Shown: in pieces, positions 1 to 34,343 of the stretch
How positions within the stretch are numbered: the first letter of the stretch is position 1
How the letters are laid out: every line of letters begins with the position of its first letter
Origin: a virus
Strand: one strand, 5' to 3'
Length of the DNA stretch: 34,343 nucleotides
Virus record (IMG/VR): IMGVR_UViG_3300021131_000029
Coordinates: 1-34,343 of that record
Made by a program: the position numbers and the translations under genes
Notes under the pieces: model-generated
Told to the model about the DNA's origin: nothing
Database searches by the model: none
What the model saw: only the letters and a program-made list of their open reading frames with translations

Positions 1-147
1 GTAGGCGGCAATGGTGGTTCAGGAGTTTGTATTCTTTCTGTTCCAACTGCAAACTATTCAGGCACCACAACTGGCTCTCCAACCGTAACTACTAGCGGCA
101 GTAAAACTATTATGATATTTACTATTTCTGGGACTTATACGGCATGA
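1..147 (+). CDS. glycine-rich tail protein, C-terminal part (continues from 33645-34343)
   Basis: Frame 1 is open from the first base and stops with TGA at 145-147 (48 codons). It begins Gly/Ser-rich (VGGNGGSG) and then runs into a short Thr/Ser-rich end (SGVCILSVP... to ...SGTYTA), the kind of C-terminus that closes glycine-rich phage tail/adhesin proteins. The gene at the far end of the window is open in a frame that joins this one exactly, giving about 281 residues in total. The stop overlaps the next start (ATGA). Seen: both open ends and matching composition. Inferred: one gene cut by the contig ends. Confidence 0.85.
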   Translation, partial: VGGNGGSGVCILSVPTANYSGTTTGSPTVTTSGSKTIMIFTISGTYTA

Positions 148-455
148 CAATTTATCAATGGAAAGTGCTTGATATTTATGCAGAAAGCGAAATAATCGTT
201 TCTGTTAAGTATCAAGTTACTGCCAAAGATGACAATAATTCAGTAAATACTGAAGGAAATTGGTTTTTTAAAGATAAAAGTCATTTTTTGCAAGACCAAA
301 CTAGTGAAAAAGATGTAATCGCTTGGATACAAAAAGAATCAATAATTGATGAAAAGTGCATTATCGAACATAATTTAGATAATCAATTAAGTGCAATAGA
401 ACCAGTAGCATTAAAAAAGCCTTGGGTTCTTCCTACTTTTACAGTAAAAATTTAA
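144..455 (+). CDS. conserved small phage protein, DUF7936-like
   Basis: This 103-residue protein starts at an ATG overlapping the previous stop by four bases, so it is probably translationally coupled to the glycine-rich tail protein. It opens with a YQWKV motif and an alternating beta pattern (IIVSVKYQVTAKDD), followed by a WFFKD segment and a helical acidic part (SEKDVIAWIQKE). That pattern resembles the small DUF7936-type proteins found beside tail genes in many podo- and siphophages. Function is unknown. A tail-fibre chaperone or minor structural role is possible from position only. Confidence 0.6.
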   Translation: MTIYQWKVLDIYAESEIIVSVKYQVTAKDDNNSVNTEGNWFFKDKSHFLQDQTSEKDVIAWIQKESIIDEKCIIEHNLDNQLSAIEPVALKKPWVLPTFTVKI

Positions 456-464
456 CGGAATATT

Positions 465-1661
465 ATGACTCAGCCAATCGACCTTATTAGCAGAGCCTTA
501 AAAGATATTGGCGCTTTAGAAGCTGGTGAAGTTCCAACAACTGATGCGACTCAAGATGCTTTTGATATGCTTAATGACCTTATTGACCAATGGTCAAATG
601 AAAACATGATGGTATTTAATACTACCGAAATCATATTTCCATTAATTTCAGGTCAAATTCAATACACTATTGGTCCTACTCCAAGTACGGCAAATTATAT
701 TGGTGCGGCTATTACAGGAACAATTTCAGGAAAAATTTTAACAGTTGCTGGAATTAATAGCGGAGCAGTAGCATTAGGGCAAACCCTTAAAGGCGCTGGA
801 ATTGCTTCAGGAACTAAAATTGTTCAGTTTTTAACTGGCGCTGGCGGTAATGTAAATGAAGTAGGAACTTATCAACTTAATGTTTCAGCCACTACAGTTA
901 CTCCTGCTTTTACAGCATATATATCAGGGACAACCCTTAATGTTACTGCCATAGCTTCAGGATATTTAGGTGTAGGTGCTGTTATTAGTGGCACAGGAGT
1001 AACGGCAGGAACGACTATAACGGCTGTTTTAAGCGCTTCAGGTGGAGTTGGTACATACACAGTTAGCGCAAGCCAAACAGTTGGTAGCGAGGCTATGACA
1101 GCTACTGTAACGCCTATTCCTATTATTCTTTATTATCAAAAACCTTTAACGATAGATTCAGCTTATGTGCGTATTAATACCAATAGTAATGGTCAGCCTA
1201 TACTTAATGGCGGTTTGGATTATCAAGTAGGCATTTTAGCTCTTGAAAATTACAATCAAATTGGCTTAAAAACGCTTAATGGCCCTTGGCCTAAAGCTCT
1301 TTATTACAACCCTAATGCTGACCAAGGCAATCTTTTTGTATGGCCTAATCCTGCACAAGGCGAAATGCATTTATTTGCTAATACTATTTTTAGCAGATAT
1401 GAAACTTTATATGACACCATTGTTTTGCCACAAGGCTATTCAATGGCGCTTAGATGGTGTTTGGCAGAACGTCTAATGCCTATGTATGGCAAAGTCAATC
1501 CAACTCAAATTGAAATGATTAATTCTTATGCTTCACAATCTAAAGCTACTTTAAAGCGTACTAACATGAAACCAGTTGCATCGGCTTCTTATCCTACACA
1601 AATGCTTGTTGGTAGAGCTAAAGATGCTGGCTGGATTCTTAACGGTGGATTTACAGGATAA
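465..1661 (+). CDS. head-completion / tail accessory factor, P22 gp4-like
   Basis: The N-terminus ([20 protein letters not shown], then [10 protein letters not shown]) and the C-terminal half ([27 protein letters not shown]) match the gp4 family, which binds below the portal ring and closes the packaged head. At 398 residues it is more than twice P22 gp4 (about 166). The excess lies at residues 84-213, where two copies of an ISGTTLNVT-type beta module are inserted between the YTIGP strand and the [11 protein letters not shown] strand. A small GGA ribosome site precedes the ATG, and the stop overlaps the next start by one base (TAATG). Confidence 0.88.
714..1103 (+). repeat. two ISGTTL-type beta modules inserted in the gp4-like protein
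   Basis: Residues 84-148 and 150-213 of the gp4-like protein are two diverged copies of a module of about 60 residues. Its pattern is (I)[23 protein letters not shown], then a Gly-rich turn, then GTYTVS.SQTVGSE.M. The second copy is closest to that pattern and the first is more diverged ([10 protein letters not shown]...GTYQLNVS). Two more copies occur in the next gene. They interrupt the core fold, so they probably project from the tail hub. Confidence 0.8.
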
Positions 1662-3631
1662 TGGCTGATTTTGGTTTCGTAGGCGCTTCTTATGTAGCGC
1701 CATCAATTTATCAAGATGACCAAGAATGTATTAATTGGCGCTGTGAAATTGACCCTACAAAACAACAAGGCGAAAGAGGTATTGTTGCTCTTTATCCAAC
1801 GCCAGGCCTTACTTTATTAACAACTTTTCCTAATAAACAGCAAGTTAGAGGTTTAAGGGCTATATCTTCAGGTGGCTCACAACTTATAGCCGTTTGTGGA
1901 AATTATGTTTATGCTGTTTCTTATAATTTTCAACCATCTATTATTGGTCAATTATTATCTACAACTGGTCCTGTAAGTATTTCTGATAATGGAATTTATG
2001 TTTACATTGTTGATGGAAATAATCGTTATTCATGGTTAATAGATTATCCTGATACCGTTTATATTAATGCCTATATTTCAGGCACTACCTTAAATGTAAC
2101 TTCTATTGAAAATGGCACTATTAGTGTAGGTTCACAAATTTTTGGTTTAGGAGTTCTTCCTGGAACAGTTATTACATCAGGCTCAGGTTTATTGTGGACT
2201 GTTAATAAAACTCAAAATACTCAACCTCAAAGACTTAATACTGACCCTGCTAATGGTATTTTTACTGGCTCTATTTCAGGAACTACTTTAACTGTTAGTG
2301 CTGTTTCCTATGGTAGTCTTCATTTAGGTACAACAATAATTGGCACAGGAATACCAACTAATGTAATTATTACAGCGCTAGGAACTGGCACAGGCGGTAC
2401 AGGAACTTATACATTAAGTAATTCTTTAAGCATTGGTTCTGAAACAATGTATGCCCAACAATTTAGCACTTTACCAAGCTCAGATGGCGCTTTTACTGGC
2501 GGTGGCGTAGTAGATGTTAACGACAACTATTTTATTTATACTAGACCTAATTCACAACAATTTGCTATTTCTGATGTATTAAGCCCTATTACTCAGCCTT
2601 TAAGTTTTGCTAGTAAGTTTACGAGTCCTGATAATCTAGTATCATTAATAGCAGATAATGGACAACTCTATCTTTTAGGCGAAAAATCGTCTGAAGTTTG
2701 GGTAGACCAAGGCACTTTTCCTGTAGCTTATCAGCGTATTCCTGGAAGTTCTAATCAGCAAGGTATTATTGCGCCATTTTCAGTAGCAAGGGTAGGTAAT
2801 TTCTTTTGCTATGTTTCGCAAAATATTCGTGGTCAAAATCAGGTCGTTTTGATGAACGGTTATATTCCACAACGAGTTTCAACCCATGCTGTTGAGCAAA
2901 GCCTTTTAGACCAATATACGGCTGATGCTATTGCTTATACATACCAGCTTGAAGGCCATGAAGTATATGTAGTTACATTCCCCACTATTGATATTACTTG
3001 GGCATATGACTTAACTACTAATTTATGGCATAAATGGCTTTGGACTGATGGAGATAATAATTACCATCGTCATCGTAGCAATTGTGCCGCAGTTTTTCAA
3101 AATATTGTAGTTGTTGGTGATTGGGAAAATGGCAATTTATACCAATTAGACCAATCTGCTTATACCGATGCTGGTAGCGAAATTCGTAGATTAAGACGAG
3201 CTCCACATATTCTTTCAGATTTACAAAGACAATATTTTGAAGAATTACAAATTCAATTTCAACCTGGCGTTGGCGCAGGTGGTTTTTCTAGAGATAGAAA
3301 TATCTATTTAGGTTCGCCTTACTATATTCCTGCTACAGGTTCTTTGGTTATAGGTTATCAAGATATTGATGTTTTAGGTAATCCAGGACAAATTACGCCT
3401 ACTGATGTATTTTATAATCCTAAAGCTATGCTTCGTTGGTCAAATGATGGCGGCTCTACTTGGAGCAAAGAATATTGGCAAAACATAGGTCAGCAAGGCA
3501 AATATACTAATCGAGCTATTTGGAGGCGTTTAGGCTGGTCTAGGGACAAAATTTTTGAAGTTGTGGTTACTGACCCAATTAAAGCAGTTATTGTTTCAGC
3601 TAATCTTAAAGCAAGCGGAGCAGATAATTAA
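1661..3631 (+). CDS. packaged-DNA stabilisation protein, P22 gp10-like
   Basis: This 656-residue protein begins FGFVGASYVAPS followed by QECINWRCEID and LYPTPGL. It continues with WVDQGTFPVAYQRIPGSSNQ and, later, DLTTNLWHKW. These are hallmarks of the gp10/Phage_stabilise family (PF11134), beta-propeller-like hub proteins that plug the gp4 adaptor ring. P22 gp10 is about 472 residues. The extra length includes two ISGTTL modules at residues 136-190 and 202-266, near the N-terminal third. Order after the gp4-like gene is as in P22. Confidence 0.88.
   Translation: MADFGFVGASYVAPSIYQDDQECINWRCEIDPTKQQGERGIVALYPTPGLTLLTTFPNKQQVRGLRAISSGGSQLIAVCGNYVYAVSYNFQPSIIGQLLSTTGPVSISDNGIYVYIVDGNNRYSWLIDYPDTVYINAYISGTTLNVTSIENGTISVGSQIFGLGVLPGTVITSGSGLLWTVNKTQNTQPQRLNTDPANGIFTGSISGTTLTVSAVSYGSLHLGTTIIGTGIPTNVIITALGTGTGGTGTYTLSNSLSIGSETMYAQQFSTLPSSDGAFTGGGVVDVNDNYFIYTRPNSQQFAISDVLSPITQPLSFASKFTSPDNLVSLIADNGQLYLLGEKSSEVWVDQGTFPVAYQRIPGSSNQQGIIAPFSVARVGNFFCYVSQNIRGQNQVVLMNGYIPQRVSTHAVEQSLLDQYTADAIAYTYQLEGHEVYVVTFPTIDITWAYDLTTNLWHKWLWTDGDNNYHRHRSNCAAVFQNIVVVGDWENGNLYQLDQSAYTDAGSEIRRLRRAPHILSDLQRQYFEELQIQFQPGVGAGGFSRDRNIYLGSPYYIPATGSLVIGYQDIDVLGNPGQITPTDVFYNPKAMLRWSNDGGSTWSKEYWQNIGQQGKYTNRAIWRRLGWSRDKIFEVVVTDPIKAVIVSANLKASGADN
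2066..2458 (+). repeat. two further ISGTTL-type beta modules, in the gp10-like protein
   Basis: Residues 136-190 ([13 protein letters not shown]...) and 202-266 (GSISGTTLTVSAV...GTGTYTLSNSLSIGSETM) repeat the module seen in the upstream gp4-like protein. The first copy seems to lose its second half (it ends in a Gln/Asn-rich stretch), whereas the second is complete. The reading frame is intact throughout, so these are stable protein insertions and not mobile DNA. Confidence 0.78.
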
Positions 3632-3867
3632 TGGCTAATCAAATTTATGCGGGTAAAACATTAAACCCTATTCCTCAAACTGATTTTTTAGATGAAACTA
3701 CTAAAAGACCTACTAGAGCTTGGACACAGTTTTTTCTTGGAATTTTAAATAATACTTCAGCCACTACAGCTACGGCTGGAAGCGCTACTTTGCCTGCTGC
3801 CCCTGCTGGATTTATGAATGTTTATGTTGACGGAAAAGCATATAAAGTGCCTTATTACAATGTATGA
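3631..3867 (+). CDS. small tail-cluster protein, position of P22 gene 26
   Basis: A 78-residue protein whose start overlaps the gp10-like stop by one base. The N-terminus (TLNPIPQTDFLDETTKRPTRAWTQFF) looks like a docking segment. An Ala/Thr-rich linker leads to a C-terminal PAAPAGFMNVYVDGKAYKVP strand pair, an ending shared by several small phage tail proteins. In P22 this slot holds the tail-needle gene 26 (233 residues), but this protein is far too short to be a full needle. Its exact role is unknown. Confidence 0.6.
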   Translation: MANQIYAGKTLNPIPQTDFLDETTKRPTRAWTQFFLGILNNTSATTATAGSATLPAAPAGFMNVYVDGKAYKVPYYNV

Positions 3868-4319
3868 ATGAGGTAATAAATAACATTCCCACTAGGGAAC
3901 AAATTGAGAGATTACAAGCCGAAATGGTTAAACTACCTCAAGATGAGGTAATAACTGAGCATTATTTTTCTGAAGGTATGTATTGCAGAAAGGTTTTTAG
4001 AAAAGCTGGAACATTAATAGTAGGCAAAGTTCATAAAAAACCTCACTTTTTTTTATGTGCAAAAGGTGAAATAATAGCTTGGTCGGAAAAAGGAATGAGA
4101 AACTTGAAAGCTGGCGATGTAATTGAAAGTTTGCCAGGTACTAAAAGGGTAACTTTAGCGGTTGAGGATTCAATTGGAATTACTTTTCATAAAACCGATA
4201 AAACGGATTTGAATGAAATTGAACAAGAATTAGTTGAATATGATGAAACAGCCTTATTTGATTCTGATAACAAATTGAAAGAAATTATGATTGAAAGTCA
4301 TAAAAGGAGTTTAATATGA
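3864..4319 (+). CDS. cupin-like protein within the tail gene cluster
   Basis: This 151-residue protein starts at an ATGA overlap. After a helical N-terminus it shows a single conserved beta-barrel pattern. First comes GMYCRKVFRKAGTLIVGKVHKKPHFFLCAKGEI; within it the strand GTLIVGKVHKKPHFFL has paired histidines. Then come MRNLKAGDVIESLPGTKR and a closing strand. This fits the cupin fold, where His/Glu residues bind a metal. A charged helical tail of about 40 residues follows. Enzymatic function cannot be assigned. Cupin-like genes occur in other phage tail operons, where a structural or chaperone role is possible. Confidence 0.65.
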   Translation: MNEVINNIPTREQIERLQAEMVKLPQDEVITEHYFSEGMYCRKVFRKAGTLIVGKVHKKPHFFLCAKGEIIAWSEKGMRNLKAGDVIESLPGTKRVTLAVEDSIGITFHKTDKTDLNEIEQELVEYDETALFDSDNKLKEIMIESHKRSLI

Positions 4320-5329
4320 GTTTTGCTTCCGCTATCGTTAGTGCGACTACTGGCGCATTTTTAGCACCTATTGCTGGACAAATTATTGGTTCTGTTATTG
4401 GAGGCAATACTGTTGCTCAAGGGCAAACACAAGGTGCCCAACAACAAGTTCAAGGTTTGCAAAATGCACAAAATGCGTTAAATACTGGTTTTACTAACGC
4501 ACAACCTTATTTAAACAATGCTTATACAAGCGGTCAAGGTTATTTAACTAATTCTTATAACACAGCTAATAATGCAATTACTGGCAATTATGGTAATGCT
4601 ATTGCTGGTTTTGCTCCATATCAACAAGCTGGTGCATCAGCCGCTAATGCTTTAAATAATTTAATTACAAGTGGATACGCCACACATCAATTTAATACTC
4701 AAGATTTATATAATGGTCTTTCACCTAATTATAATTTTCAATTACAACAAGGGCAAAACGCTACAAATGCGGCAGCCAATGCTGGTGGAGGCATGATTGG
4801 CGGTAATGCTTTGCAAGGATTACAAAATTATACTCAAAATTATGCTGCAAATGCGTATCAAAACGCATTTACTAATTATCAAACTCAAAGAAATGATATT
4901 TTTGGCAATATTCAGCCTGTAGCTAATATGGGTTTAAGCGCTACTCAAAGTGTAGGCAATTTATATGCTGGACAAGGAAACGCATTAGCTGGTTTGGCAA
5001 CTAATTATGGAAACAGTATGACTGGTTTAGGAACAAGTTATGGTAGTTCAATGGCTAATTTAAACACTTCGCTTGCTAATTCTTTAGCTGGTAATTATGG
5101 TCAACAAGGAACCGCATTAGGTTCTGGCACTATTGGTAGTGCAAATGCTTTAGGCGGTATTGCTAGTGGAGTTGGCGCTACTACAGGCGCATTAATTGGC
5201 AATGTAGCAGGAAATTATCTTAAAAACCCATATGCAAGTATGGGAATAAATGGTAACGATAGCACAGGATATACATATGCTAATCCTGCTAATGTAGGGC
5301 CTCCTGCACCAATTACAACTGGAGAATAA
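4316..5329 (+). CDS. DNA ejection/transfer protein (gp7-position, p32-like)
   Basis: The 337-residue protein opens with a glycine-rich hydrophobic segment (residues about 10-30, PIAGQIIGSVIGG) that could insert in a membrane. It then continues as a Gln/Asn/Ala/Gly-rich, mostly helical sequence with YNFQLQQGQNATNAAANAGG and NALQGLQNYTQNYAANAYQN. Those two motifs are typical of phage proteins annotated as DNA transfer or ejection proteins. Its place after the tail-completion genes matches P22 genes 7-20-16, whose products leave the capsid ahead of the DNA. It overlaps the cupin gene by four bases. Confidence 0.75.
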   Translation: MSFASAIVSATTGAFLAPIAGQIIGSVIGGNTVAQGQTQGAQQQVQGLQNAQNALNTGFTNAQPYLNNAYTSGQGYLTNSYNTANNAITGNYGNAIAGFAPYQQAGASAANALNNLITSGYATHQFNTQDLYNGLSPNYNFQLQQGQNATNAAANAGGGMIGGNALQGLQNYTQNYAANAYQNAFTNYQTQRNDIFGNIQPVANMGLSATQSVGNLYAGQGNALAGLATNYGNSMTGLGTSYGSSMANLNTSLANSLAGNYGQQGTALGSGTIGSANALGGIASGVGATTGALIGNVAGNYLKNPYASMGINGNDSTGYTYANPANVGPPAPITTGE

Positions 5330-5331
5330 TT

Positions 5332-6690
5332 ATGGCTTTTGAAGTTAAAGGTTTTGGCACTCCTGATTATGGAATAAATGCCATTGCTGGTAATCCTATT
5401 AATTTGCCTAGCGGTATGAGTAAATTAAATGAAATTCTTGATTATCAAGGCAAAAATTTAGAGCTTCAGAAAAAAACTGAACTACAGCCTTATGCCATTG
5501 AAGCTGGTAAAGCAGAAGCTAAAAAAGCTATTGTTGGGGCTGAAAAATCACAGTTAGACCTTGCAAATGAAAAGATGAATAGAATTCGTCAAGCTCAAAT
5601 TGCAAATATTACTGATGCTACGGTTGCAAAAGCAGCAGAAGACCCTGTATTTGCTAAACAGCCTGAAACAATTAAGCATATGAAAATGTTAATTGATAGA
5701 CAAGCTCAAATTGCTGTTGATTCTGGTATTGACCGTAAAACAGTAGACCAACAAATTGCCCCATACCATCAAATTGCCGAACAAAATCCTCAAGGATTTA
5801 GGGAATTTCAAATGGGTCGTATGATTGCTGGATTAGATACACAAACACAAGCTAGCATGAATCAATTAACTAGTGGCGGTGGAATTTACAATCCTGTTAG
5901 AGGTACTGTTAGTAGTCCAACTTATCCAGGAATTCAGGCGCAACCTGCTGCACAACCTGTACAAGGAACTCAACCCACAGACCCATATAGTCAACCAGAA
6001 CCAGCGCCTTATCAAACTCCTATTGCTGGTCAATATAGGCCTCAAGTTCCTGCGGAAGAAGCTGATAAAGTTTTTGGAGAAAAATATCGTCTTGGTTTAA
6101 AACAAGTTCAAAATGGTTATAGCGCTCAAAAGCAAAATATTAATAACCTTTACGATAAGGCTACCTCATTAATTGGTAGTAATCCTTTTGGTGATACTGC
6201 TTTAGGTACTGGTTTGCGTAAGTTGGAATCAAGAGTTGGTTCTCCTGAATATCAAGAACTTGAAAAAATGTTAGCTAGAGTTCAACTTGGGCAAATGTCG
6301 CAAAGTGAGCAAGCAAATACAGATATGGGAAAACAATTTACTGCTGTTGCTAATGGACAATCTCATCTTGACCCTAGAATTATTGTAGATATTACTCGTC
6401 AAAATGCCGCAAATTTAGAACGGTCTAATTCTCAAGCTATTGCCGCAGAAAAAGCAGGGCAAAAAATGGGAGATGCTAATTTAACTCGCAAATTTGCTAC
6501 AGAATGGAATAAAAATTCTGACGATAATCGCATTTTTGAAATGAAATATATTTTTAATCATGCTAAATCTCCAGAAGAAGGAGCTAAAGATGTTAGCGAA
6601 TATATTAAATCTCAACCAGCAAATATAAGAAAAGAATTGGCAAAAAAATATTTGAATCTTAAAAAACTTGAAGAAACTGGTAGCCTTTAA
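5332..6690 (+). CDS. putative DNA ejection protein, P22 gp20-position
   Basis: A 452-residue protein, two bases after the previous gene. Residues 30-130 are strongly helical and rich in Ala/Lys/Glu/Gln (a long coiled-coil candidate). A Pro/Gln-rich, low-complexity middle (about residues 185-240, many PxQP and TQPTDPY elements) acts as a linker to a second helical domain. No enzymatic motif is visible. The composition and slot match the second internal virion protein of P22-like phages. The assignment rests on order and architecture, not on recognised homology. Confidence 0.62.
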   Translation: MAFEVKGFGTPDYGINAIAGNPINLPSGMSKLNEILDYQGKNLELQKKTELQPYAIEAGKAEAKKAIVGAEKSQLDLANEKMNRIRQAQIANITDATVAKAAEDPVFAKQPETIKHMKMLIDRQAQIAVDSGIDRKTVDQQIAPYHQIAEQNPQGFREFQMGRMIAGLDTQTQASMNQLTSGGGIYNPVRGTVSSPTYPGIQAQPAAQPVQGTQPTDPYSQPEPAPYQTPIAGQYRPQVPAEEADKVFGEKYRLGLKQVQNGYSAQKQNINNLYDKATSLIGSNPFGDTALGTGLRKLESRVGSPEYQELEKMLARVQLGQMSQSEQANTDMGKQFTAVANGQSHLDPRIIVDITRQNAANLERSNSQAIAAEKAGQKMGDANLTRKFATEWNKNSDDNRIFEMKYIFNHAKSPEEGAKDVSEYIKSQPANIRKELAKKYLNLKKLEETGSL

Positions 6691-6692
6691 TT

Positions 6693-9056
6693 ATGTCAGA
6701 CTTACTATATGATGCAATTCTTGGAAATCCTTCTGTGGCTCAAAAAGCTCCATCTGAAGGTGTTCAACCTATCAATGATGAAGATTTAAAACATCCTAAT
6801 GTTATTAAAGGATTGAAATATATAAATGCTTATGAAGGTAAACCAAAAGCTAATCAAATGTTTGGTTATAGAGAATTTAACGATTTATCAAAACATCCTA
6901 ATATAAAAATTCCTTTTACTGATAAAGGCGATACAACTACTGCCGCAGGAACTTATCAAATTATTGCTCCTACTTGGGAAGAACAAGCAAAAAAACAAGG
7001 ATTAAAAGACTTTAGCCCTGAAAATCAAGATAGAGCCGCAGTTGGAATTATGCGTGATATAGGCGCTTTAGATGCTTTCAAAGAAGGTAATTTTGATAAA
7101 GCTAAACAATTGTTAGGAACTAAATGGGCTGGTATTCCAGGTTCTACTATTGGTAAATCTACTGGTCAAATTCCAAAATTAAATGCTGAACATGAAGCAA
7201 TTTTGCCTTCTGGTGATATTTTATATAACGCTATTTTAGGTAATGATATAAAAACTGGTGTAACTAAAACTGCAACTGTTAATAATTTACAGCCTGATGT
7301 TCCTTTGCCAGTTCAAAATGTTCCTAAAAAAGAAGAACAAATGAATTGGTTTCAAAGAAATATGAACGCTCCTGAAGCTTCTAAAAAACTTCAAGGTGCA
7401 GGAGAAGCAATAGCGGCTATTGCAACTAGTCCTTTAGTTGCTGGCGCAGGCATGGTTAAAGGGCTTGTTCAAAGTTTGCCTGAAATTGCTGGAGGTAAAG
7501 CGCCACAAATAGCTGAAAAAATTGCTTCAGATTTTCAAAAAGAACACGGTTATTCTCCAACATCAGAAAAAGGTAAAGAATATTTACAAAGTATTGGCGA
7601 AACATTTAAAGGACTTGTTGAAACTGCAACTGGTTCAAGCACTTCTTTGCCACCAATTATTCCTGAATTAGTTGGAATTACTGCTGGAAGAACTGCTGTT
7701 GGACAAATGGAAAATCAATTTGCTAAAGCAAAAGCTGGTCCTTTACCATCTGCTAAAGTGTATAACTTTCCAGCAGGGCAAGAAAAACAACCTATGGTTG
7801 GAGTTGGTGCGGCTGAAGCTGGAATTGAAAAAACAAGAATTGAAAGAGCTAAAGAACTTCCAATTCCTATTGATTTATCTAAAGACCAAGCTACTCGCAA
7901 TCCTGCTGATGTTCGTTTTGCTCGTGAAACTGCTAAAGACCCAGTATTGGGCGGTGCATTACAAATTAAATATGCAGAAGATAATGCAAAAATTCAAGCT
8001 AATTTAGATAAATTTGTTTATGATACTGGCGCTGAATTTAGCAGTACGGCACCTGGAGAATTGGCACAAATGCTTGTAAACACAATAGAGCCAAATAAAA
8101 AAGCTCGTTATGCTCAAATAGAAACTGCCTATAACAATGCTCGTGAAGCTGGTCATATGAATGAGCTTATTGATATTAATAAATTAGAAAACTATGTAGA
8201 AAAACATAAAGCAGAAGCTATTAATGCGCCTGTTTTATCTTCTGTAGAACAAAAACTTAAATCATTAACTCAAGGTGGAAAAATTGGTCAAATACCAATT
8301 AATGACCTTGAAGAACTTAGAAAAATGACAGGTACTTTAGCGCAAAGTTCTGGCCCTAATGCTCATTATGGAAAAGAAGTTATTAAATTAATGGATGCAA
8401 TTACAGAAGGAAAAGGTGGCGAACTTTATAAAAATGCTCGTGCTTTAAATACTTCATATATGAAAGAATTTGAAAATACTCCTGCTTTAAAACAAATTAC
8501 AGCTATGAAATCAGGCGGTCAAGAACGGGTTGTTGCTATGGAAAAACTTGTTGATAAAGCAATGTTGCAAAGTCCTGGTGACCAAGTTAAACAATTATTT
8601 AGTTCTCTTGAAAGAATGGGGCCAGAAGGTCAAAAAATGACTCAAGAATTGCGTGGCGCTGTTGCTCAAAGAATTAAAGATGAGGCTACAAAAGGTGTTG
8701 GTCGTGATATTAATGGGAAACCTTATGTTTCAACTCAATCATTAAATAAAATTATTACTGATTTAGATAAAAGTGGAAAATTAGAATTTCTTTTTGGAAA
8801 AAAAGGCGCTGAACATTACAGAACTTTAAATGAAGTTACTAAAGATTTACAAACTGTTCCTGTGGGCACAACTAATCCTTCAGGTACTGCATCTAGTATA
8901 TTGGCTGCATTAGGCGAAATGGGAGCGCAAACAGTTTTAACTGGAGTTCCAGTTCCAGTTGTTGCTATTGGAAAACATCTTTATGGAAAACATAAAACAA
9001 AACAACAACTTAATAAAATAAATGAATTTGTAAATTACAGCAAGGAAAATAAATAA
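6693..9056 (+). CDS. DNA ejection protein with lambda R-like transglycosylase domain (GH104)
   Basis: In this 787-residue protein, residues about 35-150 align with lambda endolysin R. Residue E48 sits in AYEGK, the slot of the catalytic Glu. GYREFNDLSKHP matches R's FTDYSDHP region, and AAGTYQIIAPTW and LKDFSPENQDRAAV are near-identical in pattern to R. The domain should cut peptidoglycan glycan strands by lytic transglycosylation during DNA entry. The remaining 640 residues are helical, with a hydrophobic Gly/Ala segment near 235-265, consistent with a P22 gp16-type role. LLYDAILGN at residues 4-12 recurs as ILYNAILGN at 176-184, flanking the domain. Confidence 0.85.
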   Translation: MSDLLYDAILGNPSVAQKAPSEGVQPINDEDLKHPNVIKGLKYINAYEGKPKANQMFGYREFNDLSKHPNIKIPFTDKGDTTTAAGTYQIIAPTWEEQAKKQGLKDFSPENQDRAAVGIMRDIGALDAFKEGNFDKAKQLLGTKWAGIPGSTIGKSTGQIPKLNAEHEAILPSGDILYNAILGNDIKTGVTKTATVNNLQPDVPLPVQNVPKKEEQMNWFQRNMNAPEASKKLQGAGEAIAAIATSPLVAGAGMVKGLVQSLPEIAGGKAPQIAEKIASDFQKEHGYSPTSEKGKEYLQSIGETFKGLVETATGSSTSLPPIIPELVGITAGRTAVGQMENQFAKAKAGPLPSAKVYNFPAGQEKQPMVGVGAAEAGIEKTRIERAKELPIPIDLSKDQATRNPADVRFARETAKDPVLGGALQIKYAEDNAKIQANLDKFVYDTGAEFSSTAPGELAQMLVNTIEPNKKARYAQIETAYNNAREAGHMNELIDINKLENYVEKHKAEAINAPVLSSVEQKLKSLTQGGKIGQIPINDLEELRKMTGTLAQSSGPNAHYGKEVIKLMDAITEGKGGELYKNARALNTSYMKEFENTPALKQITAMKSGGQERVVAMEKLVDKAMLQSPGDQVKQLFSSLERMGPEGQKMTQELRGAVAQRIKDEATKGVGRDINGKPYVSTQSLNKIITDLDKSGKLEFLFGKKGAEHYRTLNEVTKDLQTVPVGTTNPSGTASSILAALGEMGAQTVLTGVPVPVVAIGKHLYGKHKTKQQLNKINEFVNYSKENK

Positions 9057-9601
9057 TGACAGTCCTACTATCGCCTATTGGCAACTCAATGACACCTTTT
9101 TTGGGGCTAGATAATTTGCCTTTGAGTGGTGGACTTTTATATACTTATCAAGCTGGTTCAACTACTGCGTTAGCTACTTATACAGGCGTTGATGGCCTTA
9201 TACCTTGTGCCAATCCTATTGTTTTAGGTATTAACGGTATTTCACCAACTCCTATTTGGCTATCAAGCACCAATGCTTATAAATTTGTATTAGCTAATTC
9301 ATCTAATGTAACGCTTTATACATACGATAATATTTCAGGCATACCTGGCGCTGGTTCAGTAATTAATGTGCCTAGTGGTGGCATTATTGTTTGGTCAGGT
9401 GCATCTACTTCAGTTCCATCAGGATATGTATTATGTAATGGTCAAAGCGGCTCTCCTGACTTGCGTGATAGCTTTGTTATTGGTGCTGGAAGTTCTTATT
9501 TGGTTAATGCTGGCGGTGGTTTTGCTTCTTCTGGAGTTATGACAAGCGCAGGCTCAAATCCTCCTTTTTACTACGCTTTAGCTTACATAATGAAAACATG
9601 A
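9056..9601 (+). CDS. short tail fibre / collar-domain protein
   Basis: The 181-residue protein starts with LPLSGGLLYTYQAGSTT.LATYT, a tail-proximal motif common in podophage fibre proteins. It ends with a tail-collar type domain (GIIVWSGASTSVPSGYVLCN, then SPDLRDSFVIGAG) as in PF07484 proteins. It probably decorates the tail tip or takes part in adsorption. It follows the ejection genes with a one-base overlap, so it is expressed with the virion genes. The exact receptor role is unknown. Confidence 0.78.
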   Translation: MTVLLSPIGNSMTPFLGLDNLPLSGGLLYTYQAGSTTALATYTGVDGLIPCANPIVLGINGISPTPIWLSSTNAYKFVLANSSNVTLYTYDNISGIPGAGSVINVPSGGIIVWSGASTSVPSGYVLCNGQSGSPDLRDSFVIGAGSSYLVNAGGGFASSGVMTSAGSNPPFYYALAYIMKT

Positions 9602-9605
9602 CATC

Positions 9606-9839
9606 ATGGACTTTCAATTAATTTTTAATATAGTTGCAGTTGCTATTGTTGGAACTATTGGATGGTTTGCTCGTGAATTATGGTCAGCAGTTCAAGACCT
9701 TAAAAATGACCTTAAATTTATTCAAATTGATTTGCCAAGCAATTATGTTAAAAAAACTGATTTGGATGTTCAGTTTAATAAAATTGAAATTTCTTTGCAA
9801 AGAATTTTAGATAAATTAGACCAAAAAGCAGATAAATGA
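9606..9839 (+). CDS. small one-TM protein with coiled coil; holin-type candidate
   Basis: The 77-residue protein has one N-terminal transmembrane helix (about residues 5-24, IFNIVAVAIVGTIGWFAREL) and then a charged amphipathic helix ending in KLDQKADK. Such proteins are common at the start of lysis blocks in aquatic and proteobacterial phages. It is followed by another small membrane protein with a four-base overlap, so the two may form a holin/antiholin pair. Function is inferred from topology and position only. Confidence 0.62.
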   Translation: MDFQLIFNIVAVAIVGTIGWFARELWSAVQDLKNDLKFIQIDLPSNYVKKTDLDVQFNKIEISLQRILDKLDQKADK

Positions 9840-10072
9840 AAGAATGGTTTTCAAATTTAGTTACAGGCAAAGACAATAAAACACACGATATAGGTCGCTG
9901 GTCATGGGTAATAGGTTTAATTTCTGTTATTTCTATTGCCATTTATCAAGTTTTAGACCATAGCACAGTTAGTCTTAGAGAATTAGCTGAGGCATTAGGC
10001 ATTGTTAGTGGTGCAAATGGTATTGCAATTATGGCTAAAAAAGATACTGAACCAACTGGAGATACAAAATGA
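9836..10072 (+). CDS. small membrane protein, holin candidate
   Basis: 78 residues: a short charged N-terminus (SNLVTGKDNKTHDIGRWSW), a transmembrane helix at about 24-42 (VIGLISVISIAIYQVL), then a second weakly hydrophobic segment (ALGIVSGANGIAIMAKK). The HDIGRWSWV signature is one I associate with small phage membrane proteins next to endolysins. It lies in a chain of four-base overlaps leading to spanins and endolysin, which supports a role in making the membrane lesion. The holin function is not proven by sequence. Confidence 0.62.
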   Translation: MKEWFSNLVTGKDNKTHDIGRWSWVIGLISVISIAIYQVLDHSTVSLRELAEALGIVSGANGIAIMAKKDTEPTGDTK

Positions 10073-10626
10073 ATTATATTTTATATGCTTTAATTTTAGT
10101 ACCCATTAATTTAATTGGCACAATCTTGACTTTTCCATTAGCTTTTATTATTGGCATTATGTATTCTACCCAAATTGGTTGGTGCAACAATGCTACAGTA
10201 TGGCAATCAGGCCCAAGACTATTTTCTTTTTTGTCATGGTTTCAAACGCCTGATAACAGCTTAGATGGCGACCAAACCTTTAGGGCTGCACATAATCCTT
10301 GCTGGTGGTCAAAAGTTCAATGGCTGTGGCGTAATCCGTTCTATGGTTTCGATGTCAAGTTTATAGACGGCTCATCAGGAATGTCCTACGCTGGAGATAT
10401 TAATTGCAATGAAACTCATGCTGGTACTATTCGGGTTGAAGGCCATAATTTGTGGCAATTTAATTCTTATCAGCCATTTTTAGGTAAAATGATTTGTTTT
10501 AATTTTGGACATAACATTCGTGCTTTAGTAGAGCCTGGTTTTATTACGCCAGACCAATGGCATGACAATACAGCTTTAATCAAGAACTTTCCTGCAACTT
10601 TTGCTTTTACGATTCGGTTGGTCTAA
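10069..10626 (+). CDS. conserved phage membrane protein, DUF7338-like
   Basis: 185 residues with a strong N-terminal hydrophobic helix (residues 2-30, ILYALILVPINLIGTILTFP). The signature WFQTPDNSLDGD is followed by a Trp-rich segment (NPCWWSKVQWLWRNPFYGF). This is a family found in many tailed phages, often close to lysis genes; the biochemical role is unknown. The C-terminal half is beta-rich and probably cytoplasmic or periplasmic depending on orientation of the single anchor. It is coupled to the previous gene by ATGA. Confidence 0.7.
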   Translation: MNYILYALILVPINLIGTILTFPLAFIIGIMYSTQIGWCNNATVWQSGPRLFSFLSWFQTPDNSLDGDQTFRAAHNPCWWSKVQWLWRNPFYGFDVKFIDGSSGMSYAGDINCNETHAGTIRVEGHNLWQFNSYQPFLGKMICFNFGHNIRALVEPGFITPDQWHDNTALIKNFPATFAFTIRLV

Positions 10627-11046
10627 ATGTTTGGATTTCCTCTCCCCATTAGTTGGATTATTAGTTTAATTTTTGCTGTCATTGCTGGCGGTGGTGTTTG
10701 GTATGGTCAGCATGAAGCTAATAAATATAATGAATATAAAACAGAAATTGAATCTGTTGGAAAATCACAAGAAGAAAAAAATAAGCAATTAGAAAAAACC
10801 CAAGCAATAATTAATGAAGGAATTAAAAATGAATATGAAGCTAAATTGCTTGCTGTTCGTAATCATTACGCTTACGGCTTGCACAACTCCAGTAGCGGTC
10901 AAGTGTCCGAACTTTCCACAGCCGCCAAAGGAACTGATGAAATCGCCCCCTACTCAATACTTATTGAACAATGTGCAGAAACCACAGTCCAATTAGTAAG
11001 TTTGCAAGATTGGATTAAAAAAGAAGTCGGGTTGGATGTTAAATAA
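10627..11046 (+). CDS. i-spanin (Rz-like inner-membrane lysis protein)
   Basis: 139 residues, starting directly after the previous stop. A transmembrane helix at about residues 6-26 (ISWIISLIFAVIAGGGVWYG) anchors a periplasmic coiled coil rich in Lys/Glu/Gln (residues 28-80), the architecture of lambda Rz. A smaller lipoprotein gene lies wholly inside it in another frame, and the endolysin follows with an 11-base overlap. Spanins fuse inner and outer membranes after the cell wall is degraded, so the host must be Gram-negative. Confidence 0.85.
   Translation: MFGFPLPISWIISLIFAVIAGGGVWYGQHEANKYNEYKTEIESVGKSQEEKNKQLEKTQAIINEGIKNEYEAKLLAVRNHYAYGLHNSSSGQVSELSTAAKGTDEIAPYSILIEQCAETTVQLVSLQDWIKKEVGLDVK
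10829..10996 (+). CDS. o-spanin (Rz1-like lipoprotein), embedded in the i-spanin gene
   Basis: Read in the +1 frame within the Rz-like gene: 55 residues with a signal peptide (NCLLFVIITLTAC) ending in an LTAC lipobox, then a short Pro-rich mature part (CPNFPQPPKE) as in Rz1 proteins. The start at 10829 is preferred over 10814 because a Shine-Dalgarno AAGGA lies seven bases before it. Mature product would be about 38 residues, lipidated at the Cys and attached to the outer membrane, partnering the i-spanin. Confidence 0.85.
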   Translation: MNMKLNCLLFVIITLTACTTPVAVKCPNFPQPPKELMKSPPTQYLLNNVQKPQSN

Positions 11047-11566
11047 TTTTTCTCGTTCACTTCAATTTGTATTGCAGTCAGAAGGTGGTTTTGTAGATAA
11101 TCCTTTAGATGGTGGTGGGGCTACTATGAAAGGCATTACGCTAAAAGTATTTCAAGAATATAAGCGTAATAATCACCTAAATAGTGAAGATTTAAGGAAT
11201 ATATCCGATGAAGATATTCAAGCTATTTACCGACAAAACTATTGGAATCCTGTGTTTGGCAACTTGCTTAATAGTGGTTGTGATTATCTTCTTTTTGATT
11301 TTGCAGTTAATGCTGGCGTGGGCAGGTCAGTAAAAACTTTGCAAAATATTGTAGGTACTAATGTAGATGGCGTTATGGGTAATCATACTTTAGAAGTTGC
11401 TAACGCTGTAGACCCTAGCACTTTAATTATTGATTTTAGTAATGCCAAGATTAAGTTTTATGAAGATATAGTTATGGCTAGACCTAATCAAAATGTATTT
11501 TTAAAAGGTTGGCTAAACAGAGTAAATTCTGTTAAAGCCAACGCTTTTACGATTCTTGATTCTTAG
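11036..11566 (+). CDS. endolysin, GH108 N-acetylmuramidase
   Basis: The 176-residue protein carries the GH108 motif SEGGFVDNPLDGGGATMKGI near the N-terminus, where E16 is the expected catalytic residue. The C-terminal part (VGTNVDGVMGNHTLEVANA) fits the peptidoglycan-binding domain (PG_binding_3) usually fused to it. No signal peptide is seen, so it needs a holin for export. It overlaps the i-spanin end by 11 bases and its own end overlaps a convergent minus-strand ORF by 20 bases. It is the last gene of the plus-strand late block. Confidence 0.9.
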   Translation: MLNNFSRSLQFVLQSEGGFVDNPLDGGGATMKGITLKVFQEYKRNNHLNSEDLRNISDEDIQAIYRQNYWNPVFGNLLNSGCDYLLFDFAVNAGVGRSVKTLQNIVGTNVDGVMGNHTLEVANAVDPSTLIIDFSNAKIKFYEDIVMARPNQNVFLKGWLNRVNSVKANAFTILDS

Positions 11567-11729
11567 TATTGTAAATATAATCAGCAGCCGCTTGCCAGGC
11601 CTGAGTCCACAAAGTTAAAGCCGTAGAGCCTTCATAAAAAAAATCAGGATATAAAGCAAAAAAGGCTTCCTCACATTCATCTGATGGACAATCTAAATTA
11701 CCTCCAAAAGGAACTCCTTCTTTTATCAT
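11547..11729 (-). CDS. small acidic hypothetical protein
   Basis: 60 residues, rich in acidic and aromatic residues (CPSDECEEAFFALYPDFFYEG, then WTQAWQAAADYIY). Two Cys lie seven or fewer residues apart, but no clear metal motif is complete. Its start overlaps the stop of the preceding minus-strand gene (ATGA) and its end overlaps the convergent endolysin end. I do not recognise the family. The coupling and codon composition make it a plausible real gene. Confidence 0.55.
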   Translation of the reverse strand: MIKEGVPFGGNLDCPSDECEEAFFALYPDFFYEGSTALTLWTQAWQAAADYIYNTKNQES

Positions 11730-12010
11730 ATTTTCTTTTTCTTAATGCCAGCCGCATTACGCAAATCGTGTGAATGTAATTTTTTTCCTACCGACTTTGG
11801 AACCTCACCTGTTTTTTCAGCTACTTTAGCAGCTTGTTTACGATTAACAATTTTGCCATTAGATAATTCAAATTCATGTTTAGCGCCTTTAGCTGGTTTA
11901 CCAATCATTTCTTTAAGTTCTTCATGCGAATAGGCTTTAGATTTAGCTTTAATAACTTTGCCTGATTTTTCTTTAATTGCAGGCACTAATACAGATAATT
12001 TGGTTGCCAT
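11726..12010 (-). CDS. basic hypothetical protein, possible nucleic-acid binder
   Basis: 94 residues with many Lys (start ATKLSVLVPAIKEKSGKVIKAK; end GIKKKKI) and a repeated helix-favouring pattern (KQAAKVAEKTGEVPKSVGKK). The high positive charge suggests DNA or RNA binding, but no named domain is recognised. It overlaps both neighbours by one to four bases, so it is part of the minus-strand operon from the recombination genes. Function unknown. Confidence 0.6.
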   Translation of the reverse strand: MATKLSVLVPAIKEKSGKVIKAKSKAYSHEELKEMIGKPAKGAKHEFELSNGKIVNRKQAAKVAEKTGEVPKSVGKKLHSHDLRNAAGIKKKKI

Positions 12011-12219
12011 TATAAAACCCTTGTTATTTTGTTTCGTTTAAGCACATTTTCATATTCTACTTTAGCTATGTCATCTAAGTGCCGCAAAGGAAGATTTTGA
12101 AAATAGCGCCATTTATCTTTATAAGATTGAAGTTCTGATGGTGGAATCCAGCCTGAATTTCTCCAACGAATTGTAATATCAGTTCCTACAGCAGTCCATA
12201 CATAGTCATTGTCTAACAT
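12010..12219 (-). CDS. small hypothetical protein
   Basis: 69 residues beginning MLDNDYVWTAVGTDITIRWR and continuing WIPPSELQSYKDKWRYFQNL. The first 30 residues look beta-stranded and the rest helical. The RWRNSGWIPPSE turn is a pattern I associate with uncharacterised phage proteins. Coupled by overlap to the genes on both sides. No functional prediction is supported. Confidence 0.55.
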   Translation of the reverse strand: MLDNDYVWTAVGTDITIRWRNSGWIPPSELQSYKDKWRYFQNLPLRHLDDIAKVEYENVLKRNKITRVL

Positions 12220-12370
12220 TTGTAATTGCTCCTTCTTCTGTTATTAAATCAGCAAGTCGAAAAGCTCTTTGTACGGCTTGAGTGTCCCAATCTTTGTCGC
12301 TTATGTCAAACTTCCAATCTTGGGAAATCATTAGTTTTAAAAGCTCAAAAGCCATTTTTTCTCTGTCCAT
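12206..12370 (-). CDS. small helical hypothetical protein
   Basis: 54 residues (MDREKMAFELLKLMISQDWK...) with an acidic helical C-terminus (AFRLADLITEEG). A longer reading starts at 12436, but that would run 65 bases into the secreted-protein gene upstream. The ATG at 12370 follows that gene's TAA by one base, so I prefer it. The end overlaps the next gene by 14 bases. Function unknown. Confidence 0.55.
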   Translation of the reverse strand: MDREKMAFELLKLMISQDWKFDISDKDWDTQAVQRAFRLADLITEEGAITNVRQ

Positions 12371-12371
12371 T

Positions 12372-12572
12372 TTAATTATTCTTTGTATAAGTGCCAGCAG
12401 GACATGAATTGCCTTGATATACAAAAACAACTCCATTGGCTGTTTGACAAGTAATAAAACGCTGATTATCTTGGTCAGGTAACCAAGGATTGCCAGCTAC
12501 AGGCGTTGCTACTGATTGTGCAAAACATAAATTAACAACACTTAAAAATAAAATTCCGATTAAGTTTTTCAT
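12372..12572 (-). CDS. small secreted protein with two cysteines
   Basis: 66 residues. Residues 1-18 form a Sec signal peptide (MKNLIGILFLSVVNLCFA) with a likely cut at A18-Q19. The mature part is about 48 residues with C42 and C57, which could form a disulfide in the periplasm. There is no lipobox at C16 because the preceding residues are V-N-L. It sits among recombination genes, behind a ribosome site AAGGAAT. A periplasmic role such as superinfection exclusion is conceivable but only inferred. Confidence 0.6.
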   Translation of the reverse strand: MKNLIGILFLSVVNLCFAQSVATPVAGNPWLPDQDNQRFITCQTANGVVFVYQGNSCPAGTYTKNN

Positions 12573-12582
12573 TATTTATTCC

Positions 12583-12840
12583 TTAAAATGGCACATCATC
12601 TTGCAGTTGGTTAAAAGAATTACTTTGCGTTTTGCTTTCAGGCTTATCATCAGGAACATTAAGATAACACCATAGAGAACCTTCTTTTAGCCCTAGCAAC
12701 GGTATCATTTCTAGCTTCATCATAAGGTCGCCTTTTTTGGTTTCCGTAACAATGCCAATGGTTTGATAGCGCTTTTTGTTTACTCCAGCTTGGTCTTGGT
12801 ATTCCGAAATTGCTGCTTTTACATAGTATTTAATAGCCAT
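12583..12840 (-). CDS. minimal SSB-like single-stranded DNA-binding protein
   Basis: 85 residues. The first 60 or so show alternating beta strands (KYYVKAAISEYQD, RYQTIGIVTETKKGD, LMMKLEMIPL, LWCYLNV) as expected for a reduced OB fold. A flexible polar linker follows, then the last residues QDDVPF, which copy the DDDIPF tip by which bacterial SSB recruits partner proteins. It lies directly after the YqaJ exonuclease and Sak annealing genes, supporting a recombination or replication role. It is shorter than host SSB (about 178). Similarity to SSB outside the tip is only at pattern level. Confidence 0.7.
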   Translation of the reverse strand: MAIKYYVKAAISEYQDQAGVNKKRYQTIGIVTETKKGDLMMKLEMIPLLGLKEGSLWCYLNVPDDKPESKTQSNSFNQLQDDVPF

Positions 12841-13496
12841 TACTTACCTTTCATCAAATTTACTTCCACTTCTACTTCGCTCAAAAACTGTTTAATTTCT
12901 GCTTCCATTTCCGCAACAAACTCAATATTTCTAGGGACTCGAACAATCAATAACTGGCTGCGTTCTGGCATACGAGGGTCAAAACTTACAAAATCGCACC
13001 ATTGCCTATTGGTACAAGCCATTTGAGCTTGCATTTGGATATAGTATTTATTGGGCGGTTCCTTGGCTTTAATATAAGACCAATGCGTAGCGCTGTTAGG
13101 GCATTTAATTTCTACTAAACCACATTCCCCCACCAATCCGTCAGGACTAGCCCCAAAGCCTTGTATGGTCGGATGTAGGGCAAATGCAACTTGGTCTACA
13201 AAGTTTTGCGTGGCAATTTCATAAGCGACCCTAGCTTGAGCTTCATTATCAATTCCCCATTGCATTGCATCATTTGTGTAGGATTCCTCAATAGCACCAG
13301 TTACACGCTGAATAGCAAGCTGAACTAGGTAGTTTCCCCTAGATGTCGAAACGCCTGATTTAGTCTTAGCCAAGATGTCAGCAACCCGACTAGCTGTTAC
13401 TTTGCCTAACCTAAGTTGATGCCATTCGTTAGTACCTTGTTCAACGGCTTTAATGCCTGTAATTTGCTCTACCACTTTGTCGGCTAATTTATTCAT
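12840..13496 (-). CDS. YqaJ-type 5'-3' exonuclease (lambda exo-like)
   Basis: 218 residues with the PD-(D/E)XK layout of YqaJ viral recombinases (PF09588). QGTNEWHQLRLGKVTAS is the N-terminal signature, and G81-x3-E85 the conserved helix. GASPDG supplies the catalytic D119 and VEIKCP supplies E129 and K131. It should resect double-strand ends to give 3' single strands for the adjacent Sak protein. It overlaps the Sak end by four bases and abuts the SSB-like gene by one base, so all three are co-expressed. The family's usual size is 200-230 residues. Confidence 0.92.
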   Translation of the reverse strand: MNKLADKVVEQITGIKAVEQGTNEWHQLRLGKVTASRVADILAKTKSGVSTSRGNYLVQLAIQRVTGAIEESYTNDAMQWGIDNEAQARVAYEIATQNFVDQVAFALHPTIQGFGASPDGLVGECGLVEIKCPNSATHWSYIKAKEPPNKYYIQMQAQMACTNRQWCDFVSFDPRMPERSQLLIVRVPRNIEFVAEMEAEIKQFLSEVEVEVNLMKGK

Positions 13497-14023
13497 GCCA
13501 ACTCTGCTTTTTTAGCATCTTTAGCTTTGGCTAATAGCTCAACTGCGGATTTATCTTTACTAAGGGCTTTATAAGCGTTGCCATACGATTCTTTTAGCTC
13601 GTCTATGGATTTACTCATACTTATTTTATTGACCCACTCAGTCGCATCTAGCACAATTGCTTCTTCTTCGGGAATATCTTCACCAGCGTAAATATATAAC
13701 CCAAGGCCATGCAAAGCTATGGCTTTAGCCAAGCACCGTTGCATTGCAGTATTTACAGCCATTGAGTCAGGGTTTTGAATAGCCTTGTTCATATTGTTCA
13801 TAACTGGCAACTGGGCTGTCATGGTTTTGCCAAAAGCTGTAACTGAGCAAAAGACCATTAAAGTTTCGGCAAAGTAAACAGGGTCTTTGTATTCCCAAGT
13901 TGCGGTTGGGTCAAGCTGTAAAAGTTGGTCAACTGCCCAAGCCCAAGAAAGGTAGGTAAATTTACCTTTGCGCTCGGTGTGTTCGTTGACATTTATGGCT
14001 CGTAGTTCGTTAAAAGTTTTCAT
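13493..14023 (-). CDS. Sak-type single-strand annealing protein (DUF1071)
   Basis: 176 residues from the ATG at 14023; a GTG one codon earlier is possible, but the ribosome site spacing favours the ATG. NVNEHTERK.GKFTYLSWAW and, later, AMQRCLAKAIALHGLGLYIY followed by AGEDIPEE are diagnostic of the DUF1071/Sak family (PF06378), RAD52-like proteins that anneal complementary single strands. The C-terminal 50 residues are Lys/Ala-rich helix. Paired with the YqaJ nuclease it forms a Red-type recombination system. Confidence 0.9.
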   Translation of the reverse strand: MKTFNELRAINVNEHTERKGKFTYLSWAWAVDQLLQLDPTATWEYKDPVYFAETLMVFCSVTAFGKTMTAQLPVMNNMNKAIQNPDSMAVNTAMQRCLAKAIALHGLGLYIYAGEDIPEEEAIVLDATEWVNKISMSKSIDELKESYGNAYKALSKDKSAVELLAKAKDAKKAELA

Positions 14024-14033
14024 CACTTATTCC

Positions 14034-14267
14034 TTAATATTCAAGTTTGGCTTGGTTCATCATGTCGCATTGATTATTAATAAGCTGGCGAACCAGCCCA
14101 TCAATCATATGTTTTGCATGAAATGAGTTATATTCTTTGGAATCCAAAAAGTGTTTTAAGATAACCAAAGAGCTAAATATTTCGTCAATTTGGTCATACA
14201 TTTCATAACAAGCTATTTCAGCATGGCTTAATTTAGCTATTTCTAGTTTTTCTTCTTTAACTGTCAT
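14034..14267 (-). CDS. small helical hypothetical protein
   Basis: 77 residues, almost entirely helical by composition (VKEEKLEIAKLSHAEIACYE, DGLVRQLINNQCDMMNQAKL). No domain is recognised. It is separated from both neighbours by exactly ten bases, each carrying the same stop-ribosome-site-start cassette, so it is part of the recombination operon. Function unknown. Confidence 0.6.
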   Translation of the reverse strand: MTVKEEKLEIAKLSHAEIACYEMYDQIDEIFSSLVILKHFLDSKEYNSFHAKHMIDGLVRQLINNQCDMMNQAKLEY

Positions 14268-14277
14268 TACTTATTCC

Positions 14278-14571
14278 TTAATCGTTGATTTCTATTTCGG
14301 CAATTTCTTTAGCAATACTTTCCATGTATTCAAAAGATATAGACATAATTTTGCGACCAATTAATTCAAAATTGCCTGTATTAATGGCTGTTTGCAATAA
14401 TTCCGCATCGGCATAACTAATTTCGCTCAAAGCTTCTAAAACCCGAGTAGCATCTTTATGGTCAAACTCAGCGCCCGGTTTTGTTAACTGCCATGTGCGT
14501 TCTTCAATTTCATCAGAACGGTCATCGTAGTCATTTGGTTCGTAATAAGCATCGTGTTTAGACATTCCCAT
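14278..14571 (-). CDS. acidic hypothetical protein
   Basis: 97 residues, strongly acidic (HDAYYEPNDYDDRSDEIEER; end KEIAEIEIND), with an Ala/Leu-rich helical middle (RVLEALSEISYADAELLQTA). A strong ribosome site AGGAGG lies nine bases before the ATG at 14571; an ATG two codons later is a less well spaced alternative. Acidic small proteins in phages can mimic DNA, but nothing specific supports that here. Confidence 0.6.
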   Translation of the reverse strand: MGMSKHDAYYEPNDYDDRSDEIEERTWQLTKPGAEFDHKDATRVLEALSEISYADAELLQTAINTGNFELIGRKIMSISFEYMESIAKEIAEIEIND

Positions 14572-14573
14572 AA

Positions 14574-14666
14574 TTAAAAACCTCCTAAAATTGCATAAGC
14601 AAACATTACGCCTAACAAAACACCAAAAAACACCATTGTTGATAATTCAAAGATAATATTTTTCAT
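14574..14666 (-). CDS. 30-residue single-TM microprotein
   Basis: The protein starts MKNIIFELSTMVFFGVLLGV and ends MFAYAILGGF. One hydrophobic helix spans about residues 10-28, with a Lys at the inner end. Its start overlaps the preceding stop (ATGA), and its last codons contain the AGGAGG ribosome site of the following gene. The gene fills exactly the gap between two real genes in frame. That coupling, and the membrane-helix composition, make it more than a chance ORF. Function unknown. Confidence 0.55.
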   Translation of the reverse strand: MKNIIFELSTMVFFGVLLGVMFAYAILGGF

Positions 14667-14857
14667 GCTGAAATTCCTTTAAAAATGGAAACAGCTTTGT
14701 TTATTGCTTGGTCACGGGTGGAAGCAAAGTCAAGAATTTGACCTTTTTGGGCTATTTTCCAAGCGCCAGTTTTGCCTTTTTGGATATAGTAAGTTTCGCC
14801 ATCAGCAGAACCTAATACAACCTTAAAAGTGGTAGAGTTAAATTTACTTACAATCAT
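14663..14857 (-). CDS. small beta-rich hypothetical protein
   Basis: 64 residues from the ATG at 14857, chosen because AAGGGA lies at the right distance before it; two in-frame ATGs upstream (14872 and 14875) lack such a site. The sequence (KFNSTTFKVVLGSADGETYY, then a GAWKIAQKG turn, then DQAINKAVSIFKG) looks like a small beta-beta-alpha domain. A promoter-like element lies 25 bases upstream. Function unknown. Confidence 0.58.
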   Translation of the reverse strand: MIVSKFNSTTFKVVLGSADGETYYIQKGKTGAWKIAQKGQILDFASTRDQAINKAVSIFKGISA

Positions 14858-14882
14858 TTCAATTCCCTTCATCAATTAATTT

Positions 14883-14905
14883 AGACCACATGAGCATTTT
14901 ATACC
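14883..14905 (-). promoter_or_regulatory. promoter/operator element, copy 1
   Basis: On the minus strand a -10-like TATAAA within GGTATAAAAT is followed by CATGTGGTCT. The 23-base block matches the block at 15983-16005 at 17 positions, and the leader after it (GATGAAGGGAATTG) resembles the other gene's leader. A -35 box is not clear. It should start transcription of the 14857-11547 operon. Confidence 0.55.
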
Positions 14906-14960
14906 AAAAAACCTACTTTTTATTACTTTTTTTAAATATTTTTAATTATTTTACATAGTG

Positions 14961-14985
14961 AAAAGAAAGGGGGCAAGCCCCCAAT
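14961..14985 (-). terminator. Rho-independent terminator after the DUF932 gene
   Basis: Read on the minus strand, GGGGGC and GCCCCC form a GC-only stem (14969-14982), followed by TTTCTTTT. It begins six bases after the DUF932 stop. It separates that gene from the recombination operon, which has its own promoter element downstream. Confidence 0.85.
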
Positions 14986-14987
14986 CC

Positions 14988-15944
14988 TTATGCCAATAGC
15001 AATTCTTTGGCTTTGTTTTTAAGTCTTTCGCCATTACCAAACCAAGCATTGTTAAGGCGATTGTCTTGTGAATGTCCTGCAAAATGGTCTACATATTCAG
15101 TAACCGCATTAAGCATTCCCCATTTGCTATCGCCTATCAATTCAGAACCTTTAGCTTCACCTTCAAACAAATCCATAATTTTGGAAAATGCACGATTCTT
15201 GTTGTAGTTATAACCGCCATCTTGATATTGCTCGGGCATTAAGACTAATTTACGAACAAATTCAATAGCGTTAGAACCGCCAATTCTTTGTTTTTGTAAA
15301 TATTTAGCCATATCCATAAAAGCACCAAATGCACCTACGGCATTACCAAGCTTTGCTTTTACTTTTTCATGGTCAAACTTTTGAATGTGGCTAAATGACA
15401 CAGTATTGGCATTATCTTCAATAGCCATTGTTAAAGTATTATTGCAAACCACACGAATTGAAGTAAATCTAGCTGTTGTTGCCAAAGTTCTGTCACAGCT
15501 TGTGGATAAAAGTAAATAACCACCAACTTTGTCATCAGCAGTAACTTCACCAAAATTACCTGTTTCAGCCAATGCCCACATTCTGCGACCACCTTTTAAA
15601 GTGCCAGCAGTATGTAATTTAAAGCCATTTTCATCTACTAATGACTTAAAAAAGTGCAAAACTTCTACAGGCTGGACAGGTTTATATCTATTAGTGACTA
15701 TTGACAATGCTTCACTATTGTCTGAACGATATAAAACATTTTGTCCTTTAAAAAAATAACCATCTTCATCATTAGCAAATTCAACTGGTGCAGACTTGAT
15801 AAACCAATCCATGCCAGCCGCTTTTTGCCATTCGTCAAAAGATGCGCCTTGTTGTAATTCTTGGCCAAGACCATGCCAAGGTGTTTCACCAACAAAAGCC
15901 ATTTCGTATTTACCATCAATTCGTTGTGTAAGTTCATGTGCCAT
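14988..15944 (-). CDS. DUF932 phage/plasmid-type protein
   Basis: 318 residues. MAHELTQRIDGKYEMAFVGE and then TPWHGLGQELQQGASFDEW form the start typical of DUF932 proteins (PF06067, TIGR03299 type). The later IVTNRYKPVQPVEVLHFF, RRMWALAETG and RVVCNNTLTMA blocks are also characteristic. The family is widespread on phages and plasmids and often sits near early genes; its biochemical role is not established. It has its own promoter and its own terminator, so it is a single-gene, probably early, transcript. The ribosome site is AAAAGGAAT. Confidence 0.85.
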   Translation of the reverse strand: MAHELTQRIDGKYEMAFVGETPWHGLGQELQQGASFDEWQKAAGMDWFIKSAPVEFANDEDGYFFKGQNVLYRSDNSEALSIVTNRYKPVQPVEVLHFFKSLVDENGFKLHTAGTLKGGRRMWALAETGNFGEVTADDKVGGYLLLSTSCDRTLATTARFTSIRVVCNNTLTMAIEDNANTVSFSHIQKFDHEKVKAKLGNAVGAFGAFMDMAKYLQKQRIGGSNAIEFVRKLVLMPEQYQDGGYNYNKNRAFSKIMDLFEGEAKGSELIGDSKWGMLNAVTEYVDHFAGHSQDNRLNNAWFGNGERLKNKAKELLLA

Positions 15945-15982
15945 TTTTAATTCCTTTTCATCACTTGGTTATGTAAAAAATC

Positions 15983-16005
15983 AGACTACATGGTCAATAT
16001 AAACC
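15983..16005 (-). repeat. promoter/operator element, copy 2
   Basis: Second copy of the 23-base block found at 14883-14905 (17 of 23 positions identical, both oriented toward minus-strand genes). It spans the -10 box and the first transcribed bases (CATGTAGTCT) of the DUF932 promoter, so a shared regulator or a start-site signature is possible. Confidence 0.6.
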
Positions 16006-16023
16006 ATTCTAAGTAAAAGTAAA
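15996..16023 (-). promoter_or_regulatory. sigma70-like promoter for DUF932
   Basis: Minus strand: -35 TTTACT (16018-16023), 16-base spacer, -10 TATATT (15996-16001). An alternative -35 TTGTTT lies three bases farther out. The promoter faces away from the Cro-like gene's promoter in a 143-base divergent control region. Confidence 0.55.
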
Positions 16024-16040
16024 CAATTATTTTAAATATT

Positions 16041-16069
16041 TTCACTTTTTTTCAGTTTTGGTATATAGT
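16041..16069 (+). promoter_or_regulatory. sigma70-like promoter for the Cro-like gene
   Basis: TTCACT (16041-16046), 17-base spacer, TATAGT (16064-16069), 19 bases before the ATG at 16088 with a strong AAGGAGGG ribosome site between. It lies 18 bases from the divergent DUF932 promoter, so one bound regulator could control both. Confidence 0.5.
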
Positions 16070-16087
16070 TCTATTTAAGGAGGGTTT

Positions 16088-16291
16088 ATGAACCTATTTT
16101 TAAACGAACTAAAAGCTGAATATGGTGGTGCGGTAGAAGCCGCAAACCTACTAGGAGTACAGCCTGCTACTTTTTATCGGTGGGAAAGGGCTAAGGGAAT
16201 TCCCGTGAAATACTTAAAAAAATTGGAGGATATGACTCAGGGCAAATTTAATCGTTATATGGCTAGACCTGACCTATTTCCAAAGGAATAA
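16088..16291 (+). CDS. Cro/YdaS-like helix-turn-helix regulator
   Basis: 67 residues. GGAVEAANLLGVQPATFYRW fits a helix-turn-helix (helices at about 14-21 and 25-33), and the end RYMARPDLFPKE resembles the RPDIF ending of Cro/YdaS-type proteins. It is the first gene of the plus-strand replication block and faces the DUF932 gene across the control region, as cro faces cI in lambdoid phages. No repressor partner is seen. It probably represses one or both divergent promoters. Confidence 0.75.
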   Translation: MNLFLNELKAEYGGAVEAANLLGVQPATFYRWERAKGIPVKYLKKLEDMTQGKFNRYMARPDLFPKE

Positions 16292-16293
16292 CG

Positions 16294-17052
16294 ATGAATT
16301 TTTACCCTTTCCATATTGGAGATTATGCGGCTCATACTAGGCATTTAAGTTTAATGGAGGATTTAGCTTACCGTAGGCTTATAGATTTGTATTATTTAAG
16401 CGAGGGTTCTATTGTTGGAAACTGGGAATTAATAGCTAGACGAATAGGAATGTCTGAAATCAGCTCTGATGTGAAATACATTTTAGAAACATTTTTTGAG
16501 CAAAATGGCGAAAAATGGGTAAATAAGCGCTGTGACGAAGAATTAGCCAAGTATTGGCTGAAAGCAGAGTCCGCTCGTAATGCAAACAGAGCCAAATCAG
16601 AAAAGAATTCAGTTCTGAAATCAACTCTGAAATCAGAACCGCTTCAGCTCCCAACCAATAACCAAGAACCAATAACCAATAATATAAAAACTATAACTCC
16701 TGACGGAGTTTCTGAATCTATTTTTAAAGATTATAAAAAACTAAGGGCTACCAAAAAAGCGCCATTAACTGAAACGGCTTTAAAGGGTTTAGAGCGCGAA
16801 GCTAAAAAAGCCAATATGTCACTTCAATCTGTTATGGAACTATGCTGTGAGCGTGGTTGGAGTGGGTTTAAAGCTGATTGGGTAACTGCCGAGGCTCTAA
16901 AGGCAAAAGAGCTTCCTTTAGGTACTGATGCACAGGTTGAAGCGGCATACCGAGCAGAATGTGGTGACCCTGCCAAATCAAGGTTTAATAATTATTGGGA
17001 AATGAAAAATTTTGTGATTGCACAGCGTGAAAAGCGAAAACTGGACGCATAG
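16294..17052 (+). CDS. DUF1376 (YdaU-like) replication initiation protein
   Basis: 252 residues. MNFYPFHIGDYAAHTRHLSL and EDLAYRRLIDLYY are the DUF1376 (PF07120) signature, a winged-helix-like N-terminus (to about 100) found in phage and prophage replication genes in the slot of lambda O. A polar low-complexity linker (about 105-140, PTNNQEPITNN) is encoded by tandem DNA repeats. The C-terminal domain (TETALKGLEREAKKANMSLQ, VMELCCERGWSGFKADWV) resembles the primosomal region of O/DnaT-type proteins. No helicase loader or helicase gene follows, so host DnaB is presumably used. Confidence 0.82.
   Translation: MNFYPFHIGDYAAHTRHLSLMEDLAYRRLIDLYYLSEGSIVGNWELIARRIGMSEISSDVKYILETFFEQNGEKWVNKRCDEELAKYWLKAESARNANRAKSEKNSVLKSTLKSEPLQLPTNNQEPITNNIKTITPDGVSESIFKDYKKLRATKKAPLTETALKGLEREAKKANMSLQSVMELCCERGWSGFKADWVTAEALKAKELPLGTDAQVEAAYRAECGDPAKSRFNNYWEMKNFVIAQREKRKLDA
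16614..16720 (+). other. putative replication origin inside the DUF1376 gene
   Basis: Two 12-base tandem units with core TCTGAAATCA (16614-16623 and 16626-16635; a third lone copy at 16453-16462) are followed by four tandem heptamers ACCAA(T/G)A (16654-16681). An AT-rich stretch (aatataaaaactataa) comes next. This iterons-then-AT-rich layout, inside the linker-coding part of the initiator gene, is that of lambda ori within gene O. The assignment is by layout only. Confidence 0.55.
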
Positions 17053-17236
17053 CGAGGAATATAGGCATCAATGTGATGTTAGATTTGCTTTAAAAGCAAG
17101 GTCGGAGCATGGTCTTGCTGGTTTTAGGAAGTGGGTAGAAGTAACTGGTCTTTACAAAAGATGGCAAAAAATTGAAAAAGATTTTAATGCTCAATGGCGT
17201 AAAGGTAATCGTGGCAATAAAAATGATTGGAAATAG
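17018..17236 (+). CDS. DUF7696-like small protein
   Basis: 72 residues if read from TTG at 17018; GTG at 17027 is also possible and no ATG is available. EEYRHQCDVRFALKARSEHG followed by LAGFRKWVE is a compact helical Arg-rich motif that recurs in small phage proteins next to replication genes. The start overlaps the DUF1376 end by 35 bases. Function unknown. Start choice is uncertain. Confidence 0.6.
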   Translation: MHSVKSENWTHSEEYRHQCDVRFALKARSEHGLAGFRKWVEVTGLYKRWQKIEKDFNAQWRKGNRGNKNDWK

Positions 17237-17238
17237 TG

Positions 17239-17571
17239 ATGAATTTAGAACAATTAACCGAAAACCGTGTAGAAGAAGCCCTTATTAAGTTATCTGATTC
17301 TGATGAAAACCATGCGGCATGGGCAGGTCAAGTCAAATACCTTGAAGAAGGCTTAAAACAAGCCAAAGCGCATTCTTTTTTGTTAGCCGAGGGGACGGTA
17401 GCCGAAAGAGAAGCAAAGGCTGTAGCAAGTCAATCTTATTCAAATGCTGTTTTTGCTTGGACTGAGGCATTAAAGCATTTTAAAAAAATTGATAATGAAC
17501 GCAATCATGAAATGCGAATTATTGATATTTGGCGGACTTTATCTTCAAACAGGAGGCAAGGAAATGTTTAA
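17239..17571 (+). CDS. helical coiled-coil hypothetical protein
   Basis: 110 residues from the ATG at 17239, chosen over a TTG at 17227 that lies inside the previous gene. It is predicted all helical with heptad-like spacing (NRVEEALIKLSDSDENHAAW, GQVKYLEEGLKQAKAHSFLL) and ends in an Arg-rich tail (SSNRRQGNV). Similar proteins occur in the replication regions of many phages, with no known role. Confidence 0.65.
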   Translation: MNLEQLTENRVEEALIKLSDSDENHAAWAGQVKYLEEGLKQAKAHSFLLAEGTVAEREAKAVASQSYSNAVFAWTEALKHFKKIDNERNHEMRIIDIWRTLSSNRRQGNV

Positions 17572-17731
17572 ATCTTTAGGTCATTTTGCAATTGGTGTTG
17601 TTTTTGGGTTGTTTTTTGTTAATTTCTTTGTATTAAAAGAACCTGTAATACAAAATTATAAACAAAATCAAATGGTTGACGGCTGTGTAATGCAAAAAAC
17701 AGCCGATGTATGGATAAAAACTTGCGGATAA
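17564..17731 (+). CDS. 55-residue single-TM protein
   Basis: The ATG at 17564 follows a good AGGAGG ribosome site; the longer reading from 17489 lies mostly inside the upstream gene and is rejected. One transmembrane helix (about residues 6-24, HFAIGVVFGLFFVNFFVL) is followed by a short hydrophilic domain with two cysteines (DGCVMQKTADVWIKTCG), which would form a disulfide if outside the cytoplasm. Function unknown. Confidence 0.62.
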   Translation: MFKSLGHFAIGVVFGLFFVNFFVLKEPVIQNYKQNQMVDGCVMQKTADVWIKTCG

Positions 17732-17734
17732 GAA

Positions 17735-17896
17735 ATGATTGAAACTTTAGTTAAACCACCACAGTCTTTAGACAACGATGTTGCTGTCATAAAGATATTA
17801 CAGCTAATGGGTCAATTAAGTCCTAACGATATTGCTTATGTATTGCGGGTATCTTTGCAAGTTTATAAAACAATTAAAGAAATAGACCAAAAATGA
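17735..17896 (+). CDS. 53-residue protein with HTH-like C-terminus
   Basis: MIETLVKPPQSLDNDVAVIK then ILQLMGQLSPNDIAYVLRVS and a short KTIKEIDQK end. The part LSPNDIAYVLRVSLQVYKTI has the spacing of a helix-turn-helix (small residue, turn, recognition-like helix). It lies three bases after the previous stop and overlaps the next start by four bases (ATGA). A small regulator is possible; no homology is recognised. Confidence 0.55.
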   Translation: MIETLVKPPQSLDNDVAVIKILQLMGQLSPNDIAYVLRVSLQVYKTIKEIDQK

Positions 17897-18060
17897 GTGA
17901 TGAAAAGTTAAAAAAGCAATTGAAATGGGCTGAAACCATAGATGCTCTTATTCAAGAATGTGCAGAAATCAAAGCTATACAAATGACCAGGGAGTTAATT
18001 GAAGAAAATGACCTTCTTAGACAACTTTATATTGAAATATCTAAAATTAAGGAGAGGTAA
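17893..18060 (+). CDS. 55-residue helical protein
   Basis: A single charged amphipathic helix pattern with leucine/isoleucine spacing (KLKKQLKWAETIDALIQECA; ENDLLRQLYIEISKIKER), so probably a small coiled-coil dimer. It is linked by four-base overlap to the previous gene, and the ribosome site of the next gene (GGAGAGG) lies in its last codons. Function unknown. Confidence 0.55.
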   Translation: MSDEKLKKQLKWAETIDALIQECAEIKAIQMTRELIEENDLLRQLYIEISKIKER

Positions 18061-18061
18061 A

Positions 18062-18226
18062 GTGAAAGATTATTCATTGCCGTATTTGGTGTTACAAAGC
18101 CTGACCAAAAAATATCATGATTCTATGATTACTCAAAATACTTATCGAGCATATGAAATTGCCGTTGATATGGTTGAAATGGCTCAAGTTCTCCAGGAAA
18201 TAGCTAATGATAAAAATACAACTTAG
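18062..18226 (+). CDS. 54-residue hypothetical protein (GTG start)
   Basis: The GTG at 18062 has a GGAG site eight bases upstream and is preferred over TTG at 17999, which would overlap the previous gene by 62 bases. The protein is helical with aromatic residues (SLPYLVLQSLTKKYHDSM, YRAYEIAVDMVEMAQVLQ). It overlaps the next gene by 20 bases. Function unknown. Confidence 0.55.
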   Translation: MKDYSLPYLVLQSLTKKYHDSMITQNTYRAYEIAVDMVEMAQVLQEIANDKNTT

Positions 18227-18680
18227 TCCTTCTGAAATTGCTATGGCTTCATTTGTTGGTTGTCAAAGAGCCGTGCAAAATATTCAAGGCGGCAAAACAA
18301 AAAGTAACTCAGGAGAACCTGAGCACGCACATTTTGATAGAATGATTAAAGGAGCTTTGGCAGAAGCCGCTTTAGCTAAACATTTAGACCGATATTGGTG
18401 GAAAGGCCAAAAAGATTTGCCTGATGTTGGCGAAGTTGATGTTCGTTGCACTCATTATGAAAACGGTCATATGGAAATACATGATTGGGACAAAGATGAC
18501 AGAAAGTATTATTTATTAACTGGTATGCTAGGGTCTTATACCATTCGTGGTTGGATTTATGGCAAAGATGGCAAAAAACCTGAATATTGGCGAGTTATGC
18601 AACCTGGAAGACCTGAACAATTTTGGGTTCCACAAGCTGTTTTAAATCCTGTAATTGAAAAACATTTTTTAGATGACTAA
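18207..18680 (+). CDS. conserved phage protein, possible PD-(D/E)XK-like fold
   Basis: 157 residues. The spacing of E in MIKGALAEAALAKHL (about 48-60), D in PDVGEVDVRC (about 72-80) and a following strand (YYLLTGMLGSYTIRGWIYG) resembles a nuclease core. The usual E-x-K pair is not evident, so catalysis is doubtful. The C-terminal part (WVPQAVLNPV) is typical of an uncharacterised phage family in replication/recombination regions. It precedes a Ref-like HNH nuclease with an eight-base overlap. Treat the nuclease idea as a hypothesis. Confidence 0.55.
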   Translation: MIKIQLSPSEIAMASFVGCQRAVQNIQGGKTKSNSGEPEHAHFDRMIKGALAEAALAKHLDRYWWKGQKDLPDVGEVDVRCTHYENGHMEIHDWDKDDRKYYLLTGMLGSYTIRGWIYGKDGKKPEYWRVMQPGRPEQFWVPQAVLNPVIEKHFLDD

Positions 18681-18942
18681 AGATGAGCGTAAGCGAAACC
18701 AAAAGATTGCAGAATTTGGATGCATTTTGTGCCACCATCAGGGAAACACAGGAACACCATGTGAAATACACCACATCCGCAGAGCAGGAAAACGAGCAAC
18801 TGCGCCTACAATTGGTTTATGCCCAGTTCATCATAGATTCCATGCTGGAATTCATCATCTTGGAAGAAAAGCTTGGGAACTTCACCATAGCGTTACAGAA
18901 GAATCACTTCTTGCATTGACTGAACAATGTCTAGCTGGTTAA
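18673..18942 (+). CDS. Ref-like HNH endonuclease (RecA_dep_nuc)
   Basis: 89 residues. The C17-x2-C20 pair, then CEIHHIR with H33-H34, then LCPVHHRFHAGIHHLGRKAW match the zinc-bound HNH core of the P1 Ref family (PF16786), nucleases that cut where RecA has formed a displacement loop. It is about half the length of P1 Ref, as in many phage copies that lack the N-terminal RecA-binding tail. It fits the Sak/YqaJ/SSB recombination theme. It overlaps the next, two-TM microprotein by 16 bases. Confidence 0.8.
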   Translation: MTKDERKRNQKIAEFGCILCHHQGNTGTPCEIHHIRRAGKRATAPTIGLCPVHHRFHAGIHHLGRKAWELHHSVTEESLLALTEQCLAG

Positions 18943-19073
18943 TCGTATTGACAGGAGTTATTTATGCTTATATTGGCGCTGAACAGCTTTACAAAGGAAA
19001 TACTGGATTGGCTGTCACATATTTTGGATATGCTTTTGGTAATGTTGGGTTGTTTATGATTGCCATTAAATGA
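18927..19073 (+). CDS. 48-residue two-TM microprotein
   Basis: Two hydrophobic helices (WLIVLTGVIYAYIGAEQLY and AVTYFGYAFGNVGLFMIAI) are joined by a short loop (KGNTG). It is read in a different frame from the neighbours: it overlaps the HNH gene by 16 bases and the next gene by four (ATGA). This GVIYAYIGAEQLYKGNTG pattern is one I recognise from small membrane proteins of other phages. Function unknown. Confidence 0.6.
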   Translation: MSSWLIVLTGVIYAYIGAEQLYKGNTGLAVTYFGYAFGNVGLFMIAIK

Positions 19074-19303
19074 CTTGGAATTTACGGTTAGTCAATATGG
19101 GTGGCGATGAGCCTTGGGTTGAACTTAGAGAGGTTTTTTATGACCATGTTGGAAAACCAATAGGTCATACTACAGCTTTAATAAACGGTGAAAATATAGA
19201 TGAAGTAAAAACTTATTTAATTCGAGCTGTGGAAGCATTGGACAAACCAATATTAACTTTTGGAAAAGAAAATGGAAATATCGGTAAAGATTCTGAAGGA
19301 TAA
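19070..19303 (+). CDS. small hypothetical protein
   Basis: 77 residues with a beta-rich first half (WNLRLVNMGGDEPWVELREV, a strand-turn-strand layout) and a helical second half (DEVKTYLIRAVEALDKPILT). It starts at an ATGA overlap and its end overlaps the next gene by 32 bases. Family not recognised. Function unknown. Confidence 0.6.
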   Translation: MTWNLRLVNMGGDEPWVELREVFYDHVGKPIGHTTALINGENIDEVKTYLIRAVEALDKPILTFGKENGNIGKDSEG

Positions 19304-19499
19304 TGAAGATGGCTCGGCTGATGCTAGTGTTAGATTCGACAAAAAAGGACTCGAAACACTTGTCCAATGGGGCTTTGTTGCTTTGCTTACCAAAGCACTT
19401 GATGAGTATGCCGTTAAACCCGAAAAAAGTCGCACAGTTGCTATCGGCAGGCCTAAAAAAAGAATAAAAAGGTTACTAAAAGACTTAAAAGGTAGCTAA
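19272..19499 (+). CDS. small basic-tailed hypothetical protein
   Basis: 75 residues from the ATG at 19272; TTG at 19260 is rejected. A beta-hairpin-like start (ISVKILKDNEDGSADASVRF) is followed by a helix (LETLVQWGFVALLTKALDEY) and a basic tail (VAIGRPKKRIKRLLKDLK) that could contact nucleic acid. An IGRPKK or IGRPKKT tail also ends the 21319 protein. It is the last gene before the convergent SprT gene. Function unknown. Confidence 0.6.
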   Translation: MEISVKILKDNEDGSADASVRFDKKGLETLVQWGFVALLTKALDEYAVKPEKSRTVAIGRPKKRIKRLLKDLKGS

Positions 19500-19528
19500 A
19501 GGGAACCTTTTATAAACAATATTGTTTA
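19487..19528. terminator. convergent-gene terminator region with perfect palindrome
   Basis: AAAAGGT (19487-19493) and ACCTTTT (19505-19511) can pair, and a perfect 16-base palindrome TAAACAATATTGTTTA (19513-19528) follows. It includes the stop codon of the minus-strand SprT gene at its end. The stems are AT-rich, so a weak bidirectional terminator is the likeliest reading. Confidence 0.4.
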
Positions 19529-19873
19529 CAGTTCGTGACCGTCAAAGCCTAAACATTGGCCTACAAGCATTTTGCGCCTTTTAAAAGTGGCATCATGTAA
19601 AGTCCATTTGCCCGATTTATGCCTAGAACAATGAATCATTTCGTGAGCCATGCTTCTTACAACGGTATCGTAAAACGAGCATCTAGCCTTTGATATACAG
19701 AATATGTGGCTTTTAGCTAATGTTTCATCAAATTCATAGGTAGCCATAACGCTATGGTCATCCACAATTTCAAAACGGCAAATCTCGCTAGGCGGCAACT
19801 TCCATTTATTAAACGGTTCGCACTTGGCTAGCGTTAAATATATGGCCTCAAGGACTTTTGGAGTTATCTTCAA
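19526..19873 (-). CDS. SprT-like zinc metalloprotease
   Basis: 115 residues with HEMIH at 77-81, the HExxH zinc site of SprT/Spartan proteases, preceded by VVRSMAHE. It ends shortly after a DATFKRRK.LVG stretch, with C59, C65 and C82 spread around the site. SprT-type proteases cut proteins crosslinked or tightly bound to DNA. It is shorter than bacterial SprT (about 165 residues), with no zinc-ribbon tail. It overlaps the exonuclease gene by four bases, so both act from the same transcript. Confidence 0.82.
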   Translation of the reverse strand: MKITPKVLEAIYLTLAKCEPFNKWKLPPSEICRFEIVDDHSVMATYEFDETLAKSHIFCISKARCSFYDTVVRSMAHEMIHCSRHKSGKWTLHDATFKRRKMLVGQCLGFDGHEL

Positions 19874-20616
19874 AATAAATGTTTAAGTTTTGCGTGAGGT
19901 ATGACTGTTCTAGTATCTGTTGAATATGCACCACAGGCTTTACATTGATACCTTTGATATGCGCCTGTAGTTGTATATCTAAAACCTTTACTTAATAAAG
20001 CCGCTTTACTACAAGTAGGGCAAATAAAGCCATTTCTTCCTTTTTTCATTAAAGACATATTCAATGGCTGTTTAATCCAAGGAAGTAAGCGTTTATATAG
20101 CTTTTCCAATAACATTACATCTTGAATATTATAACTTTCCATTATTTTCCAGGCTTCTTTGTCATTATTCATGCACTTAACCCAAAGAATATGGCCTTCA
20201 TGCTCTTTCTTTTTGCCTAGTTTTAGCCTTTGCGCTACATAATCTAATTTATTACTAGGAAATCTAAACTGACTTTTAACGACCCTAAGTAAGTCAATTT
20301 GTTTACTGGGCGTTGGTGGATTCATTCTATGCACAATAAATTCTTTATTTAGCGTGGGCATATCAAACTTTGTGCCGTTATAGTGGACTACTGCATCGGC
20401 ATTTTCTAAAAGACCATGTATGCCTTCTAGCATTGATTTAGGGTCGCTTTTTTGAACTGAGTCAAAATATATATCTTTATCACCTAACCATTTGGCTGAA
20501 TAACACATGGTGTAAGATGATTCTAGTAACTGAGAAAGGCCTACATTTTGTTGCCAAATTCCCCAAACATGGGCTACATTAGGTGAAGTTTCTATATCCA
20601 ACAAGAGTATTTTCAT
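19870..20616 (-). CDS. DnaQ-fold 3'-5' exonuclease with zinc ribbon
   Basis: 248 residues. LLLDIETSP (D7, E9) is ExoI, VHYNGTKFDMPTLNKEFI gives the ExoII Asp, and YNIQDVMLLEKLY carries the ExoIII Asp, as in RNase_H_2/YprB-type exonucleases (PF13482). A C-terminal zinc ribbon follows (C199-x2-C202, C225-x2-C228). It should remove 3' ends from single-stranded DNA or process recombination intermediates. It is transcribed with SprT away from the VRR-NUC-like gene. Confidence 0.82.
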   Translation of the reverse strand: MKILLLDIETSPNVAHVWGIWQQNVGLSQLLESSYTMCYSAKWLGDKDIYFDSVQKSDPKSMLEGIHGLLENADAVVHYNGTKFDMPTLNKEFIVHRMNPPTPSKQIDLLRVVKSQFRFPSNKLDYVAQRLKLGKKKEHEGHILWVKCMNNDKEAWKIMESYNIQDVMLLEKLYKRLLPWIKQPLNMSLMKKGRNGFICPTCSKAALLSKGFRYTTTGAYQRYQCKACGAYSTDTRTVIPHAKLKHLF

Positions 20617-20667
20617 ATAAACCCTATTAAAGTTTGTTTATACTAACAACTTATATATTACAAAACA

Positions 20668-20952
20668 ATGACTTACTATAAAAAAAGAGTTGACAATAAT
20701 CAATTGGAGATAATAAAAGCCTTTCAAGCTATGGGTGCAACTGTATTGAATCTGTCAACAGTCGGCAAAGGCTGTCCCGACTTATTAATAGGCTATAAAA
20801 GCATATCGGTGTTAGTTGAGGTTAAGTCAAAAACAGGCAAATTTACTGAGCCTCAGTTAAAATTCATGGAACAATGGCAAGGTGGCGCTGTTAATAGAAT
20901 AGATTCTGTTGACGGTGCAATTAGATTGATAAAACTACTTGACATCAGTTAA
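20668..20952 (+). CDS. VRR-NUC-like PD-(D/E)XK nuclease
   Basis: 94 residues. GKGCPDLLIGYKSISVLVEV followed by KSKTGKFTEPQLKFMEQW contains P-D (catalytic Asp), E-x-K (VEVKS) and the downstream Gln of the VRR-NUC/restriction fold (PF08774-like). Such stand-alone proteins are virus-type Holliday-junction or flap nucleases. It is divergent from the exonuclease with a 51-base gap that holds the start signals, and its end is followed by a likely terminator. Confidence 0.78.
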   Translation: MTYYKKRVDNNQLEIIKAFQAMGATVLNLSTVGKGCPDLLIGYKSISVLVEVKSKTGKFTEPQLKFMEQWQGGAVNRIDSVDGAIRLIKLLDIS

Positions 20953-20971
20953 GATATACATAAAATTAACA

Positions 20972-20995
20972 AGGCTACATTTCGTAGCTTCTTTT
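20972..20995 (+). terminator. likely Rho-independent terminator after the VRR-NUC-like gene
   Basis: GCTAC (20974-20978) pairs with GTAGC (20984-20988), extended by two more pairs, with a five-base loop, then a TTCTTTT run. It starts 20 bases after the gene's stop. The next gene at 21012 begins only 17 bases later. Confidence 0.5.
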
Positions 20996-21011
20996 GCAAA
21001 AGGAAATAAAT

Positions 21012-21251
21012 ATGAACCCTAATTCAACTGCTGGCATACCAGCAAAAGGCGTAGTTGTACCTAAAGGCGCTAGCAAGGCAGATATGTCTGGCGAACGTAT
21101 GGAAAAATCTCATCGTGGTGGCGTAGCGATGGGTAAAGAAGATGAAATTGGCGCAGACAAAGAGTTTAATACTGGTCGCACCGAAGGAATTTGTTATGAC
21201 CATAAGCGTAATAGCTATGGCAAAGAAGATAAGTTCGAAAAAAAGATGTAA
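21012..21251 (+). CDS. polar low-complexity hypothetical protein
   Basis: 79 residues from the ATG at 21012, six codons after the longest reading start, because AAAAGGAAATAAAT lies before it. The sequence is Gly/Lys/Asp/Glu-rich with short repeats (GIPAKGVVVPKGASKAD; NTGRTEGICYDHKRNSYGKE) and few hydrophobic residues, so it is likely disordered. One Cys. Function unknown. Confidence 0.6.
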   Translation: MNPNSTAGIPAKGVVVPKGASKADMSGERMEKSHRGGVAMGKEDEIGADKEFNTGRTEGICYDHKRNSYGKEDKFEKKM

Positions 21252-21257
21252 TAAAAC

Positions 21258-21292
21258 GAAAGCCCTAGAGGTGAAGGAACTCTAAGGCTTTC
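21258..21292 (+). other. long stem-loop between two small genes
   Basis: GAAAGCC (21258-21264) pairs with GGCTTTC (21286-21292), and TAGAG (21266-21270) with CTCTA (21280-21284), with one mismatch and a nine-base loop GTGAAGGAA. It is 12 bp long, strongly asymmetric in function because no T-run follows. It lies 27 bases before the next start. It could be an mRNA stability element or attenuator. Confidence 0.45.
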
Positions 21293-21318
21293 TAACCACA
21301 TAGTAATCGGAGAACTAC

Positions 21319-21549
21319 ATGGCTAATACAAACGATAAAGAAAATTGTATTTCTTGTCGATTTTTTTCTGGCACAGCTCCTATGGGAGTTTGCAGACGAT
21401 TTCCTGACCAAAGGAACAAAAGCCCTAACGACTGGTGCGGGGAGTTCATGCACTCTAAAAACCTAGTTATTGAGTCGATTACTAGTGGTTTGACCGTTAG
21501 TGTGTCCAAATCAATGAAAAACCCGATTGGCAGACCTAAAAAAACATGA
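21319..21549 (+). CDS. small four-cysteine protein, zinc-binding candidate
   Basis: 76 residues. CISCRFF (C10-x2-C13), GVCRRFP (C25) and DWCGEF (C40) form a four-Cys pattern common to small phage proteins; zinc binding is probable. The C-terminal third is unrelated in style and ends with IGRPKKT. The ribosome site CGGAGA lies six bases before the ATG, and the end overlaps the GroES-like gene by four bases. Function unknown. Confidence 0.65.
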   Translation: MANTNDKENCISCRFFSGTAPMGVCRRFPDQRNKSPNDWCGEFMHSKNLVIESITSGLTVSVSKSMKNPIGRPKKT

Positions 21550-21887
21550 AGTTAAAGCCATTATTAGACAAAATTGTTGTAAAACCTGATGTTCGTGTGT
21601 TATCTAAGATTCTTATTGTCAATAATAAGGAAGTAGAAAACATGGGAACAGTCGTGGCAGTAGGACCTGGCAAGAAATTACCTAATGGGCGCAGAGAAGA
21701 TATGCCTATTGAGGTTGGTAAAAGAGTTCGCTTTGGCACTATGAATGACGATAGGGGCGAGGAATATCTTAAATACTTTCCTTATTTTGAAGATGGAGTC
21801 AAATATTTAGTCATGAGTTGGCAAGATATTTGTTTTATGGAGGAGGACTATGAAAAAGAAAAGAACAGCATTAGCCAAAGCAATTGA
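21546..21887 (+). CDS. GroES-like co-chaperonin
   Basis: 113 residues. LKPLLDKIVVKPD starts the GroES barrel; ILIVN in the 15-34 segment occupies the mobile-loop slot that contacts GroEL. NMGTVVAVGPGKK then EVGKRVRFG and LVMSWQDICFM follow as in Cpn10. The last 15 residues are an acidic extension beyond the domain. No GroEL gene is present, so it presumably works with host GroEL, as T4 gp31 does for its coat protein. It is followed by an overlapping gene. Confidence 0.85.
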   Translation: MKLKPLLDKIVVKPDVRVLSKILIVNNKEVENMGTVVAVGPGKKLPNGRREDMPIEVGKRVRFGTMNDDRGEEYLKYFPYFEDGVKYLVMSWQDICFMEEDYEKEKNSISQSN

Positions 21888-22128
21888 ATGGTTCGTGGCT
21901 TTTTTTGAGCCATTGCCGCCTGATGCTAGGCGTAAGATAGTTTATGACTACAACAAACCACCAATAAAGGAAAATAATATGCCATTAATAAAATCAGCCA
22001 AACCAGCCGCATTTAAGAAAAACATTAAAACTGAAGTAAAAGCAGGAAAACCTGTAAAGCAAGCAGTAGCAATTGCTTACTCTGAAGCTAGAGCTGCTAA
22101 AAAATCATCAACGAAAGGTAAAAAATGA
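21850..22128 (+). CDS. two-part basic protein with internal DUF6496-like start
   Basis: 92 residues as one frame. The N-terminal 43 residues (KKKRTALAKAIEWFVAFFEP) look like a membrane-proximal helix. The C-terminal 49 (PLIKSAKPAAFKKNIKTEVK, then AGKPVKQAVAIAYSEARAAK) resemble the short basic DUF6496 proteins of phages and bacteria, and that part has its own ATG at 21979 with AAAGGAAA before it. The 49-residue form alone may be the real product. It overlaps GroES by 38 bases. Confidence 0.55.
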   Translation: MKKKRTALAKAIEWFVAFFEPLPPDARRKIVYDYNKPPIKENNMPLIKSAKPAAFKKNIKTEVKAGKPVKQAVAIAYSEARAAKKSSTKGKK

Positions 22129-22310
22129 CATTAGACTTAACTTTAGATGAAATTAATTACATCCTATTACAGGTAGGAAAAGCCCCATTTTCTGAATGTG
22201 CCCCATTAATCAATAAGATTCATATGCAAGCTAGTCCTCAAATACCTGCTAAACCATTAGGAATGGCTGGAAATACTGAACAAGCATCGGATATTATTGA
22301 TGAAAAGTAA
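22125..22310 (+). CDS. small conserved phage protein
   Basis: 61 residues starting TLDLTLDEINYILLQVGKAP then SECAPLINKIHMQA, a short amphipathic pattern I have seen in many phage genomes just upstream of terminase. A Pro-rich middle precedes a polar end. It overlaps the previous and next genes by four and eleven bases. Function unknown. Confidence 0.65.
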   Translation: MTLDLTLDEINYILLQVGKAPFSECAPLINKIHMQASPQIPAKPLGMAGNTEQASDIIDEK

Positions 22311-22953
22311 AGTTCTTCCTACAATTATTGTAAAAATTGCTGATTTAAAAAATCACCCTAGAAATTATAGGGAACATCACGATGACCAAGTAGACCATTT
22401 AATGCAAAGTATTAAACAAAATGGGTTTTATAAGAACATTGTTGTTGCAAAAGATAATACTATTTTGGCTGGTCATGGAATTATGAAAGCCGCTAAAAAG
22501 ATAGGAATGACCGAAATAGCCATAACAAAGCTTGAAATTGATGCTGAAAGCCCGCAAGCTTTAAAGATTTTGACTGGAGATAATGAAGTTGGAAGACTTG
22601 CTGAAATTGACGATAGGTCTTTATCGGAAATACTTAAAAAAGTAAAAGATGATGATATTGATGGCTTATTAGGTACTGGTTACGATGAAATGATGTTAGC
22701 TAATTTAGTTATGGTTACTAGACATGGTAAAGAAATAGCCAATATTAATGAAGCGGCTGAATGGGTAGGTATGCCTGATTATCAAGCAAAAGAAGACCCA
22801 ATTAAGATTGCAATTCAATTTAGAAGTGAAGAAGATAGGGAAGTATTTGCCAATTTATCTAAATTAAAAATGGGTAAAGACGGTGGAACAACTTGGTCTT
22901 GCTGGTGGCCTCCAAAAGAAAAAGAGGATATTTCATCTGTAAAGTATGAATAA
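22300..22953 (+). CDS. ParB-like nuclease-domain protein
   Basis: 217 residues from the ATG at 22300; a TTG one codon earlier is less likely. LKNHPRNYREHHDDQVDHLM then QSIKQNGF and ILAGHGIMKAA are the ParB N-terminal domain motifs (PF02195). The C-terminal 100 residues end in TTWSCWWPPKEKEDI and contain no methyltransferase motif (no DPPY). This shape is common next to phage terminases and to TAGT genes. It overlaps the glycosyltransferase gene by eight bases. Confidence 0.85.
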   Translation: MKSKVLPTIIVKIADLKNHPRNYREHHDDQVDHLMQSIKQNGFYKNIVVAKDNTILAGHGIMKAAKKIGMTEIAITKLEIDAESPQALKILTGDNEVGRLAEIDDRSLSEILKKVKDDDIDGLLGTGYDEMMLANLVMVTRHGKEIANINEAAEWVGMPDYQAKEDPIKIAIQFRSEEDREVFANLSKLKMGKDGGTTWSCWWPPKEKEDISSVKYE

Positions 22954-23824
22954 GCCAGAATTTCCTATCTACATTATATCCAAAGGAAGACATGATTGTT
23001 GTTTAACTGCTAAATTCTTTGTAGAAGACGGTGTAAATTTTAAAATAGTAGTAGAGCCTCAAGAAAAACAGCTTTATGCAGATATTTATGGTGTAGACCG
23101 TATATTGGTATTGCCATTTTCTAATTTAGGACTTGGTGGAATTCCAGCTAGAAATTGGGTTTGGGAGCATTCCAAAGCGGCAGGTGCTGAAAGACATTGG
23201 ATATTTGACGATAACATTGGAATGGTTCGTAGGCTACATAAAGGCAAAAGAATTAGATGTAATGCCAATATAGCTTTAAAAGCGTGCGAAGATTTTATAA
23301 ATCGTTATGAAAATATAGCCATAGCAGGGTTAAATTACACATTTTTTGCGGTTGGTAAAAAGCCGCCATTTAATCTAAATGTTCATGTTTATAGTTGTTT
23401 ATGCATTAAAAATGACTTAGATTACCGATGGAGAGGTAGATATAACGAAGATACCGATTTATGCTTGCAAGTGCTTAGTGGTGGTTTATGCACAGTATTA
23501 TTTAATGCTTTTTTAATTGATAAAATGGCTACTATGACTATGAAAGGCGGAAATGCTGACGTTCTATATAAAGGCGATGGTAGATTAAAGATGGCTAGGT
23601 CATTAGAAAGGTTATGGCCTGGAGTAGTAAGTGTAAATAGAAGGTTTGATAGGCCTCAGCATGTTATTAAAGATGCTTGGAAACGATTTGATACGCAACT
23701 TATACGAAAAAAAGATTTAAACTGGGACAAAATTGAAGAACAAACTTATAACATTAAGCTAAAACAGATTAAAACCGAGGTTAAAAGCGAAGAATTGAAG
23801 GAAATGTTAAAAAATGGAACTTGA
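22946..23824 (+). CDS. TAGT-type GT-A glycosyltransferase
   Basis: 292 residues. FPIYIISKGRHDCCLTAKFF then IVVEPQE begin a GT-A fold. HWIFDDNIG (D88-D89) is the metal/nucleotide-sugar DxD-like site, and RYNEDTDLCLQVL the catalytic Asp region. MATMTMKGGN and DRPQHVIKDAW are also conserved in this family, TET-associated glycosyltransferases (PF20691). The family was predicted to glycosylate modified bases in phage DNA. No TET/JBP or base-modifying enzyme is seen in the window, so its substrate here is unknown. Confidence 0.82.
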   Translation: MNKPEFPIYIISKGRHDCCLTAKFFVEDGVNFKIVVEPQEKQLYADIYGVDRILVLPFSNLGLGGIPARNWVWEHSKAAGAERHWIFDDNIGMVRRLHKGKRIRCNANIALKACEDFINRYENIAIAGLNYTFFAVGKKPPFNLNVHVYSCLCIKNDLDYRWRGRYNEDTDLCLQVLSGGLCTVLFNAFLIDKMATMTMKGGNADVLYKGDGRLKMARSLERLWPGVVSVNRRFDRPQHVIKDAWKRFDTQLIRKKDLNWDKIEEQTYNIKLKQIKTEVKSEELKEMLKNGT

Positions 23825-24224
23825 AAAAGATACCCTTAAAAAAGAAAATTGGGGAGGTGAAAGAGAAAATGCTGGTAGAGAAGCTTTTGAGCCTACAGAT
23901 GATGAAAAAGCCAATGTGGAACTTTTAAGTGGATATGGAGTTCCATTTGAGCAAATAGCTGTAATTATTAGAGATGGTATAAGTCTATCCACTTTAAGAA
24001 GACATTTTCCACATGAATTACTTAAAGGCAAAGCAAAAGCCAATGGCCAAATAGGTCGTGGATTGTTTCAAAAAGCCATGAGTGGTGATACCACAGCTAT
24101 GATTTGGTGGACAAAAACACAAATGAAATGGTCTGAAACCGTAAAAAATGAAATTACTGGGTTAGATGGAACAGAACTTAAAAACATCCAAATTACCTTT
24201 GTAAAGCCAGATGGAAGTAATTAA
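23814..24224 (+). CDS. terminase small subunit
   Basis: 136 residues. VPFEQIAVIIRDGISLSTLR then RHFPHEL is a helix-turn-helix used to recognise the packaging site. GRGLFQKAMSGDTTAMIWWT follows as the oligomerisation part seen in TerS proteins. It overlaps the glycosyltransferase by 11 bases and the large subunit by 14. Acting as a ring, it starts headful packaging with TerL. Confidence 0.82.
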   Translation: MELEKDTLKKENWGGERENAGREAFEPTDDEKANVELLSGYGVPFEQIAVIIRDGISLSTLRRHFPHELLKGKAKANGQIGRGLFQKAMSGDTTAMIWWTKTQMKWSETVKNEITGLDGTELKNIQITFVKPDGSN

Positions 24225-25485
24225 CGGTAGGGCTAATGCTGATTTTCCACAAAAATTATCAGTATTGTTTGAGCCAGAAACCTGTCGTTATAGGGTTTTA
24301 TATGGCGGTCGTGGTGGTGCTAAGTCTTGGGGCATTGCTAGGGCTTTGCTTATATTGGGCACTAAAAAAGCTATACGAATTCTTTGTGCAAGGGAATTTC
24401 AAACTTCAATAAGCCAATCTGTTCATAAATTGCTTTCAGACCAAATATTTTCTTTAAATATGTTGGATTTTTATGAAATAACTCAAAATTCCATTAGAGG
24501 TATAAATGGCACAGAGTTTAGTTTTGCTGGATTAAAGAACAATATTGCTAATATTAAGTCTTTTGAGGGCGTTGATATTTGTTGGATTGAGGAAGCAAAT
24601 ACTGTATCCAAAATGAGTTGGGACGTACTTATTCCAACAATTCGTAAGCAAAACTCAGAAATATGGGTAAGTTTTAATCCTGAACTTGAAACAGATGAAA
24701 CTTATAAGCGCTTTGTAGCAAATCCACCAGATGATTCTGTAGTTCAAAAGATTAATTGGCAAGATAATCCTTGGTTTCCTGAGACTTTAAGGCTTGAAAA
24801 AGATGCTTTGTATGCTAGGGACAGAGAAGCATATAACACTGTTTGGGAAGGAATGTGCCGCCAAACTGTTGATGGCGCTATATTTGCCAAAGAAATGCAA
24901 CAAGCTGAGTTTGAGGGCAGGATTACTAGAGTACCTTATGACCCAATTAAGCCTGTAATGGCTGTATTTGACATTGGTTGGGCAGATGCAACTGCAGTTT
25001 GGTTCTTGCAATTCATAGGAATGGAAACTAGGCTAATTCGTTATTACGAAACAACACAAACAACAATGAGCCAAATCTTAGCCAAGATGCAGACTTTTGG
25101 TTATGTCTACGATACTTTGTATTTGCCCCATGATGCACAGAATAAAACGCTAGCCGCCAATGGTAGAAGCATTGAAGAAATAGTTAGGTCAGCTGGCTAT
25201 AATGTAAGAATTATTGACAGAACTCCTGTAACAGATAGTATTAATGCCGCTAGAACAATCTTTTCTAAATGCTATTTTGATAGAGAAAATTGCCACGAAG
25301 GTCTACAATGTTTAAGACATTATAGGTATGATGTAAATGATGCTGGAACATTTAGCCAAAAGCCTTTGCATGACAATTATTCTCATGGCGCTGATGCCTT
25401 TAGGTATATAGGATTAATGATTAATGAGCCTAAGCAAGTGAAGAAAAAACAAATAAATTATCAGGTAAGTAGTTGGATGTCCTGA
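24211..25485 (+). CDS. terminase large subunit (PBSX/P22-type)
   Basis: 424 residues. ATPase: GGRGGAKSW (Walker A, 32-40) and VDICWIEEAN (Walker B with catalytic Glu, 121-130). Nuclease: D254 in FDIGWADATA plus HGADAFRY near residue 400. This is the Terminase_3/PBSX layout used by headful packagers. It drives DNA into the portal and cuts at the end. It ends 22 bases before the portal gene, and its type agrees with a circularly permuted genome. Confidence 0.93.
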   Translation: MEVINGRANADFPQKLSVLFEPETCRYRVLYGGRGGAKSWGIARALLILGTKKAIRILCAREFQTSISQSVHKLLSDQIFSLNMLDFYEITQNSIRGINGTEFSFAGLKNNIANIKSFEGVDICWIEEANTVSKMSWDVLIPTIRKQNSEIWVSFNPELETDETYKRFVANPPDDSVVQKINWQDNPWFPETLRLEKDALYARDREAYNTVWEGMCRQTVDGAIFAKEMQQAEFEGRITRVPYDPIKPVMAVFDIGWADATAVWFLQFIGMETRLIRYYETTQTTMSQILAKMQTFGYVYDTLYLPHDAQNKTLAANGRSIEEIVRSAGYNVRIIDRTPVTDSINAARTIFSKCYFDRENCHEGLQCLRHYRYDVNDAGTFSQKPLHDNYSHGADAFRYIGLMINEPKQVKKKQINYQVSSWMS

Positions 25486-25507
25486 AAATATGATATAAGG
25501 ATTAGTT

Positions 25508-27583
25508 ATGGGAATCTACGACAACGATATTAAAGATAATGCTGATGAAGGCATTATTGAGGAAGCGAAAGAATTTTTACGATTCTGTTCGGATAATGAC
25601 TCCAATAATCGAGTTGAAGCCCTTGATGATTTAAAGTTTGCTGGTGGCGACCAATGGCCTGTTGAGATTCAAAACTCAAGGCAGTTAGAATCACGACCAT
25701 TTTTGACCATTAATAAAATTGATGCTTATTGCCGCCAGATTACAAATAGCCAAAGACAGCAACGGCCTCGCATCAAAGCGCATGGCGTTAATGACCAATC
25801 TGATGAAAAAATAGCTGAAATAATTACAGGTATTTGCCGTCATATTGAAGTGCAATCTGATGCTGATGCCGCTTATGACAATGCGTTTGACTTTGCAGTA
25901 CGCATGGGTTGGGGCTATTGGCGTGTAACTACAGACTATATGAAGCCTGATAGCTTTGACCAAGAAATATACATTAAACGCATTGAAAACCCATTTATGG
26001 TCTATTTTGACCCTAATTCAAGCGAGCCAGATGGTTCTGATGCCGAAAAATGCTTGATTACTGAAGTCGTAAGCAAAGATGTATTTAGAAAGATGTACCC
26101 TGATGCTGAGTTAGATGCAGGGTTTACACCTAGAGGAACAGGCGATTCGCAGTCCGAATGGATTACGAAAGAAGATATTCGCATAGCTGAATATTTTTAT
26201 ACCGTTCATACTCGTACCAAATTAGTGCTTTTATCTGATGGTAGTACCGTTTATGCAGACGAAATGCCTAGCCAAAGTTTAATGTTAGAAGCTGGTATTT
26301 ATGAAGTCAGTCGCAGAGAAACAGTCAAAAAAGAGGTTAAATGGGTAAAGCTAACAGGTATGCAAATACTTGAGCGTTCTGATTGGGCTGGTAAATACAT
26401 TCCTGTCGTTCCTGTTTATGGTCAGCAATTGATTGTTGATAGCAAAAAGAAGAAGTTTGGCCTTACTCGCATGGCTAAAGACCCACAACGGATGTATAAC
26501 TTCTGGTCAACAGCGCTTACAGAATCAGTCGCTTTAGCACCAAAGGCTAAATGGCTAGTTGCTGAAGGACAAGATGAAGGCCATGAGGATGAATGGAATC
26601 AAGCCAATATTAAATCAATGCCTGTATTGCGTTATAAACAAACAGACAGCGATGGCAGAATGGCTCCACCTCCAACTCGATTACAGCCTGAGCCGCCTCC
26701 AACGGGAATGGTTACGGCATTACAAGGACTAAATTCGGACTTAATGGCAGTTGTGGGTATTTATGACCCTAGCCAACTACCTCAAGGCAATCAATCAGGC
26801 AAGGCTATTCAAGGTCAGCAGTCGCAAGTGGACATGACCAACTTCCATTATTACGATAATTTGACTCGCTCCATTCGGCAAACTGGCAGGATTATTCTTG
26901 ACCTGATACCCAAAATTTACGATAAACAAAGGGCTTTACGCATCATTGGTGCTGACGGTAAAGGCGAAATGATTACTGTTAATCAGCCTGGCATTGATGA
27001 AATGGGCGTTGAAAAAGTCCTAAATGATGTAACTGTAGGCGAATATGATGTTGTTATGGAAACAGGGCCAGGCTATAACTCGAAACGACAGGAAGCCGTA
27101 GAATCTATGGTTTCCATGCTGGCTGTTGACCCTGGCTTAATGCAACAGGCTGGAGATTTAATCTTCCGTAACATGGACTTTCCTGGCGCTGACATTATTG
27201 CCGATAGACTTGCGGCGGCTAATCCATTGGCTCAAATTGACGAAAAATCAGATATTCCACCACAAGTTCAAATGCAATTGGCACAAGGCCAGCAACAAGT
27301 TCAGCAGTTGCAACAGCAGTTACAAGCTATGCAAATGGATATGAAATACCATGCAACCATTGAACAACAAAAACAAGAGGCTGAAACTCAGCGTAAATCA
27401 ATGGATGTACAGGCTAGAATGACTGATTCGCAATTAAGAACTGAAACAATTGCCCACGATACAGTTGTTAAGACTGAAACCCAAAAAGAAATTGAATCTA
27501 TGAAGGCGCAATTAGCGTTAGTTTTAGCTAAATTAGATTTAGGTAGACAAGCAGAAGATGAAGCAATTGAAAGAGCAATTTAA
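25508..27583 (+). CDS. portal protein, P22 gp1-like
   Basis: 691 residues, close to P22 gp1 (725). AGGDQWPVEIQNSRQLESRP then FLTINKIDAYCRQITNSQRQ, and QNQAN.KSMPVLRYK-type segments, belong to the P22 portal family (PF16510). The last 120 residues are Gln-rich coiled coil (QQQVQQLQQQLQAMQ), as in the P22 barrel. The dodecamer forms the DNA channel and docks TerL and the gp4-like protein. ATG with AAGGAT site; it is preceded by a 22-base gap. Confidence 0.9.
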   Translation: MGIYDNDIKDNADEGIIEEAKEFLRFCSDNDSNNRVEALDDLKFAGGDQWPVEIQNSRQLESRPFLTINKIDAYCRQITNSQRQQRPRIKAHGVNDQSDEKIAEIITGICRHIEVQSDADAAYDNAFDFAVRMGWGYWRVTTDYMKPDSFDQEIYIKRIENPFMVYFDPNSSEPDGSDAEKCLITEVVSKDVFRKMYPDAELDAGFTPRGTGDSQSEWITKEDIRIAEYFYTVHTRTKLVLLSDGSTVYADEMPSQSLMLEAGIYEVSRRETVKKEVKWVKLTGMQILERSDWAGKYIPVVPVYGQQLIVDSKKKKFGLTRMAKDPQRMYNFWSTALTESVALAPKAKWLVAEGQDEGHEDEWNQANIKSMPVLRYKQTDSDGRMAPPPTRLQPEPPPTGMVTALQGLNSDLMAVVGIYDPSQLPQGNQSGKAIQGQQSQVDMTNFHYYDNLTRSIRQTGRIILDLIPKIYDKQRALRIIGADGKGEMITVNQPGIDEMGVEKVLNDVTVGEYDVVMETGPGYNSKRQEAVESMVSMLAVDPGLMQQAGDLIFRNMDFPGADIIADRLAAANPLAQIDEKSDIPPQVQMQLAQGQQQVQQLQQQLQAMQMDMKYHATIEQQKQEAETQRKSMDVQARMTDSQLRTETIAHDTVVKTETQKEIESMKAQLALVLAKLDLGRQAEDEAIERAI

Positions 27584-27594
27584 TCGGAGGATAT

Positions 27595-27774
27595 ATGCCA
27601 ATCATTACAAGTAAAAATAGAGAAGAATGGATGCAAGCAGAAATGGCTAGAAGGTCAGGAAAACCAATACCAAAACCACAAAATATGTATGCAGGTATGG
27701 AGAAATCTGAACTTAAGCAACATAAAATTATGTTAAAAGAAGCAAAAAAAGAGGCAAAATCGGCTAAAGAATAG
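27595..27774 (+). CDS. 59-residue basic protein between portal and scaffold
   Basis: Starts MPIITSKNREEWMQAEMARR and ends EAKKEAKSAKE. Lys-rich with a helical C-terminus. The ribosome site CGGAGG is five bases before the ATG at 27595. It is too short for a full scaffold; it could help portal assembly, but only position supports that. It is followed at once by a promoter. Confidence 0.62.
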   Translation: MPIITSKNREEWMQAEMARRSGKPIPKPQNMYAGMEKSELKQHKIMLKEAKKEAKSAKE

Positions 27775-27775
27775 A

Positions 27776-27802
27776 TTGACATTTATTTTTTATTAGTATA
27801 AT
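27776..27802 (+). promoter_or_regulatory. near-consensus sigma70 promoter for scaffold and coat
   Basis: TTGACA (27776-27781) and TATAAT (27797-27802) are both perfect consensus boxes, with a short spacer of 15 bases. They lie 30 bases before the scaffold ATG. A second TATAAC-like box lies at 27810. It would raise expression of the scaffold and coat genes relative to the upstream portal. Confidence 0.7.
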
Positions 27803-27832
27803 TTGAAGTATAACTTTGGAGCTTGAGGAATC

Positions 27833-28702
27833 ATGGCTGAAGTAAAAGAAGCAGGAAGTGTAGTAACGAGTGAAAACTCAGCAGATTTTTATGCAGAAAG
27901 ATTAGGTTTAGCGGATAACCAAGAGGCTGAGGCTGTTAAAACAGAGCCAGTTATTGAGGAATCTTCGAGTGAACCATCAGCAGAGGAAGAAGCTAAAGTA
28001 GATGTCCCAAAAGACAAAGTTGAAAAACGGTTTTCTAAAGTAACTAAACGAGCAGAACAAGCTGAAGCTCGTGCAAGTGAATTAGAGAATCGATTAAGAG
28101 AATTAGAAGCAAAGGCAAGTCCGCAACCTATAGCCCAAACAGCAGAGGTTACAGATAAGCCACAAGCAGGCCAATTTAATGATGCTTTTGAATATGCAGA
28201 GGCATTGGCAGAATGGTCTGCTGAAAAGGCATTAAGAGATAGAGATATAGCAGAATCACAACGCAGAGCAGAGGTCGAACGAGCTAATATATCAAAGGCT
28301 TGGATTGACAAGGTTGAAAAGTTTAAATCCGAAACAAAGGATTTTGACAAAGTTGTATCAAATAGCACCACAGTAGTAAGTGATGCTGTTAGAGATGCAA
28401 TTTTAGAATCTGATGTAGGGCCACAAATCCTATATTTTCTTGCTTCTGATAAGGATTTTGCTACAAAAATAACTCAAATGCCAGCTATTAAGGCTCTTAA
28501 AGAAATTGGTCGATTGGAAGCTAAATTTGAGGAAGTTCCTCAAGTTGAAGCTAAAACAGCTACTAGAAGTAAAGCACCAGCGCCTATTAGTCCTTTGAAA
28601 GGCGGCAAAGCTGGAGCAGATGTGCTGATAGACACCAATGGTGAATTCTACGGTTCATATGCCCAATGGAAAGCCGCACGATTAGCTAAGAAGATACGCT
28701 GA
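27833..28702 (+). CDS. scaffolding protein
   Basis: 289 residues, acidic N-terminus (EEAKVDVPKDKVEKRFSKVT) leading to a long coiled coil (KRAEQAEARASELENRLREL) and a basic C-terminal helix (QWKAARLAKKIR) that would bind the coat protein, as the P22 gp8 C-terminus does. P22 gp8 is 303 residues and has the same order (portal-scaffold-coat). It probably directs procapsid assembly and leaves before packaging. It follows a strong promoter. Confidence 0.8.
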   Translation: MAEVKEAGSVVTSENSADFYAERLGLADNQEAEAVKTEPVIEESSSEPSAEEEAKVDVPKDKVEKRFSKVTKRAEQAEARASELENRLRELEAKASPQPIAQTAEVTDKPQAGQFNDAFEYAEALAEWSAEKALRDRDIAESQRRAEVERANISKAWIDKVEKFKSETKDFDKVVSNSTTVVSDAVRDAILESDVGPQILYFLASDKDFATKITQMPAIKALKEIGRLEAKFEEVPQVEAKTATRSKAPAPISPLKGGKAGADVLIDTNGEFYGSYAQWKAARLAKKIR

Positions 28703-28728
28703 TAACCTAATTTTTTTGGAGAATTATC

Positions 28729-30003
28729 GTGGCAAATACCTTACTTACCATTAGTAAAATTACTAATGAAGCACTTATGGTGCTAGAAAATGAACTCACT
28801 TTTTCAAGTGAAGTTGACCGTAACTATGACGACCAGTTTGCCGTTGTAGGTGCAAAAATTGGCGCAACAGTTAATGTCCGCAGACCTGGTCGCTTTATTG
28901 GGACAACAGGGCCTGCATTGAATGTTGAGGACTTAAACGAAACTTCAGTACCCGTAACTTTATCGACTCAGTTCCACGTTGATACCCAGTTTACGACTCA
29001 AGACTTAGCTTTGTCCTTAGATATGTTCTCTGACCGTATCCTAAAGCCAGCCGTAGCCGCTATTGCTAACAAAATCGACTTTGATGGCACGACAACTGCT
29101 GCTTTAAATACTGCTAACATTGTTGGCACAGCAGGTACGCCTCCAACTGGTTTATTAACCTATTTGCAAGCACAAGCGTTCCTTGATTCTGAAGGCGCAC
29201 CTCGTGATGGTCGTAGAAGCTGTATCGTTGAGCCATTCACTTCAGCTACTATTGTTGACAGCTTAAAAGGCTTATTTGTTCCTACTGCTGAAATTTCGAG
29301 CCAGTATACAAAAGGCTTAATGGGCCGTGACTCTGGTGGTATGAACTGGAAACTTGACCAAAACATCGTTTCACAGACTTTTGGTAACTTTTCTGCCTCT
29401 ACAGTTACTGCTTCAGTAGCAACTACAACTGCAACTGGTTTCTTAACTTCAGGTTGGGCTTCTACTAGCACCATTACTTTGACTGCCGCTAATACTGGCA
29501 CAATCAACTTAAATGCTGGTGATACCTTTACGATTGCTGGTGTTTATGCAACTAATCCACAAAATCGTCAACCCTACGGCACAAACAAATTGCGTTCATT
29601 CGTAGTTAAATCTGCTGTTACCGTAGCTTCGGGTTCAAGCGTTTCTGTAACCGTATCTCCTGCTGTTATTTCAGGCGGTCAGTTCCAAAATGTATCGATT
29701 CCTAGTGCTAGCGCAACTGCGGCTGTAACATTCTTTGCAAGCCAATACAATGCAAGCGGCAATGGCGTTGTAAGCCCACAAAATATCGTTATGCACCGCA
29801 ATGCTTTCACTTTAGCAATGGCTGATTTAGAGTTGCCAGAAGGAGTTCATTTTGCAGGTCGTGCAAGCGACAAGGAAATTGGTCTTTCAATGCGTGTAGT
29901 TCGTCAATACACCATTAACAATGACTCGATTCCTACTCGTGTTGATGTGCTTTATGGTTGGGCTCCTTTGTATCAAGAACTCGCTTGCCGTGTTGCGGCT
30001 TAA
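28729..30003 (+). CDS. major capsid protein, P22 gp5-like coat
   Basis: 424 residues, close to P22 coat (430). MANTLLTISKITNEALMVLE then RNYDDQFAVVGAKIGATV and VRRPGRFIGTTGPAL match the P22 coat protein family (PF11651), HK97-fold with an inserted domain. The middle (TSTITLTAANTGTINLNAGD) corresponds to the inserted I-domain region. The start is GTG at 28729 after a GGAGAA site. It is co-transcribed with the scaffold from the strong promoter and probably through the next gene to the terminator at 30471. Confidence 0.9.
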   Translation: MANTLLTISKITNEALMVLENELTFSSEVDRNYDDQFAVVGAKIGATVNVRRPGRFIGTTGPALNVEDLNETSVPVTLSTQFHVDTQFTTQDLALSLDMFSDRILKPAVAAIANKIDFDGTTTAALNTANIVGTAGTPPTGLLTYLQAQAFLDSEGAPRDGRRSCIVEPFTSATIVDSLKGLFVPTAEISSQYTKGLMGRDSGGMNWKLDQNIVSQTFGNFSASTVTASVATTTATGFLTSGWASTSTITLTAANTGTINLNAGDTFTIAGVYATNPQNRQPYGTNKLRSFVVKSAVTVASGSSVSVTVSPAVISGGQFQNVSIPSASATAAVTFFASQYNASGNGVVSPQNIVMHRNAFTLAMADLELPEGVHFAGRASDKEIGLSMRVVRQYTINNDSIPTRVDVLYGWAPLYQELACRVAA

Positions 30004-30028
30004 TTAATTAATATATAAGGAAAATATC

Positions 30029-30454
30029 ATGGCAAATCCAGGCCCATCAACTACTATATCGCAACACCCACAAGGTGTAACATCAAACCAAGCTATCCGC
30101 CTACTAGCGGTAAAGCAAGGTGTAAATGCAAACTTTGCAGGTGATACTGCTTTGCAAATTATCAATTCGAGCAATTTTTCTGTTTATCAAGTAATCGTTG
30201 TCAATGCTTCAATTAGCTTAACTACTGCCACTTTTGCTGTTTACACAGCAGCAGCCAAGCAAGGTACAGCTATTGTTGCAGCAGCAACAGCACTTTCTCC
30301 TAATACTGGCCCTACTGTTGTGAATCAATACACAGTTGCAGCCACAGGCACTCAAAGTGTTCAAAATCTTTATGTCAATATTGCAACTGCTCAAGGAGCA
30401 GCAGCTACATTTGATATTTATATTTATGGTTACGATTTTTCAGTATTGTCTTAA
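30029..30454 (+). CDS. small beta-rich virion protein, decoration candidate
   Basis: 141 residues. After a polar start (PGPSTTISQHPQGVTSN) the rest is strand-rich with Ala/Thr/Val and ends in a compact aromatic segment (FDIYIYGYDFSVLS). The position directly after the coat gene and before the terminator, with a strong AAGGAAAA site, suggests an abundant head protein such as a decoration protein. Homology is not recognised. Confidence 0.62.
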   Translation: MANPGPSTTISQHPQGVTSNQAIRLLAVKQGVNANFAGDTALQIINSSNFSVYQVIVVNASISLTTATFAVYTAAAKQGTAIVAAATALSPNTGPTVVNQYTVAATGTQSVQNLYVNIATAQGAAATFDIYIYGYDFSVLS

Positions 30455-30470
30455 TTTGATTTAGTTTTAT

Positions 30471-30504
30471 AAAAAGCCATGCCCAAAAAGTGTGGCTTTT
30501 TTTC
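30471..30504 (+). terminator. Rho-independent terminator after the coat transcript
   Basis: AAAAAGCCA (30471-30479) pairs perfectly with TGGCTTTTT (30493-30501), with a 13-base loop and a run of seven T's. It closes the scaffold-coat-30029 transcript. Confidence 0.88.
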
Positions 30505-30546
30505 TTAATTAATCTATACTAAATTACCTTATTTAAAGGAAATAAA

Positions 30547-30876
30547 ATGTCATCTACTACTCTAGCTCGTGGAAATGCTATTAGCACTTTTTTTATTGGG
30601 CCAAGCATTACTCCAACATCAGTAACAAATGCAACTACATCAAATCAAACATTTAATGTACCAGGCTTACAAACTACTGATATTATTGTTTCGCAAGGAT
30701 ATATTGCAAATCAAACTGCAGGAATATTTATTGTTGAATGTGATTGTCTAACTGCTGGTGTATTAACTATTCAATTTGGTAATTTCTCTGCTGCTCCTGC
30801 TACTCCTGCTGCAGGAATTTATGAGTTTCAAATTGCTAGACCAGAAAATTTACCATTACCTGTAACAGCAGTTTAA
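30547..30876 (+). CDS. small beta-rich structural protein
   Basis: 109 residues, rich in Thr/Ala/Ile strands (TSNQTFNVPGLQTTDIIVSQ; GIFIVECDCLTAGVLTIQFG), compatible with a beta-sandwich virion protein. It is the first gene after the coat terminator. Its upstream region holds only a weak TATACT box, so its promoter is unclear. Ribosome site AAAGGAAAT. Family unknown. Confidence 0.6.
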   Translation: MSSTTLARGNAISTFFIGPSITPTSVTNATTSNQTFNVPGLQTTDIIVSQGYIANQTAGIFIVECDCLTAGVLTIQFGNFSAAPATPAAGIYEFQIARPENLPLPVTAV

Positions 30877-30886
30877 GGAGCTTAAA

Positions 30887-31219
30887 ATGGCTTACGATTC
30901 AGCTTTTAGCCCTTTTGGGCCAACTTACCTAGTAAGCACTTCTGCTGTCCAAGTTAAAGCAACAAGCAATTTTTATCCTACTTCTTATAGAATTTACAAC
31001 ATAACAAGTGGAATTGTTCGCTTTGCTTGGGCTCCACAAGAGCCAGGTGATGCAACTGTTACTCCTGTGGCTACAACTCCTACTTCAACTGGAACGCTTT
31101 ATGTGATGTCTATTCCTGCTAATACTGTGCAAGTATTTAGCGGAATTCCACCTAATGCTTGGTTTATTTCAAATACAGCTTCTAGCCTTGAAATTACTCC
31201 AGGTGAAGGAAAACTTTAA
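30887..31219 (+). CDS. small beta-rich structural protein preceding the tail fibre
   Basis: 110 residues (TYLVSTSAVQVKATSNFYPT; YRIYNITSGIVRFAWAPQEP; LEITPGEGKL) with several strands and no helix-rich part. It overlaps the tail-fibre start by one base. A head or tail-attachment subunit is plausible from location; homology not recognised. Confidence 0.6.
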   Translation: MAYDSAFSPFGPTYLVSTSAVQVKATSNFYPTSYRIYNITSGIVRFAWAPQEPGDATVTPVATTPTSTGTLYVMSIPANTVQVFSGIPPNAWFISNTASSLEITPGEGKL

Positions 31220-33645
31220 TGGCAAGTCCTGCTAATTCTATTGTTCAAAACTTATTGCCTGTTCAGGCTTATTTCAATGTAGATAAAAGTTTTAATACAT
31301 TTATAGGCCAAGGCATACCGTTTTATGCGACTACTAATCCTATTCAATCAGGGTTAACCATTACTAATAGCACCATAAATAGCACTACGATTGGGGCTTT
31401 AGTTCCATCTACGGCTGTATTTAGTAGTGGTCAAATAAATGCAACACCAGTAGGCTCAACAGACATAACTAATAAGTTATATGTTGATTCAGTAGCGGCA
31501 GGACTTAGTTGGAAAGCACCAGTAGCAGTAGCCACAACAGCAAATATTACGCTGTCAGGTTTACAAACTATTGATACTTATACAACGCTTGCAGGCGATA
31601 GAGTTTTGGTTAAAAACCAAACAAATGCGGCATTAAATGGTCTTTACATAGCATCTAGTGGTACATGGGCTTATGCACCAGACGGTAATACTTGGAATCA
31701 ATATGTAGGCGCTATTACTTTTGTAGAGTATGGTTCACAAAAAAATGGCGCTTTTTATTGTTCTGCACAACCAGGCGGAACTCTAGGTACTACAGCATTA
31801 AATTGGGCAAGTTTTAGCGTATCAGCTACTTACACAGCAGGTACAGGGTTAACCCTAACTGGCTATGTATTTAGCATTACAAATACAGGTGTTTCAGCTA
31901 ATACTTATGGTTCAGCAAGCGCTGTTCCTGTAATTGCAGTAAATGCTCAAGGGCAAATTACTTCAGCTACGACTACGACTATTGCTATTGCCAATACTCA
32001 AGTTTCGGGTCTAGGCACAATGTCTACCCAAAATGCTAATGGTGTTGCCATTACAGGTGGCACTATTGATGGAACTACAATAGGTGGCACAACAGCAGGC
32101 GCAGTAACAGCAACTACATTTACAGGCGCTGGTACAGGTCTAACAGGCACAGCTTCAAGTCTTTCTATTGGCGGTACGGCAGCAAAAGCAACAAATATTG
32201 CTGGAGGTGCGGCTGGCTCTGTGCCTTACCAATCAGGCGCTAATACAACAGTATTTTTAGCTGCTGGAACTAATGGTCAAGTATTAACTTTGGCATCGGG
32301 AGTTCCATCTTGGGCAACTCCTACAACAGGAACGGTTACTTCTGTTAGCGGTACAGGTACAGTAAATGGAATCACTTTAACTGGTACAGTTACTTCTAGC
32401 GGAAGTATTACATTAGGGGGCACATTAGGTAGCATTGCCAATAGCCAATTAACTAATAGCTCGATTACTTTTGGCGCAACTGCGGCGGCTTTGGGTACAA
32501 CAGTAAGTGGCTTTAATGCGGTAACAATTGGTGCTACAACAGCATCAACAGGCGCATTTACTTATTTATCTACAAGTAGTTCAACAAACACTACACCAGT
32601 ATTAAGTTTTAATGGCTCAAATACTAATTTTGCATTAGGCGCTTCAATTTCAGGTTCTTATTTGCAAGCAATTATGCAAAATAAGAGCGCAACTGCTGGA
32701 GCTTCTACCAATTATGTATTAAGTAACGATTCAGGCACAGATTCAAGCTATTACGGTGAATTTGGTATGAATTCATCAGTATTTAGCGCATCTACGCCTG
32801 CTGATTTTTTCTCAATTAATAACGGTGTTTACTTTTCAGGGCATGACGGTGATATAACGGTAGGTTCAGGCAATGGTTATAAGACCTATTTTGCTTGGGG
32901 AAGCACAGGCCAATCTGCCCATGTAATTAATGCTACTGGTGCTATTGGTCTAAATACTAATTTAGGTACAACTCCCGCAGGAAGTGGAACTACTAATTTT
33001 GGCACATCAGGCCAAGTTCTAACTTCGGCTGGTTCTGCGGCAACTCCTACTTGGACTACGATTGCTACAGGCTTAACAATTACTGATGACACTACAACTA
33101 ATGCGGCTCGTTATTTAACGATTACAAGCGCTACAAGTGGCACAATTACTGCGGCTAATACTAGCTCTACAAAACTAAGTTATAACCCATCTACAGGACT
33201 TTTGAGCTTTATTTCGGCTACTATGGCTGGTACTTCTAGTGGATATGGATTTAAAACGCCTAATATTGCTGAACCTACGACTGTTTCGGCAACTGCGGCA
33301 ACAGGCACAATTAACTATGATGTAACTACGCAATCAGTCCTTTATTACACAAGTAATGCTTCTGCAAACTGGACTGTTAACTTTAGAGGTTCAAGCGGAA
33401 CTTCATTAAATACTTTGATGGCTGTTAATGACACCATAGCAGTAACATTTATGGTAACTCAAGGTTCTACAGCTTATTACAATAACGCTTACACAATTGA
33501 TGGCACTACTGTAACTCCTAAATGGGCTGGTGGTACTGCTCCAACAAGCGGAAATGCTAGTGGTATTGATGTTTATAACTATGTTATTACTAAAACAGCA
33601 TCTGCAACTTATACAGTATTAGCCTCACAAACTCAGTTTAAATAA
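31219..33645 (+). CDS. tail fibre / receptor-binding protein
   Basis: 808 residues, Thr/Ser/Gly-rich beta-repeat architecture (TSVSGTGTVNGITLTGTVT; GAGTGLTGTASSLSIGGTAA). The N-terminal part has DITNKLYVDSVAAGLSWKAP, a recurring segment of phage fibre proteins, and AGDRVLVKNQTNAALNGLYI. The C-terminal part is Gly/Thr-rich and may carry the receptor tip. It probably forms a trimeric fibre. The one-base overlap with the glycine-rich protein suggests the two are made together. Confidence 0.8.
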   Translation: MASPANSIVQNLLPVQAYFNVDKSFNTFIGQGIPFYATTNPIQSGLTITNSTINSTTIGALVPSTAVFSSGQINATPVGSTDITNKLYVDSVAAGLSWKAPVAVATTANITLSGLQTIDTYTTLAGDRVLVKNQTNAALNGLYIASSGTWAYAPDGNTWNQYVGAITFVEYGSQKNGAFYCSAQPGGTLGTTALNWASFSVSATYTAGTGLTLTGYVFSITNTGVSANTYGSASAVPVIAVNAQGQITSATTTTIAIANTQVSGLGTMSTQNANGVAITGGTIDGTTIGGTTAGAVTATTFTGAGTGLTGTASSLSIGGTAAKATNIAGGAAGSVPYQSGANTTVFLAAGTNGQVLTLASGVPSWATPTTGTVTSVSGTGTVNGITLTGTVTSSGSITLGGTLGSIANSQLTNSSITFGATAAALGTTVSGFNAVTIGATTASTGAFTYLSTSSSTNTTPVLSFNGSNTNFALGASISGSYLQAIMQNKSATAGASTNYVLSNDSGTDSSYYGEFGMNSSVFSASTPADFFSINNGVYFSGHDGDITVGSGNGYKTYFAWGSTGQSAHVINATGAIGLNTNLGTTPAGSGTTNFGTSGQVLTSAGSAATPTWTTIATGLTITDDTTTNAARYLTITSATSGTITAANTSSTKLSYNPSTGLLSFISATMAGTSSGYGFKTPNIAEPTTVSATAATGTINYDVTTQSVLYYTSNASANWTVNFRGSSGTSLNTLMAVNDTIAVTFMVTQGSTAYYNNAYTIDGTTVTPKWAGGTAPTSGNASGIDVYNYVITKTASATYTVLASQTQFK

Positions 33646-34343
33646 TGCCTAGATTATCCAAAATCGGGACTGCTTCACTAGCCGCCTTTGGTTGGACTAC
33701 AGGCTCTAACACCATTTCCGCAAATTATCTTTCTATAGCTGGTGGCGGTGGAGGTGGTTCAGGCGGTGGTGGTGGCGCTGGTGGTTATTTAACAAATACA
33801 GCAATATTTTCTAAAGCTGTGTCTTATACAGTAACGGTAGGCGGTGGTGGTGCTGGAAGCCAAGGAAGCACTAATAACGGCACAAATTCGTCTATAGCTG
33901 GAACTGGCCTAACTACTATTACATCTGTAGGCGGTGGTGGTGGTGGTAGCACAAGCGGTGTTGGTGCGGCTGGCGGCTCAGGCGGTGGCGGTGGTGGTAA
34001 CTATGGTGGTGCTTATGCTTCTGGTGGTGCGGCAACTTCAGGCCAAGGATATACTGGTGGAAATGGAAGTGGTGATGCTAATTCTTATGGTTCTGGCGCA
34101 GGCGGTGGCGCTAGTGGTGGAGGTGGAAGCGGTGATGGTAATGGCGGTGGTGCTGGTGGCAACGGACTTAGTTCATCAATAACTGGTACTGCTGTAACTC
34201 GTGCTGGTGGCGGTGGTGGAGGTACATATAGTGCTAATGGAAATAATGGTGGACCAGGTGGTTCTGGCGGTGGTGGTAATGGTACTGGTTATTTTGGCGG
34301 TGGAAATGGAACTATTAATACTGGTTCAGGCGGAGGCGGAGGC
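33645..34343 (+). CDS. glycine-rich tail protein, N-terminal part (continues at 1-147)
   Basis: Open from ATG at 33645 to the last base (233 codons), in phase with the frame at base 1. The first 30 residues (PRLSKIGTASLAAFGWTTGS then NTISANYLSIAGGGGG) are an anchor, followed by about 200 Gly-rich residues with GGGG runs broken by Ser, Asn, Ala and Tyr. Glycine-rich domains of this kind form PG-II helix bundles in some phage fibre adhesins. It overlaps the fibre stop by one base and may be a fibre-tip or a fibre-assembly protein. Confidence 0.85.
   Translation, partial: MPRLSKIGTASLAAFGWTTGSNTISANYLSIAGGGGGGSGGGGGAGGYLTNTAIFSKAVSYTVTVGGGGAGSQGSTNNGTNSSIAGTGLTTITSVGGGGGGSTSGVGAAGGSGGGGGGNYGGAYASGGAATSGQGYTGGNGSGDANSYGSGAGGGASGGGGSGDGNGGGAGGNGLSSSITGTAVTRAGGGGGGTYSANGNNGGPGGSGGGGNGTGYFGGGNGTINTGSGGGGG

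What the first reader, a model, noticed from the sequence alone, without database searches (positions are those of the whole stretch)
714..2458. Same beta module inserted four times into two adjacent tail-completion proteins
The gp4-like and gp10-like proteins both exceed their P22 relatives by the length of two copies of an ISGTTL...GTYTVS.SQTVGSE module of about 60 residues. Copies sit at 84-148 and 150-213 of gp4-like, and 136-190 and 202-266 of gp10-like. Shared modules in two neighbouring hub proteins imply domain exchange between genes or a common recruited decoration, possibly binding host surface sugars or extending the tail neck.
Basis: partly seen in the sequence, partly recalled or inferred. 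Interest (0 to 1): 0.62.

Follow-up and report, generated by a model that had tools for sequence, protein, structure and literature searches.

The report
Shared decoration domain on phage neck
Two neighbouring tail-neck proteins of a freshwater P22-like phage each carry two copies of a small, almost uncharged beta-barrel domain that phages plug into many unrelated particle proteins, apparently as an optional surface decoration, and that has no entry in the main curated protein-family libraries.

Summary
Four copies of a ~60-residue module sit at gp4-like 83-150 and 149-212 and gp10-like 135-193 and 201-264. A profile built from the gp10 copies alone scores 78.7 bits on the gp4 insert, against a best of 3.7 in 5,000 shuffles. 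AlphaFold gives all four the same strand pattern at high confidence; the cores superpose on P22 gp4 and gp10. In gp4 the modules lie between helices 2 and 3 of the adaptor bundle, where phage DEV's adaptor has an outward-facing lectin-like domain. Relatives show empty sites (Rhodoferax phage P26218), one copy, or two; gp4 and gp10 copy numbers combine freely (2+2, 1+2, 2+0, 1+0). Copies cluster by position, not by genome, so there is no recent gp4-gp10 exchange. The same module occurs in tail sheath, neck terminator, baseplate, lambda-D-type decoration, cement, minor head and tail-fibre proteins, often in adjacent genes. It has no Pfam or NCBIfam model, and its motif appears in no paper searched. 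Most likely it is an autonomous, largely dispensable virion-surface decoration; host-surface contact is the leading but unproven role. Its composition (3% charged residues, almost no Trp or His) argues against a classical sugar-binding module.

The parts
465..1661 (+). gp4-like tail adaptor, 398 aa, holding modules 1 and 2
   Evidence: AF2 model; core superposes on P22 gp4 8u10_m Z 15.2, 1.9 A over 111 residues
711..914 (+). module copy 1 (gp4 residues 83-150); all close relatives have a module at this site
   Evidence: module HMM 3e-21; counts; AF2 pLDDT about 76-92 by blocks
909..1100 (+). module copy 2 (gp4 residues 149-212); 79 of 137 close relatives have a second module
   Evidence: module HMM 4e-23; counts; AF2 pLDDT 91-97; Z 7.6 and 35% identity to 8eci_1
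1661..3631 (+). gp10-like hub (head closure Hc3, beta-propeller), 656 aa, holding modules 3 and 4
   Evidence: phrog_578 2.9e-84; P22 gp10 8eap_D Z 35.8, 3.4 A over 399 residues
2063..2239 (+). module copy 3 (gp10 residues 135-193), the shorter variant
   Evidence: module HMM 3e-17; AF2 pLDDT 90-95
2261..2452 (+). module copy 4 (gp10 residues 201-264)
   Evidence: module HMM 2e-21; AF2 pLDDT 89-96
3864..4319 (+). downstream short tail-fibre-like gene, 151 aa, without the module
   Evidence: phrog_12032 1.2e-34; its family follows gp10 in phages with every module combination

Best explanation
The four segments are copies of one autonomous small beta-barrel domain, a promiscuous virion-surface decoration module. 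In this P22-like podophage it is inserted in pairs into the tail adaptor (gp4-like) and the hub (gp10-like). SHOWN: four homologous copies with one predicted strand pattern; insertion into cores that otherwise match P22 gp4 and gp10; empty and partly filled sites in relatives; inheritance by position; gp4 and gp10 copy numbers that occur in all combinations; purifying selection; the same module in many other virion proteins of unrelated tailed phages. INFERRED: if the oligomeric states are as in P22 (12 adaptors, 6 hubs), up to 36 modules would ring the outside of the neck and hub. They would be dispensable for assembly and act by weak, multivalent, non-charged contacts with the host envelope or the surrounding polysaccharide, and/or by shielding the neck.
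For: Homology. Fold: the same strand pattern in all four copies of two separate models, modules at high pLDDT. Foldseek against BFVD matches the gp4 model to a 656-aa viral protein named 'P22 Gp10, DNA-stabilising' at E 3.1e-11 over 186 columns. Insertion ladder: P26218 gp4 none, PBR31 gp4 a look-alike segment at the same site, ctn9Y15 and cta1H496 gp4 one copy and gp10 none, window two plus two. Site: between helices H26-45 and H325-337 of gp4, the place of the outward-facing lectin-like domain of DEV gp83 (PMC10925440); T7 gp11 also adds a beta-barrel fibre dock to its bundle (PMC6702177). Dispensability: combinations (gp4, gp10) 2+2 in 37, 1+2 in 35, 2+0 in 14, 1+0 in 7 and 1+1 in 1 distinct loci. 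Constraint: dN/dS 0.24-0.25 in modules against 0.14-0.16 in cores. Generality: in 71 other host proteins, matches to baseplate wedge, tail sheath, minor head, head closure Hc2, neck terminator, lambda-D decoration, structural cement and tail fibre families. Closest solved chain: 8eci_1 of Arthrobacter phage Bridgette, 35% identity, 2.1 A over 65 residues; Bridgette carries dimeric capsid cement proteins (PMC13033339).
Against: No binding data exist. Only 3% of module residues are charged, Trp is 0.2% and His 0.1%, which is unlike lectins and carbohydrate-binding modules. Coordinates of the models could not be inspected, so outward exposure of the gp10 copies is assumed. Profile searches of the PDB did not recover 8eci by sequence, so that relation rests on structure alone. 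At least one gp4 module is present in all 137 close relatives, so that copy may have become needed.
Confidence: 0.72

Rival explanations
1. Structural cement or spacer: the modules contact each other or the neighbouring ring and stabilise the neck against internal pressure, like capsid cement proteins.
For: Closest solved structure is a 124-residue chain of Bridgette, a phage with capsid cement proteins; the module also sits in Phage_cement and lambda-D families; composition is inert and uncharged.
Against: gp10 modules are absent in 21 of 94 distinct loci, with one or with two gp4 modules, so no matched gp4-gp10 contact is required. The module also sits in baseplate and tail-fibre proteins where capsid pressure plays no part.
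Confidence: 0.25
2. Fibre dock: paired modules on adaptor and hub form the seat of a tail fibre or spike, as the T7 gp11 and gp12 fibre docks do.
For: Both adaptor and hub carry an added beta-barrel, as in T7, where the fibre sits between the two docks (PMC6702177); a fibre-like gene follows gp10.
Against: The same downstream fibre-gene family follows gp10 with 2+2, 1+2, 2+0 and 1+0 modules; T7 docks are different jelly-roll domains.
Confidence: 0.12
3. Ongoing domain exchange between gp4 and gp10 within a genome.
For: The two genes are adjacent and carry homologous modules.
Against: Copies cluster by position across phages; DNA identity of 42-54% with at most 11 shared consecutive bases in the window; the gp10 states need only two changes on the core tree.
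Confidence: 0.04

Closest known systems
Carbohydrate-binding modules in neck, major tail and Dit proteins of 936 lactococcal siphophages (PMC6669499)
   Same: Optional modules carried by several virion proteins and combined differently from phage to phage; one neck module and one tail module bound host cells in that study.
   Different: Different host type and different modules; here all copies are one family, nearly free of Trp and charge, and no binding is shown.
Lectin-like insertion of phage DEV adaptor gp83 (PMC10925440)
   Same: Domain inserted between helices H2 and H3 of a P22-gp4-type adaptor, facing outward.
   Different: Single 101-residue insertion in the adaptor; in the passages read it is not described as a repeated module shared with the hub.
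Fibre docks of T7 gp11 and gp12 (PMC6702177)
   Same: Adaptor and nozzle each carry an added beta-barrel at the outside of the neck.
   Different: Different jelly-roll barrels that bind the fibre; not a transferable module family.
Capsid chain 8eci_1 of Arthrobacter phage Bridgette
   Same: Similar fold, 2.1 A over 65 residues with 35% identity.
   Different: Separate 124-residue chain, probably the capsid cement protein (inferred), not an insertion in neck proteins.
PHROG families 21413 and 38233
   Same: Both contain the module (E 1.9e-20 and 1.7e-16 with gp4).
   Different: They are whole-protein families (unknown function; tail fibre); the module itself is not delimited.
Ig-like domains of tailed-phage structural proteins (own knowledge)
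   Same: Promiscuous domains added to many surface virion proteins.
   Different: No Pfam Ig or Big family is hit; after 8eci_1 the nearest solved folds are elongation-factor-type barrels at Z 6.5-7.3.

Membership tests
P22 gp4-type tail adaptor | four-helix bundle superposing on P22 gp4 | tested here: met
   8u10_m Z 15.2, 1.9 A over 111 residues
P22 gp4-type tail adaptor | lies next to gp10 in a genome with P22-type terminase, portal, scaffold and coat genes | tested here: met
   P22_portal 1.7e-180, P22_CoatProtein 3.1e-32, scaffold phrog_8865, terminase phrog_3717
P22 gp10-type hub | sequence and fold match to gp10 / head closure Hc3 | tested here: met
   phrog_578 2.9e-84; 8eap_D Z 35.8; 7eeq E 2.7e-17
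Module family of PHROG 21413 / 38233 | significant profile match over the module length | tested here: met
Named Pfam or NCBIfam domain family | match above the curated cut-off | tested here: not met
   Pfam best is FeoA E 0.016, 15.7 bits against cut-off 23; NCBIfam none for the consensus
Carbohydrate-binding module | binding of a glycan | not testable with these tools
   no assay possible
Carbohydrate-binding module | aromatic or charged ligand-binding residues | tested here: inconclusive
   Trp 0.2%, His 0.1%, charged 3.0%, about 3 aromatic residues per module
T7-type fibre dock | seat of the tail fibre between adaptor and hub | tested here: inconclusive
   module combinations do not track the downstream fibre gene; no complex modelled
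Bridgette cement protein | shared fold with significant sequence relation | tested here: inconclusive
   structure and 35% identity, but profile searches do not reach it

The most novel reading that the evidence does not exclude
An undescribed, nearly charge-free beta-barrel is a general-purpose exchangeable surface domain of tailed-phage particles. It would be plugged into neck, sheath, baseplate, decoration and fibre proteins across morphotypes (possibly also giant-virus collagen-like proteins) and do one common job on all of them, such as weak adhesion to host or environmental polysaccharide, or particle shielding.
Probability: 0.4. Interest if true: 0.68.

Novelty: new variant of a known kind. 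Interest (0 to 1): 0.5.

Why it matters
It sits in neighbouring neck and tail proteins (adaptor and hub; head protein, neck terminator and sheath). Phages with empty sites and different copy numbers make its role directly testable. A defined family would also clean up 'tail fibre' annotations that rest on the module alone.

Tried and rejected
tblastn of the module alone against the phage collection gave nothing, probably because its low-complexity filter hides the query; HMM searches of fetched loci were used instead. PDB sequence and profile searches with the module gave only chance hits. The 32-row module alignment was too variable for a collection scan, so a consensus was used. Low-complexity chance similarity was rejected by shuffling. 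Recent gp4-gp10 gene conversion was rejected by position clustering. A strictly paired gp4-gp10 dock was weakened by the free combination of copy numbers. The weak Cu-oxidase match to gp4 (E 0.013, below cut-off) is treated as chance. No library paper contains the module's consensus strings; that covers the papers held only and does not prove the module is undescribed.

Full report
OBSERVATION. The gp4-like gene (465-1661, 398 aa) and gp10-like gene (1661-3631, 656 aa) are adjacent and overlap by one base. BLASTP between the two proteins gives E 3.5e-22 over a stretch that covers the inserts. An iterated module HMM places copies at gp4 83-150 and 149-212 and gp10 135-193 and 201-264, and tblastn finds only these four in the record. 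A profile built from the two gp10 copies alone gives 78.7 bits on the gp4 insert; the best of 5,000 shuffles of that insert gives 3.7. The similarity is therefore not a low-complexity artefact.

THE CORES. The genome is P22-like: P22_portal 1.7e-180 and P22_CoatProtein 3.1e-32, plus scaffold and terminase families. The gp4 AlphaFold model (mean pLDDT 79.5) superposes on P22 gp4 (8u10_m, Z 15.2, 1.9 A over 111 residues). The gp10 model (mean pLDDT 78.8) superposes on P22 gp10 (8eap_D, Z 35.8, 3.4 A over 399 residues). By sequence gp10 also matches Pam1 and Pan3 hub proteins (7eeq, 9vyg).

THE MODULE FOLD. Most of the module stretches have pLDDT of about 84-97 in both models. Each shows a long first strand, a short strand and two further strands: gp4 78-99, 107-109, 118-122, 134-143 and 148-165, 173-176, 184-192, 195-213; gp10 133-151, 159-161, 170-175, 178-186 and 199-218, 225-227, 236-240, 248-266. 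Foldseek against BFVD matches the gp4 model to a 656-residue viral protein named 'P22 Gp10, DNA-stabilising' (E 3.1e-11, 186 columns, 27% identity). Among solved structures, gp4 145-216 best matches chain 1 of 8eci (Arthrobacter phage Bridgette; Z 7.6, 2.1 A over 65 residues, 35% identity), then elongation-factor-type barrels at Z 6.5-7.3 with 10-13% identity. Z under 8 alone may mean only a common arrangement; the 35% identity is what sets 8eci apart. Bridgette has dimeric capsid cement proteins (PMC13033339); that chain 1 is this protein is inferred. Profile searches of PDB sequences do not reach it.

WHERE IT IS INSERTED. In gp4 the modules fall between helices 26-45 and 325-337 of the adaptor bundle. 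Phage DEV's adaptor carries an outward-facing lectin-like insertion between H2 and H3 (PMC10925440). T7 gp11 carries its fibre dock as an extra beta-barrel beside the bundle, a domain absent from P22 and Sf6, and T7 gp12 carries a second dock (PMC6702177). In gp10 the modules sit inside the propeller region, between strands 121-126 and 284-287; which face they point to could not be determined.

PRESENCE AND ABSENCE. Of 137 gp4 relatives in viral contigs 58 have one module and 79 have two; gp10 relatives carry from none to three. These counts include some cut-off ORFs and repeated contigs. Named phages give a ladder: P26218 gp4 (234 aa) has none; PBR31 gp4 has a look-alike segment (GTFLGTTV...SGAGIPAGATV) at the same site that the HMM does not reach; ctn9Y15 and cta1H496 have one gp4 copy and no gp10 copies; the window has two and two. 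Among 94 distinct loci with both genes the combinations (gp4, gp10) are 2+2 in 37, 1+2 in 35, 2+0 in 14, 1+0 in 7 and 1+1 in 1. On core trees the gp10 states need two changes and the gp4 states three. The trees are quick FastTree ones, and the sampling leans towards the window.

HISTORY. Nearest neighbours below 85% identity in other phages are copies at the same position in 145/149, 56/58, 114/117 and 115/116 cases. Within-genome identity between positions (0.42-0.49) is no higher than between genomes (0.41-0.50). In the window the copies share 42-54% DNA identity and at most 11 consecutive bases. The copies are thus old residents of their positions, not recent transfers between gp4 and gp10. 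dN/dS is 0.24-0.25 in modules and 0.14-0.16 in cores: constrained, but more loosely than the core.

GENERALITY. Of the module-bearing ORFs found there, 65 viral ones are gp4, 55 are gp10 and 19 are others; all 58 in bacterial contigs are others. Seventy-one such other proteins match, besides the module's own PHROGs, baseplate wedge, tail sheath, minor head, head closure Hc2 and tail fibre families, and in Pfam a neck terminator, Baseplate_J, Phage_cement and lambda decoration protein D. The adjacent-gene pattern recurs in probable contractile-tail prophages: head protein (phrog_1912), neck terminator (phrog_1876) and tail sheath (phrog_205) in L242 and L227, and the last two in L228. The lambda-D match in L257 spans the module, so it is an internal insertion there too. 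BFVD adds an HK97 major capsid protein and giant-virus collagen-like proteins. Pfam and NCBIfam hold no model for it, and no library paper contains the consensus strings.

COMPOSITION. Over 538 copies, Gly, Thr and Ser make up 49%; Lys, Arg, Asp and Glu together 3.0%; Trp 0.2%; His 0.1%. This argues against a classical lectin site and for weak neutral contacts, a spacer or a shield.

CONCLUSION. The best reading is a transferable, autonomous surface module recruited several times and retained, with host-surface contact as the leading but unproven role. Cement or spacer and fibre dock are the main rivals. It works like the optional decoration modules of 936 phages (PMC6669499) but was not shown to belong to any carbohydrate-binding family.

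Noticed in passing
L133:9308-10747; similar 479-aa ORFs in L192 (3092-4531) and, cut off, L161 (7074-8207): In L133, whose gp10 lacks modules, the gene right after gp10 carries one module at residues 302-365, a third neighbouring gene with the same domain; L192 and L161 hold a similar ORF.
   Followed up: partly
L227, L228, L242, L260: In bacterial contigs (probable contractile-tail prophages) the module is inserted into neighbouring head, neck-terminator and tail-sheath genes, an independent parallel to the gp4/gp10 case.
   Followed up: yes
gp10 relatives such as L022, L037, L049 and L053: Longer gp10 proteins (709-835 aa) have a further weak, half-length module-like match after the pair, and variable inserts elsewhere.
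   Followed up: no
L070, L071, L072: gp4 is about 80% identical to the window's with two modules, but gp10 is a distant type without modules, suggesting whole-gene gp10 replacement.
   Followed up: partly
window 31219-33645: An 808-aa gene near the end of the record matches head-decoration PHROG 2647 at residues 75-258 and PHROG 5906 at its C-terminus.
   Followed up: no
window 6693-9056: A 787-aa protein with an endolysin/metallo-endopeptidase-like stretch at residues 36-164, downstream of a DNA-ejection-like gene (4316-5329).
   Followed up: no

Follow-up and report, generated by a model that had tools for sequence, protein, structure and literature searches.

A ParB-like protein and a TAGT-family glycosyltransferase, encoded by overlapping genes beside the terminase of a podovirus-like phage, very probably operate as one functional unit, with a conserved domain at the C-terminus of the ParB-like protein (designated GMPEF) as the link between them. 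The window, i.e. the whole stretch of DNA which was analysed, covers an IMG/VR virus record in full (34,343 bases), a linear contig ending within tail/structural genes; its portal matched phrog_156 and its TerL is of the Terminase_3 type. The ParB-like, TAGT, TerS and TerL genes overlap serially, with 8-14 nt shared at each junction, in agreement with the all-overlapping ParB-TAGT-TerS order described in an earlier note on this DNA. The features concerned are:

22300..22953, + strand: ParB-like protein, 217 aa (PF02195, E 1.4e-5; phrog_620, E 3e-28; AF2 pLDDT 85; 6sdk, Z 14.9), with predicted N- and M-like domains at about aa 5-149 and the C-terminal GMPEF domain at about aa 152-217
22753..22950, + strand: GMPEF coding region (EWVGMPDY...WSCWWPP...SSVKYE), without a Pfam match; TAGT found in 79/80 loci of a domain-only search
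22946..23824, + strand: predicted TAGT glycosyltransferase (GT-A), 292 aa, DDN at aa 88-90 (PF20691, E 2.6e-46)
23814..24224, + strand: terminase small subunit (TerS), overlapping the TAGT gene (phrog_309, E 2.5e-10)
24211..25485, + strand: terminase large subunit (TerL), overlapping the TerS gene (PF04466, E 2.4e-38)

Comparison with close relatives indicated strong purifying selection on both ParB and TAGT (dN/dS ~0.04-0.06, with dS near saturation; pN/pS ~0.1).

The TAGT protein matched PF20691 over the full length of the profile (positions 1-205 of 205; 158.6 bits, the cut-off being 27.5), and also phrog_842 (E 1.3e-35). D88-D89 were invariant in two alignments and N90 in one of them, while E168/D169 lie within the RYNEDTDLC motif, where D169 was invariant. 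The fold was computed on a homologous fusion protein (L177), the model of which aligned to GT-A enzymes with Z ~14; a phmmer search of the window TAGT against PDB sequences returned chance matches only. By family, fold of the homologue and acidic motif the protein is predicted to be a metal-dependent glycosyltransferase of the GT-A type, the earlier note having proposed a TAGT-family GT-A enzyme.

The ParB-like character of the neighbouring protein was likewise borne out. Its better start is ATG 22300, TTG 22297 being disfavoured. The match to PF02195 (ParB_N) scored 25.5 bits, which is 0.8 below the gathering score of 26.3, and the AF2 model aligned to the ParB-CDP structure 6sdk over 140 residues with an rmsd of 3.5. 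The PHROG matches and the predicted structure thus assign it a ParB fold with N and M domains, an arrangement it is predicted to share with the ParB/Noc CTPase clamps (6sdk, 7bnr and 7ng0; Z 14.5-14.9). It differs from these clamps in that GMPEF replaces the C-terminal dimerisation part and in that the nucleotide-box arginine is absent; residues N22, R24, G58 and N95 of the nucleotide motifs are kept, while the arginine is replaced by isoleucine (AGHGIMKAA), which makes CTP clamping uncertain. None of the PDB structures matching the model spans the GMPEF part, which is no proof of a novel fold. In four relatives (L012, L027, L037 and L043) the ParB gene is long (348-361 aa), with apparently two tandem ParB domains before the TAGT. 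Relatives' ParBs of 350-361 aa were considered as ParB-methyltransferase fusions and rejected, as they matched ParB_N only (some in two stretches) and no methyltransferase domain.

The final ~60 residues of the ParB-like protein constitute the GMPEF domain (W-x-G-M-P-E-F ... WyP), a stretch which matched no family in Pfam. When viral contigs were searched with GMPEF alone, the single locus of the 80 found which lacked a TAGT was cut at the contig end. In the reverse search, starting from TAGT, GMPEF was present in 72/73 testable viral loci and 37/39 bacterial-contig loci; these counts come from retrieved sets and not from a random sample. In the set of 135 TAGTs obtained by clustering at 80% identity, GMPEF was encoded within 72 ParB-GMPEF genes, as 39 separate genes, in 12 GMPEF-TAGT fusions and in one ParB-GMPEF-TAGT fusion (L177). 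A second single chain of the latter kind (L122) was found in a sequence with ambiguous bases. The next cassette gene was overlapped by 63 of the 72 ParB-GMPEF genes. An N-terminal extension of the TAGTs of some Vibrio, Aeromonas and Pectobacterium phages also resembles GMPEF, the matches of Vibrio 1.076.O, 1.124.O and Kuja being weak (E 0.004-0.017). When the presence of ParB was mapped onto the TAGT tree, parsimony required 16 changes, at least 6 of them forced by starred branches; GMPEF thus persisted through repeated gains or losses of the pairing. One locus (L138) carried a single GMPEF gene with three TAGT-matching ORFs nearby, and another (L068:7467-9064) carried genes for a GNAT acetyltransferase and a NeuB-family (sialic-acid-type) synthase just upstream of the ParB-TAGT-terminase cassette. 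The near-exclusive linkage and the fusions agree with the self-contained two-gene module suggested in the earlier note, which had recognised the ParB-TAGT pairing but overlooked its physical connection, a domain at the C-terminus of ParB that is hardly ever seen apart from TAGT.

The 3 kb downstream of 59 ParB-GMPEF loci held 91 ORFs of 250 aa or longer; scanned with terminase profiles, these gave 29 matches to Terminase_6N, 14 to Terminase_3, 10 to TerL_ATPase and 6 to GpA (models can overlap), compared with one to Terminase_6N, one to GpA and two to Terminase_6C for 37 ParB-less loci. With three of the models alone, a terminase was found anywhere in the record for 32/46 ParB-GMPEF records. 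The counts rest on profile scans, a Walker-motif regular expression having undercounted. A terminase neighbour, drawn from several unrelated families, is therefore typical of the ParB form and uncommon for loci without ParB; in ParB-less phages GMPEF-TAGT proteins were found among replication genes. TAGT-less ParB genes were also found ahead of the terminase, in Streptococcus Javan117 and, in a looser arrangement, in Arthrobacter Pointis, so the terminase position may follow ParB alone. The role at packaging that the earlier note considered possible is supported by gene position only, a position which TAGT-less ParB genes can share. In Javan117 the same slot holds a ParB-DNA methyltransferase and a SAM-synthetase-like gene before TerL. 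The latter gene (L213:5158-5934) matched the S-adenosylmethionine synthetase N-terminal domain and lies between the ParB-methyltransferase and the terminase. Javan117 resembles the window in placing a ParB N-domain and a modifying activity upstream of the terminase, and differs in that its effector is a fused N6/N4 methyltransferase, with no GMPEF apparent and no glycosyltransferase present.

Profile searches of the window record gave no match to TET (PF12851), ThyA/hydroxymethylase (PF00303), C5-methyltransferase or N6/N4-methyltransferase, as the earlier note had observed of base-modifying partners, and the same held for its two nearest long relatives, of 36.2 and 36.7 kb. The TET/JBP profile found nothing in 95 TAGT-bearing records, a number which excludes the positive control, Nonlabens phage P12024L (E 2.8e-29); the ThyA-type profile found nothing in 60 metagenomic TAGT records while matching its positive controls, six large named phages. 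Methylases were occasional: of 41 long records, 38 of them metagenomic and 3 from named phages, 4 had a C5 and 8 an N6/N4 enzyme. Most metagenomic records may be fragments, which makes an individual absence weak and leaves the overall pattern in place. The lack of a base-modifier partner is the rule among TAGT relatives and no peculiarity of the window; the expectation that TAGTs usually accompany TET or other modifiers did not hold among the relatives of this TAGT, nearly all of which are without TET. Solitary TAGTs have been reported to be common (288/753 phage genomes) and have been proposed to add further glucosyl modifications (PMC13216743).

It is proposed that the ParB-like protein would serve as a DNA-clamp or targeting subunit and its GMPEF domain as a dock for the TAGT; a joint machine of this kind is supported by the predicted folds and the single-chain fusions. 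Produced together with the packaging genes, the putative complex would bind DNA, the clamp bringing the TAGT onto phage DNA late in infection, and would put a sugar from a presumed donor on the DNA or on a DNA-bound target. This would happen ahead of packaging or in its course, and would probably protect against host nucleases. Without a base hydroxyl, the TAGT would either use another group of the DNA or modify a protein of the packaging machine. Taken whole, the best explanation, that a ParB-GMPEF-TAGT unit glycosylates phage DNA or a DNA-bound target around packaging, stands at about an even chance, and the case for DNA itself as the acceptor is equally balanced. In favour of DNA are the ParB-methyltransferase in the same slot of Javan117, where ParB accompanies DNA modification, and the TAGT of T2/T6, which has been assigned to glucosylating DNA-borne glucose (PMC13216743). 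Counted against it are the scarcity of methylases and the finding of no gene supplying a hydroxyl on a base. We know of no precedent for transfer of a first sugar to plain DNA, since the T-even TAGT extends glucose already on hmC. A more specific mechanism is possible rather than probable: at packaging, a ParB-type clamp with a dedicated dock would bring the TAGT to phage DNA that carries no modification, or to the packaging machine on the DNA.

A somewhat unlikely alternative places the sugar on a protein of the virion or of the packaging apparatus (terminase, portal or capsid), with ParB holding the TAGT at the packaging complex and additional glycosyltransferase, FkbM methyltransferase and epimerase genes lengthening the glycan. 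No TET or hydroxymethylase was found in any ParB-TAGT record searched, methylases were few and the gene opens the structural operon, all of which would fit. Accessory genes were also found, namely a glycosyltransferase with a DXD region (L074, L140), an FkbM methyltransferase (L051, L055) and five epimerases downstream, which suggests that more than one sugar step is possible in some relatives. Corndog-type virion glycosylation genes similarly combine a glycosyltransferase with methyltransferases in the head operon, and a ParB partner is not reported for them; in mycobacteriophage Corndog, the glycosyltransferase and O-methyltransferase genes located between those for portal and protease have been proposed to glycosylate the capsid (PMC4351075). 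A protein acceptor, however, leaves the ParB clamp partner unexplained, as it does the GMPEF-TAGT proteins among the replication genes of ParB-less phages, and TAGT activity has been assigned on DNA only.

Classical DNA hypermodification, in which an undetected phage or host enzyme supplies the acceptor base and the TAGT caps it, is improbable. Nonlabens phage P12024L has a TET-TAGT-MTase order, with the same TAGT family and a similarly tight two-gene arrangement, and a small piece may be missing from the window record. Yet P12024L has TET directly upstream and neither ParB nor GMPEF, its TAGT is 27% identical and sits on a very long branch, the TET and ThyA profiles recovered their controls but found nothing in the 95 and 60 records, and the hosts cover many phyla, which makes one shared host base unlikely. 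The beta-glucosyl-HMC-alpha-glucosyltransferase of T2/T6 belongs to the same TAGT family (PMC13216743, PMC13390438); that system requires hmC and a first glucosyltransferase, whereas no ThyA-type hydroxymethylase was found in the window. Quite improbable, too, is a TAGT directed at a host molecule (defence protein, surface polymer or nucleotide) next to an independent late DNA-binding ParB gene; the NeuB and acetyltransferase genes 5' of the pair in L068 and the common prophage carriage in E. coli would agree with it, while the near-exclusive GMPEF-TAGT linkage and the ParB-GMPEF-TAGT single chains point to a joint function. Serratia phage eta was considered as a ParB phage with modified DNA and rejected, its DNA having been shown to be unmodified (PMC3918226).

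If the proposed clamp-and-dock mechanism is correct, sugar-marking of DNA without earlier base modification would be widespread in phages and E. coli prophages. Were the acceptor plain DNA, the route to DNA glycosylation would be new; were it a packaging protein, so would be the route to virion modification. In either case many 'solitary' TAGTs gain a partner and a test, and the GMPEF domain, unnamed in Pfam, predicts which TAGTs act without TET. A literature search, which did not extend to Iyer 2013, where TAGT was reportedly named, found no account of the ParB-TAGT pair or of the GMPEF domain. ParB goes unmentioned in the main text of PMC13216743.

The survey for a ParB-TAGT-TerS order in other phages, recommended in the earlier note, was positive. 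Lactobacillus phage jlb1 has the order ParB-TAGT-TerS-TerL (gene 25 against PF20691, 1e-32), and a similar order, in some cases interrupted by other genes, was found in E. coli and Salmonella phages, Lactobacillus c5, Nocardia NTR1, Porphyromonas phage 005b and halovirus HHTV-2. These constitute a second ParB-TAGT lineage. GMPEF was sought and not found in the ParBs of jlb1, E. coli, c5, NTR1, 005b and HHTV-2. The GMPEF-less ParBs (L212, L214, L215, L216 and L217) have a conserved C-terminus of their own (...RH.vf.y..iA.YYAHA...ALVIID...), perhaps an equivalent dock. At least 80% of the 1,717-bp ParB-TAGT pair was carried by 885/5,426 complete E. coli genomes (16%, or about 1 in 6); with the pair present in these and in culturable phages, the acceptor should be findable in ordinary laboratory strains. 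In the one strain examined (E28) the pair adjoins trkG, as in the Rac prophage, and ynaK is annotated as broken, so some E. coli copies are not intact. K-12 retains just the first 254 bp of the pair, and in its Rac prophage (L222) the truncated ynaK is left over from the ParB half and is followed by ydaY.

Elsewhere in the window, a GroES-like (Cpn10) gene (21546-21887; E 1.3e-10) lies a short way upstream of the ParB gene and was also present in close relatives (e.g. L002, L003, L005 and L006). On the - strand amid rightward genes, at 19526-20616, a DNA polymerase exonuclease-subunit-like gene and a possible zinc-protease-like gene were noted.
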